64,000 bases of DNA from Desulfosoma sp. (lineage in GTDB: Bacteria; Desulfobacterota; Syntrophobacteria; Syntrophobacterales; DSM-9756), in NCBI GenBank assembly GCA_037481875.1, contig JBBFKY010000004.1, positions 186,001-250,000 on the forward strand, read 5' to 3'. The position numbers and the translations under genes are program-made. Below are positions 1-64,000 of this stretch, one piece after another. The notes beneath the pieces are model-generated. The model was not told where the DNA came from and made no database searches. It saw nothing but the letters and a program-made list of their open reading frames with translations. How positions within the stretch are numbered: position 1 is the first letter of the stretch; every line of letters begins with the position of its first letter.

Positions 1-1
1 G

Positions 2-901
2 GTTCTTGGAATTCTTGGGCGACCTTCGCACGCCTCTCAAAAGCCTTTGCGTGTGGGAATTCTTCCGGTCTTGGACACTCTGCCCCTTCAGATCGCTTTC
101 ACAGAAGGCTATTTTGCCAAACATGGTCTGAACGTTCAGCTGATCTCCTTTGACAGCGCTCTGGAACGGGATGCGGCCATGCAGGCCGGGCAACTGGAAG
201 GTTATTTCGGGGATATGGTGAATACGGTGCTCATGGTACGCAGCGGGGTTCCCATGCGCATCGTCACCGTGGCTTACGCCAGTCGCCCTGGCCAAAGGCA
301 GTTCGCGTTACTGGGACGACCAGGCTTGGAAGCAACGTCCTTGGACGCTCTTCCCTCCGGAACCGTCGGACTTTCCAATGCCACCATCATGGAATACCTT
401 TTGGACCTCATGGAAGAACAGGGTCTTGTACCACGCGGCCGTTTGGAACGTCTGGAAGTGAAAAAGATTCCCGTCCGCATGCAGATGCTTCTTGGAGGCC
501 GTCTCGATGCAGCCATTCTTCCCGAACCCTTGGTGACCCTTGCGGAATCGCAAGGGGCACGCGTTTATGTTACCGACGAAAATCTTCAGGTGACACTCAC
601 TGTCGTAGGCTTATTGGATCGACTTTTGACCGATGATACCCAAACGGGAGAAAAGTTTTTAAATGCTTACAGGGAGGCCCTCTCCGCTCTGGCTGCAAAT
701 CCCGAAAAATACCGCTCTCTCATGGTAGCTTCCTGCCGCATTCCAGAACAACTGGCAGCCACTTTCCAGATGCCCGTATTTCCAGAAGCGGGGTTACCGC
801 CCTATGCGGACGTGGAACGGCTCGTGAGTTGGATGCGGGCTCGAGGCCTTGTCACGGAGGCTATAAAAGTTGCGGATCTCACGTGGAGTGGCAGGCCGTG
901 A
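2..901 (+). CDS. ABC transporter periplasmic substrate-binding protein (SsuA/NMT1-like), 5' end outside window
   Basis: Periplasmic solute-binding component of an ABC importer of the NMT1/THI5/SsuA/TauA superfamily. The first clear segment, RVGILPVLDTLPLQIAFTEG, followed by a glycine-bounded FDSALERDAAMQAGQLEGYF stretch, is typical of lobe I of these proteins. The frame is open to the left edge (299 codons visible), so the signal peptide and true start lie upstream; the TTG at 47 is not a convincing start. Its TGA overlaps the GTG of the ATPase gene (GTGA), so the two are translationally coupled. The substrate (sulfonate, nitrate, pyrimidine precursor or other) cannot be read from sequence. 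Confidence 0.85.
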   Translation, partial: VLGILGRPSHASQKPLRVGILPVLDTLPLQIAFTEGYFAKHGLNVQLISFDSALERDAAMQAGQLEGYFGDMVNTVLMVRSGVPMRIVTVAYASRPGQRQFALLGRPGLEATSLDALPSGTVGLSNATIMEYLLDLMEEQGLVPRGRLERLEVKKIPVRMQMLLGGRLDAAILPEPLVTLAESQGARVYVTDENLQVTLTVVGLLDRLLTDDTQTGEKFLNAYREALSALAANPEKYRSLMVASCRIPEQLAATFQMPVFPEAGLPPYADVERLVSWMRARGLVTEAIKVADLTWSGRP

Positions 902-1668
902 GCCACGGCGTGGTTTTGGAAGCCCGGAATTTGGTGAAGAGCTACCCTCATCGAGGCATGGTGCTGTCCGAGGTGTCCCTCCGTCTGGGAAGAGACGATA
1001 CCTATGCCGTGGTGGGACCGTCCGGGTGCGGCAAGAGCACCTTGCTGTATTTGCTATGCGGCCTGACGCGTCCCGATGCGGGTACGGTCATGTATGAGGG
1101 ACATCCGGTGGATCGCCCGAGGCGGGATATTGCCGTGGTGCTTCAAGATTATGGCCTTCTACCGTGGAAGACGGTCTGGGACAATGTGATTTTGGGCTTG
1201 ACCATTCAGGGAGTGTCAAGGGCTGAACGAACTCGGCGTGCTTCGGTTTGGTTACAAATACTGGGCCTCAAAGGTCGGGAACGCTGTTTTCCGGCACAGC
1301 TTAGTGGCGGGGAACAACAGCGCGTGGCGTTGGCTCGTGCGCTTGCCGCGGAACCGGGAGTGTTGCTTCTGGATGAGCCTTTTTCCTCCCTGGATGCCAT
1401 CACTCGAGAACGTTTGCAGCACACACTCTTGGACATGTGGCAAAGTGTGCGCGTTCCCTACGTCCTTGTGACGCATAGCGTGGATGAAGCGGTTTTTCTT
1501 GGGCGAAAGATTTGTGTCATGGCAGGAAATCCGGCTCGGTTCGTCACCGTCGTAGACAATCCCTATTTCGGGAATGCTCGGGGTCGAAAGAATCCGGCCT
1601 TTTACAGTCTGGTCCAGCAGGTTCGTGCCGCCTTGGATCACGCCGTGCCGGGAGATGGGGCTTCATGA
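898..1668 (+). CDS. ABC transporter ATP-binding protein (SsuB/TauB family)
   Basis: Cytoplasmic ATPase of the importer, 256 aa. Walker A GPSGCGKST lies near residue 40, the Q-loop in VVLQDYGLLPWKTV, the signature LSGGEQQRVALARAL near residue 140, Walker B VLLLDEPF, and the switch histidine in VLVTHSVDEA. The PWKTV segment after the Q-loop is characteristic of nitrate/sulfonate/taurine-type ATPases. I start it at the GTG at 898, which overlaps the TGA of the binding protein; an upstream ATG at 829 would force a long overlap. The stop overlaps the ATG of the permease (ATGA). Substrate unknown. Confidence 0.93.
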   Translation: MSHGVVLEARNLVKSYPHRGMVLSEVSLRLGRDDTYAVVGPSGCGKSTLLYLLCGLTRPDAGTVMYEGHPVDRPRRDIAVVLQDYGLLPWKTVWDNVILGLTIQGVSRAERTRRASVWLQILGLKGRERCFPAQLSGGEQQRVALARALAAEPGVLLLDEPFSSLDAITRERLQHTLLDMWQSVRVPYVLVTHSVDEAVFLGRKICVMAGNPARFVTVVDNPYFGNARGRKNPAFYSLVQQVRAALDHAVPGDGAS

Positions 1669-2444
1669 AAAATGATGCTGACACTTTCCTGCCACGCCTT
1701 TTTCGTTTCGGTGCGGCTCTGGCTTTTCTGGCTTTGATCTGGTGGATTCTCGCCCAAGGGTATCGAGGAGGCCAGGTTCTTCCGGGACCGGGTAAGGCCG
1801 CTACGGCGTTCCTGCAGGCTCTGGTGACCAAAAGCTTTTGGGAACACTTTCATGCCAGCACACGGCGCGTGGTTTTCTCCATGCTTGCGGCTTGGAGCGT
1901 CGGGTTTCCCCTGGGAATCCTCATGGGTAGTCACAAGAAAGTGGATGCCTGGCTTGCTCCTCTGGTTTTCCTCACCTATCCCGTTCCCAAGATCGTCCTT
2001 CTTCCGGTGGTGCTGCTGCTTTTCGGGCTTGGGGATTTTTCCAAGGTTCTTCTCATTGCCTTGATTGTAGGTTACCAGGTGCTGGTGGCCGTGCGTGACG
2101 GTGTGGCCGGCCTTAATCCTAAGTACTTGGATTCCGTAAGAACGCTCGGGGCCGGCCCATGGTCTCTGTTTCGCCATGTGCTTCTTCCCGCCGCTTTGCC
2201 CCATGGTTTTACGGCTTTACGATTGGGAACAGGCACAGGCGTAGCCGTGTTGTTTTTCGTGGAATCCTTCGCCACATCCCGCGGCTTGGGATACCTCATC
2301 ATGGATGCATGGGGACGCCTTGATTACGGGAATATGTTTGTGGGCATTTTGGGCATGAGCCTTCTCGGAGCGGCTCTATTTGAAACCATCGCCGCCCTGG
2401 AAAAGGTTTTGTGCCGCTGGCAAGCGGCCCGCCGCCGTGGATGA
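1665..2444 (+). CDS. ABC transporter permease (SsuC/TauC family)
   Basis: Inner-membrane permease, 259 aa, with about six hydrophobic segments: residues 14-34, 75-95, 108-128, 132-150, 185-205 and 225-245. The conserved EAA-loop type motif is seen in SVRTLGAGPWSLFRHVLLPA. Length and hydrophobic pattern match BPD_transp_1 permeases of the SsuC/TauC group. The ATG at 1665 overlaps the TGA of the ATPase gene, so binding protein, ATPase and permease form one coupled operon ending here. The next gene is convergent, about 110 bp away. Confidence 0.92.
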   Translation: MKNDADTFLPRLFRFGAALAFLALIWWILAQGYRGGQVLPGPGKAATAFLQALVTKSFWEHFHASTRRVVFSMLAAWSVGFPLGILMGSHKKVDAWLAPLVFLTYPVPKIVLLPVVLLLFGLGDFSKVLLIALIVGYQVLVAVRDGVAGLNPKYLDSVRTLGAGPWSLFRHVLLPAALPHGFTALRLGTGTGVAVLFFVESFATSRGLGYLIMDAWGRLDYGNMFVGILGMSLLGAALFETIAALEKVLCRWQAARRRG

Positions 2445-2556
2445 GGTGTGACCTCAAGGGCTCATGGAGTAAACGGAAACGTCATTGTAACAAGATTGTC
2501 ACCAGAACTTCAGCGACCGAGGATGTCTACTTCTCCTTACACGGGGTTGGAAGAAA

Positions 2557-5460
2557 TTATGTGTCGTTGGGATCCAAGTCCTGAGTCAGAAGGCTCAGGC
2601 CCAAGGGAAGAGTTTCTCCGAACAGCCAGCTTTCTTCTTCGGGCCGAAGCGAACTTTCCGGGTTGAGCAGCCGATCCCGATACACTTCCGCACCCGATCC
2701 CAAACCGTCCAGCCATCGTTCGATGCGCTTCAAGATCTCTTCTGAAAGATCCCGAGCACGATCCCCGGTTCTTCTGGCCAGATGAACCACCATTTGAGCC
2801 ACAGATTCCGTCGCCGCAGGATGTGCCGTCAGAATGCGATCGATCCAGGTGGAAACCACCGCAGAAGGAAGGACTCGATCCACGGGCCCGTAGAAAGGTT
2901 TTCGAGCTCCCAGCCGTGTAAGCACCCATAGGTCCTGAGGTGTGGGGCGTCGCACCAGGACCCGTTCCAGTGCGGTTTTTCCAAGGGATTCTTTGACATT
3001 AGCAGGAAGACGTTCGAAAGTGGCCAAAGCCATCCAGACTTCGTTCATTTCCTGAGGAAAAAGACGGAGGCCTGACTTTTTCTTGGATTTTTTTCCGCTT
3101 TCTTCAGCGACCAGTAAGGGTAAAACCTGTTGAGCCATGTGCCATTGGCGCCCTGCAGAAAGGCCTCCGGCCACTCGTCTCCAAAAAATCCACCATTCCA
3201 CGCGACACTGCACATGTCGGGGAAAACAAAGACCTTGCGGATAGATTTTCCAGACTTCCTGCATGCGCCATTCGTCGACGGGATCCCCGTAACCGGGCCG
3301 GAGACAATAGCCTAAAAGATTGAGCCAACGCGCCTCATGCTGGGCACTCAAGGCACGGCCCTCTCGGTATTCCAGAAGCCCATCGGCCAGAGTGCGAATC
3401 AGGCTTGTGGACCATTTGTGCCGAGGCATCTCCAGAAGGTCACACAGATCCTTGACGAGTTTTTCCGGAGAAACTTTGGAAGTGTCGGGCTGGGAAGCTT
3501 TTGAAAATGCGGCGGCTATTCTTTCCTTGGCCTTTTGGACGACGGCTTCATCGAGGGTTTCGGCGGGGGATCTCAGATCCGTTGGGGATTCCGGGCTCTG
3601 ACGCCTTACATCAAAGCGCAATCGCCATTCGTGAGGTGTGTGCAGGGATCGACACCAGAGTTCCAAGGTGCCCACTTCGGTGAGCTTTATGGCGATACGC
3701 ACCGGAAGCTTTTGCGCGGTACCGCTCTTGCCGAAACGCAGAGCTGTGCGAATAGGCGGAAGTTCTGTTACTTCCTCCGGGTTCAAGGTGACCAGATCGC
3801 CTTGAGCGTCACCCAGGCGGGTGTGGGAACTAAAAATCTGAAAACCAGCCGGTTGATTGGTGAGCACGGCAAAGGTGGGTTCTTGCAACACGCTCTCATA
3901 ACCTTCTTCGGTGCCTCGAGGCAGAAGACACACGGCGTGATGGATCGAAGCCTCCTGCGTTTCACCGATGCCTTTGGGATCTTTGGATTCCACCAGCAGA
4001 TAGTAGGCTCGAGGCGTTCCGGCCCCGACTCGGATCCCGGCTCCCGTTCGCACCAGACCGTAATAAGCCGCCCCGACCGCCACAGCCAGATCCGGTCTCG
4101 GATTTTCCAGTTCTTCCGGCATCCAGCCCGGAAAGGTTCGGTCTTGAAACCATCGGCCGAGGACTTCTCGAAGACGTTGTCGAATCTTTGCAGGGCTCAG
4201 AGCCCCTCCATTGAAGAGAATAAAATCCGGATAGGGATGCGCCCGTTCGGTCTCCTGGCGCAAAAGTTGTTCATGACGACGCCAAAAGAAGGCGAGATGT
4301 TTTGTGATGGCGGGATCCTGCACGTAGGGAAGGCCGAATTCGGTAAGGCCCGAGCGACGCCCTTCCTGAGGGTCTTCTTCATAAGGAGCCGATGGGAAAA
4401 AGCCTTCCAAGATCCACTGAAAGACCTCGTCTCGAGTCAGGGTGCCTTTCAAGGTTCCAGCAATGAGTTTGCCGCCCGTGCCCATCACGGTGACATCGAA
4501 ACGATCCCTGTCGGCCTTTTCTGAAAGAAGGGTTTCCTTGGCCTGTCGGCATCCGTGGCAGAGCTGATGCCAGCGCTGTGCGTCCAATTTCCCGGGAGCA
4601 CCCAAAAGGGCTATTTCCAAACGCCGAGCTAAGGTCAGATCCATATTGTCACCGCCCAGCATCAGGTGCTCGCCGACGGCAAGACGGTCGAAACGAAGGC
4701 CGCTTCGACCCGCTCGCACGGCGATGGCCGTAAAGTCCGTGGTGCCTCCGCCTACGTCACAGACCAACACCAATTGCTGCGGTTTAACCCGACGTTCCCA
4801 GGAATCTTCATGGGCAGCCAGCCACGCGTAAAAAGCGGCTAGAGGTTCTTCGAGAAGCACCACCTTTTTGAGGCCCGCTTGAAGAGCGGCTTCGACGGTC
4901 AGTTCCCGGGCCACTTCATCAAAGGAAGCGGGCACGGTGAGAATGACCAGCTGTTCTTCGAGAAGGTTTTCCTCATCATCTGGGCCTCGAGCCATTTCGT
5001 GGTTCCAGGCTTCTCGAAGGTGTTGAAGATACCGTGCCGACGCCTCCACGGGAGACACTCGAGGAATATCACGGCCGGCTCCCCATGGCAAAATGGGGGC
5101 TTGCCGATCCACGGCGGCGTGACACAGCCAGGATTTGGCGGACGAGACCAATCGGCCGGGAACCAGAGCGCCCTGTTCCCGAGCAAATTCCCCCACGGCG
5201 TAGGATCGGGACGGATCCCAGGGGAGAGCCGTGGCTCCGGCCGGAAGGTCATAGGGACCCGGAAGGTACAAAAACGAAGGAAGCAAAGGACGCTTGGCCG
5301 TTTCGCCGGGAGCCACCAATTGAGGCACCGAAAAGACGCGAATGGCCGAAGAAAGTTTCACCTGGCCAGCCCGGGCACAATCCACATAAGCCATGGCCGA
5401 ATTGGTGGTGCCCAGGTCAATGCCTACGATGTATCGAGACGAAGAATGTTCGGATATCAT
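2557..5460 (-). CDS. Hsp70-family protein, long form with extended C-terminal region
   Basis: A 967-aa Hsp70/actin-fold ATPase. The N-terminus has the phosphate-1 loop GIDLGTTNS, and phosphate-2 is VCDVGGGTTDFTAI near residue 230, so nucleotide binding looks intact. After the ATPase core (to about residue 490) comes a beta-rich substrate-binding-like part and then a long helical C-terminus (residues 600-967) not found in DnaK, which is about 640 aa. Large insertions separate it from DnaK and HscA. It starts at an ATG overlapping the TGA of the upstream Hsp70 gene; there is no strong Shine-Dalgarno, suggesting coupled translation. The DUF2760-Hsp70-Hsp70 arrangement recurs in Deltaproteobacteria; the clients are unknown. 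Confidence 0.9.
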   Translation of the reverse strand: MISEHSSSRYIVGIDLGTTNSAMAYVDCARAGQVKLSSAIRVFSVPQLVAPGETAKRPLLPSFLYLPGPYDLPAGATALPWDPSRSYAVGEFAREQGALVPGRLVSSAKSWLCHAAVDRQAPILPWGAGRDIPRVSPVEASARYLQHLREAWNHEMARGPDDEENLLEEQLVILTVPASFDEVARELTVEAALQAGLKKVVLLEEPLAAFYAWLAAHEDSWERRVKPQQLVLVCDVGGGTTDFTAIAVRAGRSGLRFDRLAVGEHLMLGGDNMDLTLARRLEIALLGAPGKLDAQRWHQLCHGCRQAKETLLSEKADRDRFDVTVMGTGGKLIAGTLKGTLTRDEVFQWILEGFFPSAPYEEDPQEGRRSGLTEFGLPYVQDPAITKHLAFFWRRHEQLLRQETERAHPYPDFILFNGGALSPAKIRQRLREVLGRWFQDRTFPGWMPEELENPRPDLAVAVGAAYYGLVRTGAGIRVGAGTPRAYYLLVESKDPKGIGETQEASIHHAVCLLPRGTEEGYESVLQEPTFAVLTNQPAGFQIFSSHTRLGDAQGDLVTLNPEEVTELPPIRTALRFGKSGTAQKLPVRIAIKLTEVGTLELWCRSLHTPHEWRLRFDVRRQSPESPTDLRSPAETLDEAVVQKAKERIAAAFSKASQPDTSKVSPEKLVKDLCDLLEMPRHKWSTSLIRTLADGLLEYREGRALSAQHEARWLNLLGYCLRPGYGDPVDEWRMQEVWKIYPQGLCFPRHVQCRVEWWIFWRRVAGGLSAGRQWHMAQQVLPLLVAEESGKKSKKKSGLRLFPQEMNEVWMALATFERLPANVKESLGKTALERVLVRRPTPQDLWVLTRLGARKPFYGPVDRVLPSAVVSTWIDRILTAHPAATESVAQMVVHLARRTGDRARDLSEEILKRIERWLDGLGSGAEVYRDRLLNPESSLRPEEESWLFGETLPLGLSLLTQDLDPNDT

Positions 5461-7280
5461 GAGGAATGATTGGACTCTCGCAGGTTAAACTGAAGTTTCC
5501 AACGACGTTTCGGATCATCCCGGTGCACACACCACAGTTCCAGCACGCCGGTTTCCGTATAGGCGGCTTCCAGCTTCACAGGGACGACAGTGCCGCCTTC
5601 TTCTGTTTCTGTAGGCTGCAGAGCGGTCTCCATGGTGATGACTTCGGTGATTTCTCCCGCCCAGTCTTCCACCACTTCACCGAGAGCATCTTCCTTACGT
5701 GTCGTGGAAGCCAGCAAAGGAAACACGGCCGGTTCCCCTACCACAAGACCGAAATCCCGGTCTTCCAGGGTAAGCGTGCTTCCTTCTTCCAGCCCGAAAG
5801 GAATGACACATAAGGCCTTGACCGGTGTGGGGATCCCCGGGACCGCCGGCATAGCCGATTCAATGCCGATGTAATAGGTTCGAGAAGCACCGGCTCGAAT
5901 ACGTAAGCCTCGCCCTCGACGCACCTGTCCATAGGCCGCCGCACCCTTGGCGACCGCCAGATCCAGATCTTCCGCGGGAAGTTCTCGAGGTGGTGCGTCT
6001 GGATACCATAGCCCGAGAATGTGCAGGAGTCGCTCGCGCACAAGGGGAGGCTTCATGACACCCCCGTTAAAGAGCACATGGGTGGGAGCTTGGGATCGGC
6101 TTGTGTCATGCCCATGAAGATGTTGCGAAAGAAAAGCCGCTAAATGGCGTGTGACTGCAGGGTCTGTTTCGTAGGGCAGTCCCATTTCCCGCACGCCTAC
6201 CTTGACGGCAGGTTTTGGCACAGCGTTCCGTTTGCATTCCGGGAAAAAGCCTTCCAGAAGAATGTGTTCCAGTTCTTCCCGTGTCAGTTCCGTGCGTAGG
6301 GTGCCTCCGATAAGCGAGGTGCCTCGTCCCAGAACCGTGAGGGGCACACTGTCCAAGGCCGGTTTGCTCAGAAGTTTTTCCTTGGCCTGACGACACTGAT
6401 GCCAAAGTCCTCGAAACTGCCAGGCATCCAGCTTCATGCCGGATGCCGCCAGCTTGGCTCGCACTCCATGAGCCAAGGCCAGATCCATGTTGTCACCGCC
6501 CAAAAGCAAATGATTCCCGACGGCGATTCGCCGAAGTCCCAAAGCACCGTCTTCGTCGATGACTTCAATAAGGCTGAAATCGGTGGTGCCGCCTCCTATA
6601 TCGCACACGAGAATCACATCGCCCACGCGAAGAAGGTCCCTCCAGGTGTCGGCATGAGCCGCCAGCCAGGCGTAAACGGCCGCCTGGGGTTCTTCCAAAA
6701 GAGTAAGGTGTTCCAGACCGGCAGCACGAGCGGCCTGCACCGTGAGTTCTCGAGCGACGGCATCAAACGAGGCCGGAACGGTCAGGTAAACATCCTGATT
6801 TTCCAGAAGAAACGCGGAACTGTTCCGAGCCTTTAGATGGTTCCAAGCCTCTTTGAGGTGCCTGAGATAAAGTGTGGAAGCTTCCACGGGGGACACCTTG
6901 CGCACATCTTGAGGACTATCCCATGGAAGAATAGGAGCCGTGCGGTCTACCCCGGCATGACAGAGCCAAGATTTTGCCGAAGATACCAGACGATTGGGGA
7001 TTTCCGAACCCCGTTCGCGAGCGAATTGCCCCACAACCCAGCCGGGATCTTCCGACCAGGGTAACGCCAAGCTACCTGAAGCCACATCGTGAGGGCCGGG
7101 CAAAAACAAAAAGGACGGCAAAAGCGGCCGAGGTTTGACCTCTCCGGGAGCTACTACCTGAGGAATAGGAGCGATTTGAATGTCCGAAGCGCCGCCGGAA
7201 GCAGCATCTTCTGCCGTCCAAGCCATGACCGAATGGGTGGTGCCTAGATCGATCCCCACAACATAAGGCGAGTGCAACAA
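5457..7280 (-). CDS. Hsp70-family protein, short form
   Basis: A 607-aa Hsp70 homologue with phosphate-1 GIDLGTTHS near residue 9, phosphate-2 VCDIGGGTTDF near residue 225 and an adenosine-type motif VLFNGGVMKPP. It lines up with the N-terminal two-thirds of the downstream 967-aa protein (shared LVSSAKSWLCHAGVDR-type block and LLGGDNMDL block), so the two are diverged paralogues and the short one lacks the long helical tail. The start is TTG at 7280, preceded by AAGGAGG at 6-nt spacing; no ATG lies between it and the phosphate loop. Eleven bases separate it from the DUF2760 gene. It may form a heteromeric chaperone with its neighbour (inference). Confidence 0.9.
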   Translation of the reverse strand: MLHSPYVVGIDLGTTHSVMAWTAEDAASGGASDIQIAPIPQVVAPGEVKPRPLLPSFLFLPGPHDVASGSLALPWSEDPGWVVGQFARERGSEIPNRLVSSAKSWLCHAGVDRTAPILPWDSPQDVRKVSPVEASTLYLRHLKEAWNHLKARNSSAFLLENQDVYLTVPASFDAVARELTVQAARAAGLEHLTLLEEPQAAVYAWLAAHADTWRDLLRVGDVILVCDIGGGTTDFSLIEVIDEDGALGLRRIAVGNHLLLGGDNMDLALAHGVRAKLAASGMKLDAWQFRGLWHQCRQAKEKLLSKPALDSVPLTVLGRGTSLIGGTLRTELTREELEHILLEGFFPECKRNAVPKPAVKVGVREMGLPYETDPAVTRHLAAFLSQHLHGHDTSRSQAPTHVLFNGGVMKPPLVRERLLHILGLWYPDAPPRELPAEDLDLAVAKGAAAYGQVRRGRGLRIRAGASRTYYIGIESAMPAVPGIPTPVKALCVIPFGLEEGSTLTLEDRDFGLVVGEPAVFPLLASTTRKEDALGEVVEDWAGEITEVITMETALQPTETEEGGTVVPVKLEAAYTETGVLELWCVHRDDPKRRWKLQFNLRESNHSS

Positions 7281-7291
7281 AACAAGCCTCC

Positions 7292-8092
7292 TTAAGATTC
7301 TTCCAGAATTTCCACTTCCGCTGGGGCTACGATGCGTTCTTTGCCAAGTTGGGCTGTCAAGCGAGGCAGTTGCACGGATCGAACACGCCAGCCGCGATGA
7401 CGTAGCACACCACGGAACGGAGGATCCCCCGAAACATGACCCGTCAGCCGAATAGCCGCCGGATCAAATCCTGAAGGAACCGTGACCATGGCCCCTTCTT
7501 CCTGTAACATGACAGCTTCCAACTCCACACACTCCCATAAGGCCGTCTTACAGGCTTCGTGAATGCTTCGGACTGCGGCTCCGATCTGAGCATCTTGGTA
7601 TTGACTGAGATCTTCCTGAAGAAAATCGATGAAGCGTCCTTGTCTTTGCAACACAGAAAGCATTTGCACAGCACCCACCGTCTTGGGATCCATGTCTTGC
7701 GGAAGCACTTCCGAATCTTTGGGTTCTTGAGAAGACACCGTCACCTTGACGGAATGGGCCTGGGTAGAAGCTGCTTGGACGGCTTCGTCCACAGCTCGGC
7801 GTCCCAAAGCCTGCACCACGATCCAGAGAAACAGGGTCCCCAAGAATCCCAATCCGAAAAGGATCCAAGGTGCATAAAGTTGTGTTTGGTGGATCAGGGT
7901 TTCTAATCGACTCAAGGCTGTTGCCAATTCAGTGGGCAGCATGCCTGCTTGGTTTCCTTGGAACGGTTGAAGGCAGGTGAGAAAGCTTTGAAGCCCTTGA
8001 CGCATCATCCAGAAAAAGGCGGCAAGCACCACGCCTTGAAAAAGCACACAGGCGATAAGGGTCTGCAAGGTTAATTTGGATTTTGGCTGCAT
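7292..8092 (-). CDS. DUF2760 domain membrane protein
   Basis: A 266-aa protein with two hydrophobic segments near residues 11-31 and 72-93, then a soluble DUF2760 region (about residues 125-265) beginning at LSVLQRQGRFIDFLQEDLS, the family hallmark, and containing a paired-helix ACKTALWECVELEAV block and a basic RHRGWRVRSVQLP block. The family has no known biochemical function. I start at the ATG at 8092 because GGAGGAG precedes it; the longer frame to 8326 adds a low-complexity leader. It is first in an operon with two Hsp70 genes, so it could tether them to the inner membrane (inference). Confidence 0.85.
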   Translation of the reverse strand: MQPKSKLTLQTLIACVLFQGVVLAAFFWMMRQGLQSFLTCLQPFQGNQAGMLPTELATALSRLETLIHQTQLYAPWILFGLGFLGTLFLWIVVQALGRRAVDEAVQAASTQAHSVKVTVSSQEPKDSEVLPQDMDPKTVGAVQMLSVLQRQGRFIDFLQEDLSQYQDAQIGAAVRSIHEACKTALWECVELEAVMLQEEGAMVTVPSGFDPAAIRLTGHVSGDPPFRGVLRHRGWRVRSVQLPRLTAQLGKERIVAPAEVEILEES

Positions 8093-8196
8093 GAGTCTCC
8101 TCCACGCTCTTATGGATGTCCACTTCAGCCCATGCCGAGGCAAGCAAGCAAGCTTACAGAAAGTTCCTTGCCGAAACAAGGGATCCAAAGGCTTTG

Positions 8197-9501
8197 TCAC
8201 AAGATGTGTCGAAGAATGAAGAAATAGACGGTGCTGCACCCCACAAGGACTGCACTGGGACCGGCTACCAAACGCAGAACCTTGGTAAGTGAGGTCCCGA
8301 AATATTCGTTGGAAAGCAGCAGACACAGGTGAAGAGGTGACAAAAGAACTCCCACGAAGCCGCTTACCAGTCCAAGCATCATGTACCCCAAAATGGCATG
8401 GCCTTCTCCAAAACTATGCACCAAGGAAATGAGAATGGGGAAAGTGGTGCCCACAAACGCGATGGTGATGCCCACGACCATGCCAACAAGAAAAGGAAGA
8501 ATCATGGTGATAGGCATGAGAGGGATTTTCATGGCCAGAAGTTCTGAACTGATAGCTTGCACGGCTTGGGCATCATCCAAAATGCCTTTGAAAACCAGAA
8601 TGGCACCGACCATATAAAACATGTCCCAAAGCTGGCGGCGTTTGAGGATCCGCAGGCGCTCCGAGGTCGCAAGTCCCCCCGTGCGCCACACCCAGAAGAT
8701 GCTGAAAGCCAGCGCTAGCATCAGGCCCAGTTCTTTGGCGATGGACACCGTGGACGGCAGGATCACGGAAAGGACGAACCCCAAGCCAAGGCCACCTGCG
8801 ATAGCCATGGCGATAGGGGTCAATTCCCGAAGAAAAGGTTGAAGAGGAGGGCGATTTTTCGCATGATTTTCAGGCTCGGCGGCACGGGGATTTTTCAAGG
8901 GATTTTCGGCGAAAGAAAGAGGCAGATAGCCTGCGGCCACAGCCACAACGGTCATGGGAAAAAGGGCTGAAACAAAGACCCACAGATCCAAGCCGGCCAT
9001 GGTGGTGGTCAGAAGTACACCAGGATACAGAGGCCACCAGTATTCCCAAATGTGGCGAAACCAATAGTTGATGTAACTCAGCTGATCTCCAGTGAATCGA
9101 AAGGCTTGTCCCAGAGTCTTGACCATGGGAGCGGAAAAGATCGCGCCTCCCGGCATGGGTAAAAGACCGATGAGCGATGGAAAAACGACCAGATTCAACC
9201 TCGGGGCTCGTACTAAACCCTGAAAGCTCGCCAGAAGACGCTCCATTTGACCGACGGCTTCCAGACTGTGGCTGAGCACTAGAATGAGAGAAACGATGGC
9301 TGCCAGAGAAAGGGTTTTGGCATGGGTAAAAGATCGAAACACCGAAACCGCCACTTCCAGCGGACCCATGGCGAACAGAAATCCCAAGGTAACGGAACCG
9401 AAAAAGAAGGCGTGGCCCAAAGGCACCTTCTTCCGAATGGCGATAAGCATGCCCACAAACACCATGAGCACCCGCACAAGGGCGGGAACGTGATCCAGCA
9501 T
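8197..9501 (-). CDS. DUF401 family integral membrane protein, probable carboxylate-type transporter
   Basis: A 434-aa, highly hydrophobic protein with about ten to twelve predicted membrane segments. The LLPMPGGAIFSAPMV block near residue 110 and the WRHIWEYWWPLYPGV-like segment are characteristic of DUF401 proteins, a family related in layout to TRAP-T/gluconate-type permeases. The ATG at 9501 has AGGAGG eight bases upstream. It stands alone on the minus strand between lpxK and the DUF2760 operon, with about 100 bp on either side. The substrate is unknown; context gives no hint. Confidence 0.82.
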   Translation of the reverse strand: MLDHVPALVRVLMVFVGMLIAIRKKVPLGHAFFFGSVTLGFLFAMGPLEVAVSVFRSFTHAKTLSLAAIVSLILVLSHSLEAVGQMERLLASFQGLVRAPRLNLVVFPSLIGLLPMPGGAIFSAPMVKTLGQAFRFTGDQLSYINYWFRHIWEYWWPLYPGVLLTTTMAGLDLWVFVSALFPMTVVAVAAGYLPLSFAENPLKNPRAAEPENHAKNRPPLQPFLRELTPIAMAIAGGLGLGFVLSVILPSTVSIAKELGLMLALAFSIFWVWRTGGLATSERLRILKRRQLWDMFYMVGAILVFKGILDDAQAVQAISSELLAMKIPLMPITMILPFLVGMVVGITIAFVGTTFPILISLVHSFGEGHAILGYMMLGLVSGFVGVLLSPLHLCLLLSNEYFGTSLTKVLRLVAGPSAVLVGCSTVYFFILRHIL

Positions 9502-9601
9502 GAAAAATGCCTCCTGTTAAGCTGTCGATAGTCCGTTACAGAGTACTTCAAACAAGAGTTCCCCATAAGCCATTGAAGTTATTTATATCGTTTTGGACAG
9601 G

Positions 9602-10909
9602 TCACGCCTTCAAACGGGTCCAGAGGATACGCACCAAAGGTTCCGTATCCGACCCAAAATCCATGCGGATGCGAAGGAACAAGGCCCGCTCTGCCAAGGC
9701 AGGAGGCATGCGCACAGCATCCTTTTCCGTAGTGACAACCCAGCGGGCTCCCGTGGTCTGAAGCTTCCGCCTGAGAGCCCGCACGTCTTCCAATGTCCAC
9801 CGATGATGATCCGGAAAGGCCATAGAGGCTCGGCACGTGATACCCAGATGCCGAAGCATGTTAAAGAATCGTTCCGGTCTGGCAATTCCGGCAACAGCCA
9901 GGCACGGCTCTTCCAAAACCTTAAGTCTTGCGGGTTCATTTTTAAAGCTCGCACACTTTCCGTCGAACCCTTCCCCGTGGGTGGCCCTTTCGCTCAGAAG
10001 CTCGCGGGAAAGCGGCTTTTTCCCCGGGACCGTGTCTGAAAGAGAGCCCGTTCCTGGAAGCTCGGGCGTCCCGCCCGCATACATGGCGGGTCGAAAGTCT
10101 TTGCTTCCAATAAAGTCATCGCCGGCCTTCGATGTCGGACAGGCGGCGATCCCTAACGGTTCCATGGTTGCGGCATGATAAAACCCTTCGGGTTCCAGTC
10201 GAGCCCGGAAAATGGGGATTTCGGCCGAGACATACCCACGAATAAGATTGACTGCTTGCCGTTCATTCCGGGTTTCCCCCACCAAAACGATGGCATGAGC
10301 CCGAACCAGGTGTTCCGGAGGTTCTCGAAGCGGTCCTGCAGGTAACAGTTTTCCGTTACCCAAGGGTCGAGCGGCGTCCAGCAACACGAAATCGAGATCG
10401 CGATGGAGCTGAAGATGCTGAAATCCGTCATCCAAGACGATGATGTCGGGGTGATCGTGATCCACTGCATGGCTTCCGGACTTGGCGCGATCTGAGCCGA
10501 CCCAGACCGAAACGTGGGGAAGGGTACGGGCCAAGAGCACGGGTTCGTCGCCGTAACGTCCGGCAAGTTCATGCGTAGGTGCGTCCAGTTGAACCTTGAC
10601 CGTTTCAGATCCTGAGCGACCGTAGCCTCGGCTGAGAATGGTTACGGTCAAGCCCCGATGGGCGAGATGGCGGGCAATCCACAGCACAGCCGGGGTTTTT
10701 CCCGTGCCCCCAACGGTCAAGTTCCCGATGCTCACCACGGGGCAGGGAAGGCTTTGGCATTGACGACGCCGTGCCGTTTGATCGAAGCGAAGCCCTGCCA
10801 AATAAAGTTTTTCCAGAGGCCTTAACAGCCTGGCGGCGATTCGACGACCCAAATCGTCTGTGGTTCCATACCACAGCCACTCGAACACCCTATGTGCCAC
10901 CATTCCCAT
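9602..10909 (-). CDS. lpxK: Tetraacyldisaccharide 4'-kinase (lipid A biosynthesis)
   Basis: LpxK phosphorylates the 4' position of tetraacyldisaccharide-1-phosphate at the inner membrane in the Raetz pathway. Visible are an N-terminal membrane-associating segment, the P-loop [12 protein letters not shown] near residue 60, and DDGFQH near residue 150. The C-terminal part resumes with [12 protein letters not shown] and FPDHHRW. At about 435 aa it is much longer than the usual 320-370. The excess sits at residues 250-330 between FYHAATMEP and [10 protein letters not shown], and its DNA (about 9920-10165) contains a core like the intergenic GGGCGTCCCGCC repeats. The reading frame stays open. Start chosen at the ATG at 10909 behind GGAAAGGG; the ATG at 10903 is equally possible. 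Confidence 0.93.
10053..10099. repeat. Dispersed GGGCGTCCCGCC repeat core inside lpxK
   Basis: A palindromic core (GGGCGTCCCGCC followed by ATGGCGGG) lies inside the lpxK reading frame. It matches the intergenic copy at 51789-51835 at roughly 36 of 47 positions by eye and is recognisably related to the copy at 33840-33900. It falls in the 80-residue stretch that LpxK proteins normally lack, so it looks like an in-frame insertion of a repeat. Confidence 0.6.
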
Positions 10910-11099
10910 GCCGTGCCCTTTCCAGCTTGACAAAACGCCTTTCCTTTTACCCAATTGCCTTAGCAGGAACAAGCACGCTGAGCCTGAGGCATAATCTGGA
11001 CCACATGATTTAAAACCTTACAGTGGTGCCTTGGGGCATGCTTAGGCCTTGTTGGGGTGTCAGGGAGCCATCGACGGCAACAGACACGGAGGGGACATC

Positions 11100-12077
11100 A
11101 TGGGGGAATTACTGTTTCTGGAACGCTTGGCATGGATGGACGCTCAGATTCGAGCCGGAAAATTCCCAAATGCTCGAAAGATGGCCGAAAAGTTTGAGAT
11201 TTCTCAGAAAACCGCCCAGCGAACCATTGACTGGATACGGGACCGATTCGGTGCTCCTTTGGAATATGTCCCCCACAAAAAGGGATACCGCTACGAGGAA
11301 GATTTTGCTTTGCCGGTAACAGGGCTCACCTCGGTGGAACTCACCAACCTGTTGGCCATTCAAAAGCTCCTGGAAGACGCTTCCCATGGGGCTCTGGGCA
11401 AGGAACTCGCCAAGATCGTCGGCAAGGTTCAGAAAGTTCTTGCCGAACGTTTTTTCAACAGTGTTGACCCTCGAAAAGCCTTTTCCCTTCGTTGGACCAA
11501 CGTGGCTCCCTGTGACGAAGAAACGTTCCAAAGTGTTCTCAAGGCCGTGATTCTACGCCGCCGTCTGATCTTTGACTACACCTCCCCGTATGGGAACGAA
11601 AAAACAACGCGGACCGTGGAACCCCATCACATGGTGAATTATCAGGGCACCTGGCACATTCTTGCCTGGTGCCTTCTCCGTGAAGACTGGAGGGATTTTG
11701 TCCTGGCGCGCATGCAACGTTGTGTGGTCTCCGTGGAGAGCTTTGTGCCAAGGGATTTCCGAGAGTGGCAGGAGCGGCTGGAGACAAGTTTCGGCATTTT
11801 TCGAGGTCGTGAGCGCTTCCATGTCACGTTGCGATTCGACGTGTCCTTGGCTCGATGGGCTAGGGATCAATACTGGCATCAAGATCAATCCGTAAAGATT
11901 CTGGATACTGGCGAGGTGGAAGTCACCTTTCCCGCCACCCATGAAACAGAAGTTTTGGCCGAAAGCCTGCGCTACGGATCCCATGTGGAGCTCGTGGCTC
12001 CTTCGTGGTTTCGCAAAAAACTACGGAACGAGCTTCGGGCCATGCTGAATATTTACAGTCAGGATAAGGATACCTGA
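11100..12077 (+). CDS. WYL-domain transcriptional regulator
   Basis: A 325-aa regulator. Residues 1-60 form an HTH_11-type winged helix (FPNARKMAEKFEISQKTAQR), followed by the central WYL fold, recognised from FDYTSPYGNEKTTRTVEPH and the YQGTWHILAWCL segment, where WHILAW takes the place of the W-Y-L strand, and a C-terminal WCX part. WYL proteins sense ligands, sometimes nucleotides, and often control defence or DNA-damage genes. The start at 11100 follows GGAGGGG at good spacing; an ATG at 11049 is in frame but lacks a ribosome site. It stands alone, divergent from lpxK and upstream of coiled-coil genes. Its targets are unknown. Confidence 0.88.
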   Translation: MGELLFLERLAWMDAQIRAGKFPNARKMAEKFEISQKTAQRTIDWIRDRFGAPLEYVPHKKGYRYEEDFALPVTGLTSVELTNLLAIQKLLEDASHGALGKELAKIVGKVQKVLAERFFNSVDPRKAFSLRWTNVAPCDEETFQSVLKAVILRRRLIFDYTSPYGNEKTTRTVEPHHMVNYQGTWHILAWCLLREDWRDFVLARMQRCVVSVESFVPRDFREWQERLETSFGIFRGRERFHVTLRFDVSLARWARDQYWHQDQSVKILDTGEVEVTFPATHETEVLAESLRYGSHVELVAPSWFRKKLRNELRAMLNIYSQDKDT

Positions 12078-12450
12078 GCGTATTGTGAGCCTCGACCCTG
12101 GGAACCTGCCCGAGAACCTGCAGAACCAATGTCGTCAATGCAGTTTCAAAGTAAGGGTGAAGCACCGCCTCGCCCCCAAAAAACCTAAAACAGTGTCCTT
12201 TTTCGGTACGGTAGGCCCTAGGCCCGCCATTCGAGCGGCTGGCATGCCCCGCCCCCAGGGAGAAATCATTTCTCAGATACGCTTCTAGCCTTTGGGATTG
12301 TCGGAGGGCACTGAATGCCGGCGTCTTGAGGTGGACTCCCTCCCTTGCTTCGAACGGCCTTCTAAGGTAAAAAAATGTAACTTTTCCTGAATAAACTGAA
12401 ACATGCAACTTCCGAGGAAGGCCCTTGTTGGGCTAAGAGGTGCCAGAGTA
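12078..12450. other. Intergenic stretch without recognised genes
   Basis: Short open frames here show no family features or ribosome sites. It holds C-rich tracts and a TAGGCCCTAGGCCC direct repeat near 12210, but no convincing terminator or promoter was found. Confidence 0.4.
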
Positions 12451-13578
12451 ATGGGAATGAGTGTCGCCCTTTACAGGAAACTAGAACGGATCGGTCCGGA
12501 TCTTCGGGACGCACTTTTAACTCTCTTTGAGGAAGTGGAGCGCAACCGTGAAGAATCTGTGACCAAGCGAGAATTCAACGAACTCAAAGAAATCGTGCGA
12601 GATTTGGCCGAGGCTCAGCTTAAAACGGAAGCGCGATTGGAAGGTCTGACACTTAGGGTTGACCAGTTAGCTGCAGCCCAGAGGCGTACGGAAGAACGCC
12701 TGGAAGAGCTGGCCGCAGCTCAGAAAAAGACGGAAGAGCGTCTGGACAGCCTAGCGCTTAAGGTTGAGGAGCTGGCTGAGGCGCAGAAACGTACGGAAGC
12801 CCGTGTCGAAGAGTTAGCCGCAGCGCAAAAGCGCACGGAAGAACGCCTGGAAGAGTTAGCCGCCGCGCAGAAGCGTACGGAACAACGCCTGGAAGAGCTG
12901 GCCGCAGCTCAGAAAAAGACGGAAGAGCGTCTGGACAGCCTAGCGCTTAAGGTTGAGGAGCTGGCTGAGGCGCAGAGGCGTACGGAAGCCCGGGTCGAAG
13001 AGTTGGCCGCAGCGCAAAAGCGTACCGAAGAGCGCCTGGAGGAGCTGGCCGCCGCGCAGAAGCGTACCGAAGAACGCCTGGAAGAGCTGGCCGCAGCGCA
13101 GAAGCGCACCGAAGAACGCCTGGAAGAGCTGGCCGAAGCTCAAAAACAAACGGAGAAGGAAGTGGCCTCTTTGGCCCGTGGACTCAAGGCCACCCGGGAG
13201 CAAGTCGGTGGGTTGGCCCGCAGCATGGCCTATGCTCTCGAAAACGAAGCTTATCGAAAACTTCCGGCCCACTTGGCAACCTTTCACGGCATTGTGGTCC
13301 AGGACCGTATCGTTCGAGCCGACGTCGCCGATGAAGAAATCAACTTTTTTGCTCGTGCTCGAAAAAACGGAAAACCCGTGATTCTCATCGGGGAATCGGT
13401 GCTTCGCCTAGATGATGCTTCCAAGCTGAAAAGCCTTCAAGCGAAGTTGGAAAAGGTGAGCGCCTTGATGCCGGAAGAGCTCATCCCCCTGGTCGTGACC
13501 CATTACGCCAAACCAAAGGTCTTGGAAAAGGCTCGTGAAGCCGGTATGCTAGTTATTCAAAGCTTTGAATGGGATTGA
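12451..13578 (+). CDS. Heptad-repeat coiled-coil protein with nuclease-like C-terminal domain
   Basis: A 375-aa protein in three parts. Residues 1-45 are a helical head ([20 protein letters not shown]). Residues 50-245 are a very regular coiled coil built of 14-residue units of the form [14 protein letters not shown], with two longer units carrying [13 protein letters not shown]. Residues 250-375 form a globular domain ([35 protein letters not shown]) resembling the tails of DUF3782-type proteins, a PD-(D/E)XK-like fold. The usual E-x-K is replaced by GES, so catalysis is doubtful. Start chosen at the ATG at 12451 behind AAGAGGTG; the frame extends to 12403. Function unknown. Confidence 0.75.
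12661..13140. repeat. Tandem 42-bp coding repeats with a 189-bp internal duplication
   Basis: The coiled-coil gene contains tandem units of 42 bp (14 residues). Superimposed is a larger duplication: the DNA at about 12698-12786 is repeated at about 12887-12975, offset 189 bp (nine heptads), apparently identical over about 89 bp by eye. Neighbouring units differ by scattered third-position changes, so the large copy is recent. Confidence 0.85.
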
Positions 13579-13672
13579 TATTGTCAGATAAGAGGAATGG
13601 GTGGAAAGGACTCCCGTGGAGCCCCTTTCCAGCCTGCCCACAGTCGCTGGGAATCATGAAGAGGAGCATGCT

Positions 13673-14170
13673 ATGCTTTGGCCCCACCCCTACCAGATGG
13701 CCTTGATGGGATTTTTGTTCAGCGAAATCCAAAAAACCGACCTCTCGGATTATACGAAGCATCTGGAAACCTATGTGTCTAAACTGGAGCGGGAACTGGA
13801 CAAGGTGCGGGAGCAAAACGAGGAACTTCGTCGACAGCTGAGCAAAGCCTTGCGTGAAAAAGATGAGATCCAAAGAGCGTTTGAAATCTACGTAAGGCTT
13901 CAAAAAGTCAAGAAACAATGCCCAAACCGGGAGACGCCTTCGGACGCAACAGCTCCGAGCAGCCCGACCGACACCCAGCTCCTGGAAAGTGTAGAATGGA
14001 TGGAAAAAAGACGCCGGTTTCAAGAAGACATGGAACGAATGTTTCTGTTTTTGTCGAAGTTTTTCGGTGCCGAGCAAAATCCCTTCCTCACGTCCCGTGG
14101 CATGGCTTACCGAGAAAAAGTCCTTTTATTCATTCGGTACCTTGCCAAACAAATGCATGAAATCCTCTAA
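13673..14170 (+). CDS. Small coiled-coil protein of unknown function
   Basis: A 165-aa protein I do not recognise. The first 25 residues are mildly hydrophobic (MLWPHPYQMALMGFLFSEIQ), then a strong coiled coil covers residues 30-80 (YVSKLERELDKVREQNEELR), a polar linker (PSDATAPSSPTD) follows, and a helical C-terminus is rich in F and R. Start chosen at the ATG at 13673 because GAGGAG lies about eight bases upstream; the frame is open to 13601. It follows the long coiled-coil gene by 94 bp on the same strand, so the two could be cotranscribed and their products could interact (inference). Confidence 0.6.
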   Translation: MLWPHPYQMALMGFLFSEIQKTDLSDYTKHLETYVSKLERELDKVREQNEELRRQLSKALREKDEIQRAFEIYVRLQKVKKQCPNRETPSDATAPSSPTDTQLLESVEWMEKRRRFQEDMERMFLFLSKFFGAEQNPFLTSRGMAYREKVLLFIRYLAKQMHEIL

Positions 14171-14448
14171 CAGCGCTTTAGGGCACGAAATCGTTCGAGC
14201 CCACTAACGTTTTACAGTTCAAAGATCTGCTCCCGAGCTGGCGCTCCCCCGCCGTTCTAACTTCCCCAAATAGGAAACACATGATGCACGTGTTTTCTGC
14301 CCGGATCCCTGCCGATGATGGGTTTCAAGAAAAGATTTTTTGGGCGTCAATACTCGGACACTCTTTGGGGGACCAGTCTTGTTATAAACGGCCATCACGA
14401 TCTCCGCCGGGGCGACAAACCTACGGCACGAAAAAGGAGGAAACGATC

Positions 14449-15471
14449 ATGGCCAGAGTCTCAGAATTTATTCCTAAATCATTGTCGCTGGGGAACATCA
14501 TTCAGCACGCCTCCCTGGGAATGCTTCCCATCAGGGACGGCGAAGCGGTCCATGAGTTCGCTGCGGTAGTACTCTTGGACGAGGCGTTGGAACAGGGATG
14601 GGCCGAAATCACAGAAACCGATGAAGCCGGTCAAGTTCCTTTCCTTCGCATCAAAAACCGTGGTCAAGCTCCGATCCTGGTCCTTGACGGTGAGGAGCTC
14701 AAGGGAGGGAAGCAGAACCGTATTGTCAATGCCTCCATTCTGGTGCTTGCAGGCATGACCCTCACCATGCCGGTTTCGTGCATGGAAGCTGGACGGTGGC
14801 GGGCCAAGCGCAAGGATTTCGAAGCCGCCAAAGCCGTTTTTCCTGCAATGTCTCGCCGTCGTCATAAGGAAAGTGTCACGGTGTCCTTAAGACATAACAG
14901 GGGCTATTTTAGTGATCAGCATGCCGTGTGGGATGAGGTTGCCTGTCGGCTGACGGAAGCGGGAGCCCGATCGGCAACACAGGACTTTCAAGAAGCCCGT
15001 AACCGTGCCGATGGGCTTATGGAAGAGTACGTGGAAAAACTAAAACCCGAGTCGAATCAAGTGGGAGCCATCTTTTTCGGACCGCAAGGGCTTCTCGGTG
15101 GAGAACTCCTGGGATCCGAGAATCTCTTTCAAAAGGCTTTCCCCAAGATTCTGAAAAGCTTTGCCTTCGAGGTGCTCTATAGGCCGCCGAATCCCCCTTC
15201 GGCTTTCGAAAAGGCTGCTGATTGGTGGCGCGGCGTGCTGCACAGTTCGGCAATGATTTTTCCATCTCCCGGTGCCGGAAACGATCTTCGCGTGGATTCG
15301 GCGGAGTTTATCGGATCCGGGTTGGTATGGTCGGAAAGGCTGCTTCACTTTTCATGTTTTCCCGGTGACTCGAACCAAAAGGATTGTCTCCTGGAACGGA
15401 CGACACGGCGAGCTTCGGTTTCCGAGCGAAAACGACGCATGGGCCAAAGGAACCGCAATGGTGGGTCTTGA
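14449..15471 (+). CDS. ARPP-1 domain protein (formerly DUF6569)
   Basis: A 340-aa protein whose body matches the ARPP-1 family: LLDEALEQGWAEITETDEAG, then LVLDGEELKGGKQNRIVNAS near residue 85, a cysteine-containing VSCMEAGRW motif, and the closing strand GSGLVWSERLLHFSCFP near residue 290. This DGEEL-GxKQNR block is diagnostic. The family has been linked by comparative genomics to ADP-ribosyl and phosphatase-type domains; no activity is known. The ATG at 14449 has AAGGAGG at ideal spacing. The last 45 residues are basic and low-complexity, beyond the domain. No partner enzyme is adjacent. Confidence 0.8.
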   Translation: MARVSEFIPKSLSLGNIIQHASLGMLPIRDGEAVHEFAAVVLLDEALEQGWAEITETDEAGQVPFLRIKNRGQAPILVLDGEELKGGKQNRIVNASILVLAGMTLTMPVSCMEAGRWRAKRKDFEAAKAVFPAMSRRRHKESVTVSLRHNRGYFSDQHAVWDEVACRLTEAGARSATQDFQEARNRADGLMEEYVEKLKPESNQVGAIFFGPQGLLGGELLGSENLFQKAFPKILKSFAFEVLYRPPNPPSAFEKAADWWRGVLHSSAMIFPSPGAGNDLRVDSAEFIGSGLVWSERLLHFSCFPGDSNQKDCLLERTTRRASVSERKRRMGQRNRNGGS

Positions 15472-15497
15472 CATTGAAAGCGGCCCGCGGTCATAGT
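15468..15497 (+). promoter_or_regulatory. Candidate sigma-70-type promoter for the ferritin-like gene
   Basis: A perfect TTGACA at 15468-15473 and CATAGT at 15492-15497 are separated by 18 bp. They lie about 95 bp upstream of the GTG start of the ferritin-like gene. Confidence 0.5.
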
Positions 15498-15590
15498 GAT
15501 TGACAGTGTTTTTCGCGAGGTTCGCCCGTCCAAGGGCGAACCTCCACAAGGGAGCTGCAGAGGGGACGGGGGACAGAGGAGGTTGGATTC

Positions 15591-16085
15591 GTGTTCAGTG
15601 CCGAGGAAGTGCTCAAGATGGCCGTTCGCATTGAAAAGAACGGCGAAAACTATTACCGCGACGCAGCGCGGATGCAAAAGGATCCTCTATTGCGAAAAAT
15701 TCTTCTGGATCTCGCAGAAGATGAAGCCCGCCATGGAGTGTGGTTCGAGAATTTGAGGGAACGTCTCGGCAAGCCTGAAGGGGAAGAACTGTGGGTGCGA
15801 GAGATAAGCGGTGATCTTTTGCAATCCATGATCGGAGATCAGAGCTTCAGTCTGAAGGAAGTGGATCCGGCGCATTTGGACAGTGTGGCAAAGATTCTAG
15901 AGACGGCCCTGGAATTTGAAAAGGACACTATCCTCTTTTACGATATGCTCACGGGATTCATGGACGAAGGGGAGAGTGCTCGAGCCCTGCAGGAAATTAT
16001 CGAGGAAGAAAAACTTCATGTGGAAATCCTGGAAGCACGCCTGGAGGCTCTGACCCTTCGCAGCAAGGTAACATCCTCCGCATGA
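15591..16085 (+). CDS. Ferritin-like / rubrerythrin-type diiron protein
   Basis: A 164-aa four-helix-bundle protein. The metal-ligand pattern is visible as E in IEKNGENYYRDAA (helix 1), EDEARHGVWFENL with the E-x-x-H pair (helix 2), a further E in ALEFEKDTILFYDML (helix 3), and EEEKLHVEILEARL with another E-x-x-H (helix 4). No rubredoxin domain follows, so it is an erythrin-like single-domain protein. Related proteins in anaerobes serve in peroxide reduction or iron handling. It starts at GTG 15591 with AGGAGG upstream and stands alone behind its own candidate promoter. Confidence 0.82.
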   Translation: MFSAEEVLKMAVRIEKNGENYYRDAARMQKDPLLRKILLDLAEDEARHGVWFENLRERLGKPEGEELWVREISGDLLQSMIGDQSFSLKEVDPAHLDSVAKILETALEFEKDTILFYDMLTGFMDEGESARALQEIIEEEKLHVEILEARLEALTLRSKVTSSA

Positions 16086-16089
16086 GTTT

Positions 16090-16335
16090 TGAAGCAACCG
16101 CCGTCGGTCCGCAGCCCATAGCCGGTAGGGGCAGCCCCGTGTGTCCGCGGACGAAAAAGGGCCCCCAGGATAGTCTTGACATTTGGTGAAAATTCCGTGG
16201 GGGCGGACCGATGTGTCCGCTCCTGAAGGCACCTGCAACTGGGGCGAATCCGAGGAGCAGACGTCGGTGCGCCCCTAAGATCCCGTTTTTCGGATCGATG
16301 CCGACCAAGCCGGCCGCAACCCGATTTAGGTTCCT
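16090..16335. repeat. Intergenic palindromic repeats, GTGTCCGC family
   Basis: This gap carries two imperfect copies of the GGCGGACC-ATGTGTCCGCC palindrome, near 16122-16150 and 16199-16228. A TTGACATTTGG stretch at about 16172 lies between them but has no gene downstream. Related copies occur at 22190 and 46737-47108. Confidence 0.6.
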
Positions 16336-16339
16336 TGCC

Positions 16340-17329
16340 CTAGGGATGTTGTTCGGGAAGAACCGGCCGTCCAAGGGCTCGAGGGGCTCGCGCCTTGAGA
16401 AACCTCACAACCCTTCCCACCCAAGGCCGAGCGGCAGCCCAGCGTTCCATTTCAGGTCGTTCAGCCAAGTGCATAAAGGCGAGCGTAAAAATCATGAGCG
16501 GAAAAGGAGCGGTTTGAAAGACCTGAGAAGGAATACTCGGCCAAAGACCCTGCAGGGTGATTCCCAGCATTTGCAGCAAAGCGAATAGATAGGCACCAAG
16601 AGCCACCTTCAAGGGATGCCAGCCTCCAAAGATGACCAAAGCCAAGGCGATCCACCCGATCCCTTCGGCCCCTTGAGGCCGTCCCCAACCGGGCTTTACA
16701 CTCAACGAAAACGCCGCTCCCGCAAGCCCCACAAGAAGACCACCAACCACAGTATACAGAAACTGCACTCGTGGCGCGTGGATTCCACGGGCAAAAGCAG
16801 CTCCAGGATTTTCTCCCACGGCTCGGAGGATCAAACCAAACCGTGTCCGATACAGAAAAACCCATGTTAGTCCAATGCATAGCACCGAGACGTACGTGAC
16901 CGCGGTGTGCTGGAACAAAGAAGGACCGAGCAGAGGCAAATCTTTGAGAAGCGGCACGGGGATCATGGGCACTTGAGGTCCCGGCAGTCGGGCGTAGTTG
17001 TTTCCCAAAAAATAGGCGAGATCTTTGGTCATGAGGGTGAGGACGAAGCCTACAGCCACCTGCGATTGCCTCAGGTGAAGGCTCATGAAGGCCACCACAG
17101 CCGCCATGAAGGCTCCCGTTGCGGCTCCGGCGCCAAAACCCAGCAGCAAAGACTGCGTTTCCAAAGCCGTCACAAAAGCCGCCATGGCCGCCAGAAGAAT
17201 GGTGCCATCCAGAGAGAGATTAATGATGCCCGCCTTTTCCGTGACTGTTTCCCCCATGGCGGCCAACACCAAAGGAGCTGCCCCAGCTAGGAGGCTTGCC
17301 ACAAAAAGGGAAACATGCCAGTCGTTCAC
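16340..17329 (-). CDS. BMP-type ABC transporter permease 2 (NupQ/YufQ-like)
   Basis: Second inner-membrane permease of a basic-membrane-protein/nucleoside ABC importer, 329 aa with eight to ten hydrophobic segments. The GETVTEKAGIINLSLDGTIL block near residue 25 is the family signature, and RTRFGLILRAVGENPGAAFARG is the cytoplasmic loop that meets the ATPase. The start is the GTG at 17329, which overlaps the TGA of permease 1 and has AAGGAG upstream; the longer frame to 17500 runs inside permease 1. It is last in the operon. Confidence 0.9.
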   Translation of the reverse strand: MNDWHVSLFVASLLAGAAPLVLAAMGETVTEKAGIINLSLDGTILLAAMAAFVTALETQSLLLGFGAGAATGAFMAAVVAFMSLHLRQSQVAVGFVLTLMTKDLAYFLGNNYARLPGPQVPMIPVPLLKDLPLLGPSLFQHTAVTYVSVLCIGLTWVFLYRTRFGLILRAVGENPGAAFARGIHAPRVQFLYTVVGGLLVGLAGAAFSLSVKPGWGRPQGAEGIGWIALALVIFGGWHPLKVALGAYLFALLQMLGITLQGLWPSIPSQVFQTAPFPLMIFTLAFMHLAERPEMERWAAARPWVGRVVRFLKARAPRALGRPVLPEQHP

Positions 17330-18375
17330 GAGGTGTTTCTCCTTTTTGAGGTCAGGCCCTGGACCGCCAAAGCCGAAAGCACCAGACTGCCCTGAATGAC
17401 CCCGGCAAGTGAAGAATCCATACGCAGCATCATGGGCAGTTGAATGCTTCCCACGTTCAAGGCCGCAAAGAAAAAGCAGATGACGGGAATCGGCTGCCAT
17501 CGTTCATCGGCCAGCATGACCACCAACAAAGCCAGGTATCCGTATTGGCTGGAAATATTGGGAATAAGCCGATGATAAACAGCCAGGGCTTGGTAAGCTC
17601 CGGCCAAACCGGCGAGCCCTCCCGCCACAAGCATAGCCAGCAGCATCCATCGCCAAGGACTTAATCCCAGAAGATACGAGGCCTGCGGGTTTCGGCCGAT
17701 GGCTTTCAGAGCCAGCCCAAGGCGTGTGGTTTTCAGGATCCAGGCGGTGAGGCCCATGAAAGCCAAGGTGGCACCCAAAGCATATGGGGACACGGCCCAC
17801 CCGGCCAGGCCGGGAAACCAGTAGGCTTCCGGAAAGGTTTCCGTGCCGCTCATGCTGGCAATACCCGGTTGTTTCCAGGGACCGAATATGAGCCATAAAA
17901 GGAGACCTGTCGCCACAAAATTGAGGCCCAGACCTGCAAAGATCTCATTGACACCGGCTCGTGTTTTCAGAAGTCCCGCCCCGAGAGCCCAGAAACCGCC
18001 ACAAAGACCGGCTCCCAAAAGTGCCGCAGGCAACACCAACTCAGGGGGAGCTCCGTTGAACCAGCGCACCATGGCCGTAGCCCCCACAGCCCCCAAAACC
18101 ACCTGACCTTCCGCGCCGATGTTCCACAATCCGATCTGAAACGTGTAAAGCAAACCCAGGGAACACAGGGTCAAGGGTATCCAGACTCGAAAAACCTGGG
18201 CGAGTTTTTGCCAGGATCCCAAAGATCCGAAAAGAATATGGCGGTAGGCGTCCCAGGGGGAAGCGCCGCTTAGAGCCACCACGGCGGAACTGAGCCCCAG
18301 GGCTAGAGCCAAAGTCCAAAAAAGGTGCTGAAGGGTTTGTCGAAAAGATTGTGGCTTCATAGCGTCCTTTGGCAT
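17326..18375 (-). CDS. BMP-type ABC transporter permease 1 (NupP/YufP-like)
   Basis: First permease of the importer, 349 aa. A membrane segment at residues 15-35 is followed by the periplasmic part and the block LYTFQIGLWNIGAEGQVVLGA, the family hallmark, then KTRAGVNEIFAGLGLNFVATG, and the ATPase-contacting loop KTTRLGLALKAIGRNPQASY. Its ATG shares a base with the TGA of the ATPase gene. Together with its partner it forms the heterodimeric channel for a nucleoside-like or other small solute. Confidence 0.9.
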   Translation of the reverse strand: MPKDAMKPQSFRQTLQHLFWTLALALGLSSAVVALSGASPWDAYRHILFGSLGSWQKLAQVFRVWIPLTLCSLGLLYTFQIGLWNIGAEGQVVLGAVGATAMVRWFNGAPPELVLPAALLGAGLCGGFWALGAGLLKTRAGVNEIFAGLGLNFVATGLLLWLIFGPWKQPGIASMSGTETFPEAYWFPGLAGWAVSPYALGATLAFMGLTAWILKTTRLGLALKAIGRNPQASYLLGLSPWRWMLLAMLVAGGLAGLAGAYQALAVYHRLIPNISSQYGYLALLVVMLADERWQPIPVICFFFAALNVGSIQLPMMLRMDSSLAGVIQGSLVLSALAVQGLTSKRRNTS

Positions 18376-19841
18376 CAGAGGGACACACGGCCGGCAATGG
18401 CCCCCGCGACTTTGTCCGGGTGAGCGTCTCGAGCGTCCACATCCAACAAGATGCGCCCGTTAAAAAAGACCAGCACACGGTCCGAAACCATAAGAATCTC
18501 ATCCAATTCCGCGGAACTGAAAAGGACGGTCATGCCTGAATCCGCCAGTTGTAGAAGATGTTCCCAAACCCAGTGGGTCGATTCCACATCCAAGCCTCGA
18601 GTAGGCTGTTCCAGCAGTAACACGGAAGCTTCGAGAGGGATAAGTGAAAGAAGCAGGCGCTGCTGATTTCCACCGGAAAGAGCGTCCGCAAGGGATTCGC
18701 TGGATCCTCGAATGCGAAACCTTGCTATCCTTTCTTCGGCCATGCGGCGTGCGTGCTGCCATGGGACACGCCATGTAGGGGGACAAGCAGCGAGAGCGAC
18801 ATGTTCCGTGAGGGTGAGTCCTGCGATGAGCCCTTCCTCCAATCGTCCTTCCGGCACGAAAGCGACGCCGCGCCTTCGAAAAGCATGATGCTCCCATCCG
18901 GTGCAATCATTTCCGAAGAGGCGTAGACGGCCCGAGACAGGCTTTTGCAAGCCTGCGGCGAGCCTCAGAAAAACGCCCTGACCACTTCCTTCCAGCCCGG
19001 CCAACCCCACCACTTCGCCTCGGTAAAAGGTTGCCGTGGCTTCCCGCAGTCCCGATCGACCTCCAAGCCCGCTCACGTTTTCAAATTCCAAGCTGATGTG
19101 CTCAAAGGATCGAGCCGATTTCTGCAAAGGAGCCGGCGGGGTGCCGAACATAAAGGTAAGAATTTCCCGAGGATCAAAAGGAGCCTCCAGGGATCCCGTC
19201 ACCTGCCCTTGGCGCAGAACCGTCACCTGATCGCATAAGCTTTCCACATCCTCGATCTTATGTGAAACCAAGAGCACGGTCTTGCCGTCTCGGGCCACGC
19301 GCCGTAAGGCTCGAAAGAGAAGTTCCTTTTGTGCCGTGGAAATGCCTGTGGTGGGTTCATCCAAAATAAGCAGACGGCATCCGAGAGATAACAAGCGGAT
19401 CAGTTCCAATTGCTGACGTTCCCCCAAGGTGAGGGATTCCAGGGGAGTTTGAGGATCCAGGTAAAAACCGAAATCGCGGCACAAGGATTCCAGTGTGTCG
19501 GCCCATGTCTTGGAAGATTTTCGGGAAGAAGCCGGCTGTCCGACCAAAAAATTTTCCAGGACCGTCAGAGAGGGAAAATCCGAAGGTTCCTGATAGAGCA
19601 TGCCGATGCCGGCTTGAAAAGCTTCGGCGGGATGGGCGAAACGAACCGGTTTTCCATCAAGCAGAATGTCTCCGGAACTTTTGGAAACGGCCCCGGCGAG
19701 GATTTTCATGAGGGTGCTCTTGCCCGCTCCGTTTTCTCCTAGAACTCCGTGAATGGTTCCGGAGCGTACCGTGAGATCGATGCCTCGATTGGCATGGACC
19801 GTTCCGTAGTGTTTGTGGATTTTTCTAAGTTCAATGTTCAT
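18375..19841 (-). CDS. BMP-type ABC transporter ATP-binding protein (two ATPase domains)
   Basis: A 488-aa tandem ATPase of the sugar/nucleoside type (RbsA/NupO-like). The first half has Walker A GENGAGKST near residue 36, LTLGERQQLELIRLL as signature and LLILDEPTTGIS as Walker B. The second half has the degenerate Walker A typical of this class (GLEGSGQGVF), signature LSGGNQQRLLLSL and LLLEQPTRGLD, where D-E is replaced by E-Q. Start chosen at the ATG at 19841, the residue where homologous N-termini begin (MNIELRKIHKHYG); the frame extends 27 bases further. It is separated from the binding-protein gene by a repeat-rich gap. Confidence 0.9.
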   Translation of the reverse strand: MNIELRKIHKHYGTVHANRGIDLTVRSGTIHGVLGENGAGKSTLMKILAGAVSKSSGDILLDGKPVRFAHPAEAFQAGIGMLYQEPSDFPSLTVLENFLVGQPASSRKSSKTWADTLESLCRDFGFYLDPQTPLESLTLGERQQLELIRLLSLGCRLLILDEPTTGISTAQKELLFRALRRVARDGKTVLLVSHKIEDVESLCDQVTVLRQGQVTGSLEAPFDPREILTFMFGTPPAPLQKSARSFEHISLEFENVSGLGGRSGLREATATFYRGEVVGLAGLEGSGQGVFLRLAAGLQKPVSGRLRLFGNDCTGWEHHAFRRRGVAFVPEGRLEEGLIAGLTLTEHVALAACPPTWRVPWQHARRMAEERIARFRIRGSSESLADALSGGNQQRLLLSLIPLEASVLLLEQPTRGLDVESTHWVWEHLLQLADSGMTVLFSSAELDEILMVSDRVLVFFNGRILLDVDARDAHPDKVAGAIAGRVSL

Positions 19842-20265
19842 GGAAAAGGTCCAAAGAAATTGTGTCAAAACGTCAAATGTTGTTCAGTCTGTCCCCTGTT
19901 TGAGATGAAGACGAAGCCCGGGTTTCGTGGCCGACACGGCGGTCGGCCCTTATGGGTGCTGCGCGGATCGGTATGTATGGGCCGACACGATGTTCGGCCG
20001 GAACGAGCTATCATGACAGGCAAGGGCCCTGAATGCGATCGGGTTTTGGGGCCGACACCGCGGTTGACTCCTACTGGGTGCTGCGCGGATCGGTTTGCAT
20101 GGGCCGACACGGTGTTCGGACCCTACAGGGAACATGCATAGGGCCTGCCTGATTCGACCTGCCGTTCGGCTCCTGAAGGCTCCTCCGCCGGCGATCCGCA
20201 CGAAAACGAGAGGCGGCTCGCTTCCATGAGCGCACCGCCTCCAGCATCTGCCCTTGTCCTCTGTC
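19842..20265. repeat. Tandem 122-bp repeat of GGCCGACAC palindromes between ABC transporter genes
   Basis: Two tandem copies of an approximately 122-bp unit begin near 19927 and 20049. Each has GGCCGACAC...GGTCGGC-like palindromes flanking GGGTGCTGCGCGGATCGGT (19954 and 20076); the 44-bp cores 19954-19997 and 20076-20119 differ at only a few positions. No believable gene lies here, though it interrupts an ABC operon between the binding protein and the ATPase. Confidence 0.7.
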
Positions 20266-21459
20266 CTACTTGGCGCTGCTCTGGCCTTCCATGCCCTTCA
20301 GAAGCTGTTTCATGGTCCAAATGTCTTGATCCGAAGCGATGGCTCCGGCCGGTACAAACACGGAGCCATCCTGATAATACAAAGGCCCCGCGAACAGGTT
20401 CAGACTTCCGGAAGCCAGATCCGTCACAAAGCCGTCCAAAGCTTTGGCCGCTTCAGAGCTCAATGCGGCCCCCTTGATGAAACCGAGAGAACTGGTCTGT
20501 TCATTGTTTAAATCTTTCCAATCGGGTCCCAACCACAACCATTGGGATTTCCAAGCCCCCGACATGGCAGCCTGAAGAAGCGACACATATCCAGGACCCC
20601 AGTTGTAATAGGGCACACCCAGGCAGGCGTCCGGAGCGGTTTCACAGGCGCCCTTGTAGTCATAAGGCACCGCCCACACTTCTCGACCTTCCTTGCGCTT
20701 CTGGGATGCCACCGTCAAGGCTTCGGCCGTGTCGATTCCTGAAATAACCACATCGTAGCCGCTGTTAAAAAAGTTCTGAGCCACCTGAGTGGGATCCGCC
20801 GTGACTCCTGGAATATTGAACCAAAAACCGATCCAGGTGACCTTAAAGGCCAACTTTTCCTCCGGTTCCTTGCGTACCTGCGTCCATGCATGGCGGGCTC
20901 CCAGATAGGTTGCCGCCGCAAGGCGGCGGGTTTCTTCATTGATAAGCGGACCCAGGTAACCGATTTTTCCCGTTCTGGTCGTCAAAGCGGCCACAAAGCC
21001 AGCCATCATTTTGCCGTATTCCATGCGCCCCATAAGGTTGGAAAGATTCGAAGGGGCCTTGCCGGTGAGCACGTCGTCTCCGGAAACATGCACGAAGTAA
21101 ACCTGAGGGTGCTGCAGCGACGCTTCACGAATGCCGTCCTTCATGTCATCGGAATTGGCGATAATCAGCTTGGCACCCTTGGATACCAGATCATCCACCA
21201 CCTGGGGAATCGTGACACCGGGTCGGTCTGCAGGGTTGACTTTATCGATATAGAGCATTTTGGTTCCGGGAACAGTGCGTTCCACGTAAAGGCCGGCATC
21301 ATAGTGTGCCTGGCTCCAACCCTTGTCGTTGTAAGGCCCCACCAGAAGCAGCCCGAACACAAAAGACTTTTCTTCGGCTCGAACCGGTGCTTCGGACCAC
21401 AAAAGCACCACGATCGTTAACACCATTGCCCAAAGGCTTCGTGAACCTTTCACAGCCAT
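20266..21459 (-). CDS. BMP family ABC transporter substrate-binding protein
   Basis: A 397-aa periplasmic binding protein of the Bmp/Med/PnrA family. Residues 1-28 are a signal peptide ending VRAEE. Family features are FGLLLVGPYNDKGWSQAHYD near residue 35, the GAKLIIANSDDMKDGI block and GKIGYLGPLINEE. Known relatives bind purine nucleosides, but the family also takes other ligands, so the substrate is open. The ATG at 21459 follows GGGAGGGGG at good spacing. It is first in the transporter cluster, 424 bp upstream of the ATPase gene, with which it may be cotranscribed. Confidence 0.9.
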   Translation of the reverse strand: MAVKGSRSLWAMVLTIVVLLWSEAPVRAEEKSFVFGLLLVGPYNDKGWSQAHYDAGLYVERTVPGTKMLYIDKVNPADRPGVTIPQVVDDLVSKGAKLIIANSDDMKDGIREASLQHPQVYFVHVSGDDVLTGKAPSNLSNLMGRMEYGKMMAGFVAALTTRTGKIGYLGPLINEETRRLAAATYLGARHAWTQVRKEPEEKLAFKVTWIGFWFNIPGVTADPTQVAQNFFNSGYDVVISGIDTAEALTVASQKRKEGREVWAVPYDYKGACETAPDACLGVPYYNWGPGYVSLLQAAMSGAWKSQWLWLGPDWKDLNNEQTSSLGFIKGAALSSEAAKALDGFVTDLASGSLNLFAGPLYYQDGSVFVPAGAIASDQDIWTMKQLLKGMEGQSSAK

Positions 21460-21718
21460 TGTCCCCCTCCCGAAAGATGTGCGTAAGGTTTAAAGACATT
21501 TAAAAATTTCAAGTAGTTCCCGAACACTCGAACTCCATCGGCCGAAGGATTCTAAAGAAAAGGGCATGTGATTGCAATCGGAGCTTGTGAAAAAAGCTTT
21601 GTCCACAAGGGCGGCGAACCTTGACAAGGAGAGATCGAAGCTTATAATGCCGACGAAACATCTTGTGCGTCGTACACAAGGTCATTTCGCCCCACAAGCG
21701 GTAAGGAGGTCACAGGTT

Positions 21719-22012
21719 ATGCCCATTTACGAATACGAATGCACGCAGTGCGGTCAAATCACCGAAGCCATGCAACGTTTTTCCGATCCGCCCCTGACCG
21801 AATGCTCCCATTGCCGTGGGCCGCTGCGCAAGATGATTTCCATGAGCACGTTCCACCTCAAGGGATCCGGCTGGTATGTTACCGACTATGCCGGAAGGAA
21901 ACAAAACGACAACTCCCATTCCCAAAAAAATGCCGATTCCGGATCCAGCGGTTCCGAAGGTTCTTCGTGTTCCGCGTCCTCTTCAGGAGCCTCCAAATCT
22001 TCCGACGACTAA
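21719..22012 (+). CDS. FmdB-family zinc ribbon protein
   Basis: A 97-aa protein. Residues 1-45 are a FmdB/CxxC_CXXC_SSSS zinc ribbon: MPIYEYECTQCG, then C-x-x-C in ECSHCRGPLRKM. A W-Y segment (FHLKGSGWYVTDY) follows and the rest is a disordered Ser/Gly-rich tail, as usual in the family. AAGGAGG precedes the ATG at 21719 by ten bases, so I reject the longer frame beginning at 21572. Proposed roles of the family in regulation are unproven. A strong intrinsic terminator follows 30 bp downstream, so the gene is monocistronic. Confidence 0.88.
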   Translation: MPIYEYECTQCGQITEAMQRFSDPPLTECSHCRGPLRKMISMSTFHLKGSGWYVTDYAGRKQNDNSHSQKNADSGSSGSEGSSCSASSSGASKSSDD

Positions 22013-22044
22013 ACGCAGTCTTGACCATTCGTTCAATACCAACA

Positions 22045-22069
22045 AAAGCGGGCCTAAGCCCGCTTTTTT
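22045..22069 (+). terminator. Rho-independent terminator of the fmdB-like gene
   Basis: Perfect 9-bp stem AAAGCGGGC / GCCCGCTTT with a CTAA loop, followed by a T run (to 22069). Confidence 0.9.
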
Positions 22070-22381
22070 CGTCCTAGACTTTGAAAACATCGAAACCGTC
22101 TCTGGACTGATAAACGGCTGTCCGGTACGTCCGAACCGTCCGTAAGTTTAGACCGTTGGAGTTGTCCCCCATTACTTCCAAACCCTTAGTGGCGGACCGA
22201 TGGGCCCACCCTAGACCCTTTAAACGGTCCTATGAATCCCATTTTCTTGCCGGCATCTGAAGATCCAAGGGCTGGAATCCGGGTCTTCTCCCTCATCTTT
22301 TGCCCAGGGGATTCATCCATGATCTCCCTGCTTGCCGGATGCTTCGTTCTTTTTCCCTGAAGTTTCACACCAATTCGATAA
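22070..22381. other. Intergenic stretch with a degenerate repeat copy
   Basis: Between the terminator and the convergent chitosanase gene. TGGCGGACCGATGGGCCCACC near 22190 resembles the GGCGGACC palindrome family; otherwise I see nothing supportable. Confidence 0.4.
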
Positions 22382-23323
22382 CTACACATCCAACCCCAGG
22401 GCCGCTCGTGTCGCCGGCCCTACAATGCCGTCCACCTTCAAGGTACCCTTGGCCTTTTGAAACGCAAGCACAGCCCTATGCGTTTCCGGCCCAAAGACGC
22501 CGTCCACACTCACAGGATACCCGGCTCGCCCTAGAGCTTCCTGAAGCCGTCGCACATCGTCTCCTCGTAAAGCCGGTGTCTGCAAACGAAGCAGCCGCCC
22601 CGATTCCGGTTCTTCGGCGGAAACACGCACGGGAGGGTCCAGTAAAACGGAGGCATCGATCAGCACACCACGCACCATGAACGGAAGTTCCAACCCCCAT
22701 TTGTTCTGATCGATCAGGCTGCCGAAGCTTTCCATACGGTACACGGTTTTTCGAAGCAGGGTGTTGCTGTGATGTTCAAGCCAGTCTCGGCGGCAACGCA
22801 CGTAGCCTTGAATCCATGCTTTTTCTCCCACCTGGGAGGGTTTTCCGATCTGTTGCGTGGTGAGATCCCGAAGACGCTGCCAGGATCCATGCACGCGGCT
22901 GTCGTAGACCACGGAAACACCCAGAGCCGTCGAAATTTCCATGGATTTCGCTGAGGTAAGGCTCGGTTCCCAGTAGATTCGGTCAAAAAATCGATCCTGG
23001 CATTCACGCATGACGGGATCCTGCCCGGCATCACGGAGAAGTCCTTTGAGGCGTTCGTCGTAATTGAGAGAAGAGTCCCGTTTGGCCAGGCGATCCAAAT
23101 AGATGGAAAGTTCCGGGCCGAAAGCGCTGGAGAAAGAGGAGCAGTAGTCCCGCACCAAAAGGTACAGGTTTCCACTGGCCAGAGTGGTTTGGGATCGGCC
23201 GTAGGTGAGTTCTCCGGGATCCATAGGATGATAGGTGACTTTGCCGTAATCCCCCTGAGGACGGCCTGTTTCAAAAACATTCACGATGGCCTGCGCGGCC
23301 TTTTTTTGAAGGTCACTGATCAT
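22382..23323 (-). CDS. GH46-type chitosanase with C-terminal peptidoglycan-binding domain
   Basis: A 313-aa protein. Residues 1-215 match glycoside hydrolase family 46: NVFETGRPQGDYGKVTY with the candidate acid Glu of FETG, GELTYGRSQTTLASGNL, and the VVYDSRVHGSWQRLRD motif. These enzymes cleave chitosan. Residues 245-313 are a PG_binding_1 domain (LRGDDVRRLQEALGRAGYPV, DGVFGPETHRAVLAFQ). No signal peptide is evident from the ATG at 23323, which has AAGGAG upstream; the longer frame to 23398 does not supply one either. A GH46 enzyme is unexpected in a sulfate reducer and may be acquired. Confidence 0.82.
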   Translation of the reverse strand: MISDLQKKAAQAIVNVFETGRPQGDYGKVTYHPMDPGELTYGRSQTTLASGNLYLLVRDYCSSFSSAFGPELSIYLDRLAKRDSSLNYDERLKGLLRDAGQDPVMRECQDRFFDRIYWEPSLTSAKSMEISTALGVSVVYDSRVHGSWQRLRDLTTQQIGKPSQVGEKAWIQGYVRCRRDWLEHHSNTLLRKTVYRMESFGSLIDQNKWGLELPFMVRGVLIDASVLLDPPVRVSAEEPESGRLLRLQTPALRGDDVRRLQEALGRAGYPVSVDGVFGPETHRAVLAFQKAKGTLKVDGIVGPATRAALGLDV

Positions 23324-23416
23324 GGAAGGCTCCTTAAGGTTTGAAGGCCCTGCCGAGTCTTCACTCAAGAGGGAAAAGCCTGAAATTGCCCTACGCATAA
23401 TCCGGCGGATGCCGCC

Positions 23417-23446
23417 TTGACAAGACCCCGCGCAAAAAGCTATAAA
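23417..23446 (+). promoter_or_regulatory. Sigma-70-type promoter of the tRNA-Ala gene
   Basis: TTGACA at 23417-23422 and TATAAA at 23441-23446, 18-bp spacer, 17 bp upstream of the tRNA 5' end. Confidence 0.8.
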
Positions 23447-23463
23447 CGCATTGCTTCCACACC

Positions 23464-23539
23464 GGGGATGTAGCTCAGTTGGGAGAGCGCAGCCTTCGCA
23501 AGGCTGAGGCCACGGGTTCGAATCCCGTCATCTCCACCA
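23464..23539 (+). tRNA. tRNA-Ala (anticodon CGC)
   Basis: A 76-nt cloverleaf. The acceptor stem GGGGATG pairs with CATCTCC (one G-U), the D arm is GCTC...GAGC, the anticodon stem CAGCC/GGCTG encloses the loop TTCGCAA, giving anticodon CGC, and the T arm is CGGGTTCGAATCCCG. The CCA end is encoded. It reads GCG (Ala) codons. Confidence 0.95.
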
Positions 23540-23549
23540 GGAAAGCCTC

Positions 23550-26084
23550 TCAGGCCGTTGGAAAGGTTCCGACGGCTTTTTCTTTTTGTGCCGAGGGAGC
23601 GTTCAGGGCGGCTAGAAAATAAAGGAAGCCGCCGGCTGCCAGGATGGCCTGAAATCCAAAAGTCATGGATCCCAAGGCAGCCAAAAGGGCGCTCAGAACC
23701 GAAGCACATCCGTTGATGGCCCATGCCCACGGCACAAAGTCCATCTCAGTGCGCGCTAAAGCCCGCAGCCCCAAAGGCATGGGCATGCCCATAAAAAACG
23801 CCACTGGAGCCATCCCTAAGAGCGTGAAAGCCCATCTGAAACCGTCTTGCAACCCTTGAACCCACGGCGCCCATGCGACCCACGCCGTACCCCATACCAG
23901 AACCATGCTTCCCGTGAAAACCGTCAAGACACCCAGAATGTTTCGGCGCCTCAGATAGGGTTTTGGTTCCAGCCGCAGCACACACCAGGAAGAGGCGAGG
24001 CTTCCCAAACCCGCCCACAAAAGAAATGATCCGACACTTGCAGCAAAACCATAGACCGAATGCCCCAACACAAAGATGTTTTTTTGAATCGCCACGGTTT
24101 CCACAAAAAGAAAGGCAAGCCCCAGGGAACCGAAGTAACAGAAAGTCTTGGCGACCGTCTGCGGGGATCGTCCAAGAAAGGTTCGAAAACGAAGAGCCAA
24201 GGGAAGTGCTAAGAAGAGTGCGGCTGCAAGGAAGGCTTGAACCAAAGTCGCCAGAATCACCGGAACACCCCAGGAAAGAAGCGGGACAGTTCGGCCATGT
24301 TGTGTCCCTAAGAGCTCTCGTAAGGTTTTCCATCGTAAAAAGTGAAACACATAAGGTCGATTGTCCGTTACCGGATCGATCCGAAAAGGGTAGGTTTTCA
24401 TGAAAGTGTCGGCTTCCTGATTCAAAAGCGCCTTCATGGCTCGATAGAGGGATTCTCCCCCGGAAACATGAAATCTCTGAGCATCTCCTGCGGTCATGTC
24501 GTCAAGATAGGCCAGGTCAAAAGAACGTTCCGCACAAAATTCTCGAATGAAATCCTTTTCCTTGGATGAAAACATGCTTTTTTTGACTAAAAGCAGCGCA
24601 GTGTTCCAATCATGAATCAAGGCCATGTGACGATCCTGGTGAGGGATACCGCGCCTTTCCAGAGCTTCCTTGGCTGTGGCTGCGAACCGTAGCGTTGCTT
24701 GAGGCGGTACGGAAAGACTGTGAAGAACGGCAAGAAAGCCGTTGGAAGATAATCGATCCAGGTAAGCTGTAAAGGCTTCCACGGTGGCGTCGTAGACTTC
24801 CATAAGACTTGCGGCGCCGCTCGCCGAACCACTGAGTATTCCCAAAGAAACCGGATGAATCACGTCATAGACTTGAGTCCTATTGCGCAGGAACCTTCGA
24901 GTATCCGTCCCATGCACGAAGACTCGGTTGGAAACATCCTTTGACGTCAGCCCCCATGCCCAGTGGATGGTCATTCGAGCGACATCCTCATGTCTTTCGA
25001 CCACGTCCAGAGCAGAGACACCTTCCAGTAAGGCTATGGCTGGTTCCCAATTTCCGTGAAGGCCCAGATGAAGGACTCGCGGCCCTTCAGGTTTTTCCCC
25101 GTGAAGCCGTGCCAGTCTGTAGGGTAGGGTGCTCATGAGGCATTCTCGAAACGACGGCGCCAAGACAAAGGCTTCTCCGGAAAACAGGGGAACAGGCCCG
25201 ATACCATCCACAAAAAGGGCTCGAGGTGTCCATGGAGGTTCCTCAGTGCAGGAAAGACTCCATCCCGAAAGGGATCGATAGGGCACATGAGGGCTTTCCA
25301 GCACCGTGACCCAACCCACTGGCCCAAAACGCTCCGTCAGTACTCGGGTTTCGGGAACCTTAAGGGCGTATGAGAAGCCCTTGTAGGGATAGGGTGTGGG
25401 AACCAAAGCCTTCTGAGGCACAAGAACCTGGATCGCCAGACATGCCAGAACACAGGCCGAAACCGGTGGAAAAAAAGACAGCAAAAGAGACGGTATGATA
25501 CCCGCCGAATCTTTTTCGGTGTTCCGCCTTTCTGCCTTGCCCATACAAGAAAGGATCGCGGCAATGGCGGCCGAAACCGAAACCGCTCTCGAGGCTGATG
25601 ACACATCCAACACATGGATCAGCCCGACCGCCAAAGCGGCACCCAGGGCGGCTCCTGCAAGATCCGCAAGATAGACTCGGTGAGCGCGTTGCGGTTCAGA
25701 ACGAAAGGCCAATCCGACTCCGAGACCCGCGGCCAAAAAGGGCAGGCTAAGGGTGAGAAAAACAGCGGCAAGGGAACCTATCTGGCGTGGGTTCCAAAGG
25801 ATTTCCAGAGGATTAAAAGAAATTCGGGAGAGCCCGGCAGGGCTCAGGAGCACCATCCAGGAAAGAAAAACCGCCGTCACGGCAAAAGCGGCTTTTGAAC
25901 GTCGAAGCAAGAGGCGCTGGGCCAGGGTAAGCCCTGTGGCGCCGGCTCCGTAACCCAGCAAGGCCAGGCTCAGAATCATGAAGGCGAAATGATGGTCATG
26001 AACGATGTGCAGAACACGAACCAGAAGGACTTCGTAGGCAAGAGCGGCACAGGAAAGAAAAAAGACCGCCGGCAAAGGAATCAT
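23550..26084 (-). CDS. Integral membrane spermidine-synthase-like protein
   Basis: An 844-aa fusion. Residues 1-190 hold about six membrane segments, residues 215-600 form a soluble Rossmann methyltransferase-like domain of the SpeE fold (VLHLGLHGNWEPAIALLEG, VSALDVVERHEDVARM), and residues 610-830 hold another six or seven membrane segments. Such fused spermidine synthase-like proteins are widespread, but polyamine synthesis has not been shown for them, and the aspartate-rich motif of true SpeE is not obvious. Its ATG overlaps the TGA of the pcm-like gene, so the two are coupled. Confidence 0.8.
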   Translation of the reverse strand: MIPLPAVFFLSCAALAYEVLLVRVLHIVHDHHFAFMILSLALLGYGAGATGLTLAQRLLLRRSKAAFAVTAVFLSWMVLLSPAGLSRISFNPLEILWNPRQIGSLAAVFLTLSLPFLAAGLGVGLAFRSEPQRAHRVYLADLAGAALGAALAVGLIHVLDVSSASRAVSVSAAIAAILSCMGKAERRNTEKDSAGIIPSLLLSFFPPVSACVLACLAIQVLVPQKALVPTPYPYKGFSYALKVPETRVLTERFGPVGWVTVLESPHVPYRSLSGWSLSCTEEPPWTPRALFVDGIGPVPLFSGEAFVLAPSFRECLMSTLPYRLARLHGEKPEGPRVLHLGLHGNWEPAIALLEGVSALDVVERHEDVARMTIHWAWGLTSKDVSNRVFVHGTDTRRFLRNRTQVYDVIHPVSLGILSGSASGAASLMEVYDATVEAFTAYLDRLSSNGFLAVLHSLSVPPQATLRFAATAKEALERRGIPHQDRHMALIHDWNTALLLVKKSMFSSKEKDFIREFCAERSFDLAYLDDMTAGDAQRFHVSGGESLYRAMKALLNQEADTFMKTYPFRIDPVTDNRPYVFHFLRWKTLRELLGTQHGRTVPLLSWGVPVILATLVQAFLAAALFLALPLALRFRTFLGRSPQTVAKTFCYFGSLGLAFLFVETVAIQKNIFVLGHSVYGFAASVGSFLLWAGLGSLASSWCVLRLEPKPYLRRRNILGVLTVFTGSMVLVWGTAWVAWAPWVQGLQDGFRWAFTLLGMAPVAFFMGMPMPLGLRALARTEMDFVPWAWAINGCASVLSALLAALGSMTFGFQAILAAGGFLYFLAALNAPSAQKEKAVGTFPTA

Positions 26085-26851
26085 GGCTTGGGGCTGCTTC
26101 GAACAAGCGGCACGAAGGCTACGGGAAGCACCTGTTTGGTGGTCGCTGTGCCGTCTTGAGCCTTGTGCACCACGGTAAGATACTGTGTTAAAAATGGAGG
26201 TCCGACAGGAAGGACGAGTTTTCCTCCGGGTTTTAGTTGTTGCATGAGGGGTGGAGGAATATGCGGGGCTGCGGCGGTAACCATAATGCCGTCAAAGGGA
26301 GCATGTTCTTTCCAGCCGAAATAGCCGTCCCCGGTTTTTACATGGACATTCACATACCCCAGGTTTTTCAGGCGAGTTTCGGCACCTTGCGCCAGCTCAG
26401 GAAGGATTTCCACGGAGTAGACTTCCTTAGCCACCTGGGCCAAGACTGCGGCCTGATACCCGGAACCCGTTCCAATTTCCAGGACTCTGGCGTCTTTAGG
26501 GAGATCCAAAAGTTCCGTCATGAGCGCCACGATAAAGGGCTGGGAAATGGTCTGGCCGAACCCGATGGGAAGCGGTCGGTTTTCGTAAGCGTCATTCACG
26601 AGATGGAGCGGCACGAAAAGATGCCTGGGCACTCGACGCATGGCCTCAAGCACGTTCAAGGAAAGCGTCTCCCGACCCGTTTCCTGAGCCGTTGCAGCCA
26701 TGTCGGCCAGCACCACGCGCAGCATGGCTTCCCTCTTTTCACGATACTTTGGGTCTTCCTCGGCGACCGCCCCCGAGATGCCGAAAGCCCCCAGAACCCA
26801 TAGCAACACGGCCAGGAGCCGTTGAGGGGCTCTACGGTCATTTCTTCGCAT
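26081..26851 (-). CDS. pcm: Exported protein-L-isoaspartate O-methyltransferase
   Basis: A 256-aa Pcm homologue. The core has PRHLFVP, the SAM-binding motif LEIGTGSGYQAAVLA near residue 120, YSVEILPEL and the FDGIMVTAAAPHIPPPL motif, all typical of PCMT. An N-terminal signal peptide (RRAPQRLLAVLLWVLGAFGI, cleavage around AVA-EE) suggests periplasmic location, unlike E. coli Pcm. A periplasmic enzyme would need SAM there, so either the leader acts as an anchor with the enzyme facing the cytoplasm or supply is unusual. Start chosen at the second Met (26851). Coupled by ATGA to the membrane SpeE-like gene. Confidence 0.88.
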   Translation of the reverse strand: MRRNDRRAPQRLLAVLLWVLGAFGISGAVAEEDPKYREKREAMLRVVLADMAATAQETGRETLSLNVLEAMRRVPRHLFVPLHLVNDAYENRPLPIGFGQTISQPFIVALMTELLDLPKDARVLEIGTGSGYQAAVLAQVAKEVYSVEILPELAQGAETRLKNLGYVNVHVKTGDGYFGWKEHAPFDGIMVTAAAPHIPPPLMQQLKPGGKLVLPVGPPFLTQYLTVVHKAQDGTATTKQVLPVAFVPLVRSSPKP

Positions 26852-27044
26852 ATTCTTGCCTGTCAAGGGCCTTCCCTCCTGGGCTCAACCCACCACACAT
26901 GACATGATCCAGAAAGGACTCTAAACGCATTTTGATCCTGCACACCTGGGTATTGGTTCTGGATGTAACAAATCGTCTTTCCAGTGACAACGGTTACCCG
27001 AATTCGGCAAACCTTTCGAGGGAAGATTGAGAGGAGAAATAACA

Positions 27045-27077
27045 ACGGGGGCTTCCGTCGAGGCCCCCGTAGCTTTT
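27045..27077. terminator. Intrinsic terminator hairpin between pcm and the PEP-CTERM gene
   Basis: Stem ACGGGGGC / GCCCCCGT (27045-27052 and 27063-27070). The T run (CTTTTTTC, to about 27079) follows on the plus strand, but the hairpin also sits just 3' of the PEP-CTERM gene on the minus strand and may serve it with a weaker U tract. Confidence 0.7.
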
Positions 27078-27099
27078 TTCGGTGGAAAGGATTTGTTGT

Positions 27100-27975
27100 T
27101 TAATTCTTTCGTTTTTTGCGAAGCCAGGCCACGCTTCCGGCAAGTCCCGTTCCAAAGAGGAAAAGCGTGGCTGGTTCTGGGATTATGTTCGGTGGCCCTC
27201 CCCCGTTCGGATCCCAGGTCACATCATGGGAGAATGGATTGTTTTCAAGCGTGGATCGAATCATTGATTGACCCTGTAAATCTGTGACAATGGCCAGCAA
27301 ATCGAAATGTGCCCAAGATATGTATGGTGAATCCAGCCCAGACAGTGTGAGAGTCTTGATAGAACCATTATCGTTCCCTGTGCTTTCGTCGGAAAAATCA
27401 GGAACTAGAGTGGATTTCGTGAAATTTCCAATGTCGAAGAATAAGTAGGCATTGGCACTCGGAACTGGAGCATGATTGCGCACATCATTGTATTGACTGG
27501 GCCACCACGATAGGGTATTAAGGGATGTGTCGGTATAGTAAAAGGCTCCGTATGCGCCTTGGGCGTCGTCATCTCGATCAAGCTTTAGATTGTTGTAGGC
27601 GAAGGTAGCGTTATCGGTGTAAATCGAAACTAAAAGAATAGCTCCAGCGTCTTTAAAGGATGCATCAAATCCAAAGCTATATTCGGCATTATCATCATAC
27701 CAATCCTTCCCTGTTCCGGACGAACCTGTGTATTGACCTCCAATCAACAAAGTTTGATTGTTGACACCATAGCTGGCTGCGGCATAGATGATATATCCAG
27801 ATGTACGAGCAGTCTCCTCTTCCGGTGGGTTTGACCAGTTATTATAGTCTGCGTACAATCCAGTATCGCCCGGGCCGGCAGGGGCGCCCAACTGCAGGAT
27901 AGGCACTGCCCAGCCCGTTGTGGGCATCATCGCCAGCGCCACCAAGAGCAAAGCCATCATAAGCCGTTTTTGCAT
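27100..27975 (-). CDS. PEP-CTERM sorting domain surface protein
   Basis: A 291-aa exported protein. Residues 1-23 are a signal peptide (ALLLVALAMMPTTGWA). The mature part is beta-rich, aromatic and Asn/Asp-rich with no recognised catalytic domain. The C-terminus is a PEP-CTERM tripartite signal: IPEPATLFLFGTGLAG, hydrophobic helix, then RKKRKN. Such proteins are processed by exosortase in Gram-negative exopolysaccharide producers; no exosortase gene is in this window. GGAGAG precedes the ATG. About 265 bp upstream is a candidate sigma-54 promoter with a box cluster further up. GC content is visibly lower than in neighbouring genes. Confidence 0.9.
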   Translation of the reverse strand: MQKRLMMALLLVALAMMPTTGWAVPILQLGAPAGPGDTGLYADYNNWSNPPEEETARTSGYIIYAAASYGVNNQTLLIGGQYTGSSGTGKDWYDDNAEYSFGFDASFKDAGAILLVSIYTDNATFAYNNLKLDRDDDAQGAYGAFYYTDTSLNTLSWWPSQYNDVRNHAPVPSANAYLFFDIGNFTKSTLVPDFSDESTGNDNGSIKTLTLSGLDSPYISWAHFDLLAIVTDLQGQSMIRSTLENNPFSHDVTWDPNGGGPPNIIPEPATLFLFGTGLAGSVAWLRKKRKN

Positions 27976-28250
27976 AATCTCTCCTTTCTTTAAAGACGAG
28001 TGCGGTGCATCACAATTCCTTAAGCGCCTTATCCCTTTTAGAAAGTCTTTTCCTGCTCAAAACCTCATAGTCTTGCAAATCTGAGCGTACTTCCAGGTTC
28101 TGGAAACTGAATTAAGAACACACCATTAAACCTTGTTCTTTCATTTCTGACCTCAAAACCTCCTTAAAGACCGCCCCTACACATCCCATGACCGATCCTC
28201 ATCCACAATCTTCTGCTAGGAGATGTTGTCGGGGCTTGGAAAACGGGTTT

Positions 28251-28266
28251 AGCAAGAAAAACGCCA
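28251..28266 (-). promoter_or_regulatory. Candidate sigma-54 (RpoN) promoter upstream of the PEP-CTERM gene
   Basis: On the minus strand TGGC-GTTTTTC-TTGCT has the -24 GG and -12 GC separated by exactly 10 bp, with intact TGGC and TTGCT, differing from consensus only at the three positions after TGGC. Predicted start of transcription about 28240, giving a leader of about 265 nt. Confidence 0.5.
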
Positions 28267-28351
28267 GAGTTCACTTTTTAAAAACGGTTCAATATGTGTC
28301 ATGAAATCGATAGGTTAGTGTGTCGCGTGTTCTAAGGGTCTTGGGTTGAGT

Positions 28352-28409
28352 GTGCAAAGACGTTCTCATATGTGCAAAGCCGTGCATCAAAAGGTGCAAA
28401 GTTTTGCAC
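28352..28409. promoter_or_regulatory. Cluster of GTGCAAAG boxes, candidate activator binding region
   Basis: Three direct copies of GTGCAAAG start at 28352, 28372 and 28394 (spacing 20 and 22 bp, about two helical turns). The last is half of a perfect palindrome GTGCAAA-GT-TTTGCAC (28394-28409). The cluster lies about 110-170 bp upstream of the predicted sigma-54 start, the usual distance for enhancer-binding-protein sites. Confidence 0.5.
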
Positions 28410-28551
28410 ATTCCCTGAAAGGGATTCCGTGCGGGAGTCTCGGACTTCCATTTCCATGCAGGCGGTGGGCTTGGCTTTGTTTTGCTGCGGCGGAGATGGG
28501 CGAGGCAAAATCGGTTGTGGAATCGCTGAACGAAAGGCACGCCGAGTTTGG

Positions 28552-28586
28552 AAGCCCCACGGAGCCTTTCAGGCTCCCTGGGGCTT
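28552..28586. terminator. Hairpin downstream of the subtilase gene
   Basis: Stem AAGCCCC...GGAGCC / GGCTCC...GGGGCTT with a short loop. It lies 30-64 bp past the subtilase stop on the minus strand; the U tract is short, so termination strength is uncertain. Confidence 0.5.
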
Positions 28587-28615
28587 AAATTTTGCCAAAG
28601 GCTGTGCTTGAAACC

Positions 28616-30421
28616 TTATTTGATCACACGGATCGAAGTTTGCCCCTGGTTTCCTGCGGTGTCGGTGGCGACGGCCGTGATGGTATGCGTGCCCGAGGCG
28701 GCCGAAGAGGTGTTCCAGACATAGTCGAGTGACGAGGCGGTGGTGGAGGCTTTGAGCACGCCGTCGATGTAACATTTGATACCGGCGACTTTCACGTTAT
28801 CTTTCGCCGCGATGGAAATGGTGACCTTTTTGGAAACCTTTGCGCCGTCGGTGGGGCTTGTGATGACTACTTGAGGAGGCTCGGCGTCCACAGGATCCGG
28901 AATGTTATCCACGGTGATTGTCACACCTGAGGATGTTCCAACGTTTCCGGCCTTATCCCACGCCTTGGCCGTCAAGGTAAGGGAGCCATCGGCAAATCCA
29001 AGCGTATCCACGGTAAACCCATAGGGAGCTTCCGTAGCTTCGCCGACCAATTGTCCATTGGCGTAGAGTTCGACGCGCTCGACACCCACGTTATCCGAGG
29101 CGGAGACATCCACCGCCACATTGCCGGAAACCACGGCCCCTGCTTTGGGCGCTGTGATGGTCACTTTGGGCGGTTCGGTATCCGGGGTTTGTGTTTGTGA
29201 CGCCATAAGGGCTGCTGCGTGGGCGTCCACGCGACCGTACCCGTAGTAAATATCCCAGCCGTCGGATCCCAGATCCACTGCTGTTTGCTTCAAAATGTTT
29301 TCCACTTGATTCGGTGTGAATGCGGGATTGAGGGAAAAGACAAGAGCCGCTACGCCTGCTGCTGCAGGACTGGAAAAAGAAGTTCCGGAAACACTGGCAT
29401 AGCCGCCGCCTCGAGCTGTGGTGAGAATGCCAGCTCCTGGAGCCGCCAGATCCACATAGTTGCCGTAACTGGACCAACTGGCCTTGACATCCGAGCTGGT
29501 GGTAGCGGAAACAGTCACGATAGCAGGGTTTTCCGAGATATTTTCCAAGGCTCCCGAGTTTCCGGCCGACGCAAAAACCAGCCCGCCCTTATTTCGAAAA
29601 TAGTTGGCGGCGCTGGTGACAGTAGAGCTTCCGGTGACTCCGTAGCTGATGTTGGCAACCCGTGCCCCGTGATCCGCCGCCCAGGTGAGTCCGCTGGCGA
29701 TGGTGCTGAAATAAGCATATCCGTCCGGCTGGCTGATCCTTACAGGCATGATCTTGGCGTTCCAAGCAAGGCTTGCCACTCCGAGGGCATTGTTGGCTGC
29801 AGCCCCGATGACCCCAGCCACGTAGGTGCCATGCCCATGAACATCGGAAGTGTCGGCATTGTTGTCATACATGTTCCATCCGGGAACAAGTTTTCCGGCA
29901 AGATCCGGATGGGTGCCGTCCACACCGGTGTCCAGAACCGCCGCAATGATGCCGTCTCCCAAGGTGTAGTCCCAGGCTGCGGGAGCCTTCATCAGGGGCA
30001 GATGCCATTGGCTGCTATACTTGGGGTCGTTGGGAACAGTGTCGTCGGGCGGAATCAGAGCATCCGGTTCGGCAAAGGCGATCTTGGGATGCTTGGAAAG
30101 GGCTCGAGCCACCGCTTCTTCCGCCTGGGGAGGCACCGAAACCACATGGACTCGAATCTTTTCCAAAACCCCAACACGACGAGCTCCATGTTCAAAAAGC
30201 ACATCGTCCAGTTCGGTGTCATCGACCCCGACCCGGGCTTGGACCAGAATGCGTCCTTGAGCCCATTGGGGTTTTTCGGCCCAGGCTATAGAACCTTCCG
30301 CAAGCAGGGAAAAACCGAATCCGGCAAGAAGCAGAAGCATGCAGAGGTAAAAGGCGTTCAAGGCGAAAGCTGAGGCTCGAAACCTAAAAAGAGATCTGGA
30401 AAACCGTTTCAAACCGCTCAT
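28616..30421 (-). CDS. Secreted subtilisin-family serine protease with two Ig-like domains
   Basis: A 601-aa protein. A signal peptide or anchor lies near residues 20-48 and an inhibitor-I9-like propeptide near 55-115. The peptidase S8 domain carries Asp in VLDTGVDGTHPDL, His in HGHGTYVAGVIG, the oxyanion Asn in FASAGNSG and Ser in GTSFSSPAAAG, so the triad is complete. After residue 415 come two Big_9/Bacterial Ig-like repeats, each starting EPP-VTI-P and sharing DNVGVERVELY / DNVKVAGIKCY-type strands. It starts at 30421 behind AGGAGGTG. The upstream leader is a class I cyclic-di-GMP riboswitch whose platform can mask this ribosome site. Confidence 0.93.
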   Translation of the reverse strand: MSGLKRFSRSLFRFRASAFALNAFYLCMLLLLAGFGFSLLAEGSIAWAEKPQWAQGRILVQARVGVDDTELDDVLFEHGARRVGVLEKIRVHVVSVPPQAEEAVARALSKHPKIAFAEPDALIPPDDTVPNDPKYSSQWHLPLMKAPAAWDYTLGDGIIAAVLDTGVDGTHPDLAGKLVPGWNMYDNNADTSDVHGHGTYVAGVIGAAANNALGVASLAWNAKIMPVRISQPDGYAYFSTIASGLTWAADHGARVANISYGVTGSSTVTSAANYFRNKGGLVFASAGNSGALENISENPAIVTVSATTSSDVKASWSSYGNYVDLAAPGAGILTTARGGGYASVSGTSFSSPAAAGVAALVFSLNPAFTPNQVENILKQTAVDLGSDGWDIYYGYGRVDAHAAALMASQTQTPDTEPPKVTITAPKAGAVVSGNVAVDVSASDNVGVERVELYANGQLVGEATEAPYGFTVDTLGFADGSLTLTAKAWDKAGNVGTSSGVTITVDNIPDPVDAEPPQVVITSPTDGAKVSKKVTISIAAKDNVKVAGIKCYIDGVLKASTTASSLDYVWNTSSAASGTHTITAVATDTAGNQGQTSIRVIK

Positions 30422-30598
30422 GATACACCTCCTGAGATTTTGGAATGTTTGGGCAGGAAACGGGAAGGCCATCTTCCGAGGCAGGAAGGAGGTGTTCCCG
30501 TTTCTTCGGCAACCCGGCCATCCCGACGGATCGGGATCCGTGGCTTTGCGTCCCCGCCTTACAACGGGTTTGCCCTTTCGGAAACGTGGGTCTCTTCG
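30422..30598 (-). promoter_or_regulatory. Cyclic-di-GMP-I (GEMM-I) riboswitch with translational expression platform
   Basis: Reading the minus strand from about 30598, the leader contains the GEMM-I core: AGGGCAAACC, then GGGGACGCAAAGCC, a P3 hairpin ACGGAT/ATCCGT, and GGCCGGGTTGCCGAAG. P1 pairs CGTTTC (30586-30581) with GAAACG (30504-30499). Downstream, ACACCTCC (30495-30488) is perfectly complementary to the Shine-Dalgarno GGAGGTGT (30432-30425). A competing 10-bp stem GAAACGGGAA / TTCCCGTTTC (30504-30495 with 30466-30457) uses the P1 3' strand and encloses the anti-SD. Ligand binding should favour P1, free the anti-SD and block translation: an OFF switch (inference). Confidence 0.88.
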
Positions 30599-30731
30599 AC
30601 CCTCGAGTTATCTATCGGAGGTTTCGGGAAGGAACTTGAGAAAATTTTGGAGTCTTTTTTGGAAGGGCTCGCTCATGCCATGGCAAGGGCGAGGAGCACG
30701 GCGCGCCATGCCCCGACCTTAGAAACATGTT
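30599..30731. repeat. Leader region with a palindromic repeat copy
   Basis: Upstream of the riboswitch and downstream of the epimerase gene on the minus strand. An imperfect copy of the GCACGGCGCGCC palindrome lies at 30693-30714. No clear promoter for the riboswitch transcript was found; AT-rich TAGATA near 30610 is only a guess. Confidence 0.45.
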
Positions 30732-31787
30732 TCAAGATCCAACATTTTTTCCGGTGCCGTAATAGTCGAGGTACCAGGCCACAAATTTTCGAATCCCTTC
30801 TTGAATGGACGTGGAGGGCCGAAAGCCGAAATCGCGGCTGAGATCGTCAATGTCGGCCGCGGTGGCGGGAACATCGCCGGGTTGCATGGGCAAAAATTCT
30901 TTGCGGGCTTCCTTGCCCAGGCATTCTTCCAGCACACGAATAAATTCCATGAGTTCTACCGGATGATTGTTTCCGATGTTGTATATGCGGTACGGAGCGG
31001 CACTGGTTCCGGGATCCGGGGCATCTCCGGTCCAGGTGGGATCCGGTGCGGGGGCTTTTCGCATCACACGCACCACCCCTTCGATGATGTCATCAATGTA
31101 GGTAAAATCGCGGCGCATTTTTCCGTAATTAAATACCTGGATGGGTTCATCGTTCAAAATAGCCCGAGTAAAAAGAAAAAGAGCCATATCGGGCCTCCCC
31201 CAAGGACCGTAGACCGTAAAGAATCGAAGGCCCGTACAGGGCAGACCGTAAAGATGCGCATAGGTATGGGCCATGAGTTCATTGGCTTTCTTGGTGGCGG
31301 CATAAAGGGAGACAGGGTGATCCACGTTATGATGAACGGAAAAGGGCATGCGGGTGTTGGCGCCATATACAGAGCTGGAAGAGGCAAAAACCACGTGCGC
31401 CCATCGGTGCCGACGGCCTCCTTCCAAAATATTCATAAACCCCATGAGGTTACTGTCCACATAGGCGTAGGGGTTCACGAGGGAATAACGCACTCCGGCT
31501 TGAGCCGCCAGATGCACCACAACCCGAAACGGATAACGTTCAAAAACGGCTTCCATGGCGGATCGGTCTGCCACATCCAAGCGATGAAACGTAAAACCCG
31601 GGTGAGCTTCCAGGATTTTCAGACGATCCCATTTGATCCGCACATCGTAGTAAGCGTTTACACTGTCCACACCGACAACGGAATAGCCGTCCAAAAGGAG
31701 CCGTTGAGCGAGATGGAAACCGATAAAGCCGGCGGCGCCGGTCACCAACACGGGCGCGGAAGGGTCCAGCAAGCTTGATTCGAGCAT
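30732..31787 (-). CDS. NAD-dependent nucleotide-sugar epimerase (UDP-glucuronate 4-epimerase type)
   Basis: A 351-aa extended short-chain dehydrogenase. The N-terminal Rossmann motif is VTGAAGFIGFHLA, the catalytic Tyr-Lys pair is in SLYAATKKANELMAH, and SSSSVYGAN supplies the Ser. The TVYGPWGRPDMALFLFTRAI block and NYGKMRRDFTYIDDI are typical of UDP-glucuronate 4-epimerases of the CapI/LspL group, which make UDP-galacturonate for surface polysaccharide. Other epimerases of the group cannot be excluded. It is the last of four genes in a likely operon, six bases after a universal stress protein gene. Confidence 0.88.
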   Translation of the reverse strand: MLESSLLDPSAPVLVTGAAGFIGFHLAQRLLLDGYSVVGVDSVNAYYDVRIKWDRLKILEAHPGFTFHRLDVADRSAMEAVFERYPFRVVVHLAAQAGVRYSLVNPYAYVDSNLMGFMNILEGGRRHRWAHVVFASSSSVYGANTRMPFSVHHNVDHPVSLYAATKKANELMAHTYAHLYGLPCTGLRFFTVYGPWGRPDMALFLFTRAILNDEPIQVFNYGKMRRDFTYIDDIIEGVVRVMRKAPAPDPTWTGDAPDPGTSAAPYRIYNIGNNHPVELMEFIRVLEECLGKEARKEFLPMQPGDVPATAADIDDLSRDFGFRPSTSIQEGIRKFVAWYLDYYGTGKNVGS

Positions 31788-31793
31788 AGGGTG

Positions 31794-32258
31794 TTAGTCC
31801 TTTTTCTTGAGACGCACGGTGAGCACGGAACAGGGAGCTTTGCGCACCACTCGATCGGCCGTGCTTCCAAAAAGCACATGAGCGATACCCGTTAATCCCT
31901 GGGATCCCATGACCACAAGATCAATCCCTTTTTCTTGGACGAAACGGACGATTTCCGTGGCCGGATATCCCGACAGAATGTGAATTTCATAAGGCTGCTT
32001 TTCTTTCAGCTGCTTCACGTAACGTTCTTCGATGGCCGCTTTGGCCCCTTCGGTGGCCCGTTCCACAAAATGCACGTCCATTTCCAAGGGCACGTAAATT
32101 TCTCGAATGGGGGCTGTGGTAAACGTGACCAAGACATGGACCAGGTGAAGGGTGGCGCCGTAACGCCAGGCAAGGTCCTTGGCCGCAATGAAGGCTTCAT
32201 CGGCATTGTCACTGAAGTCCGTACAAAAGGCGATGGATTTATAAAGATTTTCGCTCAT
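31794..32258 (-). CDS. Universal stress protein (UspA family)
   Basis: A 154-aa single-domain Usp. Residues 8-35 form beta1-alpha1 (IAFCTDFSDNADEAFIAAKD), and the ATP-binding G-x2-G-x9-G(S/T) motif reads VMGSQGLTGIAHVLFGSTAD near residue 120, intact. ATP-binding Usp proteins act in stress persistence; no specific partner is known. GGAG precedes the ATG. It sits between a second Usp and the epimerase, within the minus-strand cluster. Confidence 0.92.
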   Translation of the reverse strand: MSENLYKSIAFCTDFSDNADEAFIAAKDLAWRYGATLHLVHVLVTFTTAPIREIYVPLEMDVHFVERATEGAKAAIEERYVKQLKEKQPYEIHILSGYPATEIVRFVQEKGIDLVVMGSQGLTGIAHVLFGSTADRVVRKAPCSVLTVRLKKKD

Positions 32259-32303
32259 GGCAAGCTCCTGTGTTGGAAAGAATCCAAAGCTCTATGGAAA
32301 CCA

Positions 32304-32792
32304 TCATGCATCCACGATCCAAACCGTCATGCCTCGAGCCAGTCCCGTGACGGACTTGGAAACACTTCCCACGAAAAATTCCTTCACACGGCTCAGACCC
32401 CTTCGACCCACCACAATGGTGGAACAGCTGAGGGCCTTGGCCCGTTCCACGATGATAAAGGCGATTTCCTGGACCTCCACTCCGAAATCTTCATGAATCA
32501 CCGATTCCGAAAAACCTGCCTGCAGTAAAATGTCCCGAGCCGTGGCAAAGGTGCGCCGCATCTTTTCTTCATCTTCAGGATTCCAGAAGTAACCGCTCAC
32601 GTGCGGATGGGATTCATGCATGCTTTCGATGCGGCGAATCACATCGCGTGAGAGCAGATTGGGCGATGCCGGCGGCAGCACATGAAAAAGGATGAATTCC
32701 ACTTGGCTGGATCCCTTGAGAAGACGGGCGACGTATTCCACGGCTTTCAAGGATCCGGGCCGATCGTCCAAGGCGATAAGCACGCGTTCCAT
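32304..32792 (-). CDS. Universal stress protein-like protein
   Basis: A 162-aa Usp-fold protein starting MERVLIALDDRPGSLKAVEYV. Its C-terminal motif IVVGRRGLSRVKEFFVGSVS keeps the G-x2-G-x9-G-S nucleotide-binding pattern. It differs from the downstream Usp in a longer mid-region (SGYFWNPEDEEKMRR). AAGGAG lies upstream of the ATG at 32792. Nineteen bases separate it from the ThrRS-editing-domain gene, supporting cotranscription. Confidence 0.88.
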   Translation of the reverse strand: MERVLIALDDRPGSLKAVEYVARLLKGSSQVEFILFHVLPPASPNLLSRDVIRRIESMHESHPHVSGYFWNPEDEEKMRRTFATARDILLQAGFSESVIHEDFGVEVQEIAFIIVERAKALSCSTIVVGRRGLSRVKEFFVGSVSKSVTGLARGMTVWIVDA

Positions 32793-32811
32793 AAGGGCGG
32801 CTCCTTAGGGT

Positions 32812-33222
32812 TTAAAGGTCTTTAAACACCTTGGCGAGGGAATCTCCCGCCACATGGATTTTCCACTCGTTCAAATACCCAAAAGGGGTTTCCAGGATTG
32901 TAAAGCCCGTGCGCTCCAACCTCTGGCGAACTTCTTGCACCATGGCCTGGGCCGCGGAGTGGGAAGCTTTGGTTTCCGCCAGATGATTAAAGGAATGCAA
33001 GAGAACGGTGGTGGTTGCAAATTTTCGAGCCAGCCATTTGGCGTTTTTCACCCATTTTTCCACCACCTTGCTTTGGCGGTCTTCGTCATGAGCTTCCGCA
33101 TGAAAGAAAATGACCACACAATCTCGGCATTCCTGTTCTTCATTCCGATCGGGCACTTCGGGAAGTGTTTTTTGAAAGGTGCGATACCAAAAATAGGGTG
33201 CGTAGAACATGAGCAGTTTCAT
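32812..33222 (-). CDS. Freestanding archaeal-type threonyl-tRNA synthetase editing domain
   Basis: A 136-aa protein that begins MKLLMFYAPYFWYRTFQKTL and continues with CVVIFFHAEAHDE, a long helix (VVEKWVKNAKWLARKF), ATTTVLLHSFNHLAETKASHS, and ends ETPFGYLNEWKIHVAGDSLAKVF. This layout matches the tRNA-Thr_ED domain, the DTD-fold N-terminus of archaeal ThrRS that removes Ser from mischarged tRNA-Thr; LHSFNHL and PFGYLNEW take the positions of the HLS and PFGW motifs. No synthetase domain is attached. First gene of a cluster with two Usp genes. Assignment is by motif recall, and function in bacteria is unproven. Confidence 0.75.
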   Translation of the reverse strand: MKLLMFYAPYFWYRTFQKTLPEVPDRNEEQECRDCVVIFFHAEAHDEDRQSKVVEKWVKNAKWLARKFATTTVLLHSFNHLAETKASHSAAQAMVQEVRQRLERTGFTILETPFGYLNEWKIHVAGDSLAKVFKDL

Positions 33223-33570
33223 GGAACCGATCGATCCTCTTTTTCCTCACTCGAGCCGTTCCACAAGCGCTTCGTTTATGGGCTGCGTTTCTTTTGAGAC
33301 CTTGCAGTGTCATATACACCCATGGGGATGGATGGTGCAAGGCATCCCATGAAAACTGCATTTTTCCTCGGCGTGTCTTGACATTGGGGGGGGCTGCCGA
33401 TAGGATTCGGCTTCGTTGAGGGCAGACCGAAATCCTCGCGCTTTTTGGCAAGCTCGCCAGGGGAAATAAGATCCTAGGGCCGTGCCCCGTTTAGGAAAAG
33501 GGCAAGGAAGGCAGTTGGGCTTCGATGACTTGGCGGGTCATGGCTTTTTCAAACCACAATGGAAATCGGC
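33223..33570. other. Divergent intergenic region with promoter
   Basis: Separates the minus-strand stress cluster from the plus-strand hfl region. It holds a plus-strand sigma-70-like promoter (33378-33406) and no gene I can support. Confidence 0.5.
33378..33406 (+). promoter_or_regulatory. Candidate sigma-70-type promoter
   Basis: TTGACA (33378-33383), 17-bp spacer containing a G run, TAGGAT (33401-33406). Oriented toward the small membrane ORF and hflK/hflC. Confidence 0.6.
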
Positions 33571-33744
33571 ATGAACGTACGCTGGCGTGTCTTGGCCATT
33601 CGATCCATTCTCGGTATTGTCTTTGCCCTTGGTTTGGGAAGAGTCTTTTTCCCCGCCGCTCCGAGCGGAAGAATCATTGTTTTGGCCCTTTTGCTTGTTT
33701 TTTCGGCGTACGTTTTGGAGGCTCTTCGAGCCCAAGGAAAATGA
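33571..33744 (+). CDS. Possible small two-helix membrane protein
   Basis: A 57-aa frame with two hydrophobic segments (residues 9-27, ILGIVFALGLGRVFF, and 33-48, IIVLALLLVFSAYVL) separated by a short turn PAAPSG. It begins MNVRWRVLAIRS with only a weak GGAA upstream; an alternative ATG is at 33559. The hydrophobic hairpin and the basic N-terminus look like a real small membrane protein rather than a shadow frame. I do not recognise a family. It precedes hflK by about 320 bp, behind the 33378 promoter. Confidence 0.4.
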   Translation: MNVRWRVLAIRSILGIVFALGLGRVFFPAAPSGRIIVLALLLVFSAYVLEALRAQGK

Positions 33745-34066
33745 TGTGGACGGGCGAGCTTTTGCGGGAAACGCCGTCGTGACCTGACATAGGTTTGAGT
33801 GAGGAAGGAATCGGGGAGAACTCATGGGACCATCCCAGCAGGTTGTTGTGGATGGGCGGGCGTCCTCGCCCACAACATGAGCGGGCCGGAGGTTCCAGCT
33901 CCAAGCAAAAACGCAGTTTCAGGCATGGGGGGCGAGGCGGCGCCTAGGTCTTGCCTTGAAACGGCATTGGAAATTTTTGGTATCGCGAGTTATTGGACAG
34001 GCCCCTAGAGCGCGGTGATAACGGGCGAAGCTGACGGCCTGAAGGTATTCAGGCAAAGGAGGTTTA
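33745..34066. repeat. Intergenic palindromic repeats upstream of hflK
   Basis: Contains a GTTGTGG-GGGCGGGCGTCC-CGCCCACAAC imperfect palindrome (33842-33870), followed by AGCGGGCCGGAGG, and a second block (about 33955-33995, CTTGAAACGGCATTGG, then TTGGTATCGCGAGTTAT) that recurs in diverged form at about 55290-55335. A small CCTGAA-GGTA-TTCAGG hairpin lies just before the hflK ribosome site. Confidence 0.6.
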
Positions 34067-35140
34067 ATGGATTGGCAAAGACCCCCGAACCGAGGCCAAG
34101 GACCCGGGGTGCCTCCGGACCTTGAGCAGGTCATCAACCGATTGCGCCAAAGGTTTCAGTTTCCTGGCTTCAAGGGTGGCGCCATTTGGATGGTGGGCTT
34201 GGTGGTGTTTGTGCTGGTGGTGGCCGCCAATGCCTACTACACCGTGGATCCTCAGGAAACCGCTGTGGTGCAGCGTTTCGGGCGTTTTGTGCGAACGGAG
34301 GGTCCCGGGCTGCATTTCAAGATTCCTTTCGGTGTGGAAACGGTTACCAAGGTGCTGACCGGCCGGGTGCTCCAGCGGGAATACGGTTACCGAACCGTCA
34401 CTCCTGGTGTGCGTTCCCGGTTTACTGAAAAAGGGTTTGAAGAAGAAGCGCGCATGCTCAGCGGTGACCTGAACGTTGTGGATTTGCAGTGGACCGTCCA
34501 GTACAAGATTCGGGATCCTATGGAATACCTGTTTCGGCTGCATGATGTGGAAAGCACTCTGGATGACATTTCCGAATCCGTCATGCGTCGTGTTGTGGGG
34601 AACCGGTACGCCGACGATGTGCTTACGGTGGGGCGAGCTTCCATCGCCGAAATGGCCCGTCAGGAAATTCAACAGATTATGGATACCTACCATACAGGAT
34701 TGCAGATCTTAACCGTGAAGCTGCAAAACGTGAACCCGCCGGATCCTGTAAAATCCGCTTTTAACGAGGTGAATGAGGCCCGCCAGGAAAAGGAGCGCAT
34801 GATCAACGAAGCGCAGCAGGTTTATAACGAGCGCATTCCCAAGGCTCGAGGAGAAGCGCGCCAGACCATTACGCAGGCCGAGGGCTACGCCACGCAGAGA
34901 ATCAATCGGGCTCAAGGGGAGACCACTCGGTTTCGAAGTATTTTGGACGAATACGAAAAGGCTCCGGACGTCACACGGCGTCGCATGTATCTTGAGGCCA
35001 TGAGAGAGTTCGCGTCCAAGGCGGGCAACCTGTTGGTGCTGGATTCGAGCAGTGCCGGGGTGCTGCCCATTTTGGACCTGAATCAGGTGGTTCGGCAGTG
35101 GGCCGATGAAAGTTCAGGGTCCAGAAAGGCAGGGGAGTGA
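34067..35140 (+). CDS. hflK: FtsH protease modulator HflK
   Basis: A 357-aa SPFH/prohibitin-family protein. A short proline-rich cytoplasmic N-terminus precedes one membrane segment (residues 41-59, IWMVGLVVFVLVVAANAYY), then the SPFH domain (VDPQETAVVQRFGRFVRTEG) and the QNVNPPDPVKSAFNEVNEAR coiled-coil region typical of HflK. With HflC it forms the large periplasm-facing cage around FtsH that limits its access to membrane substrates. AAGGAGG lies six bases before the ATG. It overlaps hflC (TGATG). Confidence 0.96.
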   Translation: MDWQRPPNRGQGPGVPPDLEQVINRLRQRFQFPGFKGGAIWMVGLVVFVLVVAANAYYTVDPQETAVVQRFGRFVRTEGPGLHFKIPFGVETVTKVLTGRVLQREYGYRTVTPGVRSRFTEKGFEEEARMLSGDLNVVDLQWTVQYKIRDPMEYLFRLHDVESTLDDISESVMRRVVGNRYADDVLTVGRASIAEMARQEIQQIMDTYHTGLQILTVKLQNVNPPDPVKSAFNEVNEARQEKERMINEAQQVYNERIPKARGEARQTITQAEGYATQRINRAQGETTRFRSILDEYEKAPDVTRRRMYLEAMREFASKAGNLLVLDSSSAGVLPILDLNQVVRQWADESSGSRKAGE

Positions 35141-36141
35141 TGGCCGTGCCGCAAAACTTAAGATTTCCCATGATTATTGTTGTCGTCGCTCTGGGCGTGC
35201 TGGCCGTCAGTTCGTTTTTCGTGGTTTCGGAAACGGAACAGGTGGTGATCACCCAGTGGGGAAAACCGGTAAGGGAACCCATCACTCAAGCGGGGCTCCA
35301 TTTCAAGATTCCCATCATTCAAAAAGCCAACTTCTTTGAAAAACGCGTCCTGAAATGGGACGGAAGCCCAAACCAAATCCCGACACGGGATAAGAAATAC
35401 ATTTGGGTGGATACCACGGCACGATGGCGCATCAAGGATCCTCTGCTTTTTTTGCAACGTGTGGGTAATGTGGGCACGGCCATGAGCCGCCTGGACGGGA
35501 TTATCGATTCGGTGGTGCGGGATCATGTTTCCAACAACCACCTGGTGGAACTCGTGCGTAGTGAAGGCTGGGAGCATGCTCGAGAAAGCCTCATGGAAGC
35601 CGGCCTGGGCGATTACCAGATCATGATGGGCGAAGAGTACGAAGCGGATCCTGAAGCGAACGCCACGCTGGTCAAAGGGCGTGAAAGAATCACTCGAGAA
35701 ATGGTGGCCGACGCTTCCAGGCTTCTTCCCGAATTCGGGATTGAACTTCTGGATATTCGCATCAAACGCATCAATTATGTGGCGACGGTACAGGAAAGGG
35801 TGTTTGAACGGATGATTTCCGAACGGAAACGCATCGCCGCTCAATACCGTTCCGAAGGCGAAGGGGAACGAGCAGCCATTCTGGGGCAGATGGCTCGGGA
35901 TCTGGCACGCATTGAGTCGGAGGCTTACCGAGCGGCGGAGGAGATTCGAGGCAAGGCGGATGCGGAAGCTACGCGCATCTATGCGGAAACTTATGGAAAA
36001 AACCCTGAATTTTACCAATTCTATCAAACGCTCGATTTCTATAGAAGCTACCAGAATCCTCGAGGTCTGTTCGTCATGGGCGCGGACGCCGAACTGTTCC
36101 GCTATCTGAAGGAACGGGAGCCGGAAGCGCAAAATCCATAG
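35140..36141 (+). CDS. hflC: FtsH protease modulator HflC
   Basis: A 333-aa SPFH-family partner of HflK. It has an N-terminal membrane anchor (residues 8-27, IIVVVALGVLAVSSFFVVSE), the SPFH domain (TEQVVITQWGKPV, AGLHFKIPIIQKANFFEKR) and the MISERKRIAAQYRSEGEGER block and the NPEFYQFYQTLDFYR motif near the end, both hallmarks of HflC. The ATG at 35140 overlaps the hflK stop; a GTG at 35137 is an alternative. A 7-bp CGGCCGA/TCGGCCG inverted repeat lies just past the stop (36144-36174) and may end the transcript. Confidence 0.96.
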   Translation: MAVPQNLRFPMIIVVVALGVLAVSSFFVVSETEQVVITQWGKPVREPITQAGLHFKIPIIQKANFFEKRVLKWDGSPNQIPTRDKKYIWVDTTARWRIKDPLLFLQRVGNVGTAMSRLDGIIDSVVRDHVSNNHLVELVRSEGWEHARESLMEAGLGDYQIMMGEEYEADPEANATLVKGRERITREMVADASRLLPEFGIELLDIRIKRINYVATVQERVFERMISERKRIAAQYRSEGEGERAAILGQMARDLARIESEAYRAAEEIRGKADAEATRIYAETYGKNPEFYQFYQTLDFYRSYQNPRGLFVMGADAELFRYLKEREPEAQNP

Positions 36142-36261
36142 AGCGGCCGACGCTTTTTTCAGACTTTTCGGCCGTATAGGATTAGGACCTTGAGGAAGGA
36201 TGCAAACAAGGGTGAGACAACGAGGAGTTAAAGGGAAAAGACCGATGCATCGGAGTTCAGA

Positions 36262-37479
36262 ATGATAGCCGTGGAAGAGAATCCTCAAGGCGTTCAGAAG
36301 GTGGACATTGTTGTGGCCATTCCCACGTTCAATGAGGCGGCTTCTATCGGTCGGGCCGTGGAAATCGTGGGACGAGGGCTTCAAGAACACTATCCCGATC
36401 GGTCATCGGTCATCATCAATTGCGATAATGCTTCGGTGGACGGCACGCGGGAGATGTTTTTTCAAGCCCCTACGAATGTGCCTCGTATGTATCTTTCCAC
36501 GGAACCTCAAAAGCGCGGCAAAGGGGCCAATCTGCGCATGCTTTTTGACAAAGTGACGGCCCTGGAAGCTCAAGCCGTCCTTGTTCTGGAAGCCGACATC
36601 ACCAACATGACACCTCTGTGGGTGCGTCTGTTTCTGGAACCCATCTTTCGAGGCGCCGCCTACGTGACACCGCTTTACATGCGCCACAAATACGAAAGCA
36701 CTCTCACTTCCACCATCGTGTATCCCATGCTTCGATGCCTGTACGGTCGACGCGTGCGTCAACCCGATGCGGGAGACTGCGCCTTTCGTGGAGACATGGC
36801 AGCGGCCTTTCTCAAGGCTTCGGCATGGTCGGAAGCTGTGGAAAACAAAGGGATTGATGTATGGATGGCCGGCGTGGCCCTCACTTCACGGGTTCCTGTG
36901 TGGCAGACCATCATTGGATCTCCCAAGAAACATCGCGTCAAGGATCCCTTTGCCCAATTGGCCGGTCGATTCCGTCATGTGCTCACAGCCTTGTTTGACC
37001 AGATGGAAGCCTATGCGGATTTCTGGAAACGGGTTAAATGGAGCAAGCCTACGGCCTTGTTCAACTTAGAAGGTCAGGAAATGGACAGCCCATCTCTGGT
37101 GGAGATCAACGCGGCGCGGTTGCATCAGAGGTTTTTGGAAGGCTTTCAGGAAAACGAACAGCTTTGGCGTCAGGTGTTTGATGCGGCGGCTTGGAACAAA
37201 CTGGACGAAATACGGCGTATGCCTTACGAGCAGTTCACCTTTCCCAGTCAGACCTGGGCGGCGCTTCTGTTTGACACGGCCTGCGCCTACCGGCGCATGA
37301 CACCCCAAGAGCGAGAACGTCTCTTGGATTCCCTGATTCCCTTGTACCTGGGGAGAGTGGTCGCTTTCGTGAAACGCACGGAACGCCTTTCCGTACAGCA
37401 GGCTGAAGATACGGTGGAACAGACCTGCGCCGTCTTTGAAGAGTCCAAACCCTACCTGGTGGACCGATGGCCATCATGA
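36262..37479 (+). CDS. GT-A glycosyltransferase, mannosylglycerate/glucosylglycerate-synthase-like
   Basis: A 405-aa GT2-superfamily enzyme. The nucleotide-binding start is VVAIPTFNEAASIGRAVE, followed by INCDNASVDGTREMF, a basic lid EPQKRGKGANLRMLF, and a metal-binding site read as LEADITNMTPLWVR. The PDAGDCAFRGDMAAAF, NKGIDVWM and KKHRVKDP blocks recall mannosylglycerate synthase (GT78) and GpgS (GT81), retaining enzymes that use glycerate or 3-phosphoglycerate, so a compatible-solute role is likely. The long helical C-terminus fits too. Donor and acceptor are inference. A receiver-domain gene follows 52 bp downstream. Confidence 0.72.
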   Translation: MIAVEENPQGVQKVDIVVAIPTFNEAASIGRAVEIVGRGLQEHYPDRSSVIINCDNASVDGTREMFFQAPTNVPRMYLSTEPQKRGKGANLRMLFDKVTALEAQAVLVLEADITNMTPLWVRLFLEPIFRGAAYVTPLYMRHKYESTLTSTIVYPMLRCLYGRRVRQPDAGDCAFRGDMAAAFLKASAWSEAVENKGIDVWMAGVALTSRVPVWQTIIGSPKKHRVKDPFAQLAGRFRHVLTALFDQMEAYADFWKRVKWSKPTALFNLEGQEMDSPSLVEINAARLHQRFLEGFQENEQLWRQVFDAAAWNKLDEIRRMPYEQFTFPSQTWAALLFDTACAYRRMTPQERERLLDSLIPLYLGRVVAFVKRTERLSVQQAEDTVEQTCAVFEESKPYLVDRWPS

Positions 37480-37531
37480 AAAAGAAGGGTCGCTTTTGAA
37501 CGGTGCGTTTGCTTGCGGCAGGAGGAACCCT

Positions 37532-37897
37532 ATGGCAAAGATTTTAGTGGTGGACGACGAAGAACATATTCGGCTGCTGTATTCGGAAGAGCTTCGGGAT
37601 GCGGGATACGAAGTCATCACGGCGGAAAGCGGCTACAAGCTTCTGGAACGTATCGAGGAAGAAAAGCCGGACCTGGTGATTTTGGATATCAAGATGGTGG
37701 ACTATGACGGTTTGGATCTTCTGCAGGATATTCGAAGCCGGTTTTATGACCTGCCGGTGATCCTTTCCACCGCCTACGACACGTTCAAGGAAGATTCCAA
37801 ATCCATCGCCGCCGATTACTACGTGGTGAAAAGCTTTGACCTGACGGAACTCAAGAAAAAGATCGCCATGGCCCTGGAAACCCATCTCCCGGGCTGA
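37532..37897 (+). CDS. Single-domain response regulator (CheY-like)
   Basis: A 121-aa receiver domain with no output module. The acidic pocket DDEEH is at residues 8-12, the phosphorylatable Asp is in LVILDIKMVDYDG near residue 52, the Thr/Ser position is ILSTAYD, and Lys is in YYVVKSFD near residue 102. The ATG at 37532 follows AGGAGG; a longer frame from 37436 overlaps the glycosyltransferase. No histidine kinase is adjacent, so its kinase and partner are unknown. A convergent lptG gene ends 34 bp away. Confidence 0.9.
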   Translation: MAKILVVDDEEHIRLLYSEELRDAGYEVITAESGYKLLERIEEEKPDLVILDIKMVDYDGLDLLQDIRSRFYDLPVILSTAYDTFKEDSKSIAADYYVVKSFDLTELKKKIAMALETHLPG

Positions 37898-37930
37898 AGG
37901 GTTTAGACAAGGACGTGATTTTTTTGAACT

Positions 37931-39007
37931 TCACTGGGGAGCCCGCATCCACAGAAAGGCTCCGATACCGGCAAACAATACATTTGGAATCCAGACCCCC
38001 AAAGCCGGAGAAAGGGTTTCCGAACGGGCTAAAGAAGAGCCCACTTGAAAAAGCACCAGGTAGGCAAAGGTAAGTCCCAAGCCCATGGTCAGACCTGAGG
38101 CGATGCCGCCTCGATGCCCCAGATGCAGGCTGAGACTGACGCCGATAAGGCCTAAAATCCCTGCCGCCAAGGCCGTCGCCGCCCGTGAATGCAGTTCCAC
38201 CACGTACGGTACAGCGTTGTAGCCGTCGGCACGAAGTCTTAGCGTGTAACCATAAAGCTGGTCCCAGCGAAGATCTTCCGGAAGTGCTGCAGCGACGGTC
38301 AGGTCTTTGGGATCCAGATTGAGGGCGATCTCTTTTTCTGCAAACACTTGGTGCCGAGCCAGGCCTTCTTCCATCTGCAGAAGGATTCCCTTTTCCGCTT
38401 TCCATGTGAAAGGGACCCAGACAAGGCGCAGAGCGTCCACACGTTCACGCAGCCTGAAGTGTTCGTCCAGATAATAGATGGAAACTCCTTGAAAAATCTT
38501 GGACCTGTCATCGTAGGTTCTGGCCTGCAGAAAAAAATCCTGTCCGTGGTACCAGACGTTTTCCTGCAAAAAACCTAGCTGCACGCGTTTTTTGTCGATT
38601 TTTTCCTGCCAGACTCCGGCTGCTTTGTGACTGAGGGGACGACCGACGGTTTCGCCGGCTACGAAAGTAAGCAGCGCCAGCGCACAAGAAGCCGCCACCA
38701 TGGGAGCCGCATAAACCCAAGCGGAAAGCCCTGCAGCCCGTAAGGCCATGATCTCTCGGTTTCTCTGGAGCAGGCCCAAGCCGATAAGAGCGGCCAAAAG
38801 GGCGGCCATGGGAATGCCTTGAGTAAGAATCGCGGGAAGCTTATAGGCGAAATAAAGGGCGGCATCCGAAGCGGCGGCCTTTTTTTCGAGAATGTCATCC
38901 AGCTTTTCGAAAAAATCCACCACAAGGTAAATGCCTCCAAAACCGAAAAGGGCGACACCAAAGACCGCAAGAAAGTGGTTCAAGACGTAGCGCGTGATAA
39001 TTTTCAT
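37931..39007 (-). CDS. lptG: LPS export ABC transporter permease LptG
   Basis: A 358-aa YjgP/YjgQ-family protein with three N-terminal membrane helices (residues 12-35, 60-80, 100-122), a periplasmic beta-jellyroll-like domain (about 130-260) and three C-terminal helices. The first residues MKIITRYVLNHFLAVFGVAL are typical of LptG, and RNREIMALRAAGLS is the cytoplasmic coupling helix contacting LptB. With LptF it extracts LPS from the inner membrane. The ATG at 39007 overlaps the lptF stop; the track to 39268 lies inside lptF. Confidence 0.93.
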   Translation of the reverse strand: MKIITRYVLNHFLAVFGVALFGFGGIYLVVDFFEKLDDILEKKAAASDAALYFAYKLPAILTQGIPMAALLAALIGLGLLQRNREIMALRAAGLSAWVYAAPMVAASCALALLTFVAGETVGRPLSHKAAGVWQEKIDKKRVQLGFLQENVWYHGQDFFLQARTYDDRSKIFQGVSIYYLDEHFRLRERVDALRLVWVPFTWKAEKGILLQMEEGLARHQVFAEKEIALNLDPKDLTVAAALPEDLRWDQLYGYTLRLRADGYNAVPYVVELHSRAATALAAGILGLIGVSLSLHLGHRGGIASGLTMGLGLTFAYLVLFQVGSSLARSETLSPALGVWIPNVLFAGIGAFLWMRAPQ

Positions 39008-40092
39008 CGGCGGTCGGCTTTCATCCAAAGGAACACTGCCAAAAGTCCCGTCACCGCATTGGGAAACCAAATACCGATAACGGCGGGGATTACGCGTTGT
39101 TCCGACAGGGCGTTTCCGGCGGAAAGGAGCAGGTAATAGGCGAGAAACAAGGCAATCCCGAGCGTGATGCCGGTCATGCGTCGCCCTTGAGCGAAAAGGA
39201 CGCCGAAAGGAGCGGCGGCCATGCCCAAGCAGAAACAAGCAAAAGGAAGAGCCAGACGCTTGTGCCATTCCAGGGCATAGCGTAAGTTCTGGGTTTTCAT
39301 CATGGCTGAGCTTAATTCGGCAAGAGTCATTTCTCCTCTGGTCCAGGATACTTCTTTGTTCGATCCCAGAAGAGTGTCCAAGGACAGGACCAGATCGTAG
39401 TTTTGAAAGGTGATGGTTTGGCTGGTCTTCAAATCTTTGCCCATGCGGGAAAGCATACCGTCCCGCACATGCAGGATGATTTCTTTCCCGTCCGAGCGTT
39501 CCCGAATGACGGCTTCTCGTGCGGTGATGGTCACATGGGTGTGAGGGTTTCGAGCATCATGGATTAACACACCGCGGACGGTCTGTTCCGACGGTTCGAC
39601 ACGGTTGAAAAAGAAAACCATGTTCGGCAAGGTGTCAATGAAACGACCTTCACGCAAAAGCGCCGGAATGACGGCTCGACTGAGGGATTTCAAGGTGCTT
39701 TTCAGTTCCCGGTTGGCGGTTGGCAGAATCTGAGTGGAGGTGTAAAAGGACAAGGCGGTAAAGGCCAGAGCCAGGGCCAGGACTGGGGGAGCCAATTGGC
39801 GGAAGCTGAGGCCGGCGCTGCGCATGGCGATGATTTCATTGTCGGCGCTGAGGCGAACAAAGCCCACAACGGTGCCCATAAGACTTGCCATGGGTAAGGC
39901 GTACAAGGCAAGTTTGGGAAGGGCCAGGGCCATCACGGTGACGATGTCCGCAGTGGAAACGGAAGCCGAGGTCAGGTACTGAAGGAACTGCATGAGCCGG
40001 CCTGTGACGAGAATCATGAGCAGACCAAGGAAGCACAAGCATGCCGGCACCAGCTGTTCCAGGATGATGTATCGGTAAAGAATCCAGCTCAT
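39004..40092 (-). CDS. lptF: LPS export ABC transporter permease LptF
   Basis: A 362-aa partner of LptG with the same architecture. It begins MSWILYRYIILEQLVPACLC, has the coupling helix ADNEIIAMRSAGLSFRQLA, a periplasmic domain with SRAVIPALLREGRFIDTLPN, and three C-terminal helices with GRRMTGITLGIALFLAYYLL. The start at 40092 has a GAGGGGG upstream at somewhat long spacing; the open frame continues to 40425 but the leader is not conserved-looking. lptF precedes lptG with a 4-base overlap. LptB, LptC and LptA genes are not in the window. Confidence 0.93.
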   Translation of the reverse strand: MSWILYRYIILEQLVPACLCFLGLLMILVTGRLMQFLQYLTSASVSTADIVTVMALALPKLALYALPMASLMGTVVGFVRLSADNEIIAMRSAGLSFRQLAPPVLALALAFTALSFYTSTQILPTANRELKSTLKSLSRAVIPALLREGRFIDTLPNMVFFFNRVEPSEQTVRGVLIHDARNPHTHVTITAREAVIRERSDGKEIILHVRDGMLSRMGKDLKTSQTITFQNYDLVLSLDTLLGSNKEVSWTRGEMTLAELSSAMMKTQNLRYALEWHKRLALPFACFCLGMAAAPFGVLFAQGRRMTGITLGIALFLAYYLLLSAGNALSEQRVIPAVIGIWFPNAVTGLLAVFLWMKADRR

Positions 40093-40183
40093 CGACGGCG
40101 TAAGCCCCCTCAAGAAGCCATTCCAATAGGGTTCGCCCGCATGTGACGCATGGCCCTCATACCCAAAGCCCAAGAGGTGGTCA

Positions 40184-41263
40184 ATGGCCAAAAGGGAAAA
40201 GACGGCACGAAGTGATTTCCCGAGCGTTCGCCAATGGCTGGAAGCAAGGGAGTATGAGGTTTTGTCTGCCCAGGCGCAAAAGAGTGCGGAGACTAGAGGT
40301 CGCCTGCGCCCTGAGGATCCTGAATGTCCCCTGCGCACGGCGTACCAGCGCGATCGAGACCGGATTGTCCATTCCAAAGCCTTTCGACGTCTCAAACATA
40401 AAACCCAGGTGTTTCTTTCCCCCACAGGAGACCATTACCGCACACGCCTCACCCATACCCTGGAAGTTTCGCAGATTGCTCGAACCATCGGCCGAGCCCT
40501 GGCTCTAAACGAGGACTTGATTGAAGCGGTGGCTCTAGGCCACGACTTGGGACACACCCCTTTCGGGCATGGAGGAGAACGTGTCTTGAATCAAGTACAT
40601 CCCGAAGGCTTCCGTCACCATGAACAAAGCCTTCGCGTCGTGGATTCCCTGGAGAAAGGGGGGCGAGGTCTGAACCTCACTTATGAAGTTCGAGACGGTA
40701 TCCTGAAGCATTCCAAGGGAAAAACCCATCCTATTTTGACGGAACCTGCCAAAAGGCCTCTGACTTTGGAAGGACAGGTGGTGCGTGTGGCCGACATTGT
40801 GGCCTACCTCAACCATGATCTGGACGACGCCATTCGTGCCCGGGTATTGTCACCCCAGGATCTTCCTCAATCCATTCGGTCCCGGCTTGGGGAAACGCAT
40901 GCCCAAAGGATTCACACGCTGGTTGAAGATGTGATTAACGCCAGTTGGGCGGAAGGATTGCAAGAGATACGCATGAGTGAGCCCATTTTGAATCTTGTGG
41001 AGCAGCTTCGAGCGTTTCTTTTTGAGAGGGTGTACGAGTTGGAAACCATACGTCAGGAATTTCAAAGGGTTCAGAAGATTCTCGAGGATCTGTACACTGT
41101 GCTTCTTAAGGACAAGGATTTGTTCCGGAAAGAGGTGGGACCTCGGGACTCAAGAGTGACCCGGGCCCAACAGGTCTGCGATCACATCGCCGGCATGACG
41201 GATCGGTATGCCTTGGATCTTTACAAAAAGATTTTTCTTCCTCGCCCGTGGATGCGTCTGTAA
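40184..41263 (+). CDS. dgt: Deoxyguanosinetriphosphate triphosphohydrolase-like protein
   Basis: A 359-aa HD-domain enzyme. The metal ligands read H in RLTHTLEVSQIARTIGRAL (first His), HD in ALGHDLGHTPFGHGGE and a further D in VRVADIVAYLNHDLDDAI. RTAYQRDRDRIVHSKAFRRL and KHKTQVF at the N-terminus are typical dGTPase elements. It removes triphosphate from dNTPs, usually dGTP; substrate range varies in the type-2 subfamily of this length. AGAGGTGG precedes the ATG. It is divergent from lptF, with 91 bp between. Confidence 0.93.
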   Translation: MAKREKTARSDFPSVRQWLEAREYEVLSAQAQKSAETRGRLRPEDPECPLRTAYQRDRDRIVHSKAFRRLKHKTQVFLSPTGDHYRTRLTHTLEVSQIARTIGRALALNEDLIEAVALGHDLGHTPFGHGGERVLNQVHPEGFRHHEQSLRVVDSLEKGGRGLNLTYEVRDGILKHSKGKTHPILTEPAKRPLTLEGQVVRVADIVAYLNHDLDDAIRARVLSPQDLPQSIRSRLGETHAQRIHTLVEDVINASWAEGLQEIRMSEPILNLVEQLRAFLFERVYELETIRQEFQRVQKILEDLYTVLLKDKDLFRKEVGPRDSRVTRAQQVCDHIAGMTDRYALDLYKKIFLPRPWMRL

Positions 41264-41486
41264 AAGACATGAGGGGGATAAGAGGGCATGGTCCAAGCAG
41301 CTTCACGGAGTGTTGATGGTTCGTTCGGGGTAGGCAGAAGCTCGAAAAATCGGCGAATTGCTTGACACTCAATTTTTTACCGTGCTAACGCTTGCGTGAT
41401 TTTTTCCCTGACCTCGACGGGTATCTCAAAACCTTTGGCCGGAGGGCGAACATCGAAAAGACTTTCGAGGCCCACAAGGAGGGGTC

Positions 41487-42443
41487 ATGAAAAATCCCAA
41501 GAAACCCAATGAGAAAAGTGATCTTCACTTCGAGGCGTCTGACGACATGCAAGACCTTTTCAAAGAAATCGAAAGCGTGGACGCGACTTTCGAAGACGAG
41601 GAAGAGGTCCTGGAACTGGAAGAGGTTGTGGAAGATGCCGAGAACGACCTCAAAGACCTTCCGGACCTTGACGAGGGTGTTTCGGATTTCGATGAGTTGG
41701 AACCCATGCTGGATGAGAGCCAGGAGGACGAATCTCTTTTCGACGAAGAGGAGGTAACGGTCGAGTTGGCTCCTCCTAAGGGAAAAGCTGAGGGAGTTCG
41801 ACGTGAACCCCTGGATGAAGAGATTTTCAAGGAAGATCTCGAGAAGGCCGAGGAGCCGAAATCGGAATTCCGGGATCTACTTTCTGAAGAGCCGAGAGAT
41901 CAAAAGGAACCGCAGGAAGACGTGCTTCCTGACGCCTTGAAGGAAGAAGAATTGGAAGAGTTCGAGGACGAACTGGAAGAACCGAAGCCGTTGGAAACGG
42001 CGACGTGGGAGACAGACGAAGAATTGGACGCCATGCTCAAAGGCTTTGACGTCAAGGAAGACCTCCTGGAAAAGGCGGACCGGGTTGAGCAGGAGGCACC
42101 GTCGGCGTTGATTCATGAAGAAGTCGCGAAAGAAGTGATTTCTCCAAAGAAACTTGCGGAGAAGCCCCTGGAGAGCGAGACCGACCTGGTTCAGGACGCT
42201 GCGGTGGCGGCTGTGACGACGATGGTCGCTCAGGAGTTGACGGAACGCCGTCTGGAGGCATTCATCGAACCTGCCGAGGAGAAAGCCATGGAAGAACGTC
42301 CGGCCTTGTTCCAACCGATTCTGGAAATTCTGGAAAAAAGGGTCCAAGTCATGGTGCAAAAGGCGGTGGAGGAGCAACTGCCGAGGATTGTTCGTCGGGT
42401 TTTGCAGGAAGAGATCGAACGGCTGAGGAGAAGCCTCGGCTGA
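41487..42443 (+). CDS. Highly acidic protein with a PopZ-like C-terminal helix, function unknown
   Basis: A 318-aa protein dominated by Glu, Asp and Leu (VLELEEVVEDAENDLKDLPD); residues 20-250 look disordered or helical with almost no Gly or aromatics. The end is a conserved-looking amphipathic region: LEILEKRVQVMVQKAVEEQL, then PRIVRRVLQEEIERLRRS, which resembles the C-terminal helices of PopZ/DUF2497 and of Deltaproteobacterial regulators that end in E-I-E-R-L. AAGGAGGGG precedes the ATG. TTGACA at 41362 with a poor -10 may drive it. It lies directly upstream of valS. A scaffold or polar-hub role is speculation. Confidence 0.7.
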   Translation: MKNPKKPNEKSDLHFEASDDMQDLFKEIESVDATFEDEEEVLELEEVVEDAENDLKDLPDLDEGVSDFDELEPMLDESQEDESLFDEEEVTVELAPPKGKAEGVRREPLDEEIFKEDLEKAEEPKSEFRDLLSEEPRDQKEPQEDVLPDALKEEELEEFEDELEEPKPLETATWETDEELDAMLKGFDVKEDLLEKADRVEQEAPSALIHEEVAKEVISPKKLAEKPLESETDLVQDAAVAAVTTMVAQELTERRLEAFIEPAEEKAMEERPALFQPILEILEKRVQVMVQKAVEEQLPRIVRRVLQEEIERLRRSLG

Positions 42444-42481
42444 AAGTGAATAGGAACGGGAAAGGTGGAGGGATTCTCTTG

Positions 42482-45160
42482 ATGAGTCATGGGCCGTTAC
42501 CGAAGGCGTATGAGTTCCACGAAATCGAGGAACGATGGGTTCATTATTGGGTGGAAAACCAGTGTTTCCGTGCGAATCCACAGGCTTCCAAGCCCGCGTT
42601 CAGCATCGTGATTCCACCGCCCAACGTCACCGGGCAGCTGCACATGGGCCATGCACTGAACAACACCCTGCAGGATATTTTGTGCCGGTACAAAAGGCAG
42701 AGGGGGTTTGAAGTCCTGTGGGTTCCCGGCACGGACCATGCCGGCATTGCCACTCAAAATGTGGTGGAACGCCAGATCGCCAAGGAAGGCTTGAGCCGAC
42801 ACGATTTGGGCCGTGAAAAATTCTTGGAAAAGGTCTGGGAATGGAAACAAACCTACGGGGACTATATCATTCGCCAGCTGAAGCGCTTGGGAGCCAGTTG
42901 CGACTGGACTCGTGAACGTTTCACCATGGATGAAGGCTTGTCTCGAGCCGTCCGCCTTGTTTTTGTGCGACTCTATGAGGAAGGGCTCATTTACCGAGGA
43001 CATCGTATGATCAACTGGTGTCCCCGATGCATGACGGCCTTGGCCAACATCGAGGTGGAAGGGGAGGAAACCGACGGCCGCCTTTACCATATACGATATC
43101 CATTGGCGGATGGATCCGGTGCCGTCGTCGTGGCAACCACGCGCCCTGAAACCATGTTGGGGGATACGGCGGTGGCCGTGCATCCGGAAGATTCCCGATA
43201 CCAAAAGGTGATCGGAAAGCAGGTGATTCTGCCCTTAATGAATCGGCCCATTCCCGTCATCGCCGACCTTTATGTGGACCGAGAATTCGGCACCGGGGCT
43301 CTCAAGATCACACCGGGTCACGATTTCAACGACTTTGACATCGGACAAAAACACGGCCTGGAACTCATTCGTGTCATCGGCGAAGACGGTGTCATGACCG
43401 CTGAAGCCGGCCGTTATCAAGGACTGGACCGTTACGAATGCCGAAAGAAGGTGGTCGCGGACCTTCAGAAAGGTGGATATTTGGTGACGGTGCAGGATCA
43501 TGTGCACCGTGTGGGGCATTGTTACCGGTGCAAGAGCACCGTGGAACCCATGCTGTCTTTGCAGTGGTTCGTCAAGACTCGGCCTTTGGCCGATGAGGCT
43601 ATGGCGGCGGTTCGGGACGGTCGGACGCGTATCATTCCTGAAAAATGGGAGAAGGACTATTTTCAATGGCTGGAAAATATTGAGGACTGGTGTATCAGCC
43701 GTCAGATCTGGTGGGGTCATCGTATTCCGGCCTGGTACTGCGACGATTGTCAAGGAATTACCGTGGCTGTGGAGGATCCTGCGGCATGTCAAAGCTGCGG
43801 TGGAACACGGCTCCAACAGGACAATGACGTCCTGGACACCTGGTTCAGCTCTGCACTGTGGCCCTTCACCACCATGGGCTGGCCTGAAAAAACACCGGAA
43901 ATCCAAAAATTTTACCCCACGTCCGTTTTGGTCACAGGCTTTGACATCCTGTTTTTCTGGGTGGCCCGCATGATGATGATGGGCCTTCACTTCATGAAAG
44001 ACGTGCCCTTTCATGACGTCTACGTTCACGCTTTGGTCCGGGACGCTCAAGGCCAAAAGATGAGTAAATCCAAAGGGAACGTGATCGATCCCTTGGTCAT
44101 GATGGATCGCTACGGAACCGATGCTCTGCGATTTACCCTCACCGCCTTTGCGGCTCAAGGTCGGGACATTAAACTTTCCGAAGAACGTATCGAAGGCTAC
44201 CGCCATTTCGTGAATAAAATCTGGAATGCATCCCGGCTGGTGCTCATGAACATCGAAGGCGCCACACTTTTGGAAGCTCTTCCCAGGGAACCGGAACGAC
44301 TGGCGCACCGATGGATTCTCAGCCGTTTTCAATCCGTTCTCGACGAAGTGGAAACAGCCCTGGAAAACTATCATTTCAACCAGTACGCTCAGGGCCTTTA
44401 TCAGTTCTTCTGGCATGAATACTGTGATTGGTACCTGGAAGTCATCAAACCGGACCTTTACGGCGAAGATCCCAAAGCCAAGGTGCTGGCTCAAACCATC
44501 GCCGCAACCTTGTTGAAAAACCTTCTGATCCTTCTCCATCCGGTCATGCCGTTTGTCACGGAGGAACTATCTCAACGGTTACCGGGAGCTAAGGAAAGTC
44601 TTGCGCAAGAGGCCTTTCCCGCCAAGGAGCCGTGGAGGGTGGATCCTCAGGCTGAAAAAGATATGGGCTTGCTGATGGATGTCATCACAGGTATCCGTAA
44701 CATTCGCGGTGAGATGAACATCGCTCCAGGTGTGCGTCTTGAGGCCGTCTGCCTGTGTGTGTCCGAGGAAGAAAAAAGTCTTCTGGAAAACAACCAACAG
44801 ATGCTTTTGGATCTTGCCAGATTGAACACGGTGACCGTAGGGCTGCAGGGACACATGCCCAAGCCTAAATTGGCCGCAGGAACCGTTTCGGCAGGCGTGG
44901 AAACATACGTGATCCTTGAAGGGGTTTTGGACTACGAGAGCGAAACCAAAAGACTGGATAAAGAAATCGGCAAAATTCAAAAGGAACTGGAAGGAACACG
45001 AAAAAAACTGGCCAACGAAGACTTTCTGAAAAGAGCTCCGGCGGACGTGGTGGAAAAGGAAAAGGAAAAAGCGGAACGCCTCGGCGAAAAGCTCGTAAAA
45101 CTAAAAGCCAATAAACAACGTATGGAAGCCCTGGTGCGCGAAGCCGCCGCCCAAGGTTAA
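42482..45160 (+). CDS. valS: Valyl-tRNA synthetase
   Basis: An 892-aa class Ia synthetase charging tRNA-Val. Signatures are PPPNVTGQLHMGHALNN (HIGH-like), the catalytic GTDHAGIATQ, the CP1 editing domain with TTRPETMLGDTAVAVHP, a zinc-like CYRCKSTVEPMLSLQWF, KMSKSKGNVIDP near residue 530, the WYLEVIKPDLYG anticodon domain and the C-terminal coiled coil. It also has a second Cys pair, CDDCQGI...CQSCGG. Start chosen at ATG 42482 behind GGAGGG; an ATG-like codon at 42446 adds 12 residues. Length is normal. Confidence 0.97.
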   Translation: MSHGPLPKAYEFHEIEERWVHYWVENQCFRANPQASKPAFSIVIPPPNVTGQLHMGHALNNTLQDILCRYKRQRGFEVLWVPGTDHAGIATQNVVERQIAKEGLSRHDLGREKFLEKVWEWKQTYGDYIIRQLKRLGASCDWTRERFTMDEGLSRAVRLVFVRLYEEGLIYRGHRMINWCPRCMTALANIEVEGEETDGRLYHIRYPLADGSGAVVVATTRPETMLGDTAVAVHPEDSRYQKVIGKQVILPLMNRPIPVIADLYVDREFGTGALKITPGHDFNDFDIGQKHGLELIRVIGEDGVMTAEAGRYQGLDRYECRKKVVADLQKGGYLVTVQDHVHRVGHCYRCKSTVEPMLSLQWFVKTRPLADEAMAAVRDGRTRIIPEKWEKDYFQWLENIEDWCISRQIWWGHRIPAWYCDDCQGITVAVEDPAACQSCGGTRLQQDNDVLDTWFSSALWPFTTMGWPEKTPEIQKFYPTSVLVTGFDILFFWVARMMMMGLHFMKDVPFHDVYVHALVRDAQGQKMSKSKGNVIDPLVMMDRYGTDALRFTLTAFAAQGRDIKLSEERIEGYRHFVNKIWNASRLVLMNIEGATLLEALPREPERLAHRWILSRFQSVLDEVETALENYHFNQYAQGLYQFFWHEYCDWYLEVIKPDLYGEDPKAKVLAQTIAATLLKNLLILLHPVMPFVTEELSQRLPGAKESLAQEAFPAKEPWRVDPQAEKDMGLLMDVITGIRNIRGEMNIAPGVRLEAVCLCVSEEEKSLLENNQQMLLDLARLNTVTVGLQGHMPKPKLAAGTVSAGVETYVILEGVLDYESETKRLDKEIGKIQKELEGTRKKLANEDFLKRAPADVVEKEKEKAERLGEKLVKLKANKQRMEALVREAAAQG

Positions 45161-45198
45161 AGCGGCTTTCCTGTTCACCAAGAACGCCGAGGAAAATC

Positions 45199-45750
45199 AT
45201 GCGACGTGTACCCACGGATATTCCCGAGGTTTTGATTTTTGAACCGCGGGTGTTTGAGGATGAGCGGGGATTTTTCTTTGAAAGTTACAATCGAATAACC
45301 CTCGAAGCTCTAGGGGTCGAGGAAGATTTCGTTCAGGACAATCATTCCAGGTCGCGTCGTGGTGTGCTTCGAGGCCTTCACTATCAGATGGATCCTCGAG
45401 CACAAGGGAAACTGGTGCGTGTTGTTGTCGGTGAAATCTTTGATGTGGCCGTGGATCTGAGGCGCTCCTCACCCACGTTCGGTCGTTGGGTCGGTGTGCA
45501 TCTTTCAGCGGAAAACAAAAGACAGATCTATATTCCCAAGGGATTTGCCCATGGCTTTCTAGCTTTATCCCCATGGGCCGAAGTGTGTTACAAGACCTCG
45601 GACTACTATTCCCCGGAACATGAACGCTGTCTGCTGTGGAATGATGCCTCCTTGAACATCACCTGGCCCCTGCATCCAGGGCAAGAGCCCATCTTGTCTC
45701 CCAAAGATGCGCAAGGGGTGCCTTTGGATCAGGCTGATCTTTTTGAATGA
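45199..45750 (+). CDS. rfbC: dTDP-4-dehydrorhamnose 3,5-epimerase
   Basis: A 183-aa cupin-fold epimerase in the dTDP-L-rhamnose pathway. It shows FVQDNHSRSRRGVLRGLHYQ, the signature containing the catalytic His, followed by KLVRVVVGEIFDVAVDLRRS and the IPKGFAHGFLALS motif with the second His, and YYSPEHERCLLWND with the catalytic Tyr region. GAGGAAA precedes the ATG. It starts 38 bp after valS and is followed by rfbD after 36 bp; rfbA and rfbB are elsewhere. Confidence 0.96.
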   Translation: MRRVPTDIPEVLIFEPRVFEDERGFFFESYNRITLEALGVEEDFVQDNHSRSRRGVLRGLHYQMDPRAQGKLVRVVVGEIFDVAVDLRRSSPTFGRWVGVHLSAENKRQIYIPKGFAHGFLALSPWAEVCYKTSDYYSPEHERCLLWNDASLNITWPLHPGQEPILSPKDAQGVPLDQADLFE

Positions 45751-45786
45751 CAGGCTTGCCGCACCGTTTCATGAGACGAGAGCCCT

Positions 45787-46662
45787 ATGAAAACCGTTGT
45801 GATCACAGGAATTTTAGGCCAATTGGGTTGGGAGCTGCAGCGCTCATGCCCTCAATCCATTCGGCTGGTTGGCGTGGACCTGCCGAAGACGGATATCACT
45901 CAAAGCGACCATGTGGTGCGGCTTTTTGCAGAGCATAGGCCGGACGTGGTGGTCAATGCCGCCGCTTATACGGCCGTGGATCGAGCGGAACAGGAGCCGG
46001 AAGCGGCCTATGCGGCCAATCGAGATGCCGTGCGGTTGCTGGCCGAAGCGTGTGCACCAGTAGGGACACATCTGATTCAGGTGTCTACGGACTTTGTCTT
46101 TGATGGAAAACTTTCAAGGCCCTATACACCGAACGATGCCCCGAATCCTCTGAGCGTTTACGGTGCCAGCAAATGGGCCGGAGAAGTCGTGGCATTGGAA
46201 ATCCTCGAGGAACGTTGCACCATTGTACGAACCGCTTGGCTTTATTCCAGCCGAGGAACCAATTTCGTCAAGACCATGCTCAGGCTTTTTGAAGACCGCG
46301 ATGAAGTTCGAGTGGTCAGCGATCAGGTGGGAACTCCCACATGGGCGGCCAATTTGGCGGATTTTTTGTGGGATCTTGTTCAAAGGGAGACTGTTCCCTC
46401 GGGGATTTATCATTTTACGGATGCCGGAGTGGCCTCCTGGTATGATTTTGCTGTGGCGGTGGAAGAGGAAACGAGAGAGAAACGCGGAAAACTTGTGATG
46501 GTGCGACCCATTCGCACCGAGGACTATCCCACGCCGGCACGGCGCCCCTCCTACAGTGTGCTGGACAAACAGAGCGCCTGGGCTTTGTGGCATCGGGTTC
46601 CGGATCATTGGCGTGAAGCTTTGCGGCGCATGCTTCGCGAACTGGACCACCCCGTTTCCTGA
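45787..46662 (+). CDS. rfbD: dTDP-4-dehydrorhamnose reductase
   Basis: A 291-aa NAD(P)H-dependent reductase, the last step of dTDP-L-rhamnose synthesis. The Rossmann motif is ITGILGQLGWELQR, the catalytic Tyr-Lys is in YGASKWAGE, and VSTDFVFDGKLSRPYTP plus RTAWLYSSRGTNFVKTML are family hallmarks. The C-terminus RRPSYSVLDKQ is also typical. The ATG at 45787 has a weak upstream site, and the gene follows rfbC on the same strand. The rhamnose probably goes into LPS O-antigen or exopolysaccharide. Confidence 0.96.
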   Translation: MKTVVITGILGQLGWELQRSCPQSIRLVGVDLPKTDITQSDHVVRLFAEHRPDVVVNAAAYTAVDRAEQEPEAAYAANRDAVRLLAEACAPVGTHLIQVSTDFVFDGKLSRPYTPNDAPNPLSVYGASKWAGEVVALEILEERCTIVRTAWLYSSRGTNFVKTMLRLFEDRDEVRVVSDQVGTPTWAANLADFLWDLVQRETVPSGIYHFTDAGVASWYDFAVAVEEETREKRGKLVMVRPIRTEDYPTPARRPSYSVLDKQSAWALWHRVPDHWREALRRMLRELDHPVS

Positions 46663-47161
46663 CCCTTGACCCTTGCTGCAAGAGCACCTTCCCCCCCAGA
46701 AAAAAGCAAACTTTCACTGTCCGATGCAACCCGAAGGGGCGGATCCATGTGTCCGCCCTCAAAAGATTCGGTTCCGGGAAATCACTGGAGCGCATACACC
46801 GGTACGCTCCCACGGGGATTGCCAGCGTGTACCCGACTGCGTTTCAGGAAAATACGCCATTTGGTCCAGCCCGTTTCATTCCACCCTCACCACCGGCACG
46901 AAACTAGATGATCTTAGTCGTCACAGTCGGGCATTCCTGCCCGTAGGGGCGGACCCATGTGTCCGCCCCGGACAACACCACCGAGAACCGAGATCTTCCC
47001 CTGGTTTGTCACATCATCGTCAACAACCCGAAATGGCGGACCCATGTGTCCGCCCTCAAAAGATCCGGTTTCGGGAAATCACCGGCAGGCATACACCGGT
47101 GCGCCCCCTCAGAGGGCACTTCTCAGCGGGATATACCGCCAGGCAGGAAGATTGACTCAAC
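46663..47161. repeat. Cluster of GGCGGACCCATGTGTCCGCC palindromic repeats
   Basis: Three copies of the imperfect palindrome GGCGGAC-CCATGT-GTCCGCC are seen at about 46738, 46950 and 47036. Two of them sit in longer units, 46737-46810 and 47035-47108, that share CTCAAAAGAT-CGGTT-CGGGAAATCAC and then GCATACACCGGT with few differences, period about 298 bp. No gene is supportable here. Related single copies occur in the gap at 16.1 kb. Confidence 0.8.
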
Positions 47162-48067
47162 CTACGGGTCCTGAAGACCTCTGCGAAAAAAAAGATCCCG
47201 ATACCGGGAGGCCTCAAAGCCCAAAAGCCGCGGCAAAGGTCTGCCGTCAATGGCGCGGATGGGCATAATGCCCAAAAGGGCGTTGGTCATCCAAACGGCA
47301 TGAAAATTAGAAAGGTCTTTTTCCTGAAGATCTTTTTCCTCCACTATCCAGCCGTCCTCGCGAAGGAGTTCCACAAGGCGCCCTTCGGTGGTGCCTTTAA
47401 GACGATATGGGCTCGCGGACACCGCACAATGTCCTTCGGTCAAGAACAAAAGATTTCCCGTAGCCGTTTCGGCCATACGTCCATCTTTGTCGTAAATGAG
47501 GGATTCATCATAACCCGCGTCCAAAGCCTGTTGGCGAGCCCATAAATAAAAAAGATAGTTGAGGGTTTTCATGGCCGCCGTAGGAGGCGTCCATCCTTTG
47601 GACAGGGTGCACAGCGTCCATCCTCGGTCATATTCTTCCGAGGATGGTGGTGTGTAAGGTTCCGCCAGAATCCCTATGGTGGGGGTCGTAGACCGTGGAA
47701 GTCCTACGCCCGAGATAGGACCCCGAGTTAAGAGAATCTTCACACGGGCAATTCCTTGATGTAGCCCGTTCCTTTTCAAAACGGCGCTGATACGCTCCCT
47801 CCATACCCAAGGTGATTCTAGACAAACCCAGGTCGCGTTTTCGTCGCCTTTATCGAAAAACCGAAGCTGTATTGCGGCTTCCCTGAGTCGTTTCCAATGG
47901 TCCGTGACGTACAGGGGTTGACCATTTTCGGCACGAAGGGTTTCAAACAAGCCGTCCCCGTACAGCAAACCTCGGTCAAAAGGCGAAATGCACACTTCGT
48001 CTTCCGGTAAGAGTTTGTTATTCCACCAGACAATTCGTTTTTTGGAAACGGCTCGGCCGGCGCTCAT
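47162..48067 (-). CDS. pabC: Aminotransferase class IV, 4-amino-4-deoxychorismate lyase type
   Basis: A 301-aa PLP enzyme. It shows VCISPFDRGLLYGDGLFETL near residue 28, the PLP lysine in AAMKTLNYLFYL near residue 165, and the phosphate-binding MAETATGNLLFL. Family members include PabC, branched-chain and D-amino acid aminotransferases; position directly after pabB, with a 4-base overlap, favours ADC lyase, which releases pyruvate to give p-aminobenzoate for folate. It is last in the pabA-pabB-pabC cluster. Confidence 0.88.
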   Translation of the reverse strand: MSAGRAVSKKRIVWWNNKLLPEDEVCISPFDRGLLYGDGLFETLRAENGQPLYVTDHWKRLREAAIQLRFFDKGDENATWVCLESPWVWRERISAVLKRNGLHQGIARVKILLTRGPISGVGLPRSTTPTIGILAEPYTPPSSEEYDRGWTLCTLSKGWTPPTAAMKTLNYLFYLWARQQALDAGYDESLIYDKDGRMAETATGNLLFLTEGHCAVSASPYRLKGTTEGRLVELLREDGWIVEEKDLQEKDLSNFHAVWMTNALLGIMPIRAIDGRPLPRLLGFEASRYRDLFFRRGLQDP

Positions 48068-49476
48068 CGACAGGACTCCTCGTGATGTTGCGCCATGGCT
48101 CGAAACAGAGTGCGCCCTTTATGCAGTGTTTCCTCATATTCCGCGCTTTCGTCGGAATCGTAGACCACACCGCCTCCGACGGCGAAGTGCAACCGTCCAT
48201 CCTTGAGAATAGCCGTGCGAATGGCGATGTTCATGTCCATGGTGTCATGCCAACCCAGGTAGCCGATGGATCCCGTGTAGACATGTCTCACGTGAGGCTC
48301 CAATTCATCGATGATTTCCATGGCGCGAATCTTTGGGCATCCGGTAATGGAACCTCCAGGAAAAGTAGCTCGAAAAATATCCCCCGGCGTTACGTTCGGT
48401 TTCAGCTTTCCGGTCACAATAGACACCAAGTGCCAGACGTTTTCATAACCTTCCAGGCGTTTGTGGTCCTTGACCACAATGGATCGGGGTTTGCAGACCC
48501 TTCCTAGGTCGTTGCGCAACAGATCCACAATCATGGAAAGTTCGGCATCATCTTTGGGGTTATGACAAAGGTCTTCGCGCAATCTTCGGTCTTCGTCCAC
48601 GCTGGTGCCTCGAGGCCGTGTTCCCTTGATGGGTCGTGTTTCGATTTCATCGCCACGTCGGCACAGGAATCGTTCCATGGACGTAGAAAGAATGATTTGG
48701 TCCGGAAAGTGCAAATAGGCATAAAAAGGGGCGGGATTTCTTTGAAAGAGCCGCGTCCAGAGAATCCAAGGATCGCCTCGAAACGGTGCCGAAAATCTTT
48801 GGGATAGATTCACCTGATAAACATCGCCGTTTTTGATGTAGCGGCGGATTTTCGCCACAGCCTCCATGTAGGCATCTCGTGAGAAATTGCTTTGCAGCTT
48901 TCCGGCATGGAGATTGTCACAAGGTTGAAAAGGAGCTTGATATGGGGAAGATGCCGCTATGGGCTTCAAACCAATTGTTTCCAAGGTTAAATGAACGGTT
49001 TTTCCGGCACGCCTTTCAAAAATAAGAATATCTTGAGGAAGAAAAAAAAGGCTTTCTGGAAGATCGAGGTCGTCGTCGGCGTTTTGAGGCAAGACTTCGA
49101 ATACGTTTTTTAATTCGTAGGCAAGATAACCCACAAGGCCGCCCGAAAAAGGTTCCAACAACAAAGGGACGTGAGGATGGGTGGCTTCGAGAAGCCTGTC
49201 GAGCACTTCGAGAGGATGCTTGTTTTGGGTGATGGTATCCTCGGCGGTGGTGATTTGGACATGAAATCCTTTGGAGCGAAAAACGACAAGCGGGTTCCAA
49301 AACGCCATGGAATAACGGGCGCAATCCAGGTCGGTTCCGCTGAGAAACACTGCGCTGTAGGGAAAACGCGCCAAGGGAGCCACCCTTTCCAGAAACGAAG
49401 CATCGGTTTCGTTTCTGAAAACTCCGGCGATGCTGACGCCTCGAACCGCCCCTCGAACCACGTCATCCATAAACAT
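48064..49476 (-). CDS. pabB: Aminodeoxychorismate synthase component I
   Basis: A 470-aa chorismate-binding enzyme that aminates chorismate. Key blocks are IKNGDVYQVNLSQRFSAPF, RPIKGTRPRG, DDAELSMIVDLLRNDLGRV, and FPGGSITGCPKIRAMEIIDE near residue 390, followed by YTGSIGYLGW. These distinguish the TrpE/PabB family, and PIKGTRPRG with adjacent pabA and pabC supports PabB. I start at ATG 49476 because AGGAG lies seven bases upstream, rather than at 49497. pabC overlaps its end by ATGA. A 183-bp gap with a large inverted repeat separates it from pabA. Confidence 0.93.
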   Translation of the reverse strand: MFMDDVVRGAVRGVSIAGVFRNETDASFLERVAPLARFPYSAVFLSGTDLDCARYSMAFWNPLVVFRSKGFHVQITTAEDTITQNKHPLEVLDRLLEATHPHVPLLLEPFSGGLVGYLAYELKNVFEVLPQNADDDLDLPESLFFLPQDILIFERRAGKTVHLTLETIGLKPIAASSPYQAPFQPCDNLHAGKLQSNFSRDAYMEAVAKIRRYIKNGDVYQVNLSQRFSAPFRGDPWILWTRLFQRNPAPFYAYLHFPDQIILSTSMERFLCRRGDEIETRPIKGTRPRGTSVDEDRRLREDLCHNPKDDAELSMIVDLLRNDLGRVCKPRSIVVKDHKRLEGYENVWHLVSIVTGKLKPNVTPGDIFRATFPGGSITGCPKIRAMEIIDELEPHVRHVYTGSIGYLGWHDTMDMNIAIRTAILKDGRLHFAVGGGVVYDSDESAEYEETLHKGRTLFRAMAQHHEESCR

Positions 49477-49530
49477 AAACCGGCTCCTGGTCGCCAAGAG
49501 TCCATGGCATGCGGATCCAAGGCCCCTCTG

Positions 49531-49621
49531 GAAGCTTGTTCGAGAACTCGGAATCGCTCCTCGCCCCTACTTTGAAACGGCCTTCGATGCAACGCCCGTT
49601 ATCCGTGCTCGAACAAGCTTC
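49531..49621. repeat. 14-bp inverted repeat with 63-nt loop between pabA and pabB
   Basis: GAAGCTTGTTCGAG (49531-49544) and its exact reverse complement CTCGAACAAGCTTC (49608-49621). On the minus strand it lies between the pabA stop and the pabB start. It might be a small mobile-element remnant, an attenuator or an mRNA stabiliser; the sequence does not decide. Confidence 0.7.
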
Positions 49622-49680
49622 AAAACCTCCATGCAAAGGCCTCATTCGAACTTCCATAGTTTTTTCGAACCCATGGCACC

Positions 49681-50364
49681 TCATGGCAGTGGCATCTTCA
49701 GGTTTTGTGGCCTTGGCTCACAAAAAGGTTCCTGGATCTGAATCCAGCGAGGAAACCGATCGCCTGGAAGGTTGGACGGTGCCGGCGAATAAGAAAACAA
49801 GGGGTGGGATGCCAAAAAACGTGCAGCCATTTCCAAACCGTATTGAGAAAGGAAGGATTCCGGGTGAAACTGCACGCCCCACACGGGAAGCTTCTTGTGC
49901 TCCAAGGCCATCACTACACCGTCTTCGGCCCAAGCGGTTTCCAGAAGATCCGGAGAACTCACATGGCATTGCAGGGAATGGTATCTGGCCACTTGAAAAG
50001 GCGAGGGTAGGCCCTCAAAGAGACCCGTGCCCAGGTGATGGATCCAAGAGCGTTTTCCATGCACGGGCAGAGGAGCCCGCCCCGTAGATCCCCCGTAAAC
50101 TTCGTTGATCACCTGCATACCTAAGCACACGCCCAAAATGGGCACTTTGCCTGCGAAGGATCGCACCACGTCCTTGCTGATACCCGAATGGGCCGGAGAA
50201 CGTGGCCCGGGACTGATGACGATCCAGTCCGGGTTCAGGGAGGCAAGGGCTGTCAAGGAAATCTTATCGTGTCGAAAGACCAGAACATCCAGGTCAAACT
50301 CGCAAAACAGCTGGAAAAGGTTGAAGGTAAAGGAATCGTAGTTGTCGATCAATATGAGACGCAT
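49681..50364 (-). CDS. pabA: Aminodeoxychorismate synthase component II (glutamine amidotransferase)
   Basis: A 227-aa class I glutamine amidotransferase supplying ammonia to PabB. It begins MRLILIDNYDSFTFNLFQLF, has SPGPRSPAH, the nucleophile Cys in ILGVCLGMQVINEVYGG near residue 80, and the His-Glu pair in VQFHPESFLSQYG near residue 175. The last 35 residues (FSYSPAPSNLPGDRF onward) extend beyond the usual length of about 190. Anthranilate synthase component II is nearly indistinguishable by sequence, but the pabB and pabC neighbours support PabA. AAAGGAAGG precedes the ATG. Confidence 0.93.
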   Translation of the reverse strand: MRLILIDNYDSFTFNLFQLFCEFDLDVLVFRHDKISLTALASLNPDWIVISPGPRSPAHSGISKDVVRSFAGKVPILGVCLGMQVINEVYGGSTGRAPLPVHGKRSWIHHLGTGLFEGLPSPFQVARYHSLQCHVSSPDLLETAWAEDGVVMALEHKKLPVWGVQFHPESFLSQYGLEMAARFLASHPLFSYSPAPSNLPGDRFPRWIQIQEPFCEPRPQNLKMPLP

Positions 50365-50399
50365 AAGCCTTCCTTTCGGGAAAGTGAGGCTTTTCCCTG

Positions 50400-50438
50400 A
50401 AATAGAAAAGCCACCCCGCCATGAGGCTGGGTGGCTTT
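50400..50438 (-). terminator. Rho-independent terminator of the methyltransferase gene
   Basis: Perfect 10-bp stem AAAGCCACCC / GGGTGGCTTT (50438-50429 and 50416-50407 on the minus strand) followed by TTTTCTATT. It separates the methyltransferase from pabA. Confidence 0.88.
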
Positions 50439-50500
50439 CGCCTGGCATACCTCGAATCTTATATGCCCTTTTTTGATCTCCTCGTCAACGCCGTTTACCC

Positions 50501-51484
50501 TTAGACATAAGCCTGAATGAGGCAATCCATTTGAGGACCTTTACGGATCCAATCCACCCTGCGAAACCCGGATTCCTTCAAAGCAGCCTCCGTCTCTTCA
50601 AAGGTGTACGTGTCCCCACCGTGGGTATTGACCAGCATGTCGATGGCAAACAGAGCCCCTGCCGGAGGATGGGTTCGATCGGGCTCCATGATGTGGTCTC
50701 GAATCACAAGACATCCACCGGGTTCCAAGACTTCTCGAATCTTACGATACAAGGCCAGGTTTTCTTCGGGGCTGTTTTGATGAATGATGGCCGAAAGAAG
50801 CGCCAGATCGCATCCGAGAGGTAATGGGTCTTTGTAGAAGTCTCCGGCAACCAGACGCACGCGATCCATGAGCCCATGAGCTTGAAGACGTTCCTGGGCC
50901 ATGGGAAGAACATCGGGTAGATCATAGAGCACGGCGTGCATGGACGGGTTTCGTTCCAGAAAAGCGATGGTGTAGGTGCCCGAGGCGCCCCCGATATCCA
51001 AAAGTTTTCGAAAAGGTGAAAGATCCAGGGAAGCGGCGATGTCTCGAGAAAGGTTTTTCCCTACCACATGCATAGCTCCAATAAAGGCCCTCAAGGCCTC
51101 GGGAGCGGAATGGACAATACTCAGGCGATGCGGGTTGGTACCTTGGCGAACCGTTTCCGTCAAATGATGCCAGTTGTGCCAGATGTGAGCCAGATGCAGC
51201 ACCATGGGAAGAACCGAATCCGAATGGTTGGAAGAGAAAACGGCGCCTTTTTCCGTCAGAGCGTAGATTTCATCAGATTTTTCGAGATGCCCGAAGGTGA
51301 CTAGGCAATCCAAAAGGCGGGTTAGAGCTCGAAGGTCCGTTCCCGTGATCCGGGCCAACTCATGAGCCGAAGAAGCCTTGTGATCCAACAAGGTAAAAAG
51401 ATCCAGCTCCGCCGCACTGAGAATCACACGACTTTTCATGAAGCTGCGCACATCTTCCAAAGGATCGTTTTGATGGCTTGTCAT
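50501..51484 (-). CDS. SAM-dependent O-methyltransferase, family 2 type
   Basis: A 327-aa enzyme with an N-terminal dimerisation/winged-helix domain (VILSAAELDLFTLLDHKASS, LLDCLVTFGHLEKSD) and a C-terminal SAM domain: LLDIGGASGTYTIAFLERNP near residue 165, VRLVAGDFYKDPLP, and VLEPGGCLVIRDHIMEPD. This is the layout of methoxyneurosporene/CrtF-like and acetylserotonin-type O-methyltransferases (Methyltransf_2). The small-molecule substrate is unknown. Start chosen at ATG 51484, where the folded domain begins; the frame extends to 51523. Monocistronic, judging from its own strong terminator. Confidence 0.87.
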   Translation of the reverse strand: MTSHQNDPLEDVRSFMKSRVILSAAELDLFTLLDHKASSAHELARITGTDLRALTRLLDCLVTFGHLEKSDEIYALTEKGAVFSSNHSDSVLPMVLHLAHIWHNWHHLTETVRQGTNPHRLSIVHSAPEALRAFIGAMHVVGKNLSRDIAASLDLSPFRKLLDIGGASGTYTIAFLERNPSMHAVLYDLPDVLPMAQERLQAHGLMDRVRLVAGDFYKDPLPLGCDLALLSAIIHQNSPEENLALYRKIREVLEPGGCLVIRDHIMEPDRTHPPAGALFAIDMLVNTHGGDTYTFEETEAALKESGFRRVDWIRKGPQMDCLIQAYV

Positions 51485-52007
51485 ACGGTGCCCCTTTCGT
51501 GAAATGTGTTCAAAAATGCACAAAATAATCTGACAGTCTTGACCGTCTTTGAAGAGGTCGTTAAAGTCTGCCCGATTGGGTGAGCGGGATTCATTGAAGC
51601 CTTGATTAGGTTAGCAAGCTCCTCTAACTCTTGTCAATCGGGAAGCGACGCTGCATTCGAAGCAGGTGAGCGACCTGTGCTGGCAAGGGTTTGAGCTGGA
51701 AGCTTGTCCGGGAACCTAAAATGAGCCGTTCGAGTCCAAGACGTGGGAGCACGGCGCGCCGTGCTCCATGCCGTAAAACTTTTGTTGTCCTGGGAGCGAG
51801 GGCGTCCCGCCAGCATCAATGGCGGGCCGGAGACTCGACCTGTTGGGAAGGAGCTCCGTGTTAGGTTTTTTGGGGTCGGGCGACGCCTCGGCCCTAGGTG
51901 ACGGCATGTGACACAGCGGTCCTTGGACGTTCTCGGACAGCCTTCCGGGGTAAAAGAGTGGATATCGGACACAGTTCAGGAATTTGAAAAACGGCAGGGG
52001 ATGGAGC
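51485..52007. repeat. Intergenic region with palindromic repeats of two families
   Basis: Contains a perfect 22-bp palindrome at 51746-51767 with core AGCACGGCGCGCCGTGCT, matching 55382-55403 and, imperfectly, 30693-30714. It is followed at 51789-51835 by the GGGCGTCCCGCC...ATGGCGGG block shared with lpxK and the hflK upstream gap. No gene is supportable. Confidence 0.75.
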
Positions 52008-52667
52008 ATGCAGACGTGGTATGCGTTTTTGACGGGACCGGCTCTATGGGTGACGTTCATTGTTTTTCTCGGGGGACTTGTGGTGCGGCTGGCCTTCCTT
52101 TACGGACTTAGCCGGGAAAGGGACCGCATCTTTTACAACCACATGGACTGGAAATGGGGGTTCAGGTCGATCCTTCACTGGCTCATTCCATGGGGGAGCG
52201 CTTCCATGCGATTGCAGCCTGTATTCAGTGCCGTGTTTATCCTTTTTCACGTGGGGCTACTGGCGGTTCCGCTTTTCCTTTCAGCACATAATCTTTTGTG
52301 GGATCGAGCCTTTGGGGTGAGTTTGTGGTCCATGAGTGATGCCTGGGCGGATGCTTTGACCATAATGGTCCTAGGGTGCGGTGTATTCCTTTTCGTGCGC
52401 CGGATGATTCGACCGGAGGTTCGTATTCTCACCACAGCTTGGGACTACAGCCTTTTGGCACTCACCTTGGCTCCTTTTGTGACCGGCTTTTTGGCCTATC
52501 ACCAATGGGGTCCTTACGAACTTATGATGGTTCTTCATGTGCTTTCAGGGGAAATCCTTCTCATCCTCATTCCCTTTACGAAGTTGGGTCACATGGTCCT
52601 GTTTTTCTTCACGCGGGCTTTCATCGGATTTGAAATGGGCGCTCGGCGAGGGGCTCGAGCGTGGTAA
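52008..52667 (+). CDS. tmcC: Tmc-complex cytochrome b-type membrane subunit (TmcC-like)
   Basis: A 219-aa membrane protein of the nitrate-reductase-gamma/NarI superfamily with about five helices: residues 8-28, 66-88, 108-128, 145-165 and 178-200. Possible haem-ligand histidines are in the FRSILHW, LFHVGLLAVP, LMMVLHVLSGEILL and KLGHMVLFFF segments. In sulfate reducers such subunits (TmcC, DsrM, HmcE) carry electrons across the membrane to or from the menaquinone pool. Start chosen at ATG 52008. It overlaps the HdrD-like gene, consistent with Tmc. Confidence 0.8.
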   Translation: MQTWYAFLTGPALWVTFIVFLGGLVVRLAFLYGLSRERDRIFYNHMDWKWGFRSILHWLIPWGSASMRLQPVFSAVFILFHVGLLAVPLFLSAHNLLWDRAFGVSLWSMSDAWADALTIMVLGCGVFLFVRRMIRPEVRILTTAWDYSLLALTLAPFVTGFLAYHQWGPYELMMVLHVLSGEILLILIPFTKLGHMVLFFFTRAFIGFEMGARRGARAW

Positions 52668-54055
52668 CTGTGGGTGAGGTTTCAGCGTTCGAAGCGCAGG
52701 CAATGAATGAGGGAGCGGCGGCAGTGGAGCAACGAAACGATTCGCATCGTCCCGTAGACGTTAAAAAGATTCAACAACTCTTGGATGCCAACAACGGAGC
52801 CCGTGTGCGCACATGGCTAGGCATTTGCTCTCGGTGTGGTTTGTGTGCGGAAAGTTGCTTTTTTTACCTGGCCCATAACCGAAATCCTCGGTTAAGCCCG
52901 GCTTATAAGTTCAAAGCGACCCTTGGGGAACTCTACAAACGTAAAGGGCGTGTGGACTGGGATTTTCTCCAACGTTGCGCCGACATTGTCTGGGGAGAGT
53001 GTACCACATGCAAGCGATGTTCTATGTTCTGCCCTTTTGGCATTGATGTAGCCACCCTGATCGCCACCACGCGAACCATCCTTTACTCCCAAGGCATCAC
53101 GCCTCAAGGACTGGCTCGAGCCGTGGTCAATTACCGAGAAACAGGGAACCAGATGGGCATGAGCACCGAAGACTTTGTGGATACCTGTGAATGGATGGCC
53201 GAAGAGAGTCAGGATGAAGTCAGCGGTGTGACCATTCCCATCGACAAAAAAGGCGCCAAGTACATGTACACGGTGAATCCTCGAGAACCCATGTTTTACC
53301 CTCAGGACTTGGCCATGGCCGCAAAAATCCTGACCGTCGCCGAAGAAGATTGGACCATGCCTTCCACGGGCTGGGATTGTACCAATCTGCCCATGTTCGC
53401 GGGCGATCGTGCTTTGGCCGGGCAGGTGGTTCGCAACATGTATGAGAAAGCGGTGGAACTGGGTGTTCAAGCCATTTTGATTACGGAATGCGGTCATGCC
53501 TATCGTTCCGCCCTTTTTGAAGGCCCGTATCTGGCAGGGTACCCAGATGGAAAACCTCCGGTTCCCATCGTGCATTCCGTGCAATTGTTTTACGAATACA
53601 TTCGAGACGGTCGTATTCGCATCGATCCTGCCAAGAAGTTGAAAGAGCCTGTGACCTATCAAGACCCGTGCAATGTGTCTCGAAATGGCGGTTTATGGGA
53701 AGAGGGAAGAAAGCTGGTGCAGTTCTTGGCCGAAGATTTTCGGGACATGGAGCCCAATCGAGATCATAACCATTGCTGCGGGGGTGGAGGCGGCTACATT
53801 CCCATGGGACCCGAATACAAGGCGCGGCGAATGGCGTCAGGGCGCGTAAAAGCCGAACAGATTCGGGCTACCGGAGCCAAGATCGTTATCGCTCCGTGCC
53901 ACAACTGCTTCGACCAACTGAGTGACCTCAACAAGGAATATCAGCTCGGCGTTAAGGTCATGTCCCTCAAGGAAATCATCTGTGAGCTTATGGTGATTCC
54001 GGAAAAGTTCCAGCCAAGTGACGAAGGGGAAGGGGAAGGGGAAAAGGAGGCATAG
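52661..54055 (+). CDS. tmcB: Tmc-complex HdrD-like iron-sulfur protein (TmcB-like)
   Basis: A 464-aa cytoplasmic electron-transfer subunit. Two 4Fe-4S clusters are read from CSRCGLCAESCFF near residue 50 and CTTCKRCSMFCPFGID near residue 115. The C-terminal half has two CCG-type domains: an incomplete one around DCTNLPMFAGDRALAG and ITECGHAYRS, and a full one with DPCNVSRNGG, NHCCGGGGGY and APCHNCFDQL, which binds the special HdrB/D-type cluster. This is the TmcB/HmcF architecture. It begins at a GTG overlapping the tmcC end by seven bases; an internal ATG at 52703 is an alternative. Confidence 0.88.
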   Translation: MVTVGEVSAFEAQAMNEGAAAVEQRNDSHRPVDVKKIQQLLDANNGARVRTWLGICSRCGLCAESCFFYLAHNRNPRLSPAYKFKATLGELYKRKGRVDWDFLQRCADIVWGECTTCKRCSMFCPFGIDVATLIATTRTILYSQGITPQGLARAVVNYRETGNQMGMSTEDFVDTCEWMAEESQDEVSGVTIPIDKKGAKYMYTVNPREPMFYPQDLAMAAKILTVAEEDWTMPSTGWDCTNLPMFAGDRALAGQVVRNMYEKAVELGVQAILITECGHAYRSALFEGPYLAGYPDGKPPVPIVHSVQLFYEYIRDGRIRIDPAKKLKEPVTYQDPCNVSRNGGLWEEGRKLVQFLAEDFRDMEPNRDHNHCCGGGGGYIPMGPEYKARRMASGRVKAEQIRATGAKIVIAPCHNCFDQLSDLNKEYQLGVKVMSLKEIICELMVIPEKFQPSDEGEGEGEKEA

Positions 54056-54139
54056 AGGCGGGGGCTTTTTCACGATGGGTCGTCCATTCAGGGTAAGTAT
54101 TATGAAATTCGAAGCACGGGACCGTGAGGGAGGGGAAGC

Positions 54140-54670
54140 ATGTATCAAAAAATACTTTTTTGCGCGGATCTCTATGCCAGTTCCGATTATGCCTTTGCTG
54201 CGGCACTGGATCTCGCGGAACGGTCCGGAGCTGAATTGATCATCCTTCATGTGTTGGAGTCCCGGCATAGATATTCGGGTCATGTGATCACTGAAGACGG
54301 GGAAACATGGGCGGGTCCGGAAGTCATTGAAAAGCTCAAGAAAAAACTTCGAGAATACTACCTGATTCGTATCGAACAGGAGGACCCTCAAAACGTGCGC
54401 GTGGAAGTGCGTGCCGGCATTCCGTGGGTGGAAATCTGTCGGTTTGTGCGCAAGGAAAAAGTGGATCTCATTGTCATGGGCCCTTACACCATCCATGACC
54501 CGAAAGCACCTCTAGACCTGGAAAAGCCTCATTTAGGCCAAAATGCTCGGGAAGTGTCCCTTCGTGCTCCCTGTCAGGTTTCTATAGTGACCTCCCCGAA
54601 GCAACGGTTGGCTCTGGAAAAGGTTGAAGAAGACGCGCGGAGCAGAAAGCGGAAAAGGAAAACGGTTTGA
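54140..54670 (+). CDS. Universal stress protein-like gene within the Tmc cluster
   Basis: A 176-aa Usp-fold protein: MYQKILFCADLYASSDYAFA at the start, AELIILHVLES, then VEICRFVRKEKVDLIVMGPY. The usual G-x2-G-x9-G-S nucleotide motif is altered: after VMGPY comes THDPKAPLDLEKPHLGQNA-type sequence, so ATP binding is doubtful. The tail is basic (RSRKRKRKTV). GGAGGGG precedes the ATG. It occupies the position between TmcB-like and the cytochrome c3 genes, so it may be linked to the complex; a role is unknown. Confidence 0.85.
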   Translation: MYQKILFCADLYASSDYAFAAALDLAERSGAELIILHVLESRHRYSGHVITEDGETWAGPEVIEKLKKKLREYYLIRIEQEDPQNVRVEVRAGIPWVEICRFVRKEKVDLIVMGPYTIHDPKAPLDLEKPHLGQNAREVSLRAPCQVSIVTSPKQRLALEKVEEDARSRKRKRKTV

Positions 54671-54698
54671 ACAGAGACAAAGGGTGGCAGGAGGTTTC

Positions 54699-55076
54699 AT
54701 GAAACGCGGTGTTCGAATCCTGTGTGGATGCGGGATCATCTTTTTCCTGGTTTCATGGGCGTGGTCTCAGGAGGATGTGATTGTCTTTAAGGGAGATGGA
54801 AAAGGAAAGCGGGAACGGCCCGCTGTGTCTTTCCCCCATGAAAGGCATGCTCAGCTTGTAGAATGCACCTTATGCCACCATGACTATGACGTCTACGGTG
54901 TCAACAAGGGTAGTGAAGGTCAAAAATGTGCCGACTGCCATGGCCGATCTTCTGCGCAAAACCCCATTCCTTTGCAAAGGGCCTTCCATGAACAATGCCT
55001 ATCGTGCCATGAACGCCTGCAGGCACGGAAGGGGCAAAACCTTCCTGTTATGTGCGGCCAATGTCACGTACGTTGA
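54699..55076 (+). CDS. tmcA: Tetraheme class III cytochrome c (TmcA-like)
   Basis: A 125-aa periplasmic cytochrome. Residues 1-24 are a signal peptide (VRILCGCGIIFFLVSWAWSQ). Four haem-attachment motifs follow: CTLCH, CADCH, CLSCH and CGQCH, with distal histidines in SFPHERHAQ and HHDYDVYG and in AFHEQ. This is a small cytochrome c3 of the type paired with membrane Tmc complexes, carrying electrons from periplasmic hydrogenases or formate dehydrogenases. AGGAGG precedes the ATG; the frame to 54624 overlaps the Usp gene. A 9-bp hairpin follows. Confidence 0.88.
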   Translation: MKRGVRILCGCGIIFFLVSWAWSQEDVIVFKGDGKGKRERPAVSFPHERHAQLVECTLCHHDYDVYGVNKGSEGQKCADCHGRSSAQNPIPLQRAFHEQCLSCHERLQARKGQNLPVMCGQCHVR

Positions 55077-55103
55077 CGGATGTGTCTAAAGGTGTCGCCG
55101 AAC

Positions 55104-55129
55104 CCAGAGGCCGGCTTCACGGCCTCTGG
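55104..55129 (+). terminator. Hairpin after the cytochrome c3 gene
   Basis: Perfect 9-bp stem CCAGAGGCC / GGCCTCTGG with an 8-nt loop, 27 bp past the stop. No U tract, so termination may be Rho-assisted or the hairpin may only protect the 3' end. Confidence 0.55.
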
Positions 55130-55440
55130 TCGGGGCACATTTGGCGCAGGGCCGAGGAAACTCCTTGAATTGTCCTTGACATTTCCCTTTAGGCAAAGCA
55201 CTAGGATCGTGTCCGGGAATTCGCAAGACCGAGGGCTTTAATGGCGTTTCAGGGTAGGGGCGCGCGCGGCCTTGCCCCTACCTTGAAGTGGCATCAGATG
55301 GATTGGTGTTGCGAGTTTTCGGATAGCTTCTAAGGAGCCACTTCGGGAAAATGAGCCAGGACAGGCCATGCTATTTCAGGAGGGGCACGGCGCGCCGTGC
55401 CCCGACGTCTGAAGTCCCTGGTTTTCCTGGGGACGAAGGG
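55130..55440. repeat. Intergenic repeats upstream of ndk
   Basis: Contains the block CTTGAAGTGGCATCAG then TTGGTGTTGCGAGTTTT (about 55290-55335) related to 33955-33995, and the perfect 22-bp palindrome 55382-55403 with core GGCACGGCGCGCCGTGCC. A TTGACA at 55176 has its nearest -10-like hexamer 20 bp away. Confidence 0.65.
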
Positions 55441-55528
55441 TCGTGAAATCGTAAAGCCGTGAAGTCGTAAATCGTGAAGCGGTGAATCGTGAAGTCCTAA
55501 GTTATGAAGTCGTGAAGGGGTGAATTGA
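55441..55528. repeat. Degenerate tandem array of 7-8 bp GTGAAGTC units
   Basis: About eleven units of 7 or 8 bp such as GTGAAATC, GTAAAGCC, GTGAAGTC, GTAAATC, GTGAAGCG, GTGAATC, ATGAAGTC and GTGAAGGG run head to tail. GTGAA or ATGAA begins at 55443, 55459, 55474, 55482, 55489, 55504, 55512 and 55520, spacings of 7-8 or 15-16. It ends about 85 bp before ndk. Confidence 0.75.
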
Positions 55529-55612
55529 TAAGGGATTGTTTCGGGAATAGCGGTGAAGTTTTTTGGCGTGAAGGTTTAGGTGGTGTGAGGATTTCAAATC
55601 AGAGGAGGATGA

Positions 55613-56035
55613 ATGGGTATGGAGCGGACCTTGTCGATCATCAAGCCGGACGGTGTGCAAAGAAATCTTGTGGGTAACATTGTGGGGCGCTTTGAGAGCG
55701 CGGGGCTTCGTATCGTGGGGATGAAACGCTTGTGCTTGACCAAGAAAGAAGCGGAAGCCTTTTATGCCGTGCACAAGGAACGGCCTTTTTTTGACAGCCT
55801 CACTTCCTACATGTCATCCGGACCGGTCGTGGTGATGGTTTTGGAAGGTCCTAATGTTATTCAGCGCAACCGTGAGATCATGGGAGCTACCAATCCGGCT
55901 CAAGCGGCTTCGGGAACCATTCGCAGGGATTACGGGTTGGATGTGGAAAAGAACACCGTCCACGGTTCTGATGCCCCGGAGACGGCGGCCAAGGAGATTG
56001 CGTTTTTCTTCAGCGAACTGGAGCTCATGCGTTAA
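55613..56035 (+). CDS. ndk: Nucleoside diphosphate kinase
   Basis: A 140-aa NDP kinase that equilibrates nucleoside triphosphates with ATP. Hallmarks are [18 protein letters not shown] at the start, the ATP-site residues in [19 protein letters not shown] and [11 protein letters not shown], and the phosphorylated His in [20 protein letters not shown] near residue 117. Length is standard. Two starts are possible; AGGAGG at 55603-55608 fits the ATG at 55619 (10-nt spacing) better than the one at 55613 (4-nt), so the true protein may be 138 aa. Confidence 0.97.
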
Positions 56036-56058
56036 GGCAGTGTGAAGGGAGGTCCTGC

Positions 56059-57192
56059 ATGCGTTGGCGAATGGTGCTCACGGCCATGGTGAGCTTGGCA
56101 GTTTTTGCCTGTACAGGAATGGCGACCAAGCAGACCCAGGAACCTACCTCGGCTTCGGTGCCGCCGCCCTTGGCTCAACCCTCAGCTCCGCCTCAGTTTT
56201 CGGCTTTCATGGCGCCTTACGTGGCCCCCCCCGAAACACTGGACTTGTGCGGTGAGCCGGTCCCGATGCATCTGCAAGACGTCAAGGAACGCTTTGATCG
56301 GGAATTTACCATTGTGGTGTATTCGCACGCTCAGGTGTATTTGTGGCTCAAAAGGGCGGAGCGGTTTTTCCCCTGGTTTGAACAAGAACTCCGACGAAGA
56401 GGCCTTCCTGACGATTTGAAATATGTGGCCGTAGCCGAAAGCGATTTGCAGCACGGAGCCGTCTCTCCAGCGGGAGCCGCAGGCATGTGGCAGTTTATTC
56501 CCTCCACGGGAAGCCGCTATGGCCTCGACCAAAGCCTCCAGCTGGATCAACGCTATGATTTTGAAATGGCCACCGACAGTGCGCTGCGCTACTTGGCGGA
56601 CCTTTACCGTCGGTTCAACAATTGGGCTTTAGCCCTCGCGGCATATAATTGCGGCGAAAAGCGGGTTTCCGATGAGATGGTCTTTCAGAGGGTAAGCGAT
56701 TACTATCAGCTGAAACTTCCTTTGGAAACGGAACGCTATGTGTTTCGTATTTTAGCCATCAAGACGGTGCTTTCGAACCCGCAGAAATACGGGTATTATC
56801 TGCCGCCCGGAGCCGGGTATCCTCCGGAGCGGGTCGATGTGGTGACCCTCAACGCGCGTTCGGCGGTACCCATCGTGGCCGTCGCTCAAAAAGCCGGCAT
56901 CACTTTCAGGGAATTTAAGAGGCTCAACCCGATGTTTACCACCACGACCATTCCACCGGGAACTCATCGAGTGCGTGTGCCGGAAGGACACGGCCGAGCT
57001 CTGGAACAAGATCTGGAATCCTTTCAGGCGAGTGACAAAACCCCTGAAGTGATCTTTCATAGGGTGACCCAAGGAGAAACCCTGAGCCAAATTGCAAACC
57101 GATACGGTGTTTCGCTTGCGGACATCAAGCAATGGAACGGACTCAAGGATGCGACGATTAAACCCGGACAGACACTGCGCATTCAACGCTGA
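56059..57192 (+). CDS. Membrane-bound lytic transglycosylase with LysM domain (MltD-like)
   Basis: A 377-aa envelope protein. The N-terminus (LTAMVSLAVFACTGMA) is a signal peptide, with a poor lipobox VFAC. Residues 85-215 are a lysozyme-like SLT domain: catalytic Glu in YVAVAESDLQ, then SPAGAAGMWQFIPSTGSRYG, and AYNCGEKRV. Residues 325-377 are a LysM domain (HRVTQGETLSQIANRYGVSL, IKQWNGLKDATIKPGQTLRI); a weaker LysM-like stretch with FREFKRLNPMF precedes it. It cleaves peptidoglycan glycan strands. GGGAGG lies upstream; ndk ends 24 bp before. Confidence 0.9.
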   Translation: MRWRMVLTAMVSLAVFACTGMATKQTQEPTSASVPPPLAQPSAPPQFSAFMAPYVAPPETLDLCGEPVPMHLQDVKERFDREFTIVVYSHAQVYLWLKRAERFFPWFEQELRRRGLPDDLKYVAVAESDLQHGAVSPAGAAGMWQFIPSTGSRYGLDQSLQLDQRYDFEMATDSALRYLADLYRRFNNWALALAAYNCGEKRVSDEMVFQRVSDYYQLKLPLETERYVFRILAIKTVLSNPQKYGYYLPPGAGYPPERVDVVTLNARSAVPIVAVAQKAGITFREFKRLNPMFTTTTIPPGTHRVRVPEGHGRALEQDLESFQASDKTPEVIFHRVTQGETLSQIANRYGVSLADIKQWNGLKDATIKPGQTLRIQR

Positions 57193-57210
57193 GGGATTCC
57201 AGGGGGATCC

Positions 57211-57240
57211 TTGACAAGGCCGGAAGAACACCATTACCAT
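57211..57240 (+). promoter_or_regulatory. Candidate sigma-70-type promoter upstream of the sirtuin-tol operon
   Basis: TTGACA (57211-57216), 18-bp spacer, TACCAT (57235-57240), about 47 bp before the sirtuin start. Confidence 0.6.
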
Positions 57241-57287
57241 GCAACGGCTGAGTTCCTTGAGTCTGTAGGTTGAACTGAGGCTTTCCC

Positions 57288-58043
57288 ATGCAGGCATCGG
57301 TGATCAAAGAGGCGGCGGAGCGCCTTGCGGCCAGTACCTGGGCTGTGGCGCTTACGGGTGCCGGCATTTCCGTCGAAAGCGGCATACCCGATTTTCGAAG
57401 CCCCGGTGGGTTATGGTCTAAATACGACCCGCTGGAATACGGGGACATTCGGTCTTTTCGTGCCAATCCCGGCAAAGTGTGGCGAATGCTGGTGGATATG
57501 GACCGCATGCTCCACGAGGCGCCCCCCAACCCGGCCCATTACGCTCTCGCTGCCCTGGAACGGGAAGGCCGCCTGAAAGGTGTGATCACCCAAAATGTGG
57601 ACAGTTTGCATCAGAAAGCGGGCAGCCGAAACGTGGTGGAGTTTCATGGGCATGGGCGAAGTGCTCGCTGCGACCAGTGCGGACGAGAGGTGCCCAGGGA
57701 AGCACTCAAACTGCAAGACTTGCCTCCTCGATGCGCCTGCGGTGGGCCCATGCGGCCCAATTTTGTCTTTTTTGGAGAGGGCATTCCGCGATCGGCGTAT
57801 CTTCAGGCGGTCCATATGATGGAAAGCTGTGATCTTCTCCTGGTGGTGGGGACTTCGGCGACCGTGGCTCCGGCATCGCACTTGCCTCTCATGGCCAAAA
57901 GCCGAGGGGCTTTCCTCATTGAGGTGAACCCGAACCCGACAGAACTGACCTCATTGCACACGGATCTTTACGTCGCTTTACCGGCAGGACAGGCTCTGCC
58001 GGCCATTGTTTCGTCGATGGGACTGTCCATGGATCGGCGGTGA
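57288..58043 (+). CDS. cobB: NAD-dependent protein deacylase (sirtuin)
   Basis: A 251-aa Sir2-family enzyme using NAD to remove acyl groups from lysines. Motifs are ALTGAGISVESGIPDFRSPG near residue 25, ITQNVDSLHQKAGSRNV, the catalytic His in VEFHGHG, four zinc cysteines in RCDQCG and CACGGPM, RPNFVFFGEGIP and VGTSATVAPASHLP. GAGG precedes the ATG. It is upstream of tolQ by six bases and so is probably cotranscribed with the Tol genes, although no functional link is known. Confidence 0.95.
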   Translation: MQASVIKEAAERLAASTWAVALTGAGISVESGIPDFRSPGGLWSKYDPLEYGDIRSFRANPGKVWRMLVDMDRMLHEAPPNPAHYALAALEREGRLKGVITQNVDSLHQKAGSRNVVEFHGHGRSARCDQCGREVPREALKLQDLPPRCACGGPMRPNFVFFGEGIPRSAYLQAVHMMESCDLLLVVGTSATVAPASHLPLMAKSRGAFLIEVNPNPTELTSLHTDLYVALPAGQALPAIVSSMGLSMDRR

Positions 58044-58049
58044 CAGAAA

Positions 58050-58883
58050 GTGAGTGGAATTTTCATGTTTTTCTTAACCGTGTTTGTGCCTGTGATGGTG
58101 AGCGTCCTGGCGGCGGCGTCAAAGGCTGACGCCGCCAATGGCGTGACGGACATGATTTGGAACGCCGGCCCCATGGTCAAACTGGTGATGTTGATTCTGG
58201 TATGCATGTCCTTGGCCTGCTGGGGTGTGGTGCTTTTGAAGTTCAAGCTCTTTCGGCGTGCGGAAAAGCAATCGGAAGATTTTTACGACCTTTATCGCCA
58301 GAAAAAAAACTTTGGGGCTTTGTATCGGGAAAGTCAGCTTCTCAGCGAAAGTTACCTGGCTCAGGTGTTTCGCTCCGGTTACACCGAATGGGGACGCGTG
58401 ACGAAAATCTTGGAATCTTTGGCCTCGGCGGAACCCGGGGCATGTGATGGGGAAGAAGCCCTGAGCACGGTGGAAAAAGCCATGGAAGGTGCCATGCTGC
58501 TGGAAACACGGCGACTGGAGCGGTTTCTACCCCTGTTGGCCACTACGGGCAATACGGCTCCGTTTATCGGGCTGTTCGGTACCGTTTGGGGAATCATGAC
58601 GTCGTTTCATCAGATTGGATTGAAAGGGGCGGCGAACCTAGCCGTGGTGGCCCCTGGCATTTCGGAAGCCCTGGTGGCGACGGCCATCGGTCTTTTTGCC
58701 GCCATTCCCGCAGTGATTTTTTTCAATTACTTTATGAATCGTATCCAGGCGATTCAGGGGCAAATGCAGTATTTTGCCGGGGATCTTTACGCGGTGCTGA
58801 AAAGGGAATGGGTGCGGCGATCCTTGATGCAGTCCAAGGAAAATGCCGAAGAAGCCCCGGCCGTTGTCCGCACGTCGCGCTGA
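58050..58883 (+). CDS. tolQ: Tol-Pal energising subunit TolQ (MotA/TolQ/ExbB family)
   Basis: A 277-aa inner-membrane proton-channel subunit. It has a first membrane segment near residues 45-68 (LVMLILVCMSLACWGVVLL), a cytoplasmic loop with a helical body (residues 70-165), and two C-terminal segments: TGNTAPFIGLFGTVWGIMTS near 170, the family signature, and EALVATAIGLFAAIPAVIFF near 215. An extra N-terminal hydrophobic stretch (FMFFLTVFVPVMVSVLAAAS) could be a signal sequence. It starts at GTG 58050. TolQ and TolR use proton motive force to drive TolA during cell constriction. Confidence 0.93.
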   Translation: MSGIFMFFLTVFVPVMVSVLAAASKADAANGVTDMIWNAGPMVKLVMLILVCMSLACWGVVLLKFKLFRRAEKQSEDFYDLYRQKKNFGALYRESQLLSESYLAQVFRSGYTEWGRVTKILESLASAEPGACDGEEALSTVEKAMEGAMLLETRRLERFLPLLATTGNTAPFIGLFGTVWGIMTSFHQIGLKGAANLAVVAPGISEALVATAIGLFAAIPAVIFFNYFMNRIQAIQGQMQYFAGDLYAVLKREWVRRSLMQSKENAEEAPAVVRTSR

Positions 58884-58894
58884 GAGTCACCGTC

Positions 58895-59326
58895 ATGAAA
58901 ACCAACGGATCCGGGCGACAGCTCATGTCGGAAATCAACGTCACGCCTTTTGTGGATGTGATGTTGGTCCTTTTGATCATTTTCATGGTCACGGCTCCCA
59001 TGATGATGCAGGGTATCGATGTGGACCTACCCAATGCGGAAGCACCCGCCATTCCTACGGAAGAGGAAAGGTTGGTGGTGACGGTGGACGCTCAGAGAAA
59101 GGTCTATATCAATGAGTATGCCGTGGACATGGATACCCTTGGACCCAAATTGAGTGCCATATACAAGAATAAAGGGGGCAAACAGGGAGTTTTCTTGCGC
59201 GCCGATGCCTCCCTTCCTTACGGCTTCGTCATGGAAGTTATGGGCACCATTCGGCAGGCGGGTATCGATCAGATAGGAATGGTGACGGAGTCGGCGGAAA
59301 AACATGAAAAGGCAGCGAGTGGGTAA
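58895..59326 (+). CDS. tolR: Tol-Pal subunit TolR (ExbD family)
   Basis: A 143-aa single-pass protein. Short cytoplasmic start, then the signature SEINVTPFVDVMLVLLIIFM, where the Asp of PFVDVML is the proton-binding residue, and a periplasmic domain with LVVTVDAQRKVYINEYAVDM and LRADASLPYGFVMEVMGTIR. The ATG at 58895 is 12 bp after the tolQ stop; the longer frame to 58586 runs inside tolQ. It works with TolQ. Confidence 0.94.
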   Translation: MKTNGSGRQLMSEINVTPFVDVMLVLLIIFMVTAPMMMQGIDVDLPNAEAPAIPTEEERLVVTVDAQRKVYINEYAVDMDTLGPKLSAIYKNKGGKQGVFLRADASLPYGFVMEVMGTIRQAGIDQIGMVTESAEKHEKAASG

Positions 59327-59332
59327 GGACTG

Positions 59333-60265
59333 ATGACGGCTGCGGACGCTTTTGATCGTTTGCGTCTTCCTCGTCAAGACGTGGTCTTTGGCATGGCGGT
59401 TTCTTTGATCGTCCATGTGGCCATGGTTTTTGGGGTGGTCTTTTTGCCTCATGTGCTTCCCCGAAAGCCCGTGGAAATGCCGTTTTATGCCGTGAAATTG
59501 GTCAGCGCGGGTGAAGTGGGCCTGGATGCGGGATCCGGTGCCACAGGGCCTCAAACCAAGGTGAAGGCTCCATCGGCTCCGGCATCGGCACCACGAAAGG
59601 AAGCTCCATCGGTTCCCGTGGTGCCCGTAAAACGGCTTGCAGACAGTTTCAAAATGTCTGAAGCCAAGGTGGAAAAACTGGAGACAAGCTTGAGCCCCAA
59701 GCTGGAACCCATGGAAAAGCCTTCCATAGAGAAAAGTGTCGAGCAGCTTTTGCCCAAGGAAAAGGCGCAACGGCCCAAAACTCCAGCCATCCGCGAAGGG
59801 ACTCCAGGAAAACAGGCCTCCGAAGGACCCGCATCGTCTTCGGATTCTAAAGAAACTTCCGCAAAGACGCCCACTTCCGGCTCCGGTATGTCAGGGGCTT
59901 CGGGTGCGACTTCGGGATCGGGCAAAGGAGCTTCCGGACCTTCAGGTCCTGAAGGTGCCGGGGATCAGTTGGCCTTGGCGCGACGCTTGTACTACACGGA
60001 AGTTTGGGCAGCCATCAAGAGGCAGTGGGTGCTTCCCAAGTCCCTGATTAACGAAAAGGGACTGGAAGCCGTGGTGGTCATCGTGGTGCGCCGGGATGGC
60101 AAGATTGAAAAGATGCAGTTTGAAAAGCGATCCGGCAATCAGCTCTTTGACGATTCCGTCCTCCGAGCCATTCAAAAGGCGGATCCGTTACCGAAATTTC
60201 CAGACATCTACAGTCCGCCTCGAGATGAAATCGGCGTGCGTTTTCGACCTGAGGATTTGGCCTGA
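59333..60265 (+). CDS. tolA: TolA/TonB-like energy transducer
   Basis: A 310-aa protein with one N-terminal membrane anchor (residues 18-38, VFGMAVSLIVHVAMVFGVVF), a long Pro/Ala/Lys- and Ser/Gly-rich linker spanning the periplasm (residues 60-205), and a C-terminal TonB/TolA-type domain (LYYTEVWAAIKRQWVLPKSL, VVIVVRRDGKIEKMQFEKRS, DDSVLRAIQKADPLPKFPD). It should bridge TolQR to TolB/Pal at the outer membrane. The linker contains a SGSGMSGASGATSGSGKG run. AAGGA precedes the ATG, and it starts seven bases after tolR. Confidence 0.88.
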   Translation: MTAADAFDRLRLPRQDVVFGMAVSLIVHVAMVFGVVFLPHVLPRKPVEMPFYAVKLVSAGEVGLDAGSGATGPQTKVKAPSAPASAPRKEAPSVPVVPVKRLADSFKMSEAKVEKLETSLSPKLEPMEKPSIEKSVEQLLPKEKAQRPKTPAIREGTPGKQASEGPASSSDSKETSAKTPTSGSGMSGASGATSGSGKGASGPSGPEGAGDQLALARRLYYTEVWAAIKRQWVLPKSLINEKGLEAVVVIVVRRDGKIEKMQFEKRSGNQLFDDSVLRAIQKADPLPKFPDIYSPPRDEIGVRFRPEDLA

Positions 60266-60287
60266 ACGTTTTCTTGTGGAAAAGGAC

Positions 60288-61628
60288 ATGGGTAAAAGAG
60301 GGCGCCGAGGATTTGGTTTTTGGATATGTTTTCTTGGTACATGGGCAGCCGTGACGTGTCTGCCGGCGTTTTCGGTATGGTCTGCGGAACGGGTTTACAT
60401 CGACATTACACAACCGGGCTTTGTCAAACTGCCCATCGCGGTTCCGGACTTCAAGATGCAGGGAAATCAAGAAGCGGCCTTGGCAAAAGAAATGGCCGAA
60501 GTGATTCGTTCCGATTTGGACTTTTCCGGATATTTCAAGGTGTTGGATCCAGCCGGTTTCCTTGAATCTCCGCAGCAGATGGGAGTTTTGCCTTCAGAAA
60601 TTCGTTTTGATACGTGGAAGGCTGTCGGAGCGGAATTCCTTGTGCGGGGCCTCTATGAAGTGCGCTCGGGAAGTTTGAATGCGGAGTTTCGACTTTTTGA
60701 CGTGGTTTCCCAAAAAGTCGTCGTCGGAAAAGCCTATGAAGCCCGGGTGGCCGATGCCGTTGCCGTGGCCCATCGTATCGCCAATGAAATCATGGCCGCT
60801 CTTACCGGGGAACCGGGTATCTTTGATTCTCGCATCGCCTTTGTGCAAGCCGAAGGAGACACCAAGGAAATTTATGTGATGGATGTGGACGGCCGCAACC
60901 TGACGGCGATCACTCGAGACGGCAGCACGGCTTTGTCTCCAGCCTGGAGTCCCGACGGAACCCAGTTGGCTTTCGTCAGCTACCTGGAAGGATCCCCGAA
61001 GATTTACGTGGCTAACATCCTCTCGGGAGTTCGCCGGGCCTTGAGCGGTTACACGGGGATCAACATCACGCCGGCATGGTATCCGTCGGGGGGACGCCTT
61101 GCCGTGACCCTTTCCAAAGATGGAAACCCGGACATTTTTCTTATCGACTCGCAGGGATCGGTTGTGCAAAAACTGGTGAGCGGCTGGGGTATCGAGGTTT
61201 CCCCGACCTGGTCCCCCGATGGATCCAAAATCGCTTATGTTTCCAACGAATCGGGAAACCCTCACATCTATGTGCTGGATGTGGCCAGCGGGAATAAAAA
61301 ACGACTGACTTATGAAGGAAAGTACAACACATCGCCTGCATGGTCTCCAAAAGGGGACTGGATTGCATTTTCCGGTGCGACGGGAGGCATACACAACATT
61401 TACATCATTCGCCCGGATGGTTCAGGGTTGCGGGCTTTGACCCATGGGCAGGGTTCCAACGAAAGTCCTACATGGTCTCCTGACGGACGCCTCCTTGCGT
61501 TCAGTTCCACGCGTGAGGGTGCCAGTTCCATCTGGGCCATGGCTGTGAACGGAGAGGGTCTAAGGCGGTTGACTCGATTGGTAGGGGCTCAGAGCCAACC
61601 GAGTTGGTCGCCGCGATCTAATCGGTAA
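60288..61628 (+). CDS. tolB: Tol-Pal periplasmic beta-propeller protein TolB
   Basis: A 446-aa periplasmic protein. Residues 1-33 are a signal peptide (FWICFLGTWAAVTCLPAFSV) with cleavage near SA-ER. The TolB N-terminal domain covers residues 35-160 (VAEVIRSDLDFSGYFKVLD), followed by a six-bladed WD40-like propeller in which AWSPDGTQLAFVS, SWSPDGSKIAYVS-like and TWSPDGRLLAFSS repeats are visible. The start at 60288 follows GGAAAAGGA; the frame extends to 60096 inside tolA. TolB binds Pal and TolA. Confidence 0.95.
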   Translation: MGKRGRRGFGFWICFLGTWAAVTCLPAFSVWSAERVYIDITQPGFVKLPIAVPDFKMQGNQEAALAKEMAEVIRSDLDFSGYFKVLDPAGFLESPQQMGVLPSEIRFDTWKAVGAEFLVRGLYEVRSGSLNAEFRLFDVVSQKVVVGKAYEARVADAVAVAHRIANEIMAALTGEPGIFDSRIAFVQAEGDTKEIYVMDVDGRNLTAITRDGSTALSPAWSPDGTQLAFVSYLEGSPKIYVANILSGVRRALSGYTGINITPAWYPSGGRLAVTLSKDGNPDIFLIDSQGSVVQKLVSGWGIEVSPTWSPDGSKIAYVSNESGNPHIYVLDVASGNKKRLTYEGKYNTSPAWSPKGDWIAFSGATGGIHNIYIIRPDGSGLRALTHGQGSNESPTWSPDGRLLAFSSTREGASSIWAMAVNGEGLRRLTRLVGAQSQPSWSPRSNR

Positions 61629-61658
61629 ATGTTTGATGCTCAAACCAGGGAGGGTTCT

Positions 61659-62234
61659 ATGAATCATCGTGTGATGGGGGTTGGAATCTGGTGCTGCACG
61701 CTTTTAGCCATTCTCAGCCTGGGGGCATGTTCCAAGAAAGCTGTGCCCGGACAGGCAACCTATCCGACGACGGCCACAACGCCTATGGGACCGGGTACCG
61801 GCCGGTACACTCCGGGAGGTCCCATCGACGAAGCCACCTGGCAAAAATTGGGATTGCGCACGGAAGAAGAGCGCCAGAGGTTCCTGAAGGAAATGGACGA
61901 ATTCCAAAACGAGGACATTCACTTTGAATTTGATGCTTATGTGCTCATGGATGAAGCCAAGGCCATATTGGACAAGAAGGTGGATTTTCTGCGACGTTAC
62001 CCCGCCGTGCATATCACCATTGAAGGGCACTGTGACGAAAGAGGCACCAATGATTACAACCTGGCTCTGGGAGAGCGGCGTGCCAACAGTGCTTGGCAGT
62101 ACCTGGTCAATTCCGGTATTGAGCCTTCTCGATTGAACATGATCAGTTACGGGGAGGAACGCCCCATTGCTCTCGGTCATGATGAAGCCTCGTGGGCTAA
62201 GAACCGAAGGGCTCATTTCGTGGTGCAGTTCTAA
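61659..62234 (+). CDS. pal: Peptidoglycan-associated lipoprotein Pal
   Basis: A 191-aa outer-membrane lipoprotein. The lipobox is LSLGAC with Cys at about residue 24. A Thr/Pro/Gly-rich linker follows, and residues 85-191 form an OmpA-like domain: IHFEFDAYVLMDEAKAILD, then ITIEGHCDERGTNDYNLALG and RRANSAWQYLV, the peptidoglycan-binding signature. GGGAGGG precedes the ATG at 61659; the upstream ATG at 61629 would add ten residues without a ribosome site. Confidence 0.96.
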   Translation: MNHRVMGVGIWCCTLLAILSLGACSKKAVPGQATYPTTATTPMGPGTGRYTPGGPIDEATWQKLGLRTEEERQRFLKEMDEFQNEDIHFEFDAYVLMDEAKAILDKKVDFLRRYPAVHITIEGHCDERGTNDYNLALGERRANSAWQYLVNSGIEPSRLNMISYGEERPIALGHDEASWAKNRRAHFVVQF

Positions 62235-62252
62235 AGGGGAAAGGAGCGGTCC

Positions 62253-63077
62253 ATGGGCGGCGAGGGACGGCGGTTCGGAGTCTTTGGGTTTGGATGTGTG
62301 TTTGGCGTGTTCATGATTCTTGCAGGATGCGCTTCCACACAGGAAAGCACCAGGCTCCAGAGCCAACTTGCCGGCTTGCAGATGCAGGTTCAACAAATGG
62401 ATGATCGGGTGCAAAAGCTGGAGCAGGCGGTCTTCGGGGCCAAAGGCTCGACGGGATCCGGCCCTGGGGGCCTGGCCGCCTTGAATGCCCGCATGGATCA
62501 AATGCAGATGGATTTGGGGCAGATCAGAGGGCAGATCGAGGAACTGCGCTATCGGCAGCAGCAAGTGCCGCAGGAAACATCGGTTGCCAAACCACCTTCG
62601 GATCAGCCGGTGATTTCCATTCCAGGGGTTCCTGCTCCGGCAAAAGCCCCAGACGGTGCACCCTCGGCAACGGCCGCTCCAGCACCTGCGGCTCCGGCGC
62701 CGAGCCCTGAAAAAGATCTCTACAACAGCGCTATGGCCCTTTTCCAGAAAGGGGATCATGCCGCGGCTTTACAAAAATTCAAAGAGTTTATGAGCCGCTA
62801 TCCCACGTCCGAACTTATGGACAACGCTCTATTTTGGACGGGCGAATGTTATTTGATGATGGGAAGTTATCAGGAAGCCATTAACAGTTACCAAGAGGTT
62901 TTGGATCGGTTTCCCAAGGGAAACAAGGCTCCGCACGCGCTTTTGAAGCAGGGGGCCGCTTTTGAGAAATTGGGAGACACCACCGCGGCACGCATTCTTT
63001 ACGAGCGTGTCCTGCAGCAGTACCCCAAAAGCCCTCAAGCCCAAGTGGCCAAGCAATGGCTTGAAAGACTCAAGTAA
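62253..63077 (+). CDS. cpoB: Cell division coordinator CpoB (YbgF family)
   Basis: A 274-aa periplasmic or lipid-anchored protein. LAGCAS near residue 25 is a plausible lipobox. Residues 30-110 are a trimerising coiled coil (LQSQLAGLQMQVQQMDDRVQ), then a Pro/Ala-rich linker, then a TPR domain (DLYNSAMALFQKGDHAAALQ, ELMDNALFWTGECYLMMGSY, ALLKQGAAFEKLGDTTAARI). This is the usual last gene of the tol-pal operon; CpoB links Tol activity with peptidoglycan synthesis in E. coli. AAAGGAG precedes the ATG. Confidence 0.94.
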   Translation: MGGEGRRFGVFGFGCVFGVFMILAGCASTQESTRLQSQLAGLQMQVQQMDDRVQKLEQAVFGAKGSTGSGPGGLAALNARMDQMQMDLGQIRGQIEELRYRQQQVPQETSVAKPPSDQPVISIPGVPAPAKAPDGAPSATAAPAPAAPAPSPEKDLYNSAMALFQKGDHAAALQKFKEFMSRYPTSELMDNALFWTGECYLMMGSYQEAINSYQEVLDRFPKGNKAPHALLKQGAAFEKLGDTTAARILYERVLQQYPKSPQAQVAKQWLERLK

Positions 63078-63089
63078 CAGGGCGTCACT

Positions 63090-64000
63090 TTGAGCAATCG
63101 CCTTTGCCGACTGTTCATCGGCGTGGCTCTTTCCCTCCTGATGCTGGCCTGGCCGCCGTCGCTTCACGGGCAGACGGCGGTTTCCCCCGCCGTTCGCTTT
63201 ATCCGTTTTGTGGGTGTCAAGAGTTTTGAACCGAATCGCCTGGAAAAAATCATGGAAACCCAGGCGAAACGTTTTCGCTGGGGGCGCGGGTTTCCTCTGA
63301 AGGAAGCCGTGCTGCAGCGTGACGTGGAGCAGCTTGAAAAATTTTACAGAAGCCAGGGGTTCTATGACGCTCGCATCACCGGGCATCGTCTGATCCCTCT
63401 GGGCGGCCGGGAAGTGATTTTGGAGATCACGGTGGATGAAGGCCGACCCGTCATGGTGGAGAGTGTGGATCTCACTGTGGACGGTGCGGAGCTGAGCCCC
63501 TGGCATGAGGAGCTCGCCAAGATCATACCGCTTAAGAAAGGGCGACGCTTTACATCCCCGGATTTTTACGACACCGAAAAAACCGTTCGGCACTATCTGA
63601 GTCTGTGGGGATATCCACGAGCGACGGTGGAAACCACGGGCACGATGGACAAGGAAATGAAGACGGCGCGTCTTCAGGTCCATGTGACTCTGGGTCCTGC
63701 CTGTTTTTTTGGTCCCGTGCGCGTCGAAGGCAACCGCCGCGTGGAAACAGCCTTGATCCTCAAGGAGCTGACCTTTCGACCCGGAGAGCGGTACCGGGCC
63801 AAGGCTTTAAGCGATTCTCAAAAACGCCTCATGGACCTTCATTTGTTCAGCTACGTGGACATTCAGCCCCTTTTGGATGAATCCACCGGCGTTGAAGTGC
63901 CGGTTTCCGTCGTGGTCAAGGAAGCGAAGAGCCAGAGCGTGCGTGTGGGAGCGGGGTATGGGACGGAAGATCATCTTCGAGGTCGTCTCGGGTACGAATA
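63090..64000 (+). CDS. BamA/TamA-family outer membrane protein, POTRA region (3' end outside window)
   Basis: A partial gene of 303 codons running off the right edge. A signal peptide (IGVALSLLMLAWPPSLHG) precedes POTRA repeats: VRFIRFVGVKSFEPNRLEKI, then YRSQGFYDARITGHRLIPLG and ITVDEGRPVMVESVDL, a second with YPRATVETTG, and a third with FGPVRVEGNRRVETALILKE and GERYRAKALSDSQ. The last residues (VRVGAGYGTEDHLRGRLGYE) begin the barrel. The TTG at 63090 is the only start that keeps the signal peptide; an in-frame stop lies just upstream. TamA-like is more likely than BamA, given three rather than five POTRA domains visible. Confidence 0.88.
   Translation, partial: MSNRLCRLFIGVALSLLMLAWPPSLHGQTAVSPAVRFIRFVGVKSFEPNRLEKIMETQAKRFRWGRGFPLKEAVLQRDVEQLEKFYRSQGFYDARITGHRLIPLGGREVILEITVDEGRPVMVESVDLTVDGAELSPWHEELAKIIPLKKGRRFTSPDFYDTEKTVRHYLSLWGYPRATVETTGTMDKEMKTARLQVHVTLGPACFFGPVRVEGNRRVETALILKELTFRPGERYRAKALSDSQKRLMDLHLFSYVDIQPLLDESTGVEVPVSVVVKEAKSQSVRVGAGYGTEDHLRGRLGYE

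Follow-up and report, generated by a model that had tools for sequence, protein, structure and literature searches.

The window, which is the whole stretch of 64,000 nucleotides analysed here, carries on its minus strand a class I c-di-GMP riboswitch aptamer in a leader flanked by an epimerase gene (30732-31787) and the start codon of a secreted subtilase gene. The gene and the aptamer are located as follows, with matching models in brackets; the remaining features were read directly from the letters.

28616..30421, minus strand: secreted S8 subtilase of 601 aa (PF00082, PF22148, PF17957)
30421, minus strand: subtilase start codon, ATG
30504..30583, minus strand: class I c-di-GMP riboswitch aptamer, comprising the top of P1, P2 with a GUAA tetraloop, and P3 (RF01051 and RF03167)
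30576-30567, minus strand: core motif AGGGCAAACC
30555-30542, minus strand: core motif GGGGACGCAAAGCC
30519-30504, minus strand: core motif GGCCGGGTTGCCGAAG

The subtilase begins with an apparent signal peptide, read off the sequence; Pfam matches add a Fervidolysin-type prodomain, one S8 domain and two Big_7 domains. PF00082 scored 175 bits, over its cut-off (E 2.3e-51), and the D/H/S motif blocks are visible in the translation. An in-frame upstream ATG at 30472 was rejected as the start because it sits within the anti-P1 hairpin of the leader, whereas the ATG at 30421 has a strong Shine-Dalgarno sequence (SD) at good spacing. The nearest named relative is a Desulfosoma MAG (76% identity); since this genus is in Syntrophobacterales, the host was placed in that order as Desulfosoma-like. 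A sequence-only reading of this DNA had proposed both a secreted subtilase and a host in Desulfobacterota, and both proposals were borne out. The next gene after the subtilase (27100-27975, minus strand) encodes a PEP-CTERM exported protein (PF07589). Further away in the window are a predicted family 46 glycosyl hydrolase of the chitosanase type with a peptidoglycan-binding domain (22382-23398, minus strand) and an ARPP-1 domain protein (PF20208; 14281-15471, plus strand).

Whole-genome covariance-model search gave one single RF01051 match in the 3.4-Mb genome, at minus-strand 30583-30504, scoring 76 bits against a cut-off of 35 (E 4.9e-15 for the genome). P1, P2 with its GNRA-type loop (GUAA), P3 and the conserved core blocks are all present. 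The GEMM-I core motifs that the sequence-only reading had placed on the minus strand are thus real, and the RF01051 search, which it had named as a check, was significant. Compared with GEMM-I riboswitches of RF01051, the architecture, core motifs and contact bases as read are the same, and the aptamer is without differences. The genome also encodes six GGDEF domains. A search for class II c-di-GMP riboswitches gave no match in this genome, and none in the control genomes either, so that the class may still be present here; Rfam matches to CC2171 and sul1 scored below cut-off and were rejected as chance.

Around and downstream of the aptamer core, the leader contains the following elements on the minus strand, which allow two alternative sets of pairings.

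30581..30586, minus strand: P1 5′ strand, CGUUUC (CGTTTC), kept as GUUUC/GUUUU in Desulfobacterota orthologs
30495..30504, minus strand: GAAACGGGAA, P1 3′ strand (GAAACG) and 5′ arm of the anti-P1 hairpin, compared with shuffles
30457..30466, minus strand: UUCCCGUUUC (also TTCCCGTTTC), 3′ arm of the anti-P1 hairpin, with compensatory changes in other leaders
30487..30495, minus strand: anti-SD ACACCUCCU, a 9-bp perfect SD complement located in the internal loop of that hairpin
30495-30488, minus strand: 8-base anti-SD stretch ACACCTCC
30425..30433, minus strand: SD AGGAGGUGU
30432-30425, minus strand: 8-base SD stretch GGAGGTGT

Competition of P1 (CGTTTC/GAAACG) with a 10-bp stem had been claimed before; both helices are in place, and the anti-P1 helix is stronger than expected from shuffled leaders (p = 0.001). 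The exact anti-SD complement claimed together with them turned out to be longer, at 9 bp (ACACCTCCT/AGGAGGTGT; p = 0.0145 against shuffled leaders). Its position needs correction: rather than lying inside the stem, the anti-SD shares with it only the final base of the 5′ arm, and its remainder is in the internal loop. A simple scan for intrinsic terminators found no terminator-like site in the window leader. An anti-SD trapped by a P1-competing hairpin gives the platform a translational appearance, in contrast to the Cd1 and pilM switches, which are of the termination type.

We suggest that, at high c-di-GMP, this class I c-di-GMP riboswitch most likely represses the secreted subtilase at the translational level. 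At low ligand, the P1 3′ strand would be captured by the 10-bp anti-P1 hairpin (GAAACGGGAA/UUCCCGUUUC), which would trap the anti-SD and leave the ribosome free to bind GGAGG. When ligand is present, P1 would be stabilised, the anti-P1 hairpin would lose its 5′ arm, and the freed ACACCUCCU would pair with the SD AGGAGGUGU and block initiation. The physiological logic would probably be an exoprotease made on leaving the sessile state.

The platform was compared among six Desulfobacterota leaders, those of the window (G000), G002, G005, G015, G368 and G385. In these leaders the 3′ strand of P1 (GUUUC/GAAAC) also forms part of a longer anti-P1 hairpin, the first seven pairs of which are all standard in six of six. 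Column 6 of this hairpin is G-C, A-U or G-U and column 4 is A-U or G-U, and farther out in the hairpin G005 has, in addition, an A-U pair replaced by G-C. Each loop contains a complement of the leader's own SD, from 6 to 9 bp long; that of G015 is 6 bp (p 0.22 against shuffles). G368 and G385, which are sister genomes, show covariation: GGAGGA in the SD becomes GGAGGG, and UCCUUC in the anti-SD becomes CCCUUC. Own pairings were also stronger than swapped ones for both anti-SD:SD (p 0.028) and anti-P1 (p 0.025), in a small set of six related leaders of which two are nearly identical in the tested arms; these values are uncorrected for kinship.

The anti-SD layout is not confined to the protease: other c-di-GMP-I genes of the order have similar anti-SD leaders, and the anti-SD platform may be general within it. 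Most other short-leader c-di-GMP-I aptamers of the order (L018, L025, L028, L104 and others) precede exported proteins with FN3-like motifs, and 17 of 26 such leaders have an anti-SD complement at p<=0.05. The simple P1/SD energy measure gave mixed signs for these leaders, and an ON versus OFF contrast with them was dropped, with no direction claimed. Five further aptamers (L008, L011, L027, L073 and L086) are, in several genomes of the order, upstream of a conserved protein starting like MIRELSKNEVSALHYELVMKDI, without signal peptide, which looks HDOD-like.

Energetics were measured as the rise in SD-opening cost when the P1 strand was made unavailable, with 300 shuffled leaders as control. 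The cost rose by 4.0 kcal/mol in G002 (0/300 shuffles as large), by 1.6 kcal/mol in the window leader (9/300) and in G005 (13/300), and by 0.03 kcal/mol in G015 (48/300). The computed extra SD occlusion on P1 formation in the window leader was modest, varying from 1.6 to 2.8 kcal/mol with the amount of coding sequence included. Moreover, when the P1 strand of the window leader is sequestered, a residual GGAA/UUCC hairpin persists around the anti-SD in the minimum-energy fold, with the SD paired elsewhere; hence, nearest-neighbour energies do not give a clean two-state picture for this leader. The computed energies would thus back translational OFF control plainly for G002 and to a modest degree for G000 and G005, but not for G015. 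The translational OFF platform proposed by the sequence-only reading is supported as far as its pairings are kept with compensation in six leaders including that of the window, in which no terminator-like site was found, but the energies of the window leader are modest; the predicted OFF model is supported by conservation more than by energies.

The closest full-length orthologs of the subtilase, in G002 (76%), G005 (67%) and G015 (45%), each have a class I aptamer directly upstream. In G001, a genome of the same genus, no aptamer and no subtilase match passed the thresholds applied. Extending the comparison to 395 genomes of the phylum brought in G368 and G385 (40-41%), each with an upstream aptamer, and subtilase matches in G291, G349 and G075 without an upstream aptamer reaching gathering score. 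Counting one match per genome, a class I aptamer is directly upstream in six of the nine closest Desulfobacterota matches, against a rough per-gene background of 5e-4 that does not account for relatedness; several of the compared assemblies are MAGs.

This association recurs across two phyla, which the first reading had not seen. Outside Desulfobacterota, orthologs in Duganella (two), Massilia, Thauera and Nitrosomonas have the aptamer upstream, and those in Methylomonas, gammaproteobacterial MAGs and a Bdellovibrionota MAG have none. Among 145 genomes of the betaproteobacterial Duganella family, 18 of 25 strong subtilase matches have their own upstream aptamer. In four betaproteobacterial genomes (Thauera, Nitrosomonas, Duganella and Massilia polaris) the class I aptamers found total seven, every one of them upstream of such a subtilase. 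One Duganella locus (G434:C15:98638-104720; L132, L145, L152) has three tandem subtilases, the first two each with its own riboswitch and the third with none at gathering score. In a midpoint-rooted tree of 46 subtilases, all riboswitch-bearing members fall within a single group of 39 (26 with riboswitch) and occur on both sides of its first split; 6-7 gains or losses are required to explain this distribution. Either an old association followed by losses or repeated gain may account for it. In this subtilase lineage of Desulfobacterota and Pseudomonadota, the c-di-GMP-I riboswitch is a recurrent control element.

The Oxalobacteraceae loci (Duganella, Massilia), together with those of Thauera and Nitrosomonas, belong to the same subtilase clade and have the c-di-GMP-I aptamer directly upstream, but no anti-P1 hairpin was seen in the Oxalobacteraceae leaders, and no expression platform could be made out in those of Thauera and Nitrosomonas. 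A downstream strand of type GGCAGUCCUGUU can pair there with either the CAGGACUGCC strand of the aptamer or an SD of type AACAGGAC. Examples are GUCCUGUUG/CAACAGGAC in L142 and GUUCUGUUUAA/UUAAACAGAAC in L135, in which both sides have changed together. Over 18 leaders, own anti-SD:SD pairs were unbeaten in 20,000 permutations (0/20,000, uncorrected for kinship), and the pairing with the aptamer strand was stronger than in shuffled leaders in 12 of 18 (p below 0.05). Ligand would lock the aptamer strand, and the anti-SD so freed would occlude the SD; hence, this platform, which is unrelated to that of Desulfobacterota, also predicts ligand OFF. The prospects are about even that one secreted subtilase lineage spanning Desulfobacterota and Pseudomonadota is a dedicated c-di-GMP-I target, directly controlled by c-di-GMP through at least two unrelated translational OFF platforms, and that it represents a conserved protease for biofilm exit or matrix processing.

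A true c-di-GMP riboswitch may act otherwise than by SD occlusion, either as an ON switch or mainly at the transcript level, through Rho-dependent termination or mRNA decay. Homologous c-di-GMP-I aptamers are known to function as ON or OFF switches (PMC9262584), and the modest energetics of SD occlusion in the window would fit such control. However, the leader is without a terminator-like site, relatives keep the anti-SD:SD pairing with compensation, and OFF is the direction predicted by both of two unrelated platforms. We consider this alternative unlikely, and prefer translational repression by c-di-GMP.

It is still more improbable that the aptamer senses another cyclic dinucleotide, either 3′,3′-cGAMP as in the GEMM-Ib of Geobacter or an altered ligand, which the better E-value for the c-di-GMP-I-GGC variant (RF03167) might suggest. 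RF03167, which is in the same clan as RF01051, matched the same locus with 68 bits against a gathering cut-off of 59 (E 6e-14, Infernal) and was retained over RF01051 in clan competition; alignment of the window aptamer to this model is full-length with no broken pair marked. However, the RF01051 score of 76 bits is higher, and the GACGC-R-AAGC block has the canonical A in the window (GACGCA; GACGCAAAGCC) where the RF03167 consensus has G (GACGCG). We take this G for A, from our reading of the consensus, to be the defining change of the variant, and the variant was rejected despite its score over cut-off. On Vc2 numbering, which we assume to hold for the window aptamer, the contact bases G20, A47 and C92 were read from GGG, GACGCA and the C of UUGCC; a c-di-GMP aptamer, as opposed to one for cGAMP, should have G at position 20 and A at position 47. 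Geobacter does use cGAMP-binding GEMM-I riboswitches (PMC8835794), and cGAMP preference has been linked to G20A (PMC6274999), but the window has G at the base read as position 20 (AGGGCAAACC), where a cGAMP riboswitch would have A, and this class was rejected. Given the canonical A in the GACGC-R-AAGC block and the G at the position distinguishing c-di-GMP from cGAMP, the window element was treated as an ordinary c-di-GMP-I aptamer, with c-di-GMP presumably its ligand. That the aptamer is real and the platform pairings arose by chance, with the switch inert or decayed, is hardly credible: anti-SD complements are easily found in CU-rich leaders and G015 fails single-leader anti-SD tests, but both helices are kept in six leaders with compensatory changes, and the aptamer remains upstream of the subtilase in divergent genomes.

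Class I c-di-GMP OFF riboswitches are established in Clostridioides difficile, including one on the secreted metalloprotease ZmpI (PMC6200980). The parallel with PPEP-1/Zmp1 drawn by the sequence-only reading is therefore real as far as Cdi-1-12 on zmpI and the window element share a class I switch on a secreted protease. However, control of zmpI was measured on transcripts, in a Gram-positive host, and its product is an unrelated zinc metalloprotease with known surface-protein substrates, whereas control of the window subtilase is predicted to be translational; ligand OFF is measured for the former and predicted for the latter. Among open-access papers, a search for literature linking c-di-GMP riboswitches to subtilases gave no relevant match, which does not prove that none exists. 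The riboswitch class itself is an established one, and the recurrent subtilase link looks undescribed within the papers searched.

Control of surface proteolysis by c-di-GMP is known from LapG/LapD and from ZmpI of C. difficile. If true, a lineage of subtilases that recurs in two phyla under a c-di-GMP riboswitch of its own would be a new and easily testable link from this messenger to biofilm exit. Moreover, convergent riboswitch evolution would be cleanly illustrated by two unrelated platforms predicted to act in the same direction. The genera of several hosts (Massilia, Duganella) are culturable, and hence the prediction is testable outside Desulfobacterota.
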